From contig JAJEKV010000011.1 in NCBI GenBank assembly GCA_021234155.1, positions 8,665,132 through 8,729,131 of the forward strand: a stretch of 64,000 bases of DNA. Direction: 5' to 3'. The notes beneath the pieces are model-generated. The model ran no database searches, was not told where the DNA came from, and was given only the letters and a program-made list of their open reading frames with translations. Below, piece after piece: positions 1-64,000 of this stretch. The first letter of the stretch is position 1; each line of letters opens with the position of its first letter. This DNA comes from Isoetes taiwanensis. Lineage: Eukaryota; Streptophyta; Lycopodiopsida; Isoetales; Isoetaceae. The position numbers and the translations under genes were made by a program.

Positions 1-1278
1 AATTAGAGGAATCAATAGAATATAGGTATCTGGGATATGACGCACACAGCACGGGGAAATGGGCTAAAGGTGCGGATGCCAGTTTCAATCAGCCATTGGA
101 AGCTACTTTAGTATGAAAAATTTCTGTAATAAAAGTAGAATAATCGACTGGGAGATCAAGTGCTACTTGTTCAGTGCAGTGGTCGACTCAACTATATGGG
201 GCCGAGGCATGGGGACCGGGCCTAACAGATAAGAAATGGGATAAACAAGAAGGGATCCTTAGACAATGGCATAAACAGGAATTTAGGGTGCGAGCAAACA
301 CACCCTTGACAGTCATGATATATGAGACAGGCCAGAAACCAATGGAAGTGAGAGCATGGGAAAGGACTATCAGGTACCTAATAAAAGACAATGCAGGGGG
401 GTCTAAGTTAGATATTGGGGTACAAAAAAGCGCGACAAGCAGAAGCGGATAAAGCAGGTAAAGCTCGAGCAAAACGTACCTTTTCGCCGACCTCAAATCC
501 AGCTCCGAAGCAGAAGAACTAAGCATTCCATGTCATCGATCCGGAAGCAATTTGCTAAAAACAGATCATCGTGTTCCCGCTCTCCAAGCACCTCCAAGCA
601 CAGCGGACCAAGCACGAAAAGCAGCGCGTCTGGACGGGTGCTTTTGTACCCCAATATCTAACTTAGACCCAGGGGGTCACCCAGGGAAGCTATCAAGCAT
701 TGCAATCAACGAGTCAGCAAAATCACACATCATCATAACCAGTGGATAGTTCAAGGATGTAGCGATATGGACCAGAGAAATAGGGATGAACCTGAGTGAT
801 CTAGTAAATGAAGGGAAATGGAATGAAGACTGGGCCGACAAGGCTACACGAGCATGGCCGCAAAAAACATACCGGACCCAAGACACTTTGGCTCACGACA
901 GTTTTCAATCCAGAACAGCAGATAGGGCAACAGATGTACCGAGACAAGCTGCTAGGGAAGGCCATTAGAGACGTCCTAGCGAGATTTAGGATGTGGAGCC
1001 ACGATCTAAGAATTGAAAAAGACAGATGGAGGAAAATAGAAAGGGAGAACTGGATATGCAGAATCTGTGACACAGGAAGAGTAGAGGATGAGAACCACCT
1101 GCTCAACGAGTGCCCAGTGTACGGAGACGTCAGGAACAAGTATAGAGGCATAAGGTGGGGACAGCCAGTACACACCCTGATGATAAGGGCAGACACAATG
1201 AAAGATCTGGCAGATGCAATCCAGGAGATGATGACCAAACATCGAGAAGCACATAAAGAAAGAGGGCTTATAATATGA
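1..1278 (+). pseudogene. LINE reverse-transcriptase C-terminal remnant
   Basis: The 3' part of a non-LTR retrotransposon polymerase, entering from the left window edge. The first 110 bases read as an RT thumb-like segment with EYRYLGY. A second frame gives LYGAEAWG followed by a basic Trp-rich stretch (about 174-452). The end (808-1278) has a CxxC...HxxxxC zinc-binding pattern (WICRICDTG, then NHLLNECPVY) typical of the C-terminus of plant and animal LINE polymerases. Several frame changes and stops separate the pieces, and a 200-bp interruption flanked by an inverted duplication lies at 399-672. It is a dead fragment. The LINE assignment is firm; the clade is not. Confidence 0.75.
399..672. 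repeat. Inverted duplication inside LINE remnant
   Basis: About 33 bases around 402-432 (TCTAAGTTAGATATTGGGGT and flanks) recur in reverse complement at about 638-668. The 205 bases between do not continue the LINE reading frame. This looks like a small inversion or template-switch event inside the LINE. Confidence 0.7.
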
Positions 1279-1531
1279 ATTGCCCAAGAGGTGAGACATG
1301 GAAGCCCACAAAACGCTCGGCTAAAAGCTGATTGATAACGACGCACTACCGCACGGCCATGACGCCGATTAAAAGCGGGGTGCCGGTACCAATAGAAACT
1401 AAGTAAAGCCTTTAGAAAAGGCTACAATATACTAGCGTGATGTGCTAGTAGCGCCCTTTAGGGAGCTCGCCCACGCTACATCAGTCCAGGGGCCTTAGGG
1501 CACAAGGGACAATAATTCTATTCTATTCTAA
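1279..1531 (+). mobile_element. LINE 3' untranslated region with (TTCTA)n-like tail
   Basis: Non-coding sequence follows the zinc-binding domain and ends in AATTCTATTCTATTCTAA at 1512-1531. A short simple-sequence tail instead of poly(A) is common for some LINE clades. The next repeat starts immediately after it, at 1532. Confidence 0.45.
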
Positions 1532-1887
1532 TGCTATGTCCATGCTATAATAAAGCTTTAATTTTTGCTATTGTTTCCCTCTTAACAACCTGGCCCTCAA
1601 GTTTTTAAGTTGAGATCAGATCTGAGCCGTTGGTTGCAGTAGTATTACCCACCAGCAACACTTAAAATAGGGTATAAACACCTAGTTTGTTATGCGAAAT
1701 GGCCATAAACACCTAGCTTGTTATTAAAACCACTATAAAACCACCATAAAACTCTCGGGCCCAGGTTGTTAAGGCGGATAACACCCTAGACTCGGGTGTT
1801 ATGCCCTACTATAACAAACCCGGGCCTCATATAACAACCTCGTTCCAGGGTGTTATCCCTCTCGTGTTAACATTTTCCGAGAAAGCA
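1532..1887. repeat. 356-bp dispersed repeat, copy 1 (possible decayed LTR)
   Basis: Closely matches 4464-4852 in direct orientation. Both copies begin TGCTATGTCCATG and end CCGAGAAAGCA, so they have TG...CA ends like LTRs. Shared internal blocks include TAATAAAGCTTTAAT, the pyrimidine-rich GTTTCCCTCTTAACAACC, and several ATAACACCC/GGGTGTTAT inverted motifs. No primer binding site follows copy 1 and no target duplication is visible, so LTR status is unproven. Confidence 0.6.
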
Positions 1888-3689
1888 AAATACGAAACAT
1901 ATGCAAGTAGGTTTCCCAATGACTATTTCTGGGGTTTTTTTTTTTTTTTTTTTTTTTTTTGCTTTTTTTGTCAAAATGTTCGTGGCCGTTCAACAGGACA
2001 TTTTTTTTTTTGCCATGGTTGTGCATGGGCGGCCGGATTTGCATCTGATTCATTTGGCATGTCTGGAAGTCTCTACGCTTGGTTGAAATCGGCCTGCTTC
2101 AAGGCCTCCCTGGCAGATTTTCTCCAACGCGTGGTGCTGGTCCCTGGAAAGTAGGTATGAATTTGTATTTCCTGCAGGTTCACAGAGCAGGATCGGCCTC
2201 TGTGATCGGAAACCATAGGCTATGGGAGTATTGCTATGGAGCAGTTCCAGGAACAAACTTTTTTTTCCCGTTTGTTATGGGAACAGGGCTTCTGATGAAC
2301 AGATCTGTGCGCTTTTATTGTTGCTAATATACAAAGGAGCAGGATCCTCCATTTGCACTGCTTATGCAATTTTTCTGGTCTGGCCCTATTTCTTGCATTT
2401 TTCAATCATTTTATGGATCTTTTTGTTGCTATGCATCGGCTGAACGATTTGAGAAAGATGCCCTTCTTTGGGAGCTTAGAATGCGCCTCAATCTCTGCAT
2501 TGGATTGCGTTCAATTTCCTCAATCTTAAAGCTTAAATTGGCAGCAGAAGAAGACCCAAATTCTGCAACATTAGACAGATCTAGTTCCTGCTCTAAATAC
2601 GATCCCCCTTTCCGGGACCTGAAGCAGTTTATATTGGATCAGGGCTTGGGTCGCCTGGTTGGGCTTGAATCGTCCACCGACACTCTGTCTCCTTTGCTGC
2701 ATTTCTCTTTCGGTTGCCACGCATACGGCCATGGCTTTTTGTTGGGATTCAATGGTTGATCAATCAATAGCCGTTGTCCCTTTTTTTTTGAGTTGCCCCT
2801 AGGGGGCGAACCCTCGTTTATGTGGGTTTGTGGCATATCCAAGTATATGCCCGCATATGCCTAGGATATGCTGGTGACTACTCCAAACTGGCTGTTGCCA
2901 GTAAACTGGCGGTCAGCCCTGTTGCTCTGCTTTGCAGATCGCGGTGCGGACTATAGAAGATTCATGTATATTAATAAGAAGTCATAAGCTTTTTTGCAAA
3001 CTGGTGAGGCCCGGCAGTTGCAACAACCTGCGGCCTCATCTTTTGTATCCTCTCCTTCGCTTTTTTTTTCCTCATATTTTTCCTATTTCGAGTTTTGTGT
3101 CGTTGTTCTTTAATCTTGCAAAGGCACTAAAGATGCAAGCAGAATCTTGAGCTCTGACTCCACTTGTCCTTTATGTGAACAGATTTTGTCAAAACGATTT
3201 CTAAACCATAGAGCCTTCTCCATCTGTAATTTCTTCCTTCCTTTCTAGATGAGGTGTTATTTTAGAAAATTGATAGGTTGCATTTTGTGTTGTGGGCATT
3301 GAAATCCTAGCCATCACTCAAGAGTCTCTTATTCAATATTAAGTTCAGGATGTAATCTTCTTCGTAGTTTATACTTTATTTATTTCTGTACACTTGCATT
3401 ATTTCAAGTTCCTCCATCAAATCAATCTATTGTTGATTCTAATTCCTAATGTTTCATGCTGTAGTTCCTTGCATGTGGCAGTTTAATTTTCGGCATCTTG
3501 AAGTTTTGGTTGCTAGACTAGCTGGCGTGCTAATTGTTGTGATCTTTCTTAGCTATTCGCCAGGCTTACTCTTTCGTTCTACAAAGGGAGTAACTACAGG
3601 TGCAAAAGCAATGGCAGAAAGGTCAGAATCCATAGTTGTCTATGTGACAGTCCCAAATAAAGAAGCAGGTAAATAATAAAGCTCTAAAC
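1888..3689. other. Gene-free stretch
   Basis: No supported gene. It contains a run of about 26 T at 1935-1960, another T run at 2001-2012, AT-rich sequence, and short open frames without recognisable domains. The longest (2364-2759, 131 codons) has no family features I can name. It lies between the two copies of the 356-bp repeat and could be decayed internal sequence of the same element. Confidence 0.5.
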
Positions 3690-4250
3690 CAGCAGCCATG
3701 TTTACTTGGGTGTATAAAAGGGGAGGATTGCATATGGGTGTACCTTGGTGTGATATTATATAAATGGAACATACTCCATCATGAAGCAGTTTGCAAATTG
3801 CGTGAAATATGCAAAACCGAGTGGATTTATACGACTGTAAGCAGGTTCCTAAGACCAAATTCAAGGGCTGACTTGGGAAATCTCAAAAGATTCTTGGTAA
3901 TTGGAGTTAATAGAGATAGAGTGAGCAACGCAATGACATTGACACAAACTGCAAATATCCATGGGCTACTTAAAAGGTTTGGAATGTTAAACTGTAAGAT
4001 TATTGAAACTCCATTTGTTCCAGACCATAGGATCTCAGCAAGCATGTCAAGTTCAGAAAAAGATGAGGCAGAAATGGTAAATAATCCTTATAGAAAACTC
4101 TTAGGTTGTTTGCTTTTTATTGCAAATTGTACTCGACCAGACATTGCTTTTTCTGTAAATTTGCATAGCAGATATGCAAATAACCCAGGGATAGTGGTAA
4201 ATAAGGGGTTTTTGCCTACATATAAGTTAATCCCTTGGGCTTCATATAAT
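3690..4250 (+). pseudogene. Ty1/copia reverse-transcriptase C-terminal fragment
   Basis: The translation at about 3880-4190 matches the end of copia-type RT. It has a degraded FLG(L)xV-like start, then LTQTANIHGLLKRFGM, then the diagnostic TRPDIAF and the SRYANNPG stretch that leads into RNase H. The upstream catalytic YVDD region and the downstream RNase H are missing or unrecognisable. With 4464-4852 just downstream, this is probably a deletion derivative of a copia element whose terminal repeats are the 356/389-bp pair. Confidence 0.8.
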
Positions 4251-4463
4251 TGGAATGATGGCTATTTGGACATAATATATTGCAATAGCAACAATGTACA
4301 TTTTACGACAACATATCATGTATGTTTGACACTATTTGTTAATTTCGAATACTTTTGGGAGATCATGCTCTTATGTGCATTATCTTAGGTGTGTTCGATT
4401 GCCTTTTGCATATATGCCTGTCATTGCCTTATGTTTTTTCTTTGATGAAAACGACGTCAATAA

Positions 4464-4852
4464 TGCTATGTCCATGACATAATAAAGCTTTAATTCTTGC
4501 TATTGTTTCCCTCTTAACAACCTGGCCCTCAAGTTTTAATGTTGAGATCAGATCTCAACCGTTGGTTGCAGTGGTGCTACCCACCAGTAACACTTGAAAA
4601 GGTGCATAAACACCTAGTTTGTTATGCGAAATGGCCATAAACACCTAGCTTGTTACAAAAACCACCATAAAACCACCACAAAACTACCATAAACTCCCGG
4701 GCCAGGTTGTTAAGGCAGATAATACCTTAGAACTCGGGTGTTATGCCCTACTATAACAAACCCGAGCCTCTGGCCCTCGATTGCTATAATAGGGTATAAC
4801 ACCCTCGTTTCAGGGTGTTATCCCTCTCATATTAACATTTGCCGAGAAAGCA
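4464..4852. repeat. 389-bp dispersed repeat, copy 2 (possible decayed LTR)
   Basis: Second copy of the repeat at 1532-1887, with small indels. Similarity continues slightly past the CA end: TATGCAA follows in both copies after a 12-base difference. It lies 214 bases after the copia RT remnant, where a 3' LTR of a truncated copia element would be expected. Confidence 0.6.
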
Positions 4853-5272
4853 TATGCAAAACTAAGTTATGCCAGATGTATGCACGCTCTAGATGATGGA
4901 ATGTCGTATGAAATGAATACTTCTCTGTCGACATATGCTCCCGTATGTTAAATTCATGGCTTCCATTGTGTCCAGATCATAGGATCGACAACACAATTAA
5001 GTGGCTCCTTTCCCTTGCCCTATGGTTGATCATGGTTCACCTCATCGTTATAAAGGCACTTGTTACGAGGATTCTTAAGACCTGTGATTTACAAAGACAG
5101 CACCAAACATAAGGCTTTGCGATCTGTGCTAATATTAAACTAATGGTGGTGGTCAAGATGCTCCCAATTCCAATCGCATTACAAGAATAAATAACGTTTC
5201 TCTTATCCCAAATCTGTTAGTTTAGAGCACCTCGTGAGAACATAATAATACCATATTATATTGCAGAAACAT
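4853..5272. repeat. Non-coding sequence split from the foldback repeat by the LINE
   Basis: No gene. The last 90 bases (about 5185-5272: TTCTCTTATCC, ATCTGTTAGTTTAGAGCACCTCG, AATACCATATTATATTGCAG) match 12290-12376 in direct orientation. This is the same repeat family that resumes at 11783, so the LINE inserted into one of these copies. Confidence 0.65.
5260..5272. repeat. LINE target-site duplication, 3' side
   Basis: ATTGCAGAAACAT, immediately before the oligo-T (poly(A) on the minus strand), is repeated at 11783-11795 on the other side of the LINE. One further T may belong to either the duplication or the tail. Confidence 0.85.
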
Positions 5273-5595
5273 TTTTTTTTTTTTTGAGGGATAAAAAATA
5301 GACTTTATTTACTTTAAAGAAATGGTACAAAGCCACGTGGCAGGGGTGTTCTCATCTGCAAAAATGAGATGAGGATAGCTACATGGCTCCTACTTGCACT
5401 ATTCCCTTGTACTTCCTAGTATAAGCTTAGGTAGGTTTCCCATATTTCGACCTTTGCTTCTTCTTCTCCTTCGAAGGCTAGCCTAAATTTTTTCAGCCTT
5501 TCAAGTACTATATGTAGAAGCTGATGTGGTGAAATGTCTTCTTGATTTTCATCGAAGACCAAGGCGTTTCTCCTTTTCCATATAGACCAGATTAT

Positions 5596-8500
5596 TCAGG
5601 CCCTAGCTATATGAAAGGCCACTTTCTTCATGGTGCACCATTCAAGGGGAAGGATTCCCAACAATAGTTCCTTGGTACCTAATGGGTATTCAAAGCTATC
5701 CAAACTCCATGCCCATACTACTTGCAGCTTCTCACATTTCACCAGACAATGTTCTAAGGATTCCTGTTCGGCCTCGCACAAGGGGCATACTGGGCTGACG
5801 TTATTGTCCCATTTTGAGACTAGCTGATTAACCCTTGGAGCCCTGTGTATCACTTGCCAGAGGAAAGCATTTATCCGAGGGGGAAGATATTTCTGCCACG
5901 CATCTCTCCAGATGTTTTTGAGGTTTTCTCCGTGATTACTAATTCCATTTGGTTGGTATTGGAAGTAAACCCTTAGTCCTCAAACTTCTGTAACTTGATT
6001 TCACGAACTTGTTTGGCAAGATCGCAGGGTGCAAAACCCATGGATTTTGATCTCCTGTAGTTATAGTGTTTGGAAGTACTGTGGCCACACTTTCCCATAT
6101 TATTTTATCTGCGTCCTTTAAGGCAAAACGTACCTGAAATTCTGCCCAACTGGCTAATTGCTCTCCCTTGTACCATTGAGCACAAGAATCTATTCCACAA
6201 TTTTTCCACCTCTTAACAATCCTTGCATCAGCCACCATGCCTAAGGGGCCCTGTTTGTTGTGCAAAACCACTGGTACCCACCATGGAGGGGAAGTTTCTG
6301 CTTCGAATTTGTTGATGTCAAGCGTAAATAGTTTTTTTATGATTTTCCAAGCTGAAATTAATCCCTTCAGGAATGGAGAAGCTTCTCTACATGGCTTAAG
6401 ATCAAAAAAGAGTGACCATGGGAGTGAGACTTTAACGGAGGGCTTACTATGCTTACATGACGCTAATAGAGCCTGGTTGATGAGGTGCATGCCTGGAGAC
6501 TTCACCTCTTTCTGTAGGATCTTCCATATGAATTTGGCTATTAGAACTTTGCTCTGTAATGATATGTCAACCATTCCAATTCCTCCTTCTGTCTTATCTC
6601 TCTTGCACTTCCACCAAGCGATTTTGACCACTGCCCCTTCTTCATTCCCTCCCCAGACGAAGTTGCGGATTAGCCCTTCTAATTCTTGTGCCTTCTCCTT
6701 CGGGGCTAGTAAAATTGATGATGTGTAGACATGAGTATTGCTTAACACATGTTTTGCCACTGTAATCCGACCTGCAAGTGATAGCTTTGCCACCTTCCAC
6801 CAATTTAGGTGTTTCTGAAGGCCTAGTAGTATTTCGTCCCATATTTGTGCCTTAGCGATATTGATGCCCACTGGAACACCTAATAGGTTGGAATGCTCGC
6901 CCTCTGGAATTATTTTCCATGGTAGGATTGTCAAGCATGTGGGATGTGGTTCTTCCAGAGGCCATTGTACTGCGCATTTCTTCCAATTTATGAGACATCC
7001 TGAAGCTATTGAGAAGGAGGCTAGTAATTTGTCTGCACATGACAGATTCTCTTCCTCTGCCTCTATAAATAGAAATGCGTCGTCTGCATATTGGTTACAT
7101 ATTTGTTGAGAGCCATCCAACATTTCTAGTCCCTGAATCATACCGTCTTCCGAGGCTTGCCCGAATATTTGTGAAAGTGCTTCTGCTGCAATATTGAAAA
7201 GGAATGGGGCTAAGGGGCAACCTTGCCTGATGCCCCTTTTTATGTCAAATATTGGAGAGGGTTCACCTTGGAATAGGACTGAAGCTCGAGCAGATCGCAG
7301 AAGCTTCATGACCCCTTCTGAAAAAAAAATTCCACAACCCAGCTTGAGCATCATTTTGTGCAGGAAACTCCATCTGATACTGTCATAAGCTTTGGTAAAG
7401 TCTAGCTTTAGATAGGCCACCTTTTGTCTTGTTTTTCTAGCCCAGTGCAAACCTTCGAATGCTGCTGCGACATTGCTCAGGATACTCCTGCCTGGTAGAA
7501 AACCCGATTGGGCTTGTGAGATGCCTTCAGCCAGAATTGGCTTGATCTTCTCTGCCATAGCCTTAGCTATGATTTTATAGAATGCAGATAAAAGTGTGAT
7601 GGGCCTCCAATCATTGATTGTGCTTGGCTCCTTACTCTTGGAAACCAAGGAAATACAACCCGTGTTCAATCTTGGATTTAGATTTTCAGCTTGCATAAAG
7701 TCTGTGTATGTAGAGAAGACATCATCCTTAACCCATTCCCAATTGCATTGATAGAATTCTATGGGAATTCCATCCATACCCGGACATTTATTTGGAGCCA
7801 GTAAACGAGTAGCCTTTTGAAGGTCCTCAATAGAGAGGGGAAGACTTAAAGTATCTTGCTGGCTAGAGTTCATTATAGGCGAGACTTTTGAAACCACCAG
7901 CGCTTCGAAAGTCTCTTGAAATGGTAAGTTATGTTCTCCAAAGAAAGCATTGAAATGGTTATATAGATACCTTTTGAGATCTCCTGGAGATTTGAGAATT
8001 GTGCCGTCATTTTGAGTGATGGATGATAGTGTGGATGATCTCTTCTTTTCTTTAGCTGTCCTGAAGAAGAACTTTGTGCATTTGTCAGCTTCTTTTAGCC
8101 AGGTCAATCCAGCTTTACATCTATTTTCAGCTATCTTGACCTCTTCTAATGTCTTGATCTGTTCTATTATCCTTTTCTCCTCTATCCCATCATTGGGGCC
8201 CAATGCTCTAAGTGAGAGAAGTTGGCCATAAAGGGAATCCAGTTCTTCCCTTTCTTTTTGCACTTTAGCCCTACCCCAGCTTTTAGCATAATTTTTAATA
8301 TTTGAAAGAGCTGTTATCATGGTTTCCATACCAGTTCCTGTTCTAAAAGCCGATTGCCATATGCTTTTGCAGGTCTCCACAAAATCTGGGTCTTTCAAAT
8401 ATCTGGTATTTAATTTGAATACTGTTTTAGAAGTTCTAAACTGACACTTCTTAGTCGATATCACTTGTGGATTATGATCGGAGATAGCATTCTTTAATTG

Positions 8501-9172
8501 ATTGGACCTTTGAAGGTTTGGAAGGATGGAGAAAGCCACGTCATTCATGTAGCATCTATCGTGCCTTGCGTACGTCCTCCCTGCTCCCAGCCATCCATTA
8601 CACCATGTATATCCCTTATCTCCCTCCAGCTCCATAAAACCCATATCCTCTACCAATTTACACCACTGAAGCTTCTCAAACCCATGTACAATTTCTGACG
8701 ACACCCCTTGTCTATCCTCGGCCGCCTCCACCATGTTGAAATCCCCTGTCATTAGCCAAGCTACCTGTCTTCCAAATCCTTTTAATCTATGTCTAAGAGT
8801 GGCCCATAAAGCACCTCTGCCCCTGGAGTTGTTGTGGGCGTAAATATTCACCAGACTCCATATTCTACCTTCTTGATGCCATAGAATTATAGCCCACCTA
8901 CCAAACCTGTCAACCTGTGACTCACAAACTTTTACTTCCTTCTTCCAGGCGATCAAAGTGCCCGCACTAGAGGTATCTTTTACTGCAGCAACGCCCACAT
9001 ATTCTTTACCTATTGTGTTGAACAAACCGTGTATCTCCCCCTGTTTACATTTATGCTCTTGCAGGCATATGATGTCTGGATTTATCTCCTTGATTGCATT
9101 TGATAATCTGCTTTTCTTGTATTCCGAGGATTTTACCCCCCTGATATTCCAGCTAAGGATTTTATAATTCAT
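5596..9172 (-). pseudogene. LINE ORF2: endonuclease, reverse transcriptase, zinc-binding end
   Basis: The main frame is 1077 codons (9172-5939). Residues 1-230 form an APE-type endonuclease (start YKILSWNIRGV, then LQEHKC, TGDFN and SDHNP). An RT domain follows at about 495-755, with LKLDFTKAYDSIRW (motif A), QGCPLAPFLFNI and the catalytic QYADDA near residue 693. The frame ends at a TAG at 5939. The reading continues in a neighbouring frame through GENLKNIWRDAW and a C-terminal zinc-binding domain (CPLCEAEQESLEHCLVKC) to 5596, so one frameshift near 5940 separates the last 115 residues. There are no other breaks. It nicks target DNA and reverse-transcribes its own RNA; whether this copy works depends on that single break. 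Confidence 0.9.
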
Positions 9173-9244
9173 GGGGAGATGTTTGGAGACCCTTTCTTCC
9201 TTTTCATGTTGCCCGTCCCTTCTGTGTCTATTGCTTCTGCCTTT

Positions 9245-11767
9245 TTATTTTTTTTTCCCTGTTACACTGGGCAAGTCTTCGTCCTCCCCATTCTCCTCTA
9301 CCATTGCAAGGTCTGCCCATCGGTTTTTGTGTGATGGGAGGACACACTCTAAAGCAACCAACTCTCCCCATCCTACAATATCTCCTCGATTTCCTTTCGT
9401 CTTGTTTGGCAATGCCTCCTCTGAAATCATTACTTCTTTAATGTACTGAGAGAAAGGGTTGTTTACCTCGGAGACCATGTGAGTGTTGAGAGACGCCTGG
9501 GGAGGGGACTTTGGGCGAGGCCCTCCATTCTTTCGAGCAATATTTCTAGTTCTCCCTTTTTGCTTGGCCCCTCCCACTTCCCAAGTTTGACCATCTGTTT
9601 TTGACGAGCCCTCAACAGATGTAGAGATGATAGACTCCGATGTAGGTCCCTTGGTTGGAGCTGCCGCCTTGCTAGTGTTAGGGGTTTCTGCTCCCCGGCC
9701 TGAGCACATGGGGTGATTGTTGCGGGAGCCGTGGGATGGCTCGTTGGTACCCCAACACTTGTGGGGGGATCTTTGGAATTATCGCTCTGTGCTTGATGTT
9801 GAGGACTCATTTCCTCTTTAGATCTTGCTTGAGGGTTTTCTTCCAGCCCTTCAATTTTTAAATCTGGAAACATTCTGTAAATTTCCCATTTGTTAGTCAG
9901 CTTCAAAGGAAATTTAAAAGAGCAATTGCCACTCTTAACTATCACCCCCTTGGGTATGCTCGCCTTTGCTGGGATTTCTACACAAATCCTTGGCCCTCTG
10001 GCTATGGAATGTGAGATATACGCGCCTATTGTGTTAGCAATAACCTTTAAAAACTCAGGTATCAGCATGTCTGGAGGTAGGTGTTCGATCTCCAGCCAGC
10101 ATGGGATCTTGATTGCTGACATTTGATGGGGGGAGAAGCCAGGAGAGTAGTATTGATATAAGATGTATTCCCCCATAAAGGTGTCCGCAGCGCGAGCCAC
10201 CATCTTATCTACTGTATCTTCACTTTGGTATAAGATGAGGAAGAAGTTGCCCCCTAGTGCCTTTAGAGATTCATGCTGAGGCAAACCTAACCTTTTCAGG
10301 TGAGTTGACAGCCAAGATTCTAGTTTACGAAAGTCCAGGAATCCTCCTGTAAAGAATCCTATAACAGATCGTGATACCAAGTTCTCCACCACTTTTACAT
10401 GTATACCATGGTCTATCTCTGCTATTGGAAAGTTAGACTCCTCGTCTACTTCCATATTTCCTGCGCTTCAGTTCCTTTTTTTTCAGGCTGGCCTTTATTT
10501 AACTTGCCCAGATCTTGGGCAAAACCTGCTTCTACTGTTTTAAGTGCTGCATCTACTCTCAAACTCCTGGCTGCATACTGCTCTTTGTCCATTCTGAGAA
10601 TCTGGGCTTGTTAACTCTTGCTATAGTGTCGTTGTTTTTCCAAGCCTCTCTGACATTACTCTTTACTCCTCTACTACTTACGTCTGGATATGCAGTGTTG
10701 TTATGCCCTTCTTCTGTTGTAGTCTGGATATGCAGTGTTGTTATGCCCTTCTTCTGTTGTAGTTCTTGTAGCGTATGTGGTGTGTGGAGACAGTTTATTG
10801 ACCCCATTGTTTTGATTAAGTATCCCCCCCCTTGTGAAGCTCTCTGCCCTACTATTCTCTTCCATTATAGCGTCTACCATGCCTGAAGCTTTGTGTTTCG
10901 CCTCTGCAAGTTTTTTATTTGCTTCCATTTCTTTCAGGTTCACTTCGGTTTCTACTTCTTCCATAGGTAAAGCTTCCATGGGTGATTCTGACCTACTAGA
11001 TTGAATGGGTTTTCCCTGTCCACATGCATTACCTCCTGTCCCTGCCCCTAACATTGCAGCTTTCAATTTTCGGATAGCTCCGATAGCGCTAACGCTTGCC
11101 TTGGCAGCCAGATCTTCCCCTGCAGTTGCTTTACCTACTACATTGTCTTTTGCTCCCTTTGGGGAATGGTTTATATTATGTGAAGCAGAAGTAGCAGCAA
11201 AAGGGCCTAGATTTATATCAGACAGTTTATGAAGATGATTTACCTTGTGCTGGGCAGAAGCCCCAATTACTGGGTCAGGATTGATAGAAGCCCCATCTTG
11301 TGGGGACGATTTTCCGGCCCCTGAATCATTCCATTTGGCTGTTGTCCAGCATGAACTAGCGCTGGCAGGGCGAATAGAAGGCCATGGGGCCCCGTTGTGC
11401 ACACCTGGGTCCAACCCAGGTCGGTTTCCGACAGCCTCCAAGGCTGCCACTACTGCTACGTTCGTTTCTTCCCTACTACTGCCAAGGGCTCCATTCTTCC
11501 CTTTGCTTCCTCCACTATTATTCTTTTCTGTCTCAGCATCTATCCTTGTCTGGAGCTCCTCTCTAGCTTCGAATCCGCCCTGTCTTCCTCCGGAATTTGG
11601 GGCTTTTGCTGCATTTGCCTTCCTAATAGGTTGTAGCGGAGCTGGGCGATTTGTGGAGGCGTAACCTGGGCCCCCTCGATCCAGATCTGCATCTGCAGCA
11701 GCTTGCCGAGCAGCAACAGCGGCCGCCCATACCTGCGCCTGCGCCAATACCTCCACGTCAGCGTCCA
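9245..11767 (-). pseudogene. LINE ORF1 (gag-like nucleic-acid-binding protein), frameshifted
   Basis: It starts at MDADVEVLAQ (11767), the first methionine inside the element; methionines further upstream lie in the flanking target. The N-terminal part is Ala/Ser/Gly-rich low complexity. At 10080-10455 is a DUF4283-like gag domain (VVENLVSRSVIGFF, FLDFRKLESWL, IKIPCWLEIEHLP). The C-terminal part (9245-9709) is basic and Ser/Pro-rich. The frame is broken by a 40-base tandem duplication at about 10683-10762 (40 is not a multiple of three) and by further shifts near 10575, 10455 and 9710. ORF2 follows 73 bases downstream. The domain names rest on pattern memory. Confidence 0.75.
10683..10762. 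repeat. 40-bp tandem duplication in LINE ORF1
   Basis: Two adjacent copies of a 40-base unit beginning TCTGGATATGCAGTGTTGTT. The unit length shifts the ORF1 frame by one base, giving the repeated peptide TTTEEGHNNTAYPD in two frames. Confidence 0.9.
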
Positions 11768-11782
11768 TTTCTCCCTTTGAAA

Positions 11783-11796
11783 ATTGCAGAAACATT
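11783..11796. repeat. LINE target-site duplication, 5' side
   Basis: ATTGCAGAAACATT matches 5260-5272. The sequence beyond it (GTCTGTAAAGCAA) is what follows the same motif in the related copy at 12368. Confidence 0.85.
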
Positions 11797-11863
11797 GTCT
11801 GTAAAGCAATTTTCATTTAAGGGACATGGGCAAAACAATGAGGTGGCTTGAAGCACAAACAAG

Positions 11864-12345
11864 CTCTCGTGATGCACGAGGTGCTCTACACTAACAGATT
11901 TGGATAAGAGAAGGATTATTTATTCTTGCAATGGGGAAGATAAGGGGAATGAATCATTGGAACGCATAAATATGATGGAGTTTGTTTGTGCTTCAGGCCA
12001 CCTCATTGTTTTGCCCATACCCCTTCTGCAATATGGTCATAGGTCATATTGCAAAAACAAGAAACAGTGTCTGTAAAGCAACTTTTAATTAATTGCCCAT
12101 ACCCTTAATAAAAAGTTGCTTTACAGACAATGTTTCTTGTTTCTGCAATATGACCTATGACCATATTGCATATTGCAGAAGGGGTATGGGCAAAACAATG
12201 AGGTGGCCTGAAGCACAAACAAACTTTATCATATTTATGCGTTCCAATGATTCATTCCCCTTATCTTCTCAATTGCAAGAATAAGTAATCCTTCTCTTAT
12301 CCAAATCTGTTAGTTTAGAGCACCTCGCGCATCACATCACGAGAG
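11864..12345. repeat. Large inverted repeat (foldback) upstream of the LRR gene
   Basis: The left arm (11864 to about 12087) and right arm (about 12108 to 12345) are near-perfect reverse complements around a loop of about 20 bases. Shared blocks include GGCCACCTCATTGTTTTGCC, CCTTCTGCAATATGGTCATA, the CATTCCCCTTATCTTC box and TAGAGCACCTCG. Extra partial copies of the same repeat sit at 11826, 12360-12470 and 5185-5272. It could be a foldback transposon or two head-to-head MITEs. Its transcript would form a stem of more than 200 bp. It ends 130 bases before the LRR start codon. Confidence 0.85.
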
Positions 12346-12475
12346 CATTATAATACCATATTATATTGCAGAAACATTGTCTCTAAAGCAACTTTTAATT
12401 AAGGGGTATGGGCAAAACAATGAAACTCCATCATATTTATGCGTTCCAATGATTCATTCCTCTTATCTTGTCCAA

Positions 12476-14212
12476 ATGAAACGTTTTTTTGTTGCACTGC
12501 TCCTATTGTGGGCCGCCCCTTCTCAGGCAGCAACACAATGCCTGGCTTCAGAGCGCCAGACCTTGCTCAAGTTCAAAGCTGAGCTCAAGGCTTTCCCTAA
12601 CTCTGTTGGTTGGAAAGGAAAAAACTGTTGTGGTTGGAATGGGGTTACTTGCAATACTACCACAGGTAGAGTAACAGACCTTCACATTCCTTATTCTGAT
12701 CCATCCAATCTAGGCCCCACTTCTGCACTGGGGATTTTGGGAGACTTGCCTGATCTTCAAACCCTATATTGCAGAGTTATCTTTGCAGGTCCCATTCCTT
12801 CATCCATATCCAAGCTCAGAAAACTTAGAAAGCTTGATCTATCGGGCAATGAAGGCATCACTGGGCCCCTTCCACAGTCTTTTTTTCATCTTTCTAACCT
12901 CGAAGAGCTTGATTTGTCTGGTTGCAGCATTAGAGGGACTTTGTCTCCAAGCATATCCAAGCTTCAAAAGCTCATAATACTTCACTTTCGATCAGCCAAT
13001 CTAAAAGGGGTTATTCCTTCAGCACTTGGTTCACTCCATCGTCTTCGACTATTAGACCTGTCAGAGAATTTTCTTCGAGGAAGCATTCCTGCAAGTATAG
13101 GTGGTCTGTTGGAGCTGAGGTACCTTTATCTAAACCAAAATAATTTCACAGGGTCTCTTCCTCCATCTCTGGGAAAGCTCTCCAAGTTGGAAGAACTCCA
13201 TCTCTCAAGCAATCCAGGTATCACAGGTACGATTCCTTCCTCCTTCGAGGGCCTCAATGCATTAAAAGGGTTGAAGTTATCAAGCACAGGTTTATCAGGT
13301 TCAATCCCCAATATATTTAAAGGAACTCCAAATCTGGACAGGATAGAAATTCAGAATAATGCCTTCATTAGTCCACTTCCTCCATCCATTGGCCTGCTCA
13401 GTAATCTCCACTCCGTTGATATGAGCAATAATGCCTTCACTGGCACACTGCCTGCTTCTTTTGGCCTCCTTGACAACCTTGGGTACTTTTATGCCAGCAA
13501 TAACTCTTTTTCTGGTCCCATTCCAGATGGGTTTGCCAAAAAACTGGCCAATCTTCGTTGGTTAGATCTGAGCTATAACAAAATTACTGCCCTTCCTTCT
13601 AACTTAAAGATCATTAAGAACCTGCTAGTCCTGCGATTGAATGGAAATATGTTTACATTTGAATCCATCCAAGGGATTACAACCATTGGCAATGTAATAA
13701 TTATCGAACTCAGACGTTGTGGTCTCAAAGGTCCCATACCAAGCTGGTTAAGCAGGCTAAATCCGCACGGATATGGTGATTTTGATGAGGGTACGGCTGT
13801 TATAGATCTATCATTTAACTCTATTACAGGTAGTATATCGCCAGATTTTGGCAATATGGGTTACCTAGGTGAGCTCAGTCTTAGCAATAACAAGATCACA
13901 GGCAGCATACCATCCAGCATTGGAAGACTAGTGAGGATGGAACATTTGGATCTGTCCAGGAATAAGATTACAGGAGAAATACCATCAAGTCTAGGAAATT
14001 TGTCACGTCTTGAATATCTAGATTTGTCAAGGAATGGACTGAGTGGCTCAATACCTAAGTCATTCTTGGAGGTAAAATTATTAACCTTTCTGGATCTGTC
14101 CCACAACAAATTAAGCGGGAAGATACCAGAGGGAGAAGTGTTGGCAAAGTTTAATGCATCAAGCTTCGAAGCTAATGTGGGGCTATGCGGCCACCCTCTC
14201 CAAACGTGCTGA
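12476..14212 (+). CDS. Secreted leucine-rich-repeat protein (receptor-like protein ectodomain type)
   Basis: 578 residues from the methionine at 12476, chosen because it begins a clean signal peptide (MKRFFVALLLLWAAPSQA). The 33 codons upstream of it are repeat-derived. An LRRNT-like N-cap follows (ASERQTLLKFKAEL, then CCGWNGVTCN). About 20 plant extracellular LRRs of the LxGxIP type run from residue 75 to 560, with an island-like irregular repeat around 420-440. The protein ends in the C-cap FEANVGLCGHPLQTC and a stop. There is no transmembrane helix or kinase, so it resembles a PGIP/DRT100-like or truncated receptor-like protein acting in the apoplast. No introns are visible and the ORF is intact. 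Ligand and role are unknown. Confidence 0.9.
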   Translation: MKRFFVALLLLWAAPSQAATQCLASERQTLLKFKAELKAFPNSVGWKGKNCCGWNGVTCNTTTGRVTDLHIPYSDPSNLGPTSALGILGDLPDLQTLYCRVIFAGPIPSSISKLRKLRKLDLSGNEGITGPLPQSFFHLSNLEELDLSGCSIRGTLSPSISKLQKLIILHFRSANLKGVIPSALGSLHRLRLLDLSENFLRGSIPASIGGLLELRYLYLNQNNFTGSLPPSLGKLSKLEELHLSSNPGITGTIPSSFEGLNALKGLKLSSTGLSGSIPNIFKGTPNLDRIEIQNNAFISPLPPSIGLLSNLHSVDMSNNAFTGTLPASFGLLDNLGYFYASNNSFSGPIPDGFAKKLANLRWLDLSYNKITALPSNLKIIKNLLVLRLNGNMFTFESIQGITTIGNVIIIELRRCGLKGPIPSWLSRLNPHGYGDFDEGTAVIDLSFNSITGSISPDFGNMGYLGELSLSNNKITGSIPSSIGRLVRMEHLDLSRNKITGEIPSSLGNLSRLEYLDLSRNGLSGSIPKSFLEVKLLTFLDLSHNKLSGKIPEGEVLAKFNASSFEANVGLCGHPLQTC

Positions 14213-17200
14213 TCTATGTTGCTCTATGGCATTTTGCTTAATAAAGATCAGGGCCTCTGCTTAGATAATATTGTTGGCTAGCAAAAATTCATCTGAATGG
14301 AGTACTCCAGTTTTGTACCCGTGTGCTAGGTACCCATCAAATCTACAATATAATTTATGGAGTACTCTAGTTTTGTAACTGTGTGCTAGCTGCAACCAAA
14401 TCTACAATATATTCTATTAGTGACTCAAAATAAATTGCATAAACAACATTCTGTGAGACTTAAAACGTCTTTAATATGATGCAGGGGTGCTCACTTTGAC
14501 TTTATCAAACATAGTATGGCCATTGTGGAATCACTGAAAATGGGGCATCCACCAAGGTCTTAGCTCCACCAATAGTCTCCTTATTATGTAATGTTCTTAA
14601 CGCTGTCATATAAAAGTCTCTGCCTGCCCATGATAGAATGGAACACAATGTCATTTTTAAGATACCAGAAACACTGCAAAATCTGCCTATCCTAAGATAT
14701 ATATAATCGTAATCTAATAGCAATGCATGCCTTTTATCTAATCTAACGTTGAGGCAAAACTCCTTACAGTTTTTGTTACAAGAAATGAATATAGTCATAT
14801 TCTCAAAATAAGTTGCATCACTAAACAAACAACACTCTGTGAGTACAGTGACATTTATTTAAGATATATAAACTTATAATCCTGAATTAAAAAAAAAAAA
14901 CAGCAAGTCATTCGTTTCATGGACATAGAACGAAGGTTTGTGTGCCATAAACGGTGCGACATTCCTTATCTTGTAGTCTACAACCTACTAGGCTAGGTTA
15001 GGAGTAAGATTGATTTGCAGAGTTGTCTGCAGTGAAAAAATATGCTGTAAACATTTATTGGAAGTGGGCAAACGCAACGATGCGAGAAAGAGGAGCAAAA
15101 AAAAACTGTACTCACATTCCTTATAGCAGTGTGGATGCAAGATACCTCGTTTCACTTTGGCGGCAACCAAGTGGTCTAAACTTAGGACAATTGAAAACAG
15201 GTTAGCAGCCATTTCGCCCTCGAGGACTTTATCTACCCCCGATTTCCCAAAAAATAGAAACTTAATATAGTTTCAATTTGAAACTATTAGTTTCCCAGGA
15301 AACTATATCCGGTTTCCTGGAACTATATTCAGTTTCTCTTCAACTCTTTCTATCTTGACTTTTTCGTTGAATTTGTTGTTGAATTTGCAATGATTCAGTG
15401 GCAATGATTTCAGTTTGTGTATCTATGCTTCCATATCTGCAGCAGAATCCAATCCATGTACAAACATTCTTTTCCAACATTCTTTTCCATTTAATGCACC
15501 AATTTTCTCAATCCAAATTTGCAAGAATGTTTCATCCGGCAAAGATTTGAAGCTAAATTTTGAGGGCAAAGATTTGGAGCAAGATTTTGAGCGCATGCCA
15601 CTGTCGCCTTGATCTTGGTATGTTGATCTTGTTTTTGTTGATTGTAGATTTGATTTTTTTTTTTTAACTTCAAACACCTGTTCCAGTGTCGGTTTTCATT
15701 CCCTGTTCTATTCTCATCTCACAAAATCTATTGTTTTCTTCTCAGTGTCAGTTTTCATTCCCTGTTCTATTCTCATCTCACAAAATCTGTTGTTTTCAAC
15801 TGGTTGTTCTATTCTGCATCCTCCGATCAAACTGAAAAATTTGCCCCCAAAAAAATGCTCTTCCTTTGCGACAAAAGGGAGAAAAACAGATAATGAGATC
15901 AAATGGCTAAGATGGCGCTTTGCTGGAGTCCGAGGATGGGTGAGCAATGGATTTATATGGAAACTTGGCATAGAGTGTCTTTTAGAACCGTCTTCTCTGA
16001 TCGTTGGCATCGAGCGTCTTCCAGAATCGTCTTCCCTGTTTCTAATTTCCTTCAAGGTCCAAAGTGGGCGTGATTAATTCATATTATTATTATTATTTTC
16101 TTCTTCAACTAGTAATGGTGCCCAGCGTTGCTTGCTGGGCATAAGTTGGGAGTCATTTGTAAACCCAATGCTGGGCATAAGTTGGGAGTCATTTGTAAAC
16201 CCAAGAAGGAAGAAGGTTGCGGAACTATAGGCAGTTGTTGATCATTGCAATACCTAGGAAGGAAGAAAATTGCAGAGCTATAAGCAGTTTTGATCATTGC
16301 AATATCTAAAATTAGCGATGACCATGTCCTAAGAAGCATAATATTGTTTTGAGAAACTAACACTATCGATGTTAGTGTATGTCTTATTGGCCAATCTTTT
16401 TGGCAATCTTGATGAAGAATAACATTGGCAAAGATTTTATTGCGGCAAGAAATCCCAAAATAAAGGCAACTTCAACCTCAGCTCAACTTTTGTTTAAATA
16501 ACATTTTTGCGATCAACATTTTCTTTTTCTAGGGCATAAAAACATAGTGAGGTGATTGCAAAACTCATATAAAAAGCAAAAAATTATTATGTTTGGTGTG
16601 CAATGGGTTTGCAATATATTCATTTTGTCATTACTCTTTAATCCCTTGTGTTCTTTGTACTTTATTTATTGACATAAAGCTAAAGCTAGGTTAAAGAGGT
16701 ATCAAAGTTGAATGCGCTTCTATTTTATGGTGCATTCCTTCCTCCAAGAAAAACTATTGTTAGAGTCTGCCCAAAATACTGCTAAGACAATTCCTGCATA
16801 ATGTCTTATTGGATGCTACATTCTTGCTAGAAAAAAGAGTTCAAAGCAAGCATTTGCCATATGGTAAGATCATGTGTTATAGGCGAGTTTCATATATGAA
16901 AGTGGTTGTATTAGTGCCGAATAGTTAAATGTATGCATAAACCAATGGTTGCATTAGGTATAACTTTGAACTACGCACATATTTTTGTATTTTATAGTTG
17001 ATCTCAGCATCAATAATGTTGTGTTGTACTCAAGTTCAATAATGTTGTGTTGTACTCAAGTTCAAAATTTGTTAATTTTCTGTTGTTTGCAAATCAGAAG
17101 AACCTGACACTGAATGCAAGATGATTCATTGCTTCTGTTATCTGAAGTTTTCTCCTCGCATTCCTACAATAACCATGCTCAAAGATAAATGATTAATTTA

Positions 17201-17940
17201 TGGATCAACCATGTTGATCAATATTTATGCTGAAACGTGAATTGCCACATGTATTGTAAAAGGATTTTAGACACAAACCCATGTAATAAAAGTGCATTAT
17301 AGCACCCCAAGTGCTTTTGTTGCTAGCAGTTTCATTGTCGTTTTTTATATCAGAAAGGGAAATATCCTTGCTAGATACGGACATTCAAGTTTGCTAAATC
17401 AGATAGCAGACCAAACACATTGAAGGGTCAAGTTTCTTTCAGCAACTAAGCAAATGCGAATGTCACCGTTTCAGTGAAGTGAAACTGCCTCCGCGTCCTA
17501 AAGCCACATGTAGGCTAAGCTCCAAACTACAATATTAAACATAATTTTCCCAGGTTGGTATTGAGAAGCAGTTAAGTTTACGCTGTTATAAAAAAATATG
17601 CTTGAAATAGGATAACTTTTTCTATATTATATAGAAAGGCCCAGAAGAACAGAACAAAAGCACAAATCGTTTAATGGAAATCGTGCCTTCCTTACCTTCC
17701 ACGAACAGAGATGTATCCCAAAAATGTGATGCAGGAACAGTACTTCTTCCAAAAAATATGACATGTTGCGGCTGCTAATGGAATTGGACCCAACTGCTAA
17801 TGAGCTTGATTGCATTTTCCAGGAAAAAGAACTGCATGGTATATACCATACATGGTATCATGGTATGATTGGATTAGAAGATTAGATCCTTGTGAATCAT
17901 AGATCAGAGATTTTAGAAATTTATGAAGTAAATTTCTTAC
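14213..17940. other. Intergenic stretch with small tandem duplications
   Basis: No supported gene. Tandem or near-tandem duplications occur at 14296-14417 (unit about 63 bases, GGAGTACTC..AGTTTTGTA), at 15684-15802 (period 59, CAGTGTC(G/A)GTTTTCATTCC) and at 16117-16310 (a 37-base unit with CTGGGCATAAGTTGGGAGTC, then a roughly 55-base unit with GAAGGAAGAA). A further one at 17013-17070 repeats AATAATGTTGTGTTGTACTC at a 28-base spacing. GAAAC/GTTTC-rich sequence lies at 15255-15345 and resembles 21830-22330. Sequence around 14400-14450 is partly repeated at 14800-14850. Confidence 0.6.
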
Positions 17941-18250
17941 CAAGACAACCAATGTGGAGTCCAAAAATCCAAAGCCGGCTGTCTATTTCATCAATAATCT
18001 GACGATCTCCAGATTCTGGAGATAAGAAAGGAGGGCAGTATGGCAATCCCAATCTAAAAGCTACAAAATCCACATGATACATCAGAAGGAAGTAGTCTAT
18101 AATAAGATCAAAGGAATGAGAAGAACGTGAGAGAGATTTACCGAGAAAATCAACAGCAGCAGCCTGTAGGCCCTTGGGCATGGTGATCTCTTCTATTAGG
18201 AAGGAAATTTGCACCATGTTTATACTCTGCATTTGCACCATTTTCTGATT
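17941..18250 (-). pseudogene. Possible GDSL-type esterase/lipase exon pair, degenerate
   Basis: On the minus strand a segment ending AAAVDFL has a donor (GTAAAT at 18140). A 78-base intron ends TTTTGTAG, and a 40-codon exon (18060-17941) follows, reading FRLGLPYCPPFLSP and ending at a GTAAGA donor. Joined, the VDFLAFRLGLPxxPPFLSP pattern resembles the block II region of plant GDSL lipases. The residues that should follow (NFASGGAG type) are not there, and no catalytic serine block was found. Weak call: it could be an unrelated protein or chance. Confidence 0.25.
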
Positions 18251-20029
18251 CAATATTTCTCCTTAAAAATAGTTGTGAGCTCAAAGATGAAAACCTGGCT
18301 TCCATCTAGCTTCCATCGACAAATCTTACTTGAATGTTAACTTTGTGAGCAAAATCAATCCCAAACATAAGGAGATACGAAATATAAGTTACATCATCCA
18401 TATTTGAGACACACCCAGCAAATATCCTCACCCATAAAAGCTGGTACGATGCAGCATTTGCTCAAAGTGACAGGCTCCCGCATAAGGTGCAACGAAATAA
18501 GGCACCCAAAATAGTCAGGTATTAAAGGAATCAGCCCGGCATACCTGAGCCTTAGAATAAGATGCAAAAGCGATCCAACACGCCATCTTCAAAATTTGCA
18601 GCTTGAGATCAAATAGAAGGAAAACGAAGACCACTTTAGGCAATTTAGCATCTGGAAGCTCTACAGTCAGAATTTTTTTTTTATCTTTGAGCATAAACGA
18701 CTATTCACCTGATTACTCTCTCAGCAGCTTCAGACCTGAGCCACCATCGCCAAGCAGAAGGTGTTCTGACGGATCTGTAGATGCCACTGTCGCCAAAACC
18801 CTTTGTTTTATTTGCCAGACCAATCTGCATTATCTTCTTCTGGGCACCCACAGAGAAGCGCTATACCTGCCAGTGCATGCTCTACCGTTTCGTATTAGCC
18901 CAAATCGACAGAAGAAAACCACGGCCTATCTGGCTGGACCATCAAAATCGTAACTAACCATGCCAGCTTTCACCGACAATCTTCCGGTCCTATGCTTGGG
19001 CCCTGTAGCACGATCCGTGTTGGGTTTTTTATAATGCTTTCCACGATCTGGGCCGAAGCAGCGCGATTTTTGATGCATGCCATTCTGCAATGCCGCGCCG
19101 GAAGCTCCTCTCGCGAACCCTAAAACTTTGTGACATGGCATCATCCTCACCATCCGTTTCGTCAAATCTGGACCGTCCAAATTAGGGCGTGGTCCATTAC
19201 ACAACATTATAATATAAGATGTTTTGCCGAAATATTCTGAGACCCAACTTCTGCACTAAATTTTATGATTTTATGCTTTTCTTTTAAGCTCAATTCGAGC
19301 TTATGCAGCTCTGACAATTAAATTTCTGAGCTTTGCCAAGCTCATCTTATATTCTTGATGCATCAAAAACCTAAAAAATCATGGGCAGAGCTCCTTCCTG
19401 CGAAAAAGAGGGGTCTTGGATGCCGGAAGAAGATCAGAAGCTTATAGCATGGCAGCTGGTGAGCTTAGCCAATCGTCCTCCTGCTTAAGCACGGATTTAG
19501 GAGCTTATCGTTGTTTAATCCTTGCTTTGAAAGGAAGGCGGTGTCCCCTAAATCTTGCCGGAAAGAGCCAAACCGGAAGAGCAATACAAGACGCCCAAGC
19601 ATGGAGCTAGCAGATCTTATTTAAGCACACAACGCCATGCTTCAGACTCCCAAAAGAAAGAGTCCTTCAGTTCGAGAATCCTCTGTGTATTTCAGTTTTG
19701 TTTCACAGGGATATCCCTCACGATTTTGTATCAAAACTTTAGCTTATTATTTTAATAGACTTTGTTTTAAAAAGGGAAAGTTATGGCCCTGAGAAATGCA
19801 ATAATTCCCAGAATGCCATTACAAGATGAGAAATGCAATAATTCCAAGGATGTATTAGGAATTGTATTTGCAAGGATGTATTAGGAATTGTATTTGCAAT
19901 TGTTTAATTGTTTGATGTATATAATTCCTTTAATTGTAATTAATAGGGTGTATTTGCAATTGTTTAATTGTGTGTATATTTTATGGTCTTCTAACTAAAA
20001 CATGATTTTTCTAGTGCTTTATCATAGGG
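18251..20029. other. Gene-free stretch
   Basis: No supported gene. Short open frames have no recognisable domain. Around 19780-19990 there is AT-rich sequence with repeated units (GGATGTATTAGGAATTGTAT twice; TATTTGCAATTGTTTAATTG twice). Confidence 0.5.
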
Positions 20030-21913
20030 ATGGCTACAAAAAACTCACAACAAGAGGGAGATGGTATGGCAATGCCATCCAAACATATGACCTGGGCTGA
20101 TGAAGTGTGAGTATTGTAATGTTCTTCTTTTCTAGATAATAGATTTAGATCATAAAGAGGTATTACAATAGATTTAGATCATAAGAGGTATATAGGGTAG
20201 GATATAAATTTCTCAAATTTCCTTTTGAAATCATAGTAGCCTCTCATCTTAGCATTAATATTTGTGTTTGAATTAGGGTTGTGCATAACAGGTTATGGAA
20301 GATACCTCGTCTAACGACGACTATACATGGGCAGTTTGCCACATCTCAGGACATGTGGTTTTGCATATATGATGGGTGCACTCATACCCACGACCATGGT
20401 TGGGGGGAGGGGGGGGGGGTATTTGGGGATGACGATGCGGGGAGCTATCCATCAGAGGGATAAGCACATTGAGGTGCCTTGGATTCCTCGTGCACGAGGT
20501 GCATGTAAGAGGCATGAGGATGCCCCTATAGATGATGCAAGATGGGAAAAAGAAAGGGAGAAGAGCCGCGTGCGTGGACAAGAGCGGTATAGCAAGGCAG
20601 ATTACTTGATTAGCCAGCAAGAGAGGAAGTATAGGGCTAGAGCACGCACACGGATGACTGTAGAGTGAAGTAAGATGGGGGTTGCTCCGCAGGGAAGGGA
20701 CCAGTTGATGGATGAGCAAGTATAGAGGCTATTGGATGTGCGTGCAGCTGGGGCAGAGACGCGTAGACGAGAGACAGAGGCTAGTCTCATGAGGAGACAT
20801 GGGCATGAGCATGTTGAGGAGGATGAGGATCTTGAGGTGGCTCATGATGGTCTAGTAGACTCATTACATATAGACATAGCAGACGACAGGATTGAGAAGG
20901 GTGAGGATATCGAGGTAGCTGAGGATTTTGTAGTTGATGGTATAGTAGACTCAGGTCATGCAGTGACAGAGGGCATGATTAAGGAGGGTTGTCTGGGTCC
21001 TGAACATCATTTTCTAGACGTACATGGCATACAAGAGGCAGGAGCTACGATAGATTTTGCATTACAGCTAGGACTTGCTTGTCCCTCCACTTCATTTACT
21101 ATGGAGGATGGGAGAGACTATATGCCCCTCTCACGTACACTTCTTGGCACATCTCTAAGTCCTAGTACTTCATTCCTTCCGTGTACAACCATTGATGTGG
21201 ATCTTTACATTGGGAGGTTGCCTATCCATAGCAGTGCTCCCATATCCCATCACACTACTCCTATGTCAGTACCGATGTCAGCCCCCCTTTCCACGTTTCC
21301 ATTGCCTCTCGCCTCCACTTCCACAATCCCACTGCCTCCTACCTCCCATCCTATCACTTCTATTTTACCATGCGTATCAACAACTTTCCCTTCATTTCCA
21401 CATCTTTCTATAGTGGCTGGCTCTGTACCACATGCTACTTTGTCATTTAGTCACATTTCATCGACTATGATGAGCCATCATCCACCCTTGCCTAATTTTA
21501 TGCCATATCTTTCACGCCCAGTGGTGCCTAGTTCAGTTACACCGACACTTAGGTTTTCCAGCAGATTAGAAGATTCACTTGATGCACTTGCACCTAGACA
21601 TGGCATGGGACATTCGACGAGTAGAGCACACTCACTTGAAGCACTTCAGACTCGATTTTATAAGGTACAAGATAGGATTGTTGCAGCAGGTGAGGCCTCG
21701 CCATTGTCTAGTGTGCCAGAGGCTCCAGACGAGCTCAGTAGAAGGGGCAGGAGAGGAAGAGGAAGAGGAAGAGGGAGAGGGAGAGGGGGCAGAGGCAGGA
21801 GTCGAGGTTTCTTTGGAAAAACACTCCTCCATTTTATTTTACAAAATGGAAACCTTATAAAGTTTTCTATCCAAATAAAATGGAAACCTTATAAAGTTTT
21901 CTATCCAAATTAA
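20030..21913 (+). pseudogene. Unknown two-exon gene, broken
   Basis: Exon 1 (20030-20106) reads from ATG to WADE and a GTGAGT donor. An acceptor (TGAATTAG) at 20276 keeps the frame into a Cys/His-bearing segment (CIYDGCTHTHDH). The frame then switches at a run of 11 G (20409-20419) to a basic, Arg-rich region (EVPWIPRARGACKRH), passes two in-frame stops near 20667 and 20725, and continues as a 393-codon tail (20732-21913). The tail has an acidic stretch, a Ser/Pro/Thr-rich middle and a terminal Arg-Gly tract (GRGRGRGRGRGG) at 21750-21810. I do not recognise the family. It could be a transposon-encoded protein. The G run could be an assembly artefact; the two stops are harder to excuse. Confidence 0.45.
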
Positions 21914-22330
21914 AAACTTTAGGAGAAACGTAATGTGGTATCAAGGGAAACTTAATGTAGTTTCTTTGGAAACCTAATGTAGTTTAAGTTTCTTTGGAAA
22001 CCTAATGCAGTTTCAAATTCAAAATGTTGTCGTACTCCTCACGCTAAAAAGACACCATTAATGCATTTGGGAACACAATCTTTCATGTCATACAATCTTG
22101 AAAATGTGCCACAAGATCTTACACACGTGCCTAGACTCTTTCATTTTATTTTACAAAGCGGAAACCTTATAGAGTTTTCCCAAAGTAAACTATATATAGT
22201 TTCCATAAAGGAAACCTTACAAGAGAGGAAACCTAACATAGTATCCATGGAAACTTAATGTGGTTTCAATGGAAACTTGATGTAGTTTCGTGGAAACTAC
22301 ATCAGGAAACTACATCAAGTCCCGGGGGTT
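21830..22330. repeat. GGAAAC/GTTTCC-rich repeat cluster
   Basis: Many diverged copies of a short partly palindromic unit of the form GGAAACTTNATGTAGTTTC, including GTTTCCATGGAAACTTAATG and GGAAACTACATCAGGAAAC. It starts with a 39-base tandem duplication (AAAATGGAAACCTTATAAAG, twice, 21844-21918). Similar sequence appears at 15255-15345 and 33960-34060, so this is a dispersed family. Confidence 0.6.
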
Positions 22331-23202
22331 TCACTTAGGCATATGGGGATACCACATCTGCGTGCAAGGGGTCCAGAGAAAACCCCTGTATACGACTTTT
22401 TGGAGGTGGAAAACCCCTATATACGTAAATAGGAAAAGCCAGTTTCCAAGCCCCTTTCCGTAGATGTACTTTCGGACTATCCTAATTTTTACATACCCCT
22501 ACCCGATCTTGTACTTGAGTTTGTGCTTGCGCACCTTACCCCTATGTACAGAATAAATAAAATTTCAAAATGTTTTTAATTGACATTTCTCGCATCTCGA
22601 TCTCGCATTTCCCTGGGGTTCTTACATGCATGCGACATTACAAGGGTAATTCTAAGGAGCCTTTGCAAAGCAAGACAAATGCAAGCCGATTCGGGTAATA
22701 TTAAGCATATGGACTATAAGCCTAAGCCTAAGTCTATAAAATGCATAAGTTCAATCATAAATGTTACAATGTTTTTCAAGCATTCGAGTGCATAGAACTT
22801 AACTACGCAGTTGTGAAAGTGTTCAATCATATTATCAAAAAGCCAAATGCTTTCACCATCGAGCACACATTATCTATCACCATTACCTCATACATTGTCC
22901 TGTTCACAAGCATTCAAATAGACTGGATGTATCATGGTCCTAGATTCTCAAAGACAACAGTTCAATGATATCCACTATCATAGTATAGTGTTAAATCATA
23001 TCTTGTTCAATAGTGCACAAAGGTTTTAAAACGAAAATAGAAAGTATTTTTTTGGAACAAACACAAAGGTTTTAAAACTAAAATAGGAAGTCTTTTTTAA
23101 GGACATGCTTATGTAAAGTGCAAAATCAAATATCCTATAAGCTCCTTTCACATTTTCCATATATACTTGAGAAACTTTTCTTATGGCAGAGGCCTCTAAG
23201 AT
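22331..23202. other. Gene-free stretch
   Basis: No supported gene. It contains sequence related to 33880-33990 (CCCGGGGGTTTCAC and AACCCCT motifs) and AT-rich DNA up to the CHD1-like pseudogene. An approximately 40-base phrase (CACAAAGGTTTTAAAAC) is repeated at 23017 and 23063. Confidence 0.5.
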
Positions 23203-24534
23203 GAGGTTTACAAAAATACCATTTTCTTTTTGGCGCATTCCAATATATCCTCCTCTACACTCTTGCTTGTCACAAAACGATAAACATTCACAACATCTTG
23301 TTGTCCAATACGTCAAGCTAATATGTCAAGCATCTTGACCATCTAAAACAAAACCAAAAGAAGATATTAGAAATGGAAGATACGGAGTGACATGTAAGTA
23401 AGAAAATTATACCTGAGAAAAAATGAGAACGCGATGATTTGTCTCCTTTAGCCTCACAAGTAGCTTATCAAGCAGCACAAACTTCCCACTGCTATACACA
23501 ATGCGCTGCACTTTGCTGTCATCATTCATAGTTGCATCACCTCCATACCCATGGTCTGCGCTTTCAAAAAGGAAGGGATGGTTGCAGCATTTCTTCAACT
23601 CAACGACAATATTGAGAAGAGACACCTGAGAATGTTGATATAACCAACTTAGATGAAGAGCCAGTAAAAATTTCGTAGATAAATAATTACCTGCTTATTG
23701 CCACGAACACCTTTGTTGAGGTCTTGAAAGTTGCGCTCCAAGATCCATTTGTAATACCTTCAATAATTGCAAGTTCTATTTTGATAAGCAATTCCAAACT
23801 TCCAAGAGGAACCATGGTAGAACTTCAAAAATGACGAGTCGTACACAAAGTTTTGCAGAAGAAATAAACAAGACATACTGCTTTTGAAGAGGAGACATTT
23901 CTACTCGTAGAATTCGTTCAAACTTAGGAGGCAGAGATTTCTCTACATCCTTTATGACTCTTCTCAGCAAATGGGGCCTCAGCTCTGTGTGCAAGCTGGC
24001 AAGCTGGCAAGTACAACAGGGACAAAATTCAGAGATGCAGAAGACAACGTACTGATGACAGGTGTACATCTTAAGAAAGTAAGCATGCAAAATGAACAAA
24101 GGTCAAAGGAAACCTCTGTTTCATTGAAGGAACTTAAGCTTTTGTATTTATTTGCAAACTCGTCCTTGCTCCTAAACTTCTCTGGATCGAGAAAATGCAA
24201 AAGAGCCCTATTTGATGGAACAAAACATAAGCCAATAAATAGAAACTTTATCTTCAACAAACACTTTGCATATGGTAAGGGGAACGCACCAAAGCTCTTC
24301 CACACTGTTTTGTAAGGGAGTTCCAGTAACAAGCACCTTATTTTTAGCACTGAATTCCTGGAATAAAAGAAATATGAGGCCTACAGATAAATAATAGTAC
24401 AACAAACAAAACTCGACGTATTACCATGAGTGTAGTATACAAAGAAGCTTCACTGTTCTTTAGTCGATGTGCCTCATCAACCATGAGGTAACACCATTTG
24501 ATTTTTGACAATGCTGCTTTGTCCTTGAGCAAAA
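23203..24534 (-). pseudogene. CHD1-family chromatin remodeller fragment with internal deletion
   Basis: Seven minus-strand exons keep their GT-AG introns: 24534-24425 ([20 protein letters not shown], the DEAH box), 24357-24290 (VLVTGTPLQNSVEELW), 24207-24114 (HFLDPEKFRSKDEF), 24003-23879 ([20 protein letters not shown]), 23757-23691 (YYKWILERNFQDLNKG), 23625-23413 ([20 protein letters not shown]) and one from 23342. The last reads MVKMLDILA, a stop, then [13 protein letters not shown] and [14 protein letters not shown]. In intact CHD1 about 100 residues of the helicase C lobe lie between these two blocks, so a deletion fused them. The 5' half (chromodomains, ATP-binding motif I) and the 3' DNA-binding end are absent. 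Normally an ATP-dependent nucleosome remodeller; this copy cannot be functional. Confidence 0.88.
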
Positions 24535-25049
24535 CTTAATGTGAAACAGAGCCTAATATGCACTACATCTTAAATCCAGAACTGTATTTTTACAGCAGCT
24601 TATCCACCCTTTATTTTTTGGACGACAAAGATATTAAGAACTAGAACACATGTATGGATCAGCACAACGTTATTTTCAACAACACCATTTCAGAGGGCAG
24701 CTGATCACTCCAGCTTGTCAAATGTCCTCCTTGCTTGTCAAATGAAATGCATAGCACTCCATAAATCAGCTTGCTCAGCATCGATTGATAACAAATGTAA
24801 CATGGTGCAAAAGATCAACAAAATAAGCAACTGAGCTTACTGAGTGCCACATTGAAAAAGAGCTTTGAAGCCACAGAATATTTTGGTAAGATAGAAAACA
24901 ATATTTTGGCAAGATAGAAAGCAAACTGCCTGACCCAGAAAGAAGGAATAGATTATACCTGAAGCTCCCTTTGCTTCATGACTCCTTTGCTTAAGCTACT
25001 CTGACTCCCCTGTTGATTGAAACCCTGTGCTGGAATGCCAGAAAAGGGT
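24535..25049. other. Intron-like or intergenic sequence left of the first large element
   Basis: No CHD1 exon upstream of 24534 could be recognised. A short segment at 24958-25010 resembles 33722-33770 in the same orientation (GCTTCATGACTCCTTTGCTT versus GCTTCATCGACTCCTCTGCT), that is, on the two outer flanks of the 25055-33646 element. Confidence 0.4.
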
Positions 25050-25054
25050 AAAGC

Positions 25055-25088
25055 GGTTAAAACAAAGTTTAAAATGAAACGCACTTAT
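25055..25088. repeat. Left terminal inverted repeat of element 1
   Basis: Begins GGTTAAAACAAAGTTTAAAA and differs from the right end at one position (25066). Just inside is the small hairpin GGAATCTTTGAAAGATTCC; a matching AAAGATTCC-type block sits inside the right end too. Confidence 0.8.
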
Positions 25089-25489
25089 TTGCTGGAAACG
25101 CACTTCAAAAGGAATCTTTGAAAGATTCCCTAAAATTCCCTTAAAAAAGTCCATTTTTAAGATTTTTTTGTGACAGGTGTGACAATTTAAGTAATTTAGG
25201 TACCATTTTTGAGGGGTTGATTGAACATAACTTTCATGCAAAAATTTTAAATAGCAATTTTCATCCTCCTAAACTAGAACAAAAAATAATTACTTTTATA
25301 AAGTGTAGCAAAAAAGGGGCAATAAAAAAATAGCAAGGGTAATAGAGTGACAAAGAAGTGATATATTCATGGTTGTGAAAATTGTACAAAATTATGAACA
25401 AAATTGTCAAAAATATAGGACATTTTGACAGACAATCATCACCTGCACTTTCTGTTTTTTACATGTTCGAGTCATCGGACAAACTTACA

Positions 25490-28235
25490 TTTTGCAGCAA
25501 GATCAGGATGCATCTCATCCTCCGACTCATTTAATCCCTGATCACTTGAGCCTTCATCCTCAGCTTCACTCTCAAACCGGATGTACTCGAAGCGATCTTC
25601 TTCCTCACTTGTCTACAAGTGAGTCCTCATCATCATCTTTTTGGCCACCTTTCTAGGTTGTTTGTCTAATCCACATGCCGACCTTATTAAAGTTTGAGTG
25701 ACCATACGTAACTTATTAGCAGCTAAATGTAACAAAGTCATATGCAAAACCTTCACTTCAGATAGATCTATGACAGCATTACTTGCTTTGGACTTTGCTC
25801 TCTTTCCCACTCTGTTTTTTACCATCTCCAAAGTATAACTCCCCCGAAAGCTTTGGCGGCATTTGTTCTCATCCGGTGCACTTTTAATTGAGTGGGAATT
25901 CCATCCTCTCTTGTTACCTCTAGTACTTTAGCTATCCGTAAGCGGCTTCCCGTGATTCATCATTATCGGTTTGGGACAGCTATGAGCATTCCTTTCTCAA
26001 ATCTCGAGACCGAACCCGGATACTCGAGCAACTTGTTTGTCTTTGTGGCGTCTAGGGGCGGTGTACATGACTCGTCATCTTCATCCGAGCTAGCCAATAT
26101 CTCTACATGTTCCTCTTGATTATCAACTTGCACGGGGAGAGTTTGCCTAGATGGCCAGTTGAATGTGGCGGTCTTCGACCTTGTAATGAAGCTTGCAAAA
26201 TATCCGTTGTCGAAAAAACCGAGGCCACCATAAAGCATCGCCTCCCCAAAGTGGTTAGAGCACGCACTGAATACTTGTCTCAATAAAATCCAATGATTTG
26301 CTTGAGTCAAATGCTCTTCCCTCCTTTTTACTCTTTGTGATTTCTTTCAAGCTTTTTAGAGGCATTTGCTCTGCAGAGAGCATGGAACTAGTATTGGGGA
26401 TGGTGCGAATGAATTGAATACCTGCTGCTGGCTGCCACTGCAAAGATGTGGCATATTTCTTTCCTTGTAAGATGGCCCTGCCATCTACAAGTGAAATTTT
26501 GATCTGATGCTGAAATGTAATGTTTCTCAAGGGCTCAATAGCACAGTGACCCAGTTGATCTCTTCGAAAAATCCATTCTTTGAAATCATAAGTTTCTTCC
26601 AACAACTCGATGTCTGGACGAGGATTGTAGGAATCTTGGATAACCTCAATCATTGCTGGTAGGCTGAGAGCTTTTTTTCGAGCAAGACGTTTAGAGAACC
26701 TACTGAACATCTGATCAATTTGGTCGTGTGTATGACCAACAAGCAGGAAACCAATCTTCACCTTCTTGAAGATTTGTTTCTCTACTAGCATAGCACAGTA
26801 AGCAAACAACGCCTGATTCTTATTTTCCCTTGTCGTGTTGTCTAGCTGAAGATACAGAACCGGTGGTATATGTTCTAGATTGGAAAGAAGCTTATTCAAT
26901 ATTGTGATAGTGAGATTTGGATCAGCATGAATGTTTGGATAATTCAAAAATGCCTTGCAAGATAGTTTTCCATTAAATACCATAGCACCAACAACATGCA
27001 GATGTATGAAATCTTCTTCAGCAGCATCCTTAGGCACATTGACAAAATGTGGTAGGGTGGTCTTCTTCTGGTCCATTCCATCAATAACAACTGATATATA
27101 GTTGAGTGGTTGTTCCAGTGCTTTCTTCCTATGTTTTGTCAATTTTCTCCTTTCCAAAGATTGTTGTTCTCTGTGCTTGTTTAGTTTCTCCTTCAATGCA
27201 TCTGAAATGAAAATATGTTTAGGAAAGAACCTACTTTTAAGTAGAACTAGGCAAGAACACGTCCTGGAAGCTTACTTTTAGTGTGAAGTGTCCTTGCATT
27301 TTGTCTCTGAGCTTTTAATTCAGAGCATGTAGCACAAACAGACATCCTATGCTTTCTAGGAATGGACACGCGAGAAAACTCTTTTTTCCAGAGCACAGTA
27401 AAGTAAGAGTAGCAGACAAAGCGTTCTCCAGCCTCAACACACATCTCCTTATAATTATCGTAGACTTCTTGTTTCGTGAAATTGTCACTCAAGTGGTACA
27501 TAGGGCTATTAGGGAGTTTCTCACAAGACTCCTTAAAGAAACCTTCCATCCAGGAAACACATTGAAGGGCATGAATTCTGGTTATGCCTCCTGAATGGCA
27601 GTAGTCATTAATGCCTGGATTCTTGTCAAGCCTTTTCTTCAGGCGGTCAAGTCGTCTGCTGCCTAAAGCATGAATCAATTTGAAGGCCGTTTGTGGGGCG
27701 GTGTGGCCACCAGCTGTGTAAGTAAACTTCTCACCATCATCTGGCCTAATATTGAAGGCTAAGTAGCCCCTTTGGTCTAGCAGAGTCATTGAACTGTAAC
27801 TATCACGAATCAACCTCAATTCCTTTAGTCCAATCTTAAGCAAACAACGTTGAGAACAACAGTGCTTTGTATGTGTTGCCCGCAAGTGAGCCTCGTCCAT
27901 GAGTTTCTTTCTTCTAACAGTTGTACATGCTTTCTTGTGTAAGTTACGCTTAAGATTCTTACTTGCGTGGGCTTTGAATTGAACATAGAGTCTTGCGGCT
28001 TTGGTAGGTCCTCCTCCCCCGAGATCAACATGAGGTGTTTCTTCGTCTGAGAGATCAACTTGAGGTGTACTTGTAGATGCTGATAGGTTTGGTGTGTGCA
28101 AGTCCTGGGGGGAGGTGCTTTCCCTCTCTCTGGGAAAAAGTAATCGAGGTTGGTGACGTAGTTGACCAGCTCCCGGTGTCGTGAGAACACGGGGGAGTTG
28201 CGTGTCACGACCGCTCCCACTTGTTGTAGTACCAT
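25490..28235 (-). pseudogene. Transposase-like gene of element 1 (DUF7869-like, from memory)
   Basis: Exon 1 runs from MVLQQVGAVV (28235) to LHTK at 27276. A 73-base intron with GTAAGC...TTTCAG follows, and exon 2 runs from 27202. The N-terminal half has Cys pairs (KHCCSQRC, SVCATC). The C-terminal half has three acidic blocks, VVIDGMDQKKT, LQLDNTTRENKN and VGHTHDQIDQMF, spaced like an RNase H-fold nuclease; that is my inference. A BAH-like tail (FEKGMLIAVPN, RIAKVLEVTREDG) and an acidic end (SEEEDRFEY) follow. Breaks: a frameshift at G6 (28107-28112), one near 26270, and more after 25960. The homologue at 35670-38382 keeps all three blocks. Probable mobilising enzyme of the element. Confidence 0.72.
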
Positions 28236-28979
28236 TTAGCTTAAATTGATGGAGTTGGCGTGATTTGCCTCCGGGGATTTAGCCTACGGTGGACTAAGGG
28301 CGACGTACTAAAATGAAGTGGAGGAGGTAGTCTGACCTCTCTAGCCTGAGGTGGGGTAAAACGCATTGGTGGGGGCAAACGACGTTCGGGAGGAGGGGGT
28401 GTGGTGGAGTAAATTGAATGGTGGTGGAAGCCGAGGTGGTCGTGGCCGGAGTAAACTCAACCGTAGCTGGGGGTTTGAATATCGAGGCGAAATTTCCAGG
28501 CTACCTTCGGGTGTCGGGTTGAGGGGTGTGAATGTCATTGCGGGGAGGAAGCCCGCGAACGTGAGTTGGAGGCTCTGCGGTTCTTTTTCTCGAGCCATAC
28601 TAAAGGTGAAGGCCACAATCAGATAAATTTATACCTACGTAAGAGCAGACGGTAAAAGTTTACACGTGGATGGTATAAATTTATACGCAGAGAAGGCAAA
28701 CTTAGCTGCAGACCAGATAAATTTATCTGAGAGATGGTATAAATTTATAATGAGGAGGAAGACACGGTATAAATTTATATCTAAAAACTCACGCACACTT
28801 GTATCGGAAACTTTATGGAGAAACGCTTATACCTAAACGGCACTTAGCAGGGGTACTTAAGCCCGCCCGGCCACCCTATTTTCCATATACGCGGCTTCGA
28901 GTCGCGGCTTTCGCGGTCCCATTTATATACCCCTTCTTATTTGCTCTCCGGAACGTCTATACGCTTAGTTCATACGGTC
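28236..28979. promoter_or_regulatory. Divergent promoter region between transposase and methyltransferase genes
   Basis: The two genes are transcribed away from each other from this 744-bp gap. A TATA-like TTATATAC lies at 28923-28930, about 50 bases before the plus-strand ATG at 28980. Five copies of the element's palindrome, or half-degenerate versions of it, occupy 28627-28785, close to the methyltransferase promoter. The part near the transposase (28366-28626) has an open frame with no recognised domain. Confidence 0.5.
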
Positions 28980-29375
28980 ATGGCTAACGTAAGTCTACTT
29001 TCCGCATCGTTTTAGTTTCTCTTTTGTTTTAATCGTTAGAGTGTAAGCCCCCCACGGTATAAATTTATACCGAGATGGCTTCGGATCGGTATAAATTCAT
29101 CGCCCGATGCTCGCGGTATAAATTTATACCGCTCCGCAGCACTTGGCGTATAAGTGCTGCGGGCGGTATAAATTTATACCGCCGAAAGCGTATGGGCTTA
29201 TGAATTTTATACGGCTGAAGACGCGGCGGTATAAATTTATCGCCTCAGAACACACCGGTCGGTATAAATTTATACCCATTGTTCTCGAGCCGTATAAATT
29301 TATACGCTTTCAGCCGACCGTACAGGCGGTATAAATTTATACCGCCGTCTTTCGAAGCCGCGATAAATTTATACC
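28627..29375. repeat. Palindrome array A of element 1 (GGTATAAATTTATACC)
   Basis: About 14 copies of the 16-base perfect palindrome or close variants, for example at 28671, 28768, 29057, 29115, 29165, 29261, 29292 and 29328, spaced irregularly by 20-60 bases. They cover the promoter and intron 1 of the methyltransferase gene. Variants usually keep TATAAATTTAT and vary at the ends. Confidence 0.92.
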
Positions 29376-32300
29376 GTTCCAGAACCATTTTAGATTCTTG
29401 ATGTCTAGTGCTCAACGAATGGTCCCGAACCTTAATATTTTGGTAATATTGTTGTGTTTTCAGCTTAAATGACACAAATGAAGTGTTAATTTAGTGTGGA
29501 TTTTATGCCCTTTCATCCTCTTTTTCTACTGTTTTTGTGTTTCAAAAATTCGAAAAAGGTTCAGTTTCTTGTATAAAAATGGTTTTTTTTGCGCGTTTTC
29601 CAGCCCTAAGATCAAGTTTGTACTCGGAGGGTCATCATCAAAGGCTGCACCACCAGAGCCACAGACTTATGAACTAAAGGATCAGACTTGGCACGCCCAA
29701 TGGGGCAAGAGAGAGCAAACCCACTGAGGCGTACCTTTACTTGTGCAAACAATCAGGGAAGGGCAAGTTCAAGTCTGATGATTATTACCCTGCTGGCGAA
29801 ATTATAAGCCTTGTTGCTACAGAGAACGATGATGAAGTTTTAATGCAGTGCAACCATGACAAGGGCCCCGTCTACTATGTTCTGAATACTAGAATGCTTA
29901 GAATAAGCATGTGCAAGCCTAAAAAGACGCGATTATTACATTGCGGACAATTACAAGAACGGCTTTGTAAGTTATTCTTAGTTGCTTTTCAGTATAAATT
30001 TATATCGTCATTCTCTTAACTTAACCCTCGCATTACGGGGACGTAGTAGAAATTTTGATGTCAGATAGTCCGCGGCGACGAAAAAAGTGTTGGTCAAGGG
30101 TCTATGGTACCCCCGTAATAACGAAGAGGAAGTAGTAGAGGAAGAGGAAGAGGAAGAGGAAGAACCAGTCAACACAAAGGGAAAGGGTAGGAAGCATTCC
30201 CTGGTAGTAGATACACAGCCTCCTACCAAGAAAAAGTCTAGAATCACAAAGTCCTTGACTATAGACGAGTCAGCAGAAGCTCTTCAGAAGGCTCCTGGAG
30301 CAGATATCGTTGTGAAGCCCGCAGATAAGTCGAGTGCTATTCTCAAGCGGGTTAATGAAACCAAACTGCTCAAGCAGACCATTTCTTTGACACTAAGCAC
30401 TATTAAGAGGCCACCAAAAAATGAAGATGGGGTCAGAGTGCTTCAGTCCGAAAAGTTATGCAGCGGCACATGTGGCTATCCTTAAGCAAAGAATGAGAAG
30501 GAATCCTCATGCCCATGTGTCGCCACTAGTTGTGATGGTGGACAGAAGTCAATGCAACCAATTAAAAGACTACAAAAAGGCAGATTTCGAAGATTACACC
30601 TATTATGTTCTTGGAGGCACACATAGTTATAAAGCAAGAAAAGAACTTTCAAAAGAAGAAAGCCGTAATGAAGTCTGGAAGAGCGTGGAAACACATATCT
30701 ATGTGGGGGTGACAGACGAAGAGGCAAAAGTCATTGCCGTGAGTCACAATCTCGACAATGACTTCAGACTAAAGATGAGCCTAATAGACAAGATTCGCTT
30801 CATGCACCGAGAGTACGTGGATTTCAAACAAGTGCATGGAGACGACTTCAAAAAACAAAAGAACAAGCTTCAAGAGCTTCGAGAAGCCTGTGTGACAGAG
30901 TGCTGCCTCAGTTATGATTCGGATAAGAAACCCATTATGGCTGTCAAACAATACGATAACTACTTTCAGCTCGCTTTCAGAGATGGTCAAGTAAGTAAAA
31001 GCTTCAATTCAATCTTTTGTAGTATGTTTAGCGTGGTTAGAAGCTTGTAATAGCCTAGTGACGGTATAAATTTATACCGTGCCTGGCCGCGGTATAAATT
31101 TATACCGTGCCTGGTCGCGGTATAAATTTATACCGGACGCGGTATAAATTTATACCGTGCCTGGCCGCGGTATAAATTTATACCGTGTTGAGTCGCCGTG
31201 CCCATCCTTTTACGCCATTCAACACTAAACTTCGTTTGACCATTTACAGGTGTGGGATCTTCAAGAGAGAATTTTTTGTATGTTCGAAGATGGGGAGCTC
31301 AAAGAACAAGCTAGGGACGCAGGAAAGAAACCAAAGAAAGGTGGTGAATCAAAACAAAAAAATATGAGCATTGTACCCTGGACGCAGTTACAGGGTCTTA
31401 AAAGCAAAGAAATATTTGTTCGCCTGTTGGAAAAAGTAGTTGCCAAAAAATTCACATTAGACGAGATGGCCAAGGAAGCTAAAACGTAAGCCTCACTTGC
31501 TATGCCATGTTTTTTTTCTACCTTTTTTTGTCTTACAATATTTTTCCCTTTGCAGTCAGAAAGACATTGTCACTTGCCAGGCCGAGTTAATGAAGCAGCT
31601 CAACCTAGAAGACTGGGAGGAGTGCAAACTTTTGTACCCAAGTTGCACCACAGACAGTATCATCAGAGAGCACGCAGTTAACTTCAGTGGCTGGGTAAGT
31701 TTTGCAAAAAATATGTTATGTGTTTGTGCCTTTGTCTCACATTACTCTTACAGAACAAGAAGAAGGGGCTACCAACTGGATTTTTAAACCTGGTTCGTAG
31801 GGCCAAGGAAGAGAGGCAAAGGCTTAAGGCAATTGAACAGGGTAGAGAGGTCGCCACTTCCAGTTTTGACTGTACATATGAGAGATTTACCACATTTGGT
31901 CAGGACGTCCAGTACAGGGTTGTTGAGGGTGATTGTACAAGGCTGGGGACTCTTTTAGACAAGCAAAATTTTACATTATGCATTGCAGATATTCCTTATG
32001 GATTTAAAATAAAGGATAGCGCTTTTGATGAGGAGGCTTTCACTCACGTGCAAGTCCGGTCTTTCCTGGATGGCCTAAAAGAAGTCACGACATCTGAAAA
32101 CTGGAGGGTCATCATTTTTCATTCCGACCTTCAGACGATGTCGGTGCTTAAACCTATGGGAGCGGTCTGTAACGCCGGCTTCGAAAACTGCGTTTGGTAA
32201 GCTTCACAATTAACGCTTTTTGTTTTACGGTAACTCCACGGTATAAATTTATACCACATCTGTCTTAAGGTTTAAATTTTAAAGGCTGGAACAACCGTGG

Positions 32301-33160
32301 TATAAATTTATACAGCAAGGCAATGTCTGTATAAATTTATACGGCTTGCCGCCGTGGTATAAATTTATACAGCAAGGCAACCGTGGTATAAGTTTATACC
32401 GCCACACTACCGGGCTAACTTATTTTCCTTGTTTTCTTTTTACTAATTTCTAATTGCTGTATTGCTTGGCAGGCTTAAAACAAACGTCAAGGGTCATGGT
32501 GGTGGTCCGCGCTTAGTGAGCTGTTTCGAGCATTTTCATATAGGTTTTTACAGCGCGGACACCAAAAAAACCATGATTCATTTTAACACGCAGAATGAGA
32601 AGACTCCTCCCTGCAATGCATTTCAGTTCCCAGCTGTTCTGCAGAAATTAAGAGACCCACAGCGACAAGGCGCTGTGGTGTCCCATTATCAGAAGCCACA
32701 GCGTCTTATTAATAATTTGATACAGTGGTTTTCTCGCCCTGGAGACTGGATCTTGGATGCCTTTTCTGGATCAGGCACCACAGCAGTTTGCGCCCTTAAG
32801 CAGGGCCGCAATGTCGTCTCAGTCGACATAGACCCAGATAAAGTAAGTTTCATCAGGACCAGGATAAGCTCTTGTGAATCCTTTCCTGATGAAAACGAGG
32901 AGCTGGGAGCGAAGAACGGTGCCAGCGATGCTAAGGGCACTTACACAGAAATACAGCCTCCACTTACAGGAAGAAGAGATGAAGAGGTGGAGTTTGTCGA
33001 CTTGGAGCCTGTGGTGCCCGAGCCAGAGAAATCGCCTAGGCCAGTAGGTCTGGAATCAGAAGGAGGCGTCTCTGCTGTTATAAGCTCGCAAGAGCCAGAT
33101 CCTAAGGGGAACGAGAGTCCTGTGGACTGGGAAGAGCCACCTCTCCCACCTCTGGTATAA
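28980..33160 (+). CDS. ParB-like / beta-class DNA methyltransferase fusion, multi-exon
   Basis: Exons I can place: 28980-28988 (ATG GCT AAC then GTAAGT), 29604-29966, 30069-30990, 31250-31485, 31556-31694, 31754-32196 and 32473-33160. From 30069 on, junctions are GT-AG and in phase. The order is: a novel N-terminus (YLYLCKQSGKGKF), a Glu run and basic KKKSR, a ParB-like domain (VSPLVVMVDRSQ, YYVLGGTHSYKAR, DEEAKVIAVSHN), a possible helix-turn-helix (KFTLDEMAKEAKTQKDI), and a methyltransferase with CIADIPYGF (motif IV) and WILDAFSGSGTTAV (motif I), then VSVDIDPDK. The tail is acidic and Pro-rich. The N-terminal frame has one-base shifts at CCC 29604, GGGG 29702, AAAAA 29921 and near 30416-30432; the methyltransferase exons are unbroken. 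Predicted N4-cytosine or N6-adenine DNA methylation; motif IV has DIPY rather than DPPY. Confidence 0.8.
31062..31185. repeat. Palindrome array B of element 1, intron of the methyltransferase gene
   Basis: Five copies of GGTATAAATTTATACC, mostly 28 bases apart, separated by GTGCCTGG(C/T)CGC spacers. The array sits entirely inside the 31.0-31.25 kb intron. Confidence 0.95.
32239..32402. repeat. Palindrome array C of element 1, last intron
   Basis: Five copies, two of them with a changed half (GTATAAATTTATACAG, GGTATAAGTTTATACC), in the intron between 32196 and 32473. A further copy at 33154-33169 contains the stop codon of the gene: the reading frame ends GGT ATA A read as GTA TAA. Another, at about 29992, lies in the intron after 29966. 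Confidence 0.93.
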
Positions 33161-33611
33161 ATTTATACAGACAGAGTTCTTAACCACTTTCATTGTAAAC
33201 TATGTGCTAAGTAATATTATAATTTATTTTGATGAAGATTTTTAAACTGAAAGCTTTGTCTCTCTAACAATGCTTAATTGAAACAACTCTTTCTTGCTCC
33301 AGGATTTCACACTCTTTGTCTTTCCAATGTTTGACTTTTTTAGTACTTCTATTAAGCTTGCAAAAAAACAATCTATATTTCCTTCTGTTTTTAACAATAA
33401 ATACTTACTGAGTTATCAAAATTAATGTCTCTCTCCTCAAAACAAGCATTTTTTTTTGCCCTCTTTTAAAAATGAAAAGGCTTTAAAAATGTTGCTTTTT
33501 TGGGGGTATCCCGAATGCTAATTGCTCAACAATCTATTTTGCTCCCTATTTTGTGTGTTTTTTTTTAAGTTTTCAATTTTTATAAAGGAATCTTTCAAAC
33601 GCACTTCTTAC
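33161..33611. other. AT-rich right interior of element 1
   Basis: No gene. It holds the 3' untranslated region of the methyltransferase gene and AT-rich DNA leading to the right terminal repeat. Confidence 0.5.
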
Positions 33612-33646
33612 ATAAGTGCGTTTCATTTTAAACCTTGTTTTAACCA
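33612..33646. repeat. Right terminal inverted repeat of element 1
   Basis: Reverse complement of 25055-25088 with one mismatch, plus one extra A before the AAAGC flank. It is preceded by CGCACTTCTTACATAAGTGCG, itself a short palindrome. Confidence 0.8.
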
Positions 33647-33651
33647 AAAGC

Positions 33652-35429
33652 TGCAGATAGCTCAATAGCTTCCGATTAAACCCAAAATGCAAAGAAAGAA
33701 GACCCAGCAAAAATATTTACCTGTTTGAGGCTTCATCGACTCCTCTGCTTCAGCCACGCTCTTGCAATTTACCGTAAGATTAAAGCATTCGATTTTTCAG
33801 AGCATTCGGAGTAGGAGTAGGCCCTAACGTAGCATACGGATCGGACCTTCCCGCCCAACTCCCCCTTCTCGACCACCTGCGGGAAGAATGATGGTCGACC
33901 GTATGAAGCAGCAGTCCGTATACGGACGTCTCAAGTTCAAAAAAACCCCTACCCAGTCACGCTCTTGGGTCATACGGGGTTTCAATGGTGAAACCCCCGG
34001 ACATCAAGTTTCCATTGGAACCACATTAAGTTTCAACAAGAAACCCTATGAGGTTTCCGGCGAACTCCAACCCAAATGGGGAGTAGAAAAAACCATCGTT
34101 CTGCCCTCGTGTCCAATAGCGTCGTACTTTCATGAAATAGAAAGAATATTTTATTTTAACTAACTAGGGGAGGGTGGCCATCTACTGCGCCAGTCCCATT
34201 CGCGCACGTGGAAAATTCCATTTACTGCTTTTAGAGTTCCGATTAGGGCTTCAATTAGGGTTCCGGTTAGGCTGCGCAGAGGAAGGCGGCCATAGCTTGC
34301 ATGCGGTTAGGCTGACAGAGGAAGACGACCACAGCTTGCATCTTGCTGCTATAAGTTCTTTGCTTGTCCAACAGATCTTTGCTGCTTGCCGGAATTAATC
34401 TATTTGCGTATGTCCAATCTATTTGTGTATGTCCTGGCTTCACTGCAACGCTCATGACAGAAAACCATGGACATGGTATTTAAATCATTTAATATTTGCT
34501 TGAAATAATCTGATCATAATTTTGTGGGCAACATGCACAAGGGGATAGATCATAGATGGTGTGTTGTTTAGTTTGAGCATAATGGATCAGGAACAACTGC
34601 AGTGTGCAGCTAAGAATGGTGCTATGCTATGAACTCGTTTTATTTCTGATCACTCCAAGTGCTTGTTAAGTTCAAAAGCTGAGATTTAAGAATCTATAGC
34701 GTGCTCAGAAACAGTTAATTTGCTAAGAATAGTGCTATGGTATGAACTCATTTTATTTCTGATCAATACAAGTCTTGTTAAGTTCAAAGACTGAGATTTA
34801 AGAATTTACAGGGGGTTGGAGTAGACATAGATACAACATATTCTGGCCAGTCTGGAGGTAAAGGTGCCAGGCTTCAACACTTATGGAAGCAAATTTGAGG
34901 TATGACTGTTGTATCAACTCCGAGGACGCTTCTTTATTAGTAGGATTTGATATGTTAAGTACTTACTACAATTTGCAGAACATTCCTGTTGTAACGAAAA
35001 CTTGGCTTCATGATTCTATTACCAAGAAAGAGATGTTGCCATGGAATAACTGTGTCTATGTCAACAAGTAATCTAATTAGCTAAAAGTTGTTGTAGCTAA
35101 TGTAGAGTAAATCTTGTACGCATTTTCATTATAATTTTTAGCTATTATTGCATTTTCTGTCCATGCAGGGTTGGTCATCATGGTTATGAACAGTGATGGA
35201 TGTCCCTTTGCCCTTGTTAATGCCAATGCATCTGCAACATGTTTTGAACACCACTGCCTGGAATCTAAGAAAGAGGAGAAGGAAAGATGGTCACATTCTC
35301 AAAAAAGATGGCATTTTTGTACAACTGTGCTTTCACAATCTGTGATTAAACAACTCATTTGAATCAGTAAGTTTCTAAGGTAGTGAGCCTGCACAGAGGA
35401 GTTTGTTTACATATAATATTATAGTGTCT
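33652..35429. other. Spacer between the two large elements
   Basis: No confident gene. It holds a GGTTTC/GAAACC-rich block (33960-34060) of the same dispersed family as 21830-22330. A near-tandem duplication follows: 34608-34700 and 34722-34820 share GCTAAGAAT(G)GTGCTATG, TATGAACTC(G/A)TTTTATTTCTGATCA and CTGAGATTTAAGAAT. A possible exon lies at 34979-35070. Confidence 0.5.
34979..35070 (+). other. Possible BRCT-like exon
   Basis: After an acceptor-like TTACTACAATTTGCAG the sequence reads IPVVTKTWLHDSITKKEMLP, which resembles the C-terminal half of BRCT domains (conserved W after a V-V-x-x-x-W pattern). Only one short exon is visible and the rest of the domain could not be assembled. Weak. 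Confidence 0.2.
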
Positions 35430-35454
35430 AAGTCGTATTTAATTAAAGTGGGAC
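35430..35454. repeat. Left terminal inverted repeat of element 2
   Basis: Perfect 25-base match to the reverse complement of 48149-48173. Inside it, GGGACTC recurs at 35479 and 35496. Confidence 0.75.
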
Positions 35455-35669
35455 AAATCTTGAATTTTGGGACTCGGACTGAAAATGGGACTCACACACC
35501 ATAAAAGAAATTTCTGAATTGATTGCTTGAATAGAATTACACATGACACACATAGAATTGGGTTACTTGTTTTCCTCATAAATTTTTCAAACCACTAGTT
35601 GAGAAAGTTTTCAAACTTCTCAATATTATGTACCCTCATACAATGATATAGCATGGAGGTTGCTCATGG

Positions 35670-38382
35670 CCTTGTCCATCTCCTTTCTTGGGATCTTGTG
35701 TGTGTTGTCTTTTGCAATGTGAGAACTTGGATATGACCATACCACACACTCCACCAATTCCCTCCTTTGAGGGTCAGCATAATTTGCCCTCCACTTCTTC
35801 TCCCAGCCAGGTGTATTGCTCCTTCAAGTTGCCCTTCTTGTGTCTCCCAATGGGCTCCCAATATTGAATTTGGAATCCAGGATGCAACTCCTCTCCATCA
35901 GGCATAGTGGTGGTCACATCAGAGAGTGCCACCCCTAACCATATTGGATGACAGTCCTCATCATCAGGGCCTTACTAGCACAAAGTATCCTTCCTTGATG
36001 TCCTCAAAGGATCCCACTCGGGAAGATCAAACCACTCGGCTTTGAGGCCTTACTTCCCACAAACCACTTGGAACCCTTTGTTGGGACCCAAGTGAGCATT
36101 CTTAGACGTGCTTGCACCTTGAGAACCCTCCCATCTTGACTCGGGCAAGAACCCGCCTCTTAGCTCCCTCCCACATGGTCGCTCGGTTTCTAAGCATGTC
36201 ACAACTTTCTCCCAAGACTTGATTAGGGAGTCCATTTGATTTTTCTTAAGAGTGGAGGTGTGCTTTCCATTTCAACATCATCCCGGTCGTTATGTAATCC
36301 TTGATGCCCTTCACCGGTTGGCTAGAGTCTTTTGACTGTCTTGAAGGGAGGTAGTGGTTTTGGCTGCCCTTTAGGAATGAGAACTTCACCGCCCAGCACC
36401 CCTTTGCCACAACTCGATACCTTGTGCAGGGCATCCACAACTTGTCACCTGGTCTCCACTTATATTGCATGATTGGTATTCCATCCCTAACCCAAAACTT
36501 GAACTGAAGTGGCTTTGTGTGTCCCTGTCAACCTGGTCCTTGCCATCTAGCAAGTATCCTTCTACAAATGATTTCCAATGCAACCTCATCCATCAAGAAA
36601 GCCATTGGGTTGGGGTCAATGCAGCTCTCAAACACATCCATTAGTTCGGGGAGAGTGGTCACGTTTTCTCTCTTGAGCTTGGTGGAGAAAGTTCCAAAGA
36701 ATCCATCTATATCATCATGCGTATGCCCAACCATCATGAATCCCACTTTCACAACTTTGAATACTCCCACCGGCCGCCAAGTATGACATTGCCCCAAACA
36801 TCCATCTATTCTTGTTTTCTTTCCAACGGTTGTCCAAATCAACACATAGCTCCTCGTGGTGATTTCTCAAGTAAGGGGAAATCATCCCAAGTCCTCCTTG
36901 ATTCACTAGACACCTTGGATGTGAGCTTTTTATATCGCCTTTGGTAACAAAGCGGTTGATCATCCATCAAAGCCTCAAAATGGGTGCTGAAGGGGAATAC
37001 CTCCTCCCTTCTATCGATCCTTTCTCTAGTGTTCTCGGGCACTTGAAAATAGAGCTCACATGGAAGTTTGGATCATCTCTCCATAGATCAAGCACAAAAT
37101 GACCATATGTTCCAGTTCCATGACCATGTGTTAATACACCCGGCCGGACTTCCTTTTCATCCCAAAAGCGTTTTGACAACGCTTGGGTAAAGGATCTAGC
37201 TTGGGCAAGAAAGTCTTGTGTTGGTCCATCTTATCATGAATTATACACAAAAATTTGTCCTTTGCATCTCGAGAAAATGTTCTCCACCGCCAATACAACC
37301 GCCTGTCTACATGATATTTGGTCCCTTTGGTGATCCGCAAATTGCTCCCTAATTGCCATTCTTTCTTTCTCTATTGCAGTTGATGCAAGTGTATCCTTGA
37401 GTTGAATGCAAGTGTTGCACTTTGAGAATGGCATGTGTTGTAGGACACTCACGTCCGAGAAGTGAGTGCTCCATAACTTGCTGAAATGTGATTGAGAAAG
37501 AGGCCTACCTCCAGTAGTTTCTAGGATGGAGTTGACCTCCTTGAGGCACTCCTTTTGGATATAGTGTTGTGGCAACACTATTTGCACCACTTGCACACCG
37601 TGCTCGTTCACCTTCGACTTGTGGGGCATAGATTGAGACATGTATCTCACAAAGCTCTCGAAGACTGCAATGGCCTTTAGAGTATTTGCTCTAGGTTTCA
37701 AAGTGAGTGCATTACCATGTTGGAACAAAGTGTGCCCTTTTCTAACCTGCTCCCAGTATCTGTAAAATGAAGACTTGCTCACCCCAAGAATCCATCTCAA
37801 TGCTCTCATACATACCTTCATGCCCCTCAATTGATATAGTAGCCGTCCTGTGTTTTCATCATAGCTGGAATTCCTACACAAGGAGTAAATGAAATTAATC
37901 CTATCTTTTTGAAGCTGTCCAATGTATTGGGACCTTATCTGCACGAGGTCATCCATATTGTAGTGCACTGTGCAATCTAGGTTGCAACACTCTTGTCCCC
38001 TAATTGCCTCCAGGTTTTCTTTGGTTGGTGCCATACTTTCCATCCTTTCTAAATATTTGTCACTTCTAGGCCTCTTGGGCACCTTTGGCTGCCTTTTATG
38101 AAAGACATAAGCGTCTCTCTTCCTTGTGATCAAAGGATGCTCATCGACCACCAAATCTTCCACATGGCCTTGGGTGGGCCTTGGGGTGTGTAGTTCAAGA
38201 GGGCATTGTAGAGTATCACCATTCTTGTGTGTAATATATCTAATTGGCCATCTCAATCGAGCTTGGGACTCCAAAGCAGCCCCTGAGCACACAATGCAAT
38301 CACTAGAGCTTCCACGGGACATGATTGTATCAACTTCGATAAGAAGCTTCACAATGCCAACTCCAAGATGTTCATCTCCCAA
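35670..38382 (-). pseudogene. Transposase-like gene of element 2, frameshifted
   Basis: A diverged homologue of the gene at 25490-28235. The long N-terminal frame (38382-37234, 382 codons) has QECCNLDC and the FSKLWSTHFSDVS ... CNTC block, matching KHCCSQRC and FTVLWKKEFSRVS ... CATC in element 1. The three acidic blocks appear in successive frames: IIHDKMDQHKT (about 37230), CVDLDNRWKENKN (about 36830) and VGHTHDDIDGFF (about 36700). A C-terminal HPIWLGVALSDVTTTMPDGE segment lies near 35900. At least four frame changes show it is dead. The shared residues across two distant copies support their importance. Confidence 0.75.
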
Positions 38383-38574
38383 AGCCTCTCATCATTCACA
38401 CTATCAAATGGATCAACTGCAGGTTATTATGCCCCTCTGCCAAATACCGCCCAGTTTGCAAGGGTGCAACAAAAGGCAACCCATCTTCCTCCATTGGAGC
38501 CTAGGGCAATGGCCTCCTTTGGACTTCCCTGGCTCCATTTTACTCATCTCACATGCTCCCTGAATGAAAAAGCT

Positions 38575-38830
38575 CACATTAAAACCATATAGCCCCAAAC
38601 ACCACAAATATGACCATATGAACCATATAAAACCATACAAACATATTAAATATAACCATATTAAATCATACAACCATATTAACTAAAATCATATAACCAT
38701 ATTAAAGCATACAACCACACTCATTCTAAACCATATGTGAACATTGTAACCATATATACCATTGATACTATTCAACCATTGAAACCTTATTAAATACATA
38801 AGATAACATATATAAACATATAACCTACCC
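38575..38830. repeat. Degenerate ACCATAT short-repeat array
   Basis: About 20 irregular copies of (A)ACCATAT(T/A)A at 10-20 base spacing, for example ACCATATAAAACCATA and CAACCATATTAAC. It lies between the transposase start and the promoter of the plus-strand gene, where element 1 has its promoter-side palindromes. Confidence 0.8.
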
Positions 38831-38839
38831 TTTCATATC

Positions 38840-39358
38840 TTGGCATGGCCACGTGGCGCCTCTTCAGAGGCTGAAACCGTGGCCACGTCAGCAATCCGCA
38901 CTGCCACGTCATGGAGGGCATGGCCCACACGCGTGGCAGTATATTATTGCACTTTTACGAGGGTTGAGGGTGCGGCCGGAAGTGCTTGCACCCTCTTCCT
39001 CTCCCCGACCATTCTTCCTCCCTGTTTTTCTCGATCACTCTTGAGCTCCTGTTTTTCCTTAAGCCCGCTTTTTCCAATCAGCGATCGATCGAACCGGCGA
39101 TTCCAAGGCCATCTTATGACAGCAGCTTGGTCGACCGGATCGGGGCGCTTCCCTTGAAGTTCTCGCCTTGATTCATTGTTCGGCGGCGTTACCGCTGAGA
39201 GAAGAAAGTGAGGCCCTTTTAGTCTTTGCTTTTAGTTTTACGTAAGTCCTTTAGTGCATTTTTACTTATATTACATTTGTTAGAGGCTCTTATTAATCCA
39301 CGATACAATTTGACCCAAACCGAATCCTTATTCACGCTTTGCCAGCGACTATACCCAC
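38840..39358 (+). promoter_or_regulatory. Promoter region with G-box cluster, element 2 main gene
   Basis: Within 110 bases lie GGCCACGTGGCG, GGCCACGTCAG, TGCCACGTCATGG and ACACGCGTGGC, which are G-box/ABRE-like ACGT cores known to bind plant bZIP factors. TATATTATTG at 38940 could serve as TATA. A leader follows, with CGATCGATCG and pyrimidine-rich sequence. The first in-frame ATG with a good donor is at 39359. Confidence 0.5.
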
Positions 39359-39854
39359 ATGGAGGCGAACTTCGGAAGCCTCCTCCTCATCCAAACAAAT
39401 CTTCGGGTATGTTTTGTAATATCATACCTTTTTTTTAATCTCATTTTTTCTTCTTTGTTCTCCTTGTTCTCATCTTTGTTCTCCCTTTGTTCTCTGTTTT
39501 TCTCATTAATCTCATTAATCTTTGTATTGTTTTTCTGTTTTTTTGTGATCTTTTTTCTTGCTTGTGGTTGAATTGAATACATTGTGCGGGCACAAGTGAG
39601 AATAGTGGTTAGAGTAGTAGCAAGCAACCGAGATAGAAATCATCGAGAGACCTGGTGTTAGGAAGTAAGATATTGCGAGCATTAACGAGAACATAACTAG
39701 GAATGTCTTTCTCCCGGCCAAGAACTAAGAATAGGAATTGCTTCACGGAATCTCCATTTCTAACTCACGGCAAATCCACTGCGAGGAGACATGCAGAAGG
39801 AAGAGTGGCGAGTTGAGAATACTTCACTTGCCAGCAGTCCGGGAAGTACTGAGG

Positions 39855-41075
39855 CCTTCTTCTCGACTTCGCGAGTGAGAGAACTTCTCGACTCGCGAGG
39901 CGAGAAGGGAGTGTACACTACGGGCTGTTGGCGGTTGAGGGATTCTCGACTTCAGCGATTCCGAGATTACCACAGCTACCCAATGTCTTCACATTCTTTA
40001 GAACCTGGCTGCAGCCTTCTCGACTTCGTGAGTGAGAATGTGATACCTGCCAATGGCCCTTTGTGCGTCGCGGGTGCCTCCACCGATCACCGAGCCACTC
40101 TCCTTGAACCATGCTCGCCGAATATTGCGAAGAGGGGCTCCAGCGGGTGGAGGCCTCGGCGACTAACCAGCTGAGTGCTGGCGGCTTTTCGACTTCGTGA
40201 GTCGAGAAAAACGCAGGCTCTAGTGCACTCTAGAGCTGGCCTGAGGCGATCTTAACCACTCTCCTTCTATCTTCCTCGGACATTGCGAAGGGAAGTGGTT
40301 TTCCTTTGTCTGCAGGCCAACTCTAGCAACCCAATTCTCACGTATTGTGGTCGCGGTGGCCTCTACCCAATCAAAGACCGTCTCCTTCAACCATCTTCGT
40401 CGAATATTGCGAAGGGGATGGGCTCGATTGGGTGGAGGCCTCGGCGACTAACCTGAAGGTGCTGGCAGCTTTTCGACTTCGTGAGTGAGAAAATAAGCCA
40501 ACTCTAATACCTCTAGAGCTGACTGCGGGGCGGTCTTAACAACTCTCCTTCTATCTTCCTCGGACATTGCGAAGGGAAGTTGTTTTGGCCAACTCTTGTC
40601 AACCGGGCCAACTAAATAACAACCCGCAGGGGAAACCACGAGCTTCTTTGTATGCATTTCGGCTCGTGAGTGAGGAATGCCTTGCCTAACCGGCACTCCA
40701 TGTGTACCATCCGAGGAGTTTCGATGGCTAAGGCATTTCGACTTGCGGAATTAGAAATCTGTATTTTTCCAAAATACGTGATTTTTGGAAACCAAAAGTC
40801 GCATTCTCGACTTCGCAAAGTCGAGAATCCTCTAACCGACCAATTCTCTGTGTGGTGCCGGCGGTGGCCTCTACCCGGTCGAGCCACTCTGCGCGCGGAA
40901 ACCATAGAACTTGCTGTCTGCATTCTGCGCCTCGCCCAGTCGGGAATACCTTAACCAACCGGCACTCGTGTGTACTAACGGAGTTCGGATGGCCAAGGCA
41001 TTCTCGACTTGCGAAGTCGAAATGTTGACAGCGACCAACGATCGCATTCTCGACTTCGCAAGTCGAGAATCCCTT
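39855..41075. repeat. Palindrome array A of element 2 (CTCGACTCGCGAGTCGAG)
   Basis: About a dozen full or half copies in intron 1 (near 39860, 39885, 40016, 40187, 40470, 40735, 40804, 40998, 41046). Most are variants such as TTCTCGACTTCGCAAGTCGA with a few changes in the centre. Confidence 0.9.
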
Positions 41076-41320
41076 AGTCCGACCAATTCTCACGGTATGG
41101 TAGCGGGGGCCGGTTTGGGTGGGGGCCTCTACAACTAACCACGGGAAACCACGAGAGGAAGCCAAGGCTTGCATTCTCTACAACTCTTGCACTTTGTATT
41201 CTCCTGTTTTTAGTCCCAAGTGCCTCTAGCACATGCGAGCCACTCTCCTTGAACCATCTTCCTCGAATATTGCGAAGAGGAGTGGTTGGGATCGGCTGCA
41301 GCCCCTCAGACTAACTACAA
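40080..41320. repeat. Roughly 290-bp tandem repeats in intron 1 of the element 2 gene
   Basis: Units carrying CTCCTTGAACCAT(G)CTCG, GAATATTGCGAAGAGG, GTGGAGGCCTCGGCGACTAA and TTCGACTTCGTGAGTGAGAA recur at about 40095 and 40380. The companion block CTCCTTCTATCTTCCTCGGA recurs at 40258 and 40547. A diverged third copy lies at 41230-41320. Each unit carries one copy of the palindrome. Confidence 0.75.
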
Positions 41321-42979
41321 GAGGATGCATTTGAACCCCGCATCTCACGGGCCTTAGACCTAGCGATCTATGCACAACATTCCAAGAAAACACCATGAAA
41401 AAAGACACCTAAAACGCGGGCGTTCATTAACCCCGATCCATTGTTTCCTTGCCGAGCATCTCGACCCGAGAGTAAATCATCTCTCGAAGCTGAAAAATCT
41501 TTGGACAAGGGAACAATGAATCCGTCGAGCTTATCAGCAGTTCCATTATTTAAAACACAGGCGGCATGTTCTACAAGCGAAATAACATAGGCATCTCACG
41601 AAACTCACCTCTTCACGCGGTAATTCCTTGGCCCTTTGTATCCACGGATCCCGGCCTCACCTAGAGTGATTGCTTCTTCTGTCGGTCTCTTCAAGAGTGT
41701 ATTTGCATCTAATACTTGTATCACTGCGATTCTCGCGTATCCCGTTCCATGGGCCCGCTGTGTAGAGTTCCCGTATGCGGCGGCTCCTCTCGCTTCCTAC
41801 CTTAGCTCTCGTGCTCATCGATCAAATCAGCTGCTTGCAATAGGGCCAGCGGTCGGGAAAAAACACACATATGCAAAGCATTTGTTAGCGACTTACCGCG
41901 TCGCGGCGCCATTAGGAAGTTAAACTACGGTCGATGCTCCCCTCAAACTTCGAGGTCCCCAATGCTGGGGAAGATAAACACACGCTCCGCTCACTTAGTC
42001 CCTTGATGTGATTAAATTTCGAAATAGTGTTTGGTGGGCTAAAGCCGACCGTCTTTGTATCCTTAGCCCGCTTTTTCATAAATGATTGCATGTCCTTAAG
42101 TTCAAACTAAAGAACGCCCGATCTTTTTACATGCAGTCCTAAAACTCACAACGCAGCGGAGGAAACTTAATTTTCTGGGGGTCAGAAGAGGATGAGAGGG
42201 CATCTGAGACATGACTCAGTCCAAGCGAGGCGGGAGGGGATGCTACCACCGGCGGCAAGAAGAAGAAGACAAACACCCGGGTGAGCTCACGAGGTTTTTC
42301 TTTTGTCGGAATACCTTAACTGATCCATCCTTTCTTCTTGCAGCATTCACCTCGGACTCACTGGTGATCACTGGCCGAACTCCATTCTTCGTCATCGAGG
42401 GACTGGAGACAGAGCTTCTTGAAACAGCAGCAGATTCTTGGTGGTATGTCGAGGTATCGACAAGTGGGAAGGAGAAAGATCTGTTTCTACACCAAAGGGA
42501 CAAGAAGAGCTCCGGAGACAAGTACAAGAAAATCGGTGTTGTGCTCTCCGTCTCTGCGCCAGATTTGAAGCATTTAACACTACATGTCGAGGACTTTAAG
42601 AAAGAGTAAGTTCTATCGCACCAAAAATTAGCAGTTTCAAATTATTCTCACTCTTCCATGAGCAAGGCTAAGGGCACCGAAAAAAGGCCGGCGCCTTTAA
42701 ATTGTCAGAACCTTGGGTGGAAGGATCTGGAAGGGATGAAGGAGGCCGGAACCCTAACATCCAGGGAGCTTGGTATGGAGATTTCCAGAGTCAGGGAAAA
42801 ACTGTTCAATACGGGGAGCTTCACTTCTACTGTGCTGAAGGCTCTACAACACTCTACAGCAATGGGGAATGAAGTTGTGGTTCATACACAAAAAAGTCCA
42901 CCAAAAACAAAGATGGGGAAGATGACACCACACGGGAGGAATCGGATGGCGGCGGAGGCTAAGATATGGTCGACTCTCC

Positions 42980-43465
42980 AATAATGGATCCAGATGATCA
43001 GATCAGGATTTCACAGAGAGGGGCACAGAAAATGGAGCGGCTAGCTCAGTATTATCCGTTGGGAATATCACACAAGCTACTGCTGGACATTAGGACTACT
43101 GAAGGTTTGCACGGGGAGATGCCGTCTTGTTCAACCATTGGGAATTTAATCCAGCACACATCTTTGGAGATTACGAACCTCGATGGTGCGACATCCCATT
43201 GCAGATCAATGCCTGCGGATGTCATACCTTTTAGCAGATCGGACAGTGAGTTGTTCAATTTGGAAGTCCGAGGAAGATCTGAAGGAAAAGACGTCCGGTT
43301 ACGGGTTGTAGGCGGTCAAGATTGATGAGGGCGCTCTCAAGTATTGCGAGACGGAGAAGGGGTGCCATAAAGGATCAAGGATAGATATGCCAGCGAGTGC
43401 AGAGTTCTTTTCGGCGGAGACGCCAAAGAACCGAACCGCCAACATTAGCCAACGCCGAGAACACA
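42980..43465 (+). pseudogene. ParB-like domain of element 2 gene
   Basis: The frame from about 42966 gives DVRLRVVGGQ at 43290-43320. One base later the frame must change to read RLMRALSSIA, which together make a ParB-type box (VVGGQ-xRLxALxxI). Then RVLFGGDAKE and an ANISQRREHNS-like stretch precede a GTGAGT donor near 43471. This parallels YYVLGGTHSYKAR and DEEAKVIAVSHN in element 1. It is frameshifted, so not translatable as it stands. Confidence 0.5.
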
Positions 43466-43509
43466 ATAGCGTGAGTGCCGCCACGTAAGGTAAATAACTC
43501 TCTGAATCT

Positions 43510-44240
43510 TTCCATTCTCGACTCGCGAGTCGAGAAAGCCCTACCATCCTGGGTGAAAGCATGCTACGGTGTACCACTTTTGGAACCCTCAAAAGTACCT
43601 TCACTGGGTACTTTTAAAACTGGTACTTTCTGTTCTTTCTTCCTATTAAAATCAATTCAAAACTTTTGAATTGAAGGTCAATAACTTGTCAATTTATAGT
43701 ATTTAAGGATAACAATATTATTAGAGACAAAAATTAATGAATCAACTCTCAAACTTATTGTTTATTGAGACATTTATGCAAGTTCCCAGTACCCAGTGTT
43801 GGGTACTTTTTTGGGTAGTTTCGCACTCCCTAAAAAGAACTTTAGATGATACACCCTAGCATGCTTTCACCCTCCTAACATTTGCCGATTATCACTGGGG
43901 TTTCTCGACTCGCGAGTCGAGAAAGCCAGGATAACACAGAAAATCAAAGGATGCAGAGCTTTCTCGACTCGCGAGTCGAGAAAACCCAGAGAAGTAAAAG
44001 AAAATTAGACATTCAAGGGACTTTCTCGACTCGCGAGTCGAGAAAGCCCTGCCATCCTAACATTTGCCGATTATCACGGGGTTTTCGACTTCCTTGAGGC
44101 GAAAGCGCGGTAAATACGTAAAAATCAAAGGATGCAGAGCTTTCGACTTCGCGAAAGTCGAGAAAACCAAGATAAGTAAAAAAGAAAATTAGGCGTTCAA
44201 GGGACTTTCGACTTCAAGTCGAGAAAACCCCGGCTACTAT
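43510..44240. repeat. Palindrome array B of element 2
   Basis: Six or seven copies, including perfect CTCGACTCGCGAGTCGAG at about 43514, 43904, 43963 and 44024, inside an intron. Each is embedded in longer similar units (GGATGCAGAGCTTTC, CCTAACATTTGCCGATTATC repeated). Confidence 0.92.
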
Positions 44241-44449
44241 TTCTTGTTTATTCCGGTGTTTGTAGATACTTTCATGCTCGACATTGGCACATTGATCAAT
44301 GACCCCCTTATCCGAATCGATCATACACGCTAGGCAACAAAGTGGAAAGCATTGGGTTGTCCTCGGCGTCCTAAAAGGAAACAGGGCTCCCTCGGATAAG
44401 TGGAAGACCTTTGAGAAACTATGCAGATATGTTCTGGCTGGAGGGACGA

Positions 44450-45790
44450 GGGAAGATGACTAGGGAGAGGAAGAAGAGGAGAAGAAGAAGAGAACACCAA
44501 GGAAAGGCAGGGAGTCTCTCTCAGACCAATATGACCTCATTCTTAGCATTGAGGCGGTCTGGGAGAAATGGACTGAGATATGGGCTCAATGGACAAGAGG
44601 CAAGCTGAAGGACAGCAATGGAGAATTTCCAAGCAGGCCGGACCCCAAGTTGTTTGACAAGCAGTTCATGAAGAGGATCTGGGGCCTCACGGACAAAAGA
44701 AACGCTTGACCTACAAGGCAAAATCTTGGATGGAACAATCCGCTAAGGAAGACCGGGGAGTTCTAAAATGCGGTATAAAGGATTATGCCACGGTCCTAAA
44801 GTTTACGGCGGCGGCGTTAGAAGAAGGCATCACGGAGTTCTGCAACGTTGCATCTAATGAATACCATGATTTTGATTATTACAAGGAAAAGGCTGCCCTT
44901 GATGAGGAAGACATGAAGGAATTGAACCGTCTATGTCAACCCTACATCAACACACCAAGCTGAAGCGTAGCGTCAAAACCCTTCCTTTCCCCGAGGCGTG
45001 CTATGGCAATTCCGAAGAGGAAGCTTGGATTCGGGGTGGTCCCATTTAAAGTGACGATAGCTCCCCATTTCTGGTTACTTTGGGACACAAGGGATTTGGT
45101 GGTGCAGGCGGCACTGGACCCGTGGCACTATTTGCCATCAATATGATCGAAGACCCCACCCTTTTTTATGACAAAGGCGACATAGAGCGTTGGTACAAGG
45201 CGTTCGGACATGACCGACCTGGATACTTTCGGGGTTTCCTTGTCTTTTTGCATGCCGGGCAATCGGACAACCTGTTGTCTCCCAATGGGCAGCTGATATT
45301 AACTTCAACAACAAGATCATGCACTCCATATCTGAACTTGATCATGAGTGCGGACTTGGCTTGCCGAAGGCACCAAGCTTTGCCAACATAGTTTTGGTTT
45401 TGATTTCAAGATCGGGCGGTCGACACTGGATAAGTGGTGGTCTAGCGAGCATCATTATCTCGACAAGTTCATGATCTCTCAAGAGCGAGATGGAACCCTG
45501 GAAGGGGCAGGTTTATGGAGGATGTGCCATCGATGGACAAGGTCAGCAAAGATGGTGCGACCGGTCCTATACATAGAATTCCTATCCGGCCAAGAGTTAT
45601 CAAGTACTTCATAACCAGCTTGGTCGAGGAAGATCAAATTGTATGCGAGTGGTACATGAATGGCCTGTTCTCTCGGGGGGCTATCTTTGTTTGGAATGGA
45701 ACCTATATCCGTGGTTGGAAATAAGGACATGGTTGAAACCATTCAGTCATACACGGATCGCTTCATGAGCATTTCAGGGGGAGGAAGACA
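44450..45790 (+). pseudogene. Degenerate methyltransferase-like region of element 2 gene
   Basis: Frames from 44455-44963 give an acidic/basic helical region. At about 45180-45280, DIERWYKAFGHDRPG then RGFLVFLHAGQSDNLL aligns in order with VRSFLDGLKEVT then WRVIIFHSDLQTMSVL of element 1. At 45570-45790, RPRVIKYFITSL, QIVCEWYMNGLFSRGAIFVW and DMVETIQSY occupy the place of the KPQRLINNLI, DWILDAFSGSGTTAV and DKVSFIRT blocks. The FxGSG cofactor loop is lost (EWYMNGLFSRG) and frames shift between blocks, so this copy is predicted to be inactive. The alignment was made by eye. Confidence 0.45.
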
Positions 45791-45934
45791 AATGGAAGCA
45801 AGAAATAAAGGCGGCGAGGGCGAGGGAGACAAAGCCGGCCGGAGGCGAGAATGTCGAAGGTTTGGACCGAGAATCTTTGCCGAAAACATTATTGAAAACC
45901 CCGAGACAGAGGTGAGTTTACTTTGCTCTATCGG

Positions 45935-47265
45935 TGTTTTCGACTTCGCGAGTCGAAAAGCGTTTCCTTTCAATACCTTTTCTTTTCATTCTCGACTCAT
46001 GAGTCGAAAACTTCGTTCCTTCGGACGGATGTCATCATTTTGGAATTCCTTATCAACGACTCCGGATCATTGTTATTGGAAAGCATCGGTTCACTTCGCA
46101 AAGACAATCCAGACCAAGACACTGCCAACAGCCAGAAAGGACCGAGAAGAGAAGATAATGATCCCGCATTTGGATCCCGATGAACCGGAAATATGGTCGA
46201 GCCAAACTCCAAGCGGGATCCAATTTGGTCCCACCAAGCTTGTAATATTTGACATCAATGGAGTATTAGCTGCAAAGATACCCGACAAAGACGTCCCGAG
46301 ATTAACACCTCGCAGATCCCAACCAAAACAGAGCATAAAATAGTGTATCAGGAGGCCTAGAGCTAAGGAAATTATTGAATGGTGCACGGAAAGGGATTGA
46401 AGTGGGCATATGGTCTTGTATGGCAAAGAAAAATATTGTCAATGTTCTTGGTGTTCTCGGCATTTCAGTTTTGAAGTTCAAGTTCGTTTGGGGAAACGAA
46501 AGGGTCGAAAGCATGTGAAGGACCTCGATCCAGCCATCACAAAGGGGAAGCCTATAATGGTGAAAAGGCTGGCCGGGGTTTATGAGCAATTCGGGACTAT
46601 GGCAAACACAACACGCCGATCATAGGCGACTCAGCCTACAAGTGCTATCATAACAGCATAAAATACAATCATTGCTAAGCCATATCGACCGAAGAATATG
46701 AGACGGATAGGTGGTTGTCCTTGGACTCGTCCTGTCTTGGCGGAATCCCTCTTTGCCATTCTTGTCGCCGATGTGCTTTACGAACTATCCGAGCCTCCAC
46801 GGAACCCGATCCAGGAGAGCAAGGCGATCATGAAAGCTATGGACGACAAATACTTTGGTGAACAAGAAGAGTGACCCCCCGCCGATAGTCAAATTGTGTG
46901 AATATTGTAAACGAACGTGAACACATGTATTGAACATTTTGTAATGAATATACTTGTATATTGAGTTTCCGATGCCTTTCTCGACTCACGAGTCGAGAAA
47001 GGCATGCTTGTCCTGTTGATGAGACCATTTGTATGTTTCATTGTGTGACTGAATGCAGGCATGATCTATTATGATAATGCTTGTACATTGCGTTTCCTAG
47101 GCCTTTCTCGACTTCGAGTCGAAAGGCATCTTCGGGTTATCTGGGGTGACGAACCATTTGTATGCTTCCGGTGTGTGATTGGATGCAACCATATTCTAAT
47201 GAGAATGGTTGTACTTTCACTTTTATGGGCCTTTTCGACTTCGCGAGTCGAGAAAGACACTACTT
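45935..47265. repeat. Palindrome array C of element 2
   Basis: Copies at about 45937, 45991, 46980 (CTCGACTCACGAGTCGAG), 47105 and 47230 in introns around the FCP1-like exons, with a half copy at 48005. None were seen outside 39.8-48.1 kb. Confidence 0.85.
46110..46860 (+). pseudogene. FCP1/NIF-like phosphatase region of element 2 gene
   Basis: KLVIFDINGVLAAK at 46230-46275 matches the DxDxT-type start of plant NLI-interacting-factor/FCP1-homology phosphatases, in the atypical DINGV form seen in plant paralogues. In shifted frames there follow AKEIIEW, EVGIWSCMAKKN (the WSS/T motif region), a KFVWGNE-like strand and IIGDSAYKCYHN (the DDS-like metal motif). The second Asp and motif spacing fit the fold, but at least three frame changes occur. 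Normally it dephosphorylates proteins, such as RNA polymerase II CTD. Fusion to a transposon gene is unusual and could be an exon capture. Confidence 0.55.
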
Positions 47266-47885
47266 CCCACGTCATTGGATGCAGTTGTATGGAATGAATG
47301 TTCTCCATTGTAATTTGATTTCAACGTTCTTTTCTTCGTTTTGACTAATGGCACCGTAATTGTTAATCATACTCTCCTTGCTCCAGGTGGTTCAGGCACA
47401 GATCCGACACCAGCACAGATCCCGCTCAGGCATCACAGAGACCGCTCCAGGCGGCACGGATCCCGCTCAAGGCGGAAGAAATACCGTTCTGGCACAGATC
47501 CCGGTCACGCTACACTCTTGCCCGGCCTTTGGGACAAGGTTGCTCGCGAATTCAGAGGTTGCTCGCTACACCACTCGGGATAAAGAAACGGCGAAGAACA
47601 AAGAGAAAGCCCAGCAAGCTCAAAGCATCTTGCAAGCATTGCATAACATCCCGGAGGGTGGGGAAGGAGCATATTCGATGAAAGGTGCGGGAGGCGAAAG
47701 TGGAGAAGTCGGGGTGGGCAGAGGCGGCGGTAGCTCGAGAGGCACCTCCACGTGAGGCATTCCACACTCTTCAGGTTGCCCCCCAAGGCTTACAGGGCGG
47801 CATGAAGAAGCCACAAGTTAATCCCCTAAGGTGGACCACCTACCAAGATGATGTAACTGTAGTGACAGCAAGACCGCCATGGTCT

Positions 47886-48148
47886 CTGCGTCCGATGTAA
47901 AATACATTGTATCTGTTCAATTTATTAATAAAAATTCTTTTTCAACTAGATCTTTGGTTTCAAACTTTAATGAATTTCCTTTGTTTCAGTTGCATTGTTT
48001 TTGTTCTCGACTCGCGAACCAGGGAAAACTGCAGCAAAGCTCGGATTCAGAGTTTTATTCAAAAATTCGAATTAAGGATAGTTTTCGGGTCAGGGTGCTA
48101 CTTTTTATGTAAATTAACCGGGTTCCAAAAAAAATGGGAATGGAATGA
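47886..48148. other. Right interior of element 2
   Basis: Holds the probable poly(A) region of the main gene (AATAAAAATTC at about 47927) and a half palindrome at 48005. No further gene. Confidence 0.45.
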
Positions 48149-48173
48149 GTCCCACTTTAATTAAATACGACTT
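48149..48173. repeat. Right terminal inverted repeat of element 2
   Basis: GTCCCACTTTAATTAAATAC plus GACTT, the reverse complement of 35430-35454; TGTCT overlaps the last base and continues outside. Confidence 0.75.
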
Positions 48174-48985
48174 GTCTTTTCAGTTATGTAATTCGTCAGC
48201 TCATAGAGCATCTGAGTGGCTATTTCAATGAAATAGCAACAATGAATTGCTTAAGCCAACCAATTCAGAAGCTGAGATGGAGAGCAAATTACAAGGCTTT
48301 AAGTCTGTTATTTGATGTAGAGTAATCTGATAATTTAGTAATAACTCTGTAATGAATTGATGATTTTAAAAATTGTTGTTAAACCCGAGATTCAATTAAC
48401 AAATTTGATTATGGATGTTTCAAAAAAAAGTTGTTTTTTCTTCAATTTTGCGCACTGTAGTCATTGCAGCCTTCAATGGCCTGCCTCATATTCTATGGGC
48501 GTGCCACCTCAATCTTGGTGGTATCAATACCCCCCAAATGTTGATGTCTTATAACTTAAAGCATCTTTGTTTGCTTGGCATGGTACCAGGCTTTATATAT
48601 AGGTTATCTCGTTGAGCATGCAACTATGAGGTTTTTATAGCCATGGAGATTCATGCAACTGCCATTGGAATTCTGCGCTTAAGTGTGCAGCCAATGGATA
48701 CCCCATTCTAGACGAATTTGCAATCAATGAAAACAATGCTTTTCCAATGTTATAAACATTACATAGAATACGCATTTGTAGTAGGTAAATCGATTTTTTA
48801 TGTTCTTAGGTAGTGAATTAATGAGCGCAGATTGGGAGGAATCTTCATATAGTGGTTCATATTAGGAATAATATTTCTTGTGTGAATTTAGAAAATATCC
48901 TAGTACAACTGATATCAGAAACTTTTAATACTACTACTACTACTTACCTTAGGCGTGATTACCTGAACCTCTCCCCACCTTCTGC
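48174..48985. other. Gene-free AT-rich stretch
   Basis: No supported gene and no repeat that I can name. Confidence 0.4.
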
Positions 48986-50168
48986 ACTGGATCATCAGAC
49001 AGTTAATATATGCTGATAACGTGGACCTTCTAGCTTATACTCCAGCAGACATGCAGTGCCATCTCAATGCCCTAGACATATTTTGCCAAGCGACTAATAT
49101 GCGCGTCAACCTGGCCAAGACTAAGGTGGTCCTCATATCATCTTCATGTCAGCCGAGGATCCCCTCCTTTAGTTACCGAGGGCAAAATGTGGAAGTGGCA
49201 CCCACATATAAATATTTGGAAGTGGAGTTTCCTTCTACTATGCACTGGGACACATCCATACGGCTACGAGTGACAGCGGGCTGGAAGGCACTATATGCAA
49301 TGCAGAACAATAGTCACAGAGCGGAGCTGTATAATCGGGCCTATCAGTCGCACCTGTTCAAGGTCTTAGTGCGGCCTGTCCTTTTATATGGGGCTGAAGT
49401 ATGGGACCCAGTAGTGTCCCTCGCTACCTGAAATGACTTGGAGCAGGTGCAGAAAGTCTTCTTGGTACGAGCACTACGGGTGAAGTCCACAGTCCCATAT
49501 CAAGTTCTTGCAGGAGAGGGTTTCTCGCCTCTTCAGAGGGCTGCCCTAGATCTCCACATTGTCTATTTTCAAAAGGTGGTCAATATGGATGATGCTCGTC
49601 TCCCTAACCTAGCTTATAGCGCCCCAAGACCTGTTGGAGGGAAAAGAGAGCTCAATGGTTGACTAGATGGAATGTGTAGAAGCACATGTGCATATATGTG
49701 CAAACAAAGGCAGATCACCATAGCTTGAGGCAATATTTTGACGCTTGCTTCCTCAGCAAGCTCTAGGATGCCAGTGCCCTTGAACAGGTCAAGACAGTAC
49801 ACTACTAGTGCCACATAAATTCCACATTGGAATGGGGCCTGCAATGCTACATGCGTACCCATTTGCCTATGAAAAGGTACAAGATCATTGTCTCTATTTG
49901 CACAGGGGCACGCCATCTTTAAATTGAGACGGGCAGATGGATTGGTGAGCCATGCCAGAACAGGCTTTGTCAATGCTGCCAAATGGGAGTCATTGAGGAT
50001 GAATCTCATACCCTTCAAAGCTACCCAGCATATAATCAAATTCGAACGCGCTATGCTGAGTTGGTCAGGCCTGGCCAGCCACTACATGTGACATTGAGCA
50101 CAGCTTCCGTACGGATGCTGGGATCATACCTTCACGAGGTCACGGATATGCGAGATCAGCTATGCCCT
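48986..50168 (+). pseudogene. LINE reverse-transcriptase remnant
   Basis: It starts with a YADN-type catalytic box (YADNVDLLAYTPADMQ at about 49010), then NMRVNLAKTKVVL, a YKYLxVEF block and LLYGAEVWD, the usual order in the second half of LINE RT. After a stop at 49429 the frame continues EQVQKVFLVRALRVK. Later segments (49888-50091) are basic and may be the C-terminal zinc-binding part, degraded. The upstream endonuclease and RT fingers are absent. It belongs to a different LINE group from the one at 5273-11782 (YADN and LYGAEVW against YADDA). Confidence 0.75.
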
Positions 50169-52207
50169 TAGGCACACACTTGACATGTATATATACATAT
50201 ATTTCATGATGATGTATGCCTGTACAGTTTGACAGCATTCTAATTACTGCCACGGTTTTTCCCTCAAAAACCCTTCGGGGCGAGGGTTTTTTAACCCGAA
50301 CAGTAATAAATTTATTGCGCTCCTTCATTGGGTCTCATAGGCCAATTGGTCTTCGTGGATGATAAAAATCATTCTTTCTTTCTTTATTTCTTTCCAATAT
50401 TTATGTAAGACAATTCTTGACAAAAGCACAATTATAAACGTAAGTTTAGTAAGAAAGCATTGTTTATTTGATCCTCTAGCAGAAGATGGTATTAAATGAC
50501 AGAAAGATATCCAAGTATGACATATCAGAAGTTTCAATAATAAGTATCATCAATGTGGCAGATGGAATCACGCGTAAGAAGGAAGAAAATTGTAGCATGC
50601 CTTTGCAACCAAAATATTGGATCTCAAAATTGAAAAGGACACAAAACTTAGAGCTAACAGGGCAAATTAGCTGCAAATAATGCCTATTTCGTGATCTTGT
50701 ACTTCTAACATTCAAAGCAAAGAGGATTGAATAGTGAAGAACAATAAGGACTGAAAGTGGTTCAAATCCATGCCTAGATTCATGGAGTTGCTACCTTACA
50801 AACTCTATGTTGACCATGGCCGTAAACTTGATACTTTGTATTCTAGTTCTCCATAAGCTATTATCATGATAATAGGACGAATGAATGGCTGTCGTAATGC
50901 AAGCATGAATTCGAGAAGAAAGATTTGATGTTACAAAGCCACTGCACTTATCAAAAGTAAAGATTTACTTATAAAGTATTATTTCTACTGTGTTATACAG
51001 TAACGCTTGAAGCAAGTAGAAACCATATAATTGAAAGCAGTCTGCTATTGCATGCCTCAGGGAAAAATGAGAAAGATGTATATCATGAGGACTTGTGTCT
51101 TTTGAAGCACTGCTTTGAAATTTTCAAGGCCTTTTTGACATTTAAGACTGAACCATGGTAAATACATCATGATATGTTAACTGGAGACAATAGATAGCAG
51201 TTGATAAGAATCTGCGATTACTGTTTGTCTGTTTTTGCAATGTATATCAATCAAGAAATTTTAGAAATACCAATTTTTTGAAATATGTGCCCAACGCTAC
51301 CGGACATTAGTCATGAACATGTAAATTAGATGGATGTAATGGAATTTGTAGGTGGAATAAAAATCTTAAAATATAATCTTATATGTAGATGTAATGGAAT
51401 ACCAAGTGTGGAATGAGTAGGAATGGAATCGACGCGTAGAATAACATGAATAGACATCATAAAGTATAGAGTGTTGGATGTTGATTGGCGCTAGTGATAT
51501 TTTAGAGCTCTATGGAAGATCCTAGATCCAATGCGATTCCAATAGTATCTAGAATAGTGGAATGGAATGGAACCAATTCAAAGGATAAGCAAAGCTCAGA
51601 AATAGTATTCGAACGAGATTAGGATGCGTGGAGATACGAATGAGAATTTCATGGAGGAGGGGGGGAGGGGAGGGAGGGATGGCAAGTACAGGCCTGAAGC
51701 CATGTTGGACATGTTGGGGACTGATTTCATTCCCATTAGTTGGGGATGTTAGGCCTGGCTGTAGGTCTTGTACATATGGTTTATTTCACTTATGTTCTTT
51801 ATTTGTTTGCATTTCTTTCTATATGCATGGAATGGACATGGAGCATGTTCATGGGCGTCTTGATATGGAGAATGGAATGTTGTTGGTGGGGGTAGAATGG
51901 GGCTGCTGTTAGCAGCAGGCCTGTCAGAGTCGTGGGGTTGAAACCGCCAGTTGGGATGGCGTGATTGTTAGAAATATGGTCATGTAAATCTTTCTGCTTA
52001 CAGTTGAACTTAGAGATGGAAGTCAAATGCATATGGTTAACCTAAGGTCAGAGGTGTTGGATAACTTGCTTAAAGAGCATTGAATGATAACGTTGAATCT
52101 TATGGTGACATGAAACCAAGAAGCACTTAAGATTGAAAGGGAGTTTTTTTAAAAGGGGTTTAAAGGTTCAATGGTCGTAAGTCGAAATTATCTGTGCACG
52201 TATGTGG
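50169..52207. other. Gene-free stretch before the LTR element
   Basis: No supported gene. Notable only are a hairpin at 50258-50298 (CAAAAACCCTTCGGGGCGAGGGTTTTT), a polypurine block at 51652-51690, and GGAAT-rich sequence at 51330-51560. Confidence 0.45.
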
Positions 52208-53847
52208 TGTGACGTTCCACGTATTCATACGGTATATGTAACGTATCTATACGTACGTCACCCCGTAAAGGTACGCCTCCCTGGGGTATTGTAACCTAGG
52301 GGGTTGCTCTAAAAGGGATTAATGCTAATTTAATCATTAAAGATAATAACCTATAACTTAGGGAATTAGGGATTAAATAGGATTAATTAGACTAATTACT
52401 GTTTTGGGAAGGCGCCACCTGGCCCAATCGATGGGCCAGCATGGGGACTTCCAAATTAGGCTGTCAACCTGATCTCTATCCCTGTTTTGACTCCCTCAAT
52501 TCGCCCAAAGAAGGAGCAGGAGCTGAGCGCCACCATACCAAGCAGAGCGCCACCATATCAAGCACTTTCACCTGTGTAGCGGAAGCTGAACCCCCAAGAC
52601 CCAAGAGATGGAAGCACCCCAAGGTAACGAGTCCAGCCAGAACTCAGGTGGGTGGCTAGGATAGCCTGTGAATTCTAGGCTAGCACCCCTATTGGGCCTT
52701 GGTTGTGTTCGTTTCTCTGCTCTCTCTATGTTTCAATCATAGGAACTAACCCTTGATTGTAAAGGTGAGTTCTCTTTATATTTGATTCTGGTTTTGCTCT
52801 GAAAGGATGGATTGTTAGTTCTTGCCTAGTATTACTCTGAAATGGGGGAATTACGGGGGGTACAGACCTCTGAGCCATGTGTTGTAGTATGCTCCTAGAT
52901 AGCGCCCTGTAGAATCCCATTAAATGCGGCCTGTGCACAAGAGCCCACCGGGTCATAGATGCTATGGACTGGCTTAGCACCAGACAAGGAACACAGTGGT
53001 GAAGTGGGGGTGGGGTCTTGCACGAACATAAAAGGCTCCTGAGACTCCTACAGTGGGCTAGGCCTAATAGCCGGCCAGTGAGCTAGGCGCGAGCCGGGCC
53101 GGGTATGGGTCTGACACTCCCTGGTTACAGAGGTGTGACCCGCATGGGGCATCCTGTACTTTGAGTAGATTTAGGGTGAGTAAGTCGGGCACGAATGCGG
53201 GGGTCGCTGATGCGGCACGTATTCTCTAGCTCACCCATGGAACCACTGTGATTCTGGAAGGGGACGCTTCCCTGACCTGCCTCGTCGGACCGGGGCCTCA
53301 TGAACCCTGGAGTAGGCTCGGCCGGGTGATTCCACGGGCCTGCGTCTCCGGAAGGCTATAGCGAAGCCATAGCGTGAATTGACCCATCTGCAAAGTGTGC
53401 ACAGGAGGGGCGGATGGAGTGGACAACCCTAGCTGATGTTCTATGCCAGCCAACGCCAGGTTATACCTCTGTCTGCTGATCTCTTGAGGCCGAGCCGTCA
53501 GTCTATCGTCCCAGGAGTCGGAACCGGGGTAGGACCTGGGGTTTGGGGTGTTTTCGTAGTTAGATGCATATTCTTTGCCGTTGGTATTTGGATGTATGCG
53601 TCACCCTTCGGGGTGGCAATTTATATATATTCATGCTGTGTGCTAACATGTATTCACGCTTCCGCGACGTAGGATGTCCCACTGAAGGCGTGGGCCGAAT
53701 GACCCCTCCGTGCCCTTCACTCGGGCATCTCTCTATAGATGGCCCGGGGTAGACGAGGGCCCTGCGCGTGGCGATATGGTCGCCATGGTAGGGGAAAGTC
53801 CCCGTATGTATACGGCCGGGGGTCGTATATGTTCAGGGAGCGTCACA
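52208..53847 (+). repeat. 5' long terminal repeat, 1640 bp
   Basis: Begins TGTGACG and ends CGTCACA, an exact 7-base terminal inverted repeat with TG...CA ends. The same start recurs at 63832. It contains ACGTACGT-type motifs near the start. No large ORF was identified. Confidence 0.93.
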
Positions 53848-53848
53848 G

Positions 53849-53863
53849 TGGTATCAGAGCCGT
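53849..53863 (+). promoter_or_regulatory. Primer binding site (initiator Met tRNA)
   Basis: TGGTATCAGAGCCGT, one base after the 5' LTR, complements the 3' end of plant initiator methionine tRNA, the usual primer of plant LTR retrotransposons. Confidence 0.95.
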
Positions 53864-54643
53864 GATTTCGGTTGCTCGAAATCATAGCACTGGTCAAACA
53901 CTAACTCGTAGCACGGTAGTTAGGAGGAGGCTAAGTTAATGTGTTGTTAGTTCTCTTTGATGTTTGGCTCGGTGTTAGGTTAAATTAGGAAATTGTAGCT
54001 TTAAAGAAGGATAGGGCGACTGGAGGGGCCAAGAATTGGAAAAAATTGTAGATGTCAGTGAGTAGCTCAAATGACGGGGAAGGTGCGTCCATTGGATCAG
54101 ACATACTCAAATTACCCTAGAACGGTCGTCTCCAGGCGAAAAATGGTCAAGGACAGGCCCGAAAACCAACTCGGGCGCCGCATGCTTTTTATCGACTTGC
54201 AGTCACAAAGGAAGAGCCGAAAATGCAGTCGGCGCCCGACCAGTCAGACCGGAGTCAACGCGAGCCCGCTAGGTCAACTCGGGCACCGCTTGCTTTTCGA
54301 CGAACCCCAGTCGAGGCGGGAGCACATATAATGCAGCCGGCGCCCGACCGTATGTTTCGCGTATCTCTGCCGTATAATTGTTTTATACTAATAAAAATTT
54401 AAAAGTTAATAGGAAATTTTTTAAATTTCAAAAGTTAACCGGCCGTTTAAAAAATTTCTTCTTGTCATTTGTTTTTGCCTTGCCCTCAGCGCCTTCGACC
54501 GCCAGAGCCGCTGCCCGCCATCGCCACCGGACTTGAAGTTGCTTCGTCGCCCTTGTGTCCTGAGAAACCCCAGCGCCTCCTTTGCCGCCTTTTTCGCCAC
54601 CAGCGCCTTACTGCTCGCCTTCCTAGACCTTATTGCCACAGCT

Positions 54644-55886
54644 ATGGCCAACACCAAGAGCGCCCCGGATCCTTCTACTTTGAGCATAGTGGAGATTTAC
54701 GCCATGATCGCCCGGTACATGGCTACAGAACCGGCCTTTATTGACATACTCCTGGATGAGCTAGTAAACAGGTTTGAGAACAACGATAGAATTCCCTATC
54801 CTATCTATCACTTCTCAGAGCCATTCTTGATCTGGCTGAACCTTCGCAAGCTCTCCTATACCATTGTTGAGCAACCTGACATGGTCATGATGCTCATTAA
54901 ATTCTATCCTCCCGAGCAGGAAGGCCATACCGAGGAGAAAGACATCAGGACGGAGGCCGACCGTGTCAGGAGTTTGGCCAGAGAGGATGATCATCGGGAG
55001 ATTGAGCGGGCAAATACGGCAGCCCGGGGAAGGGAATACAGGTACCTCGGGGACGGCTTTGCCGTCATCGATGGCAGAGCCATTGAGGTTCCCCCATACC
55101 GATGGCATGAGGACTCCAGCAGTTTTATATGGGGGGGAGATCCCCGACATCAGCATAGACTATCTGACAACCATTCAGATAGATATGGGTCTCCGACCAC
55201 AGCGGTACCAGGCTGAGCTTCTTCACCGAAGCGCAGCCCAACTTTTTGCTCAGGTTCAAGAAGATCTGAGGAGAGCCCGGGAAGAACGGGAGAGGCTTGA
55301 ACAGGAGGAGAAGGCTCGGCAGGATCAGCTGAACCCACAAGACGGAGGAGCATCGGGGAGTGGGCCGGGCCCAATCCCGACGCATGTGACCATTAAGCAC
55401 CGGAGGAAGGGTATAGCCCGAAAGACCGGCAGTCAGTATAAAGAAAAGCTAAAGACTGTCGGGGCCTTTGGTAAGAAGGCGAGCTCTGATCGGAGGCAGC
55501 AGCGGGTGGATAGCTCCCGACCGGTTGTTGGGGCTAAGACGGTGCCAGCTCCGAAGGGGCCGCCTACAAAACCTGCCCCACAGAGGAAGCCTCACAGGTA
55601 CCGACCCGGTACCGTGGCCTTGCGGGAAATCCGCAAGTTCCAGAAGTCCACACAGCTTCTGATCCGGAAGCTACCCTTCCAGAGGCTGGTACGGGAGATC
55701 GCGCAGCAGTTCAAGACCGACCTCCGTATCCAGGCCTTTGCAATTTTGGCACTCCAAGAGGCTGCTGAAGCCTACTTGGTGGCACTTTTTGGTGACGCCA
55801 ATCTTTGCGCGATCCACGCAAAGAGGGTAACCATAATGCCTAAGGATTTAGCCCTCGCCCGTAGGATTCGGGGGGAGCATCCTTAG
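54644..55886 (+). CDS. Accessory ORF A: novel N-terminus fused to a histone H3 fold
   Basis: About 413 residues from ATG 54644 ([10 protein letters not shown]) to the stop at 55886, on the same strand as gag-pol. One break occurs at a run of seven G (55131-55137); reading one base fewer keeps a single frame. Residues 1-160 are novel and helical. Residues 180-225 form a charged coiled coil ([16 protein letters not shown]). Then comes a basic linker with IARKTG, recalling the H3 K9 region. Residues about 315-413 are a nearly canonical H3 core: [36 protein letters not shown], then [15 protein letters not shown] and ARRIRGE. There is no longer loop 1, so it is not CENH3-like. The usual K4 N-terminus is absent. 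Function in the element is unknown; it would be expected to enter nucleosomes. Confidence 0.88.
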
Positions 55887-56101
55887 CATATGTTGCGGGG
55901 CTCCGCATTGTAAATTTTTTCTTTTGGTATTTAATAAAGACTCTTTTTTTTTATTATTATTTAATTTATTTTGTATTAAAAACTTATTTATTTTGTGTTA
56001 AATATAAAAAATGCTGACGTCAGCCTAAATAAAAGGAGGTAAAAAGGACTATTAAAGTTCCTTTCAATTGTTTCTCTTCCTCTCTCCTCCCTTCTAGCGC
56101 C
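55887..56101 (+). promoter_or_regulatory. Possible terminator and internal promoter between ORF A and ORF B
   Basis: AATAAA at 55933-55938 and a T-rich run follow ORF A. Then come the perfect palindrome CTGACGTCAG at 56014-56023, TAAATAAAAGG at 56026 and a long pyrimidine leader (TCTCTTCCTCTCTCCTCCCTTC) ending at GCGCCATGG. This looks like the end of one transcription unit and a plant promoter of the next, inside a retrotransposon. Confidence 0.45.
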
Positions 56102-57502
56102 ATGGCTGCCGCCGACCTTGTCGCTTGGTACCATGACGGAGAGCAATGGGATCCGCAAGTCCCTTTCGACCTGCTGCGACCTTTGCTATGTCAGCGCCTA
56201 GATCTCCTCGCCAATATACAGAGGCACCCGGATTACGCCGGATTCTTGGACTTCTACATGGAGGAAATGCTTCCTCTGTGTATTCCTCTTGGGGATCCTC
56301 CCCAACTGTATCTGGAGCGGGAGGTAGTCCGGGAGATGTTAGGGGGAGACACCCATGCTTATGATGTCCTGAAGGGGAAGCTCCAATGGGGCAAACACTT
56401 GCCTGTGGTGCAGCATCAGGGGCGGCAATATCTGGAAGTTACCTTCGTCCTAGCCATCCTCATGGACCAATACGTCGAGGATGAAACCTTGCCTGTGGAA
56501 AAAGGCAAACTGCCTGAGTCTTCTGAGGAGGGGGAAGACGAACACATAGGTATGGGCGACTTCGCCCGTTGGAAACAGTTAGCGGAAGAGTTGCCACCGC
56601 GCTGTGAGCAAGCTATAGGCTTGTCAGGGTTAGACGGCCTTCCAGTTATCTATCACCAAGGGCAAGAGTACCTTCTCTTGGATGATATTATCTGGACGTA
56701 TCACATGGTGGCCGGATTTCGACGCAAGCGCAAAGACCATGTGCTTTATGAGCTTGCGGAGTACTGTATGGACGATTTCATCGACTTCACTTCTACTGAG
56801 CTTCCTCCAGAGGTGCAGCAGCTGCTCCAGTTCCGCCAAGAGACTATAGAGCCGGCAGAGACTCTACTATGTCTTCGGGACTTCGTGATGCAGGAGCCGG
56901 CCTCGCAGCCTTCACCGGATGCCTTCACGGCTATGGGACCTCACGTCCCAAATATCAACATGGTTGAGGTCCCCTCCGACTCAGATGATGAGGGAGAGGA
57001 TTTATATCATAATCCTGCTCATGTGAAGGAGGAGCAACAGGAACTTAAGGAGGAAGAAGTCCCCATGGAATTGGATAAGGAAGTGGCTACGTCCGAGACC
57101 CCGCAAGGGAAGGTGCTGGGCAACCACCTTACCCGTTTCTTTTTGTCAGCCTTTCGACAGGGGCAAGTCCTTTTTATAGCCCGAGATTTAGGGCCAGAGG
57201 CTGAAGCTTCATGGTGGGCCCTCCGTGCTCTCTCTACACTGGTCGGCCACAAGAAGCTTCCCTATCGTATGTTTACTTATGTACTCGTGCGACGGGATCT
57301 CGCCCTGACGGCCTTGGGTCAGGATATTGCGCCCTGGATGAGCATGAAGCTCCTCACGGCAGCCCCATTGGCCATTGCCTATCCACCGGAGGTTGCATCT
57401 ATTGCGGCTGCCACAGTAGACCCCGGGGTGACTCTGCTGCGACACCGACCGCCTCCACCACCTCCTAGGCCTACGGATGAAGAGGGAGGACCTAGCTCCT
57501 AA
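56102..57502 (+). CDS. Accessory ORF B: unknown 466-residue protein
   Basis: An intact frame with a strong start context (GCGCCATGG). I do not recognise the family. An internal repeat is visible: LPVVQHQGRQYLEV (near residue 100) and LPVIYHQGQEYLLLDD (near 180). These are followed by acidic stretches (SSEEGEDE near 140, SDSDDEGED near 290, EEQQELKEEEVPME near 310) and a Pro-run C-terminus (RHRPPPPPPRP). There are no transmembrane or nuclease motifs. An acidic nuclear or histone-binding role next to the H3-like ORF is only a guess. It is uninterrupted, unlike pol. Confidence 0.75.
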   Translation: MAAADLVAWYHDGEQWDPQVPFDLLRPLLCQRLDLLANIQRHPDYAGFLDFYMEEMLPLCIPLGDPPQLYLEREVVREMLGGDTHAYDVLKGKLQWGKHLPVVQHQGRQYLEVTFVLAILMDQYVEDETLPVEKGKLPESSEEGEDEHIGMGDFARWKQLAEELPPRCEQAIGLSGLDGLPVIYHQGQEYLLLDDIIWTYHMVAGFRRKRKDHVLYELAEYCMDDFIDFTSTELPPEVQQLLQFRQETIEPAETLLCLRDFVMQEPASQPSPDAFTAMGPHVPNINMVEVPSDSDDEGEDLYHNPAHVKEEQQELKEEEVPMELDKEVATSETPQGKVLGNHLTRFFLSAFRQGQVLFIARDLGPEAEASWWALRALSTLVGHKKLPYRMFTYVLVRRDLALTALGQDIAPWMSMKLLTAAPLAIAYPPEVASIAAATVDPGVTLLRHRPPPPPPRPTDEEGGPSS

Positions 57503-57739
57503 ACTAATTGCACTACGCATTTTTATAATGCGTATGATTGTGAAATTTTGGTTTGGCAAATGCCTTAGCCATTTTACAATATGATGTACCTTGTTTCCTC
57601 ATTAAATATAGTTACTGTCTTGATAAGTATAAGTGAAATTGTTCTTTTCCATGATGTCCTCTTCAAAGTATTGGCGTTTAGAATATATTGGAATTACAAA
57701 ATGTTCTATATTCATTTCGACTGTCTTGCAGAAGAGACC

Positions 57740-58189
57740 CTTTGGGAATATGAGGAGAGGATTACCGACATAATTAGGAGGGATGATCCCGGGCCGCCAG
57801 AGCAGGACTATGGCCAGAGATATGGTGAATATCCCGAATGGGATGAAGGCTATGAAATGGAACCCCCGCCACCAGGAGAACCCTATGATGCTGACAAAGG
57901 GTTGGAGATAGTTAACATCCTTAGGGACAGAGCTTTTGAGGACCTGAAACTGACCCTGTGCCGTACCTGGGATTATTGGAGTATGAGCAGGCACGAGGCT
58001 TTCGAGGATGCCAACGACCACCTTTGGCAACTCTTCTATGCTCTGCGGAGGCTTTTCAATCTTCTCATTGTTAGCCCAACGTGGGAATACCAACCAGTGA
58101 TTGTCCAAGCCTGGGCACGCTATAAGCTTGTTAGGGCTGTACGGGAGAGTGTCCGCTACTCGATCCTATACCCCTTTGCAAACCCCTAG
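57740..58189 (+). CDS. Accessory ORF C: unknown acidic protein
   Basis: The frame opens at 57581, but its first 45 codons are AT-rich and intron-like. A good acceptor (GACTGTCTTGCAG) at 57731 suggests the real exon begins there and reads EETLWEYEERITDIIRRDD. An acidic, Tyr/Pro-rich segment (EYPEWDEGYEMEPPPPGEPY) and a Trp-rich helical end (LCRTWDYWSM, LFYALRRLFNLL, AWARYKLVRAVR) follow. No family recognised. About 150 residues; the upstream exon is not identified and could be ORF B or a leader. Confidence 0.55.
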   Translation, partial: LWEYEERITDIIRRDDPGPPEQDYGQRYGEYPEWDEGYEMEPPPPGEPYDADKGLEIVNILRDRAFEDLKLTLCRTWDYWSMSRHEAFEDANDHLWQLFYALRRLFNLLIVSPTWEYQPVIVQAWARYKLVRAVRESVRYSILYPFANP

Positions 58190-58410
58190 GCTTGGTCTCT
58201 CCAGTTATGTTTTTTTTGTTGTTACGCTGAACTTTAAAACTTCCACTGTATAATACCTCCTTTTGTGCCAACCCATGTACCAATCAACCTGTTGTTGTAC
58301 TCAACTTGAATGAAATGAAACATCAGTTTCTGTTTGTATATTTTCTTGTCACTGTCAGCAAATGTTATCTAAAAGAAATTGTATATTACTGTAAGTCTGC
58401 TTATACTTTC

Positions 58411-59545
58411 ATGAATGCTCGATATAGACGGTGCACGTAACGCCGCCTGGCAAACACCCTCCAACGCCAGTAGGCTGACACCTGAACAGGAATTGATGTT
58501 AATGAAAAGGCAGCTCGGCGAATTACAGGCCTATGTATTGCATGCCAACCCACGGCAACAAACCCAGGAGGACGGACCGGAATTACCTCCGCGACCATTG
58601 AGTCCACCTGCACAACAGCCATCTCCCCCTGGAGCCAGTCCTGTACCTGTATCGAGGATGCCTCATGCTAAGCATCATCGAAGTTTCTCTAAGGATAGCG
58701 CCACTTCCTCACGCTCAACCACTTTGGTGTCTTCTGGGTCATCGTTATCAGTCAGTGACCATGCGAAGCGCCGGGATAAGGAATACCGTAAGACCGTTGA
58801 TACAGCTATAACTAGTATATGGAAAAATAGGAAATTGGCCCAGTTTGATGGGAAATCCAGAGGCGGCCTAAATGCGGAATCCTGGTTGGACGAGATGAAG
58901 GAGTTTGGGAAGTCCTATGGAATGACGGAGAAGGATACAGGAAAGGTTGCCACCACCAACCTTACCGGAGCTGCCCGTATTTGGTGGAAGGGTTATGCGA
59001 GAGCCAAGCACCTGGTCAGGAGCAGGTGCAAGTTCAAAAAGTTCGCCAAGGCTTTTAAATCGCATTATGTGCCTCGTGCGCACAAATGCCAACAGATCCA
59101 GACCTTCTACAGATTAGAGCAGAAGGGCATGTCAGTTCAGGCCTACACTGATGAATTCATGCGCCTGAGGTTGTATGTACCAGGGATGAATGAGAAGAGG
59201 GCGGTAGAGGGCTACATTGAAGGGTTGGCCCCATCCATTAAACGAATGGTCAAGGCCATGGACCCAAAATCAGTAGCAGAAGCGGAGGCTAAGGCATTAA
59301 GCCTCGAAGAGGACACACCAAGGAACCAGTATCCGCGACCTGCTCCTTACTCGCAGCCACGGCCGTCCACACCGTATAAACCCCGCTCACCCAGTCCGGG
59401 GCCCTCTCAGCAGAACTCCTACGGTCGCCAGGAAAAGAAAGTCACCTTCAACATGCCCGACAAACCCAGTAATGTTGGCAAGGAAGTTCGGAATCTCTTA
59501 CAGTCTATTCCCAAAGAGGCCCGAGATCAGTTACGAAGGATAAGG
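58411..59545 (+). CDS. gag: gag polyprotein (capsid part)
   Basis: The start is ATG 58415 or, in another frame, 58411; the long frame from 58415 is used. A Pro/Ser-rich N-terminus precedes a Ty3-type capsid (retrotrans_gag) region at about residues 140-270: [56 protein letters not shown] Pro-rich spacer follows. The CCHC zinc knuckle ([14 protein letters not shown], about 59551-59592) is in the -1 frame relative to the capsid. The switch happens at 59500-59545, either by a programmed shift or a mutation. Confidence 0.88.
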
Positions 59546-62500
59546 CATGTTACAGGTGTATGCGACCCGGGCATTATATGCAGAATTGCCCTTACGTCAC
59601 GCAGACTGCCCAGTTGGCCATGGCTGACCTCGATTGGGACGATCTGGAGTCCACTCTACCTGTCGAGGACGAGGCTCCCGAATACATTCACGGTGCATCT
59701 CATATTCTTGCCGCCATTGAAACTGGCAACGCTGAAAGTCAGCCTTCTGTTATTTCTACCGTAGGCCAAGTAGACAGTAAGCCTTTCATAATTTTGATGG
59801 ATACGGGTAGTACGCATAATTTTGCTTCTCCTAGAATGGCCCAGGTATTGCAGCTTGAAACGCTGAGATCCCGACCTAAGCCAGTCACGTTAGCCAGTGG
59901 TAAGATCAGGCACACTCATGGCCGCCGCATTAACCTTGAGATGCAGTTGCCAGGTGCACCAGTTGCCTTGGGTGCCGAGTTAATGGACATTGGCAAATAT
60001 GATCTTATTGTTGGTATGGAGTTTTTGGCATCTGCGAAGGCCAATATAGACTGCGAGAAGCGGGAGGTTACCTTCAACGCCGCTAATAGAGCACGCGTAA
60101 CGATAAAAGGTGATCCATTCCACCCTGTTATGCAGTCTATGTCAATCAGGCAGTTAGGAAAAGCTATACGCCGGAATAAGCTCCTTTGCCTCATTACACT
60201 TGCCTCCATTGAGTCTGACACTAAGAAGAAGCAGGTAATCGATACCTTGCCACAAGACATTGCCAATCTTCTTCGAGAATTTAGCGATCTTTTTCCAGAT
60301 GAGATCCACAAGCTTCCTCCTTTCAGAGGGGTAGAATGTGAGATAGCTCTAGAATCAGGTACTAAGCCTACCAGCAAGGCCCCGTACCGAATGAGTCCTC
60401 CAGAGTTGGCAGAGCTTAAGAAACAACTTCAGGAGTTGCTGAACCTAGGTTTTATTCGACTTAGTGTTTCACCTTTTGGCGTCCCTATTCTTTTTGTCAA
60501 GAAAAAAGATGGCTCCTTGAGGATGTGTATTGATTATAGGCAGCTCAATAAGCATACCATCAATAATCGCTATGCTTTGCCTAGGGCAGATGATCTCATG
60601 GACCAGTTACAAGGGGCCAAATATTTCTCAAAGATTGATTTACGCTCCGGATACCATCAAATAAGGATAAAGGAGGAGGACATTCATAAGTCTGCATTTC
60701 GTACCAGATATGGGCATTATGAGTTCACCGTTATGCCTTTTGGGTTAACCAATGCCCCTGCAACATTTATGCGATTGATGAATGACATCTTCCGCCAATA
60801 CTTAGATGACTTTGTTGTTATTTTCTTTGACGACATTCTCATCTATAGTAAAACCTTGCAGCAGCATGAGCAACATCTTCGATTAGCCTTACAGAAGCTA
60901 AGGCGTCATCAGCTCTTCGCCAAGTTCTCTAAATGCAAGTTTGCCACTCCCAAGGTGGATTATTTGGGGCATATCATTTCCGCAGAGGGAATTGCTACCG
61001 ATCCAGCAAAGATAGAGGCAGTAAGGGATTGGCCTATTCCAGGTAATGTTTCAGAAGTTCGAAGTTTCTTGGGACTCGCGGGATATTATCGCAAATTTGT
61101 TAAGGATTTTGCAATAATTGCCGCACCTCTTACCGATCTCACAAAGCATGAGAGAGTGAAGGATTGGATGGAACATTGGAAAGCAAAAGTCCAGGTAGGC
61201 TTTCAGAAGCTCAAGGATGCTTTAACATTTGCACCGGTCCTCACTTTGCCCGATCCTGAAAAGGATAAACTAGTGGCCACGGATGCTAGTAAGATAGCTA
61301 CCGGTGGAGTGCTAATGCAGGAGGGGAGAGTTATTGCCTACGATTCAAAGAAGATGAATGACGCGGAACAGCGATACCCTACCCATGATCAGGAGTTGCT
61401 GGCAGTTGTCCGCGCTCTCCGTATTTGGAGACACTACCTTCTCGGTAGAAGATTTCAGCTAGATACAGATCATCAGAGTCTCCGCTATCTATCCACCCAG
61501 CCAAATCTCAATCTCCGTCAGAGGAGAAGGATGGAATTCCTGGAGGAATACGACTTCGAGATTATGTATAAGCCAGGGAAGCACAATGTGGTTGCGGATG
61601 CATTGTCACGCCATCCTTTGATAACCCGAACCCATTGTAACGCCATTTCCACACTCACCAGTGAGTTTGGGAAACAAATAGAACAGACCCTGGCCACAGA
61701 TCCCGAATTTTGTGATGTTTGGGGGAGTTTGGGTAAAGAAGCACGTACAGATAAAGAACGTGAAGCTTTCCGTTCATATAAGAAAGAGGGCAACTTGTTA
61801 TATCACAAGGATAAGTTGTGTGTTCCTGAGACTTCCGGGGTGCGCAAGCTAATTCTCCATGACACACACAACAGCCCTATAGCTGGACATGTGGGTTTTA
61901 TGAAGACTTTAAGATCCGCTCCAGCTATTTTTGGCCTTCGATGAAGAAGGATATTGCTAGATACATCAAGCAGTGTCAGGTGTGTCAACAAACCAAGGCT
62001 GAGCAATTAAGAGTTCCAGGAGAGTTGCAACCTTTGGATGTGCGCCCAACGCCAAGTGGGAAGTGATAACCATGGACTTCATTGTGGGCCTTCCACGTAC
62101 TCTCCGTGGATATGATGCATTAATGGTAGTGGTCGACAAATTGTCAAAGATGGCTCATTTCTTGCCATGTCGGACCACGGACACCGCCTTCGACACCGCC
62201 TTGCTATTTGCAAAAGAGATTTTCAGGTTGCACGGGATGCCAAGAGTGATTGTATCTGACAGAGATCCTAAATTTGTAAGTGCATTCTGGAAAGACTTCT
62301 TCGCCACCATCTAGACCAAGCTCGCTATGAGTACAGCTTACCATCCTCAGACAGATGGACAGACACAACGTACCAATCGCATTATCGAAGACATGCTACG
62401 AAGCTATGTATGGAGTAAACAATCACAATGGGCTGACTATATTTATTTGGTAGAGTTTGCCTATAACACTATGAAACAGGAGTCTTCCAGGATGTCTCCC

Positions 62501-63316
62501 TTCATGATAAATTATGGCTACCAATGTCTTACTCCAGACACATGGCATAACCCTGTTTCTAAAGTGGAGGTTTCTCAACAACTCCTTTTAGAAATGCAGG
62601 CCTTGGTTGAAGAAGTTCGTGGTTACTTATTAGCGGCACGCAGTCGTCAGAAAAGTCTAGCGGATAAACACAGAACCCCACGAGTCTTCCAGGTGGGCGA
62701 ATCGGTTTGGCTTAAGATCAAAGTAAAACAAGCCAAGCTTAAAATTGGTAACTGCAAGAAGTTGGCACCCAGATGGGCTGTGCCGTTCAAGATTACTGAA
62801 CGTGTGGGAGAACAGGCATACCGCTTGGACTTGCCGCCCCGCTTGAGGATCCACAAGGTCTTTCACGTGAGTCTTCTGAAACAACACACCCCTGATCCAG
62901 AGGAGGTTTTGGATACCCCAACCCTCCTAGAAATTACTGAGGAGCACCTGGAGATAGTGCCTGCTGAAGCTCTTCTTGATCGAGCTTACAAACAGACCAG
63001 AAGGACTCAAATGTTACAATACTTGGTTAAGTGGAAGCACTTACCAGTTGAGGATGCTACCTGGGTGATGAAGATAGACCTTGAAAAGCACTATCCGGAC
63101 TTCATGCGGGAATTTCAGGGCCGCACCATCAACGATGCTATCAACCCCGCTCCCGGCGGTAAGCTTGAAGGCTTGATTTGCCGAGAATCATGCTCTAGAG
63201 GGGTAGATGCATCGTATCTTATAATAATAACCGATGATGAGATCACCTTTGTGTTCTCTAAGACGTGGTGTATTGTTGATGTTGACATGACCGCGCATTG
63301 CTTGGAAAGCATCTAG
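59546..63316 (+). pseudogene. pol: pol polyprotein: protease, RT, RNase H, integrase, chromodomain
   Basis: In order: a CCHC knuckle, aspartic protease ([13 protein letters not shown]), RT ([34 protein letters not shown]), RNase H ([34 protein letters not shown]), H2C2 zinc (C..C in CQVCQQTK), integrase (MDFIVGLP, VSDRDPKF, AYHPQTDGQTQ) and a C-terminal chromodomain (MLQYLVKWKHLPVEDATWV at 63010-63068). Breaks: a frameshift near 61930, another near 62055, and a TAG stop at 62312-62314. At the expected third catalytic position of integrase (35 residues after the SD aspartate) there is Gln, not Glu. The polymerase half (to 61944) is open. Confidence 0.93.
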
Positions 63317-63818
63317 TTCATAGATTGCGTTCATCTCGGCTATACGGGAAACTAGACCATTCCTTATGCCGCAATGAATTGCAAGTCATAGACATGATAG
63401 GTTCCCTTGTAGATAGATTTTCTTTTATTTATAGGGGGTGGTCCCTTCAACCACAATCTAATTATATTATTGATATACTGGTATATTCACATGTGCAGGC
63501 CAGTGAGCAGTTCGTGACCTGCCATGTATAGAGGGTTGCTGATGACCCAACCTTTTTCGGATTCGTTTTGTTTACATGTGTGACTTTCGTCGTCCATGAT
63601 GTTTTTAAATCAGACTTTCCTCTGATGATAAGTTTGTATAAGGCACTTTGGTGCTTGCACTTTGATATTTTCAACTTTAATGTATTACTGTCCGAAATGC
63701 TATAATTTCAACGTATTAATGCTATACTTTTAACGTCAATATATTGCTTTCTAGTTCACTTTCTTCAGGTAACTGTCTCGGCTCAACTAACCCCAATGCT
63801 GAGGACAGCATTATTTCT
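63317..63818 (+). other. 3' untranslated region of the chromovirus
   Basis: No supported gene between the end of pol and the polypurine tract; a 77-codon open frame at 63298-63531 has no recognisable features. Confidence 0.5.
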
Positions 63819-63831
63819 AAGGAGGGGAGAA
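63819..63831 (+). promoter_or_regulatory. Polypurine tract
   Basis: AAGGAGGGGAGAA directly precedes the 3' LTR start TGTGACG, as expected for plus-strand priming. Confidence 0.95.
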
Positions 63832-64000
63832 TGTGACGTTCCACGTATTCATACGGTATATGTAACGTATCTATACGTACGTCACCTCCTAAAGGTACGC
63901 TTCCCTGGGGTATTGTAACCTAGGGGGTTGCTCTAAAAGGGATTAAATCATTAAAGATAATAACCTATAACTTAGGGAATTAGGGATTAAATAGGATTAA
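63832..64000 (+). repeat. 3' LTR, first 169 bases (cut by window end)
   Basis: Matches 52208 onward (TGTGACGTTCCACGTATTCA and beyond), with a handful of substitutions and an 11-base deletion (TGCTAATTTAA type) relative to the 5' copy. Confidence 0.95.

Follow-up and report, generated by a model that had tools for sequence, protein, structure and literature searches.

A transposon of Isoetes taiwanensis pairs a ParB-like/methyltransferase gene with family-specific palindromes, suggesting a self-recognition system

An abundant DNA transposon of the quillwort Isoetes taiwanensis (genome 1.66 Gb) joins a presumed transposase gene to a divergent, spliced gene for a ParB-like/methyltransferase protein and to arrays of a short palindrome, and related families in the same genome have other palindromes at the corresponding places. 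The copy described here lies in a 64,000-nucleotide stretch of contig JAJEKV010000011.1 (GCA_021234155.1), the whole of which is called the window. From these patterns, we consider it probable that the element carries a self-recognition, and probably self-methylation, system resembling VANC/VANDAL anti-silencing, with the family palindrome as its target.

The boundaries of the element were fixed by comparing copies. Six with both ends read (the window copy, L035, L037, L038, L039 and L001; L036 lacks the right end and was left out of the count) have the termini AACAAAGTTT...AAACCTTGTT in common, and so the element is taken as the 8.6-kb span 25061-33639, with terminal inverted repeats (TIRs) of 28 bp that match at 27 positions (Table 1). 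Each of the six is flanked by a 4-bp duplication, namely TTAA in the window and TTTT, GGAT, CCTT, TACT and ATTT in the others. The TIR-bearing transposon of the initial annotation is thus borne out by recurrent ends, but its limits are revised: the ends of the other copies rule out the 34-bp repeats (33 of 34 matching) and the 5-bp duplication AAAGC, and the additional 6 bp together with AAAGC are explained by an insertion target that is itself palindromic, GGTTAACC. The copies read end in common 6 bp inside the earlier limits and carry the methyltransferase gene; there is also a 2.2-kb derivative, L001, which keeps both ends and six palindrome cores, and in which a nucleotide match to the transposase or methyltransferase gene was sought and not found. 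A search of the window at Rfam gathering scores returned no family.

Table 1. Features of the Isoetes element in window coordinates
Feature	Position	Strand	Basis
Left target-site duplication TTAA	25057..25060	.	ends in six copies
Left TIR AACAAAGTTTAAAATGAAACGCACTTAT	25061..25088	+	27/28 to right TIR; identical start in L035-L039 and L001
Presumed transposase gene (DUF7869), open pieces	25613..28628	-	PF25273, E 6e-54 (Pfam search); start codon near 28595 by reading
Spacer between divergent genes, four palindrome-like sites (28620, 28672, 28736, 28766)	28596..28979	.	
Exon 1	28980..28987	+	alignment of copies, splice sites
Intron 1 palindrome array, nine sites (five exact GGTATAAATTTATACC)	29056..29375	.	
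Exon 2, BAH-like N-terminal region, frameshifted in window copy	29604..29966	+	alignment of copies
Intron 2 palindrome-like site, two mismatches	29991..30006	.	
Exon 3 (start approximate), acidic region and ParB-like domain; acceptor changed, frameshifted in window copy	30050..30990	+	PHROG, copy alignment
Intron 3 palindrome array, five exact sites	31063..31184	.	
Exon 4	31250..31485	+	alignment of copies
Exon 5	31556..31694	+	alignment of copies
Exon 6, methyltransferase motif ADIPYGF	31754..32196	+	alignment of copies
Intron 6 palindrome array, five sites (one exact)	32240..32400	.	
Exon 7, SAM motif DAFSGSGTT	32473..33162	+	PF01555; CcrM-like
Right TIR	33612..33639	-	ends of copies, match to left TIR
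Right target-site duplication TTAA	33640..33643	.	ends of copies

The transposase-like gene seen at the outset corresponds to a DUF7869 protein, a name not found in the literature searched. Its homologue at L050 is open across 987 codons, and the median dN/dS over 10 sequences is 0.11. The divergent gene has seven exons and is broken in the window copy, where exons 2 and 3 are frameshifted and a splice acceptor is altered relative to sister copies; at the sister locus L038 it is open over 941 codons, with AT in place of GT at one splice donor. This gene is under purifying selection: exon 7 has a median dN/dS of 0.16 (419 of 561 pairs among 34 sequences, namely the window, L006-L034, L054, L055, L057 and L058, with L056 and duplicates excluded), a figure to be read with the choice of loci as best protein matches for both genes, which favours conserved copies.

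The C-terminal part of the encoded protein matches a DNA methyltransferase family in a Pfam search (E 1.5e-15), the closest PDB sequence to its profile is CcrM (E 9e-12), and phage methyltransferases match weakly. For the region upstream, phrog_1033 of PHROG matches three of five aligned sequences with E values up to 1 (best 5e-6); the PDB matches fall short of significance (0.07 at best, for an unrelated enzyme, and 1.1 for sulfiredoxin), and predicted structures are of low confidence (mean pLDDT 46 for the ParB-like exon and 36 for the fern protein P0005). The product accordingly appears, by sequence, to unite a ParB-like domain, weakly supported, with an N6/N4 methyltransferase domain, in keeping with the divergent spliced gene and the prokaryote-type module on a mobile element that had first been proposed. 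The description of that module as domesticated fits less well, as the gene moves with the transposon and has relatives in ferns and, according to the literature, in algae. ParB of the ParABS partition system is a CTPase with an HTH that works together with ParA on parS; with its weak ParB-like match, the Isoetes element is not assigned to that system. The exon 2 region leaves the impression of a BAH-like domain; a Pfam search of this N-terminal part gave no match. In beta-class DNA methyltransferases the catalytic motif IV precedes the SAM-binding motif I, and this is the order of ADIPYGF and DAFSGSGTT here. Motif IV usually reads (D/N/S)PPY, for example DPPY or SPPY. That canonical form is absent from the aligned class A, B and C proteins, which have DIPY instead, leaving the target base and even activity uncertain; the fern proteins show APYGF or ALYGF at this position.

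Allowing three mismatches to GGTATAAATTTATACC, the element has 25 sites, including 11 exact ones, which agrees with the approximately 25 copies initially reported as confined to it. Twenty are intronic (nine in intron 1, one in intron 2 and five each in introns 3 and 6), four occupy the spacer between the two genes, and the last (33154-33169) encloses the TAA stop codon of exon 7. Of the 12-bp core TATAAATTTATA the window has 20 copies, all of them inside the element. Across the genome GGTATAAATTTATACC has 7218 exact copies, with about 1 expected (0.4-0.9) and none for the reversed control. The palindromes are found genome-wide, one half of what the initial annotation had named as evidence against its reading, but the two clusters placed among those listed are tied to the element, L001 by sequence and C16:317646-321016 through a transposase match at a distance of 1.8 kb.

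The palindromes of the related families fall into three classes, with constant arms (GTAT/ATAC) around an inner hexamer that is AAATTT, GAATTC or TCCGGA. These classes broadly follow the divergence of the methyltransferase, with exceptions. First, a search with exon 7 gave 150 places, of which 36 were read; 40 class A loci correspond to 35 places, five having been read twice, and these 35, at 64-100% identity in exon 7, all have the class A core; B and C cores are absent from them. Second, L053, 61% identical in exon 7, has only the B core, and L052, found via its transposase and 49-74% identical in pieces of the methyltransferase (29% at the N-terminus), has five B cores along with one A site. 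The class B palindrome was counted 64 times and its control 11 times (about sixfold), and single B sites were seen close to class A genes, 166 and 431 bp away from methyltransferase exons that are 80% and 82% identical, so the A/B split is not clean. The A-type genes concerned lie at C925:1930566 and C1060:7001871. Third, L051, with a methyltransferase 30-50% identical in pieces, and L050, 94% identical to L051, have only C cores; intronic exact C sites also occur in relatives that share 61% and 64% identity with the C query, and two of the four C-type introns read are without an exact C core (the site in L059 differs at one position and L060 is degenerate). The class C palindrome was counted 2585 times. 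The spacing differs as well: 28-32 bp in 84 of 144 class A intervals, 41-42 bp in 10 of 22 for class C, and about 112-116 bp for class B. That each family has a matching but different palindrome suggests that it marks its own copies.

The transposase and the methyltransferase diverge together, and therefore this co-divergence does not tell which of them reads the palindrome. The sites might be bound by the transposase during transposition, with the methyltransferase a separate accessory. The DUF7869 protein indeed differs with palindrome class: L050 and L051, which carry C palindromes, are 61-62% identical in it, and of four DUF7869 matches at 74% identity, the two without stops are within 5 kb of B palindromes, while no B place among the 50 listed out of 64 is near the two with stops. 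The retention of ends and array by the gene-less L001 would also be expected. Against this, neither the 3.5 kb on the side of the transposase nor the 477 bp past the methyltransferase stop codon holds a palindrome-like site, the ends have a repeated motif of their own, AAACGCACTT, and the arrays sit in the methyltransferase introns; we regard this explanation as unlikely. A little less probable again is that the arrays are functionless tandem repeats expanding by slippage or gene conversion. Their regular spacing and variable lengths do suggest tandem duplication, and turnover of this kind is discussed for VANC targets in the part of PMC5735166 available. However, the 12-bp core is nearly invariant between linkers that diverge (core versus linker conservation 0.97 versus 0.66 in intron 1, 0.94 versus 0.78 in intron 3 and 0.98 versus 0.94 in intron 6, a count biased by the definition of cores through the motif), and L054 and L055, with saturated synonymous sites, still keep exact cores in several introns. 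Least probable is a promoter or transcription-factor site, used by factors of the host or of the element, with methylation playing no role: TATAAAT can be read from either strand of the class A core and the spacer between the genes has four sites, but most sites are intronic and the palindrome differs among families within one host genome. Since neither class B nor class C resembles a TATA box, the reading as a two-way TATA box was rejected.

Under the self-recognition system that we favor, a cut-and-paste transposon would bear a module whose ParB-like/methyltransferase protein binds the family-specific arrays in its noncoding DNA and probably methylates them, N6-adenine being a likelier product than N4-cytosine. 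The protein would act in trans on any copy that keeps an array, gene-less ones included, and the likely benefit would be that the shared promoter region is kept active against host silencing, or is regulated. As families diverge, protein and palindrome would change together, the arms staying and the hexamer shifting. A more specific form of this idea, which we offer only tentatively, is that each family writes a private mark: the ParB-like/CcrM-like enzyme would methylate adenines in the 14-bp GTAT-NNNNNN-ATAC, the hexamer would serve as a family identity code, the marking would shield copies with and without genes from host silencing, and new families would arise by switching hexamer and enzyme together.

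Because the probable targets can be seen in the sequence, recur by the thousand and differ between families within one genome, binding, specificity and modification are directly testable, and the answer may already be present in long-read data from the plant. In the parts of the literature searched, transposon-borne ParB-methyltransferases otherwise lack a known target. According to PMC12695648, plants lost the AMT1 adenine-methylation pathway, so a transposon bringing an enzyme of its own would be notable. If correct, the proposal would suggest that a VANC-like arms race arose separately with a DNA-modifying enzyme, and nature could thereby supply a collection of readers with their matching sites.

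Among known systems, the CcrM-type beta-class methyltransferases resemble the Isoetes protein in motif order and in being its best PDB match. Bacterial beta-class enzymes act on short dispersed sites. The bacterial and phage enzymes have neither introns nor a BAH-like part, unlike the Isoetes gene. In the Klebsiella phage VLCpiS13f, the gene immediately before the matching methyltransferase is ParB-like; this one phage ParB-like protein gave no match to the Isoetes profile with hhalign. With a single sequence as query, a protein search over 7992 scored candidates gave no match at E 0.001, and alignment-based searches found four and eight proteins (7997 and 7993 scored), nine distinct ones in all, every one from the fern Adiantum. 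These hypothetical proteins (P0001-P0009) have a ParB-like region followed by a methyltransferase region, as in the element, and are unannotated and partly degenerate; P0005 aligns across the whole query at 34% identity.

Target-site duplications of 4 bp, as found in all six copies with both ends read, are typical of the Sola superfamily. One is given for Sola2 in the available part of PMC3627910. The available part of PMC12477816 describes Sola1-1_Ec32 of the brown alga Ectocarpus, in which a ParB-like and N4C/N6A methyltransferase gene likewise runs in the opposite direction to the transposase; that element is 21.5 kb long and its protein has 1104 aa, against 8.6 kb and 941 aa in Isoetes. 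Its authors suggest that proteins of this kind bind the transposon that encodes them and modify it, and they cite transposon cases from green and red algae (Iyer 2011; Petroll 2025), so that reports of ParB-methyltransferase transposon genes cover green, red and brown algae; neither "palindrom" nor "binding site" was found in the main text available. We describe the Isoetes element as Sola-like in duplication length and gene layout alone, its transposase being known only as DUF7869. Class-specific palindromes and the occurrence in land plants appear to be new in the literature searched.

VANC is not a ParB/methyltransferase protein, and VANDALs are Mutator-like. The Pfam matches listed for the Isoetes element comprise DUF7869 and DNA methylase, with no Mutator family among them. 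In the available parts of the sources, VANC proteins and motif arrays of VANDAL transposons evolve together and VANC causes loss of host methylation (PMC5735166, where "palindrom" was not found), and this anti-silencing is also covered in PMC10398659. The likeness lies in an element-encoded factor, in short motifs repeated in noncoding parts, and in targets that differ between related families. By this analogy, the Isoetes element would work like VANDAL/VANC while not being a member of that group.

The flagged region is a single DNA transposon, whose boundaries follow from comparison with other copies in the same genome (1,658,258,908 bases, 1110 contigs) and with L001, a short derivative. The initial annotation had proposed 34-bp inverted repeats with an AAAGC duplication; the copies place the ends 6 bp further inward, giving terminal inverted repeats of 28 bp (27/28 identical) and a 4-bp target duplication (TTAA, TTTT, GGAT, CCTT, TACT and ATTT in the six copies read at both ends, a count that leaves out L036, which is without its right end). 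The AAAGC and the six surplus bases are due to the window copy having inserted in GGTTAACC. Genome searches with exon 7, the C-terminal exon of the methyltransferase, recovered at least 150 matches (61-100% identity; 3422 first-look candidates, 150 scored), those with DUF7869 at least 122 (10325 candidates, 119 scored), and those with a class C exon at least 105 (55-100% identity; 4186 candidates, 102 scored), the candidate numbers not being copy numbers.

On the minus strand lies a gene that matches DUF7869 (E 6e-54) and presumably encodes the transposase. The plus-strand gene has seven exons; in the related locus L038 it spans 941 codons with no stop, and its splice sites are GT-AG save for the exon 2 donor, where AT replaces GT. 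Its product combines an N-terminus that gives the impression of being BAH-like from its sequence (no Pfam match was found for this part), an acidic stretch, a ParB-like region, a linking region and a beta-class methyltransferase. The last matches PF01555, with CcrM as its best PDB match (E 9e-12). With E values up to 1 accepted, phrog_1033 matches the ParB-like region in three of five sequences, the best at 5e-6. A prokaryote-type ParB and methyltransferase gene divergent from a transposase-like gene, as originally proposed, is thus borne out, the ParB match being weak. The methyltransferase gene of the window copy is broken: exons 2 and 3 are frameshifted and an acceptor site is altered. Across 34 class A copies, exon 7 shows a pooled pN/pS of 0.19 (561 pairs) and a median dN/dS of 0.16 (419 pairs with dS 0.05-0.6); the transposase exon in 10 copies shows 0.13 (45 pairs) and 0.11 (41 pairs), respectively. 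Selecting copies by best protein match is biased towards conserved ones, and the values may be somewhat low; even so, the ratios in both genes speak for function through repeated transposition.

Coordinates of the features (window positions unless a contig or locus is named)
Feature	Position	Strand	Remark
Transposon	25061-33639		
Palindrome copy containing the methyltransferase stop codon	33154-33169		
Second, distinct DUF7869 gene, adjoining the transposon	36246-38388	-	Motif VGHTHDDID; PF25273, E 2.8e-18 (one piece)
TTTCTCGACTCGCGAGTCGAGAAA repeats	43515-44046; also 39886, 45990, 46979		Further long palindrome
Reverse-transcriptase open frame	5939-9244	-	Long; LINE-like, by eye
Reverse-transcriptase open frame	59473-63316	+	Long; Gypsy-like, by eye
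Class A cluster (L001)	C2:481792		In a 2.2-kb element
Class A cluster	C16:317646-321016		1.8 kb from a transposase match
Stop-free 74% transposase	C919:6228290		Class B cluster within 5 kb
Interrupting coding sequence	L050, from about 5220		Looks like Gypsy-type gag, by reading of ORFs

The element was said to hold about 25 16-bp palindromes, and we counted 25 sites at up to 3 mismatches: four in the spacer between the genes, nine in intron 1, one in intron 2, five each in introns 3 and 6, and one at the stop codon. At this threshold there is no site on the transposase side. The exact class A 16-mer occurs 7218 times genome-wide (reversed control 0; expected 0.4-0.9). Two of the listed clusters were tied to the element: that on C16 by its nearness to a transposase match, and that on C2 by sequence. 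The 2.2-kb carrier of the latter keeps its two ends, has a 4-bp duplication and contains six cores, with no match to either gene in nucleotide comparison. The window's further long palindrome, TTTCTCGACTCGCGAGTCGAGAAA, has four exact 20-mer cores (three about 60 bp apart) and four copies at up to 5 mismatches, and an 18-bp part of it is present in the locus L058; these repeats are possibly the sites of another family.

Remoter relatives bear other palindromes at corresponding places. Among the 36 of 150 exon 7 places that were read, 35 (64-100% identical to the window) have the class A core TATAAATTTATA without a B or C core, and the remaining one, L053 (61%), has four B cores but lacks an A core. 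L052, reached through its 74%-identical transposase, has five class B cores (GTATGAATTCATAC) and one A core. Compared piecewise with class A, the methyltransferases of these two loci are 49-74% identical, falling to 26-29% at the N-terminus. Class B occurs 64 times genome-wide (reversed control 11; expected 7-12), largely in clusters of repeated layout, one of them close to the other stop-free transposase of 74% identity (among the 50 places listed out of 64). Class C (GTGTATTCCGGAATACAC) was found in L051, whose methyltransferase is 30-50% identical in pieces, and in L050, a relative of L051 whose element is interrupted beyond the first part; genome-wide, class C numbers 2585 (control 0). In four further class C relatives (60-73% identity), short stretches of intron were read: two have the exact core, one has a site with a single mismatch, and one is degenerate. 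In the loci read and the window, perfect palindromes of the form GTATNNNNNNATAC have only the centres AAATTT (A), GAATTC (B) and TCCGGA (C); hence, the arms are constant and the inner hexamer varies. Palindrome class broadly tracks protein divergence, with classes B and C resting on two fully read elements each. The tracking is imperfect, since L052 has an A site and two isolated B sites are only 166 bp and 431 bp away from methyltransferase exons that are 80% and 82% identical (among the same 50 places).

The ParB-like/methyltransferase protein would most likely recognise its own family's palindrome, probably via a symmetric complex. Among class A spacings under 100 bp, 84 of 144 are 28-32 bp, with six at 21 and six at 42, in copies that share descent; 10 of the 22 class C spacings under 200 bp are 41-42 (among the places listed), and class B spacing is about 112-116. 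Such spacing would be compatible with whole helical turns and with proteins bound next to each other along one DNA face; tandem duplication explains it equally well. The same protein would probably methylate this site, thereby marking, both in cis and in trans, the element's promoter region and its introns; a palindrome offers the same site on both strands, as expected for a modification kept through replication. As the purpose, we favour anti-silencing, because the sites are concentrated at the promoter that the two genes share and inside introns of the methyltransferase gene, and because a gene-less copy retains them; autoregulation is the main alternative. Adenine, which the constant arms contain, is the favoured target because the enzyme resembles CcrM and its DIPY motif begins with D; N4-cytosine is less favoured.

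A collection of about 5.8 billion proteins, searched with alignments, gave at least nine distinct matches among the roughly 8000 candidates scored per search, all of them Adiantum fern proteins; one of these, the hypothetical protein P0005, covers the entire query at 34%. Among phage proteins, the joined class B protein has weak methyltransferase matches (250 records; lowest E 2e-8 among the matches listed). Klebsiella phage VLCpiS13f carries a ParB-like gene ahead of its methyltransferase gene, and the product of this ParB-like gene did not match the element's protein. For ferns and lycophytes, we found no report of a comparable element in the open-licence literature searched. In Ectocarpus, a Sola1 element described in 2025 (PMC12477816) likewise has a divergent ParB-like/methyltransferase gene; that article refers to green and red algal examples (Iyer 2011, Petroll 2025) and proposes that such proteins bind and modify their own transposon. 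Both the type of gene and the overall idea therefore have precedents. The term 'palindrom' is absent from the article's main text. The closest functional precedent is VANC/VANDAL (PMC5735166), in which an element-encoded factor acts with noncoding motif arrays, and protein and target evolve together.
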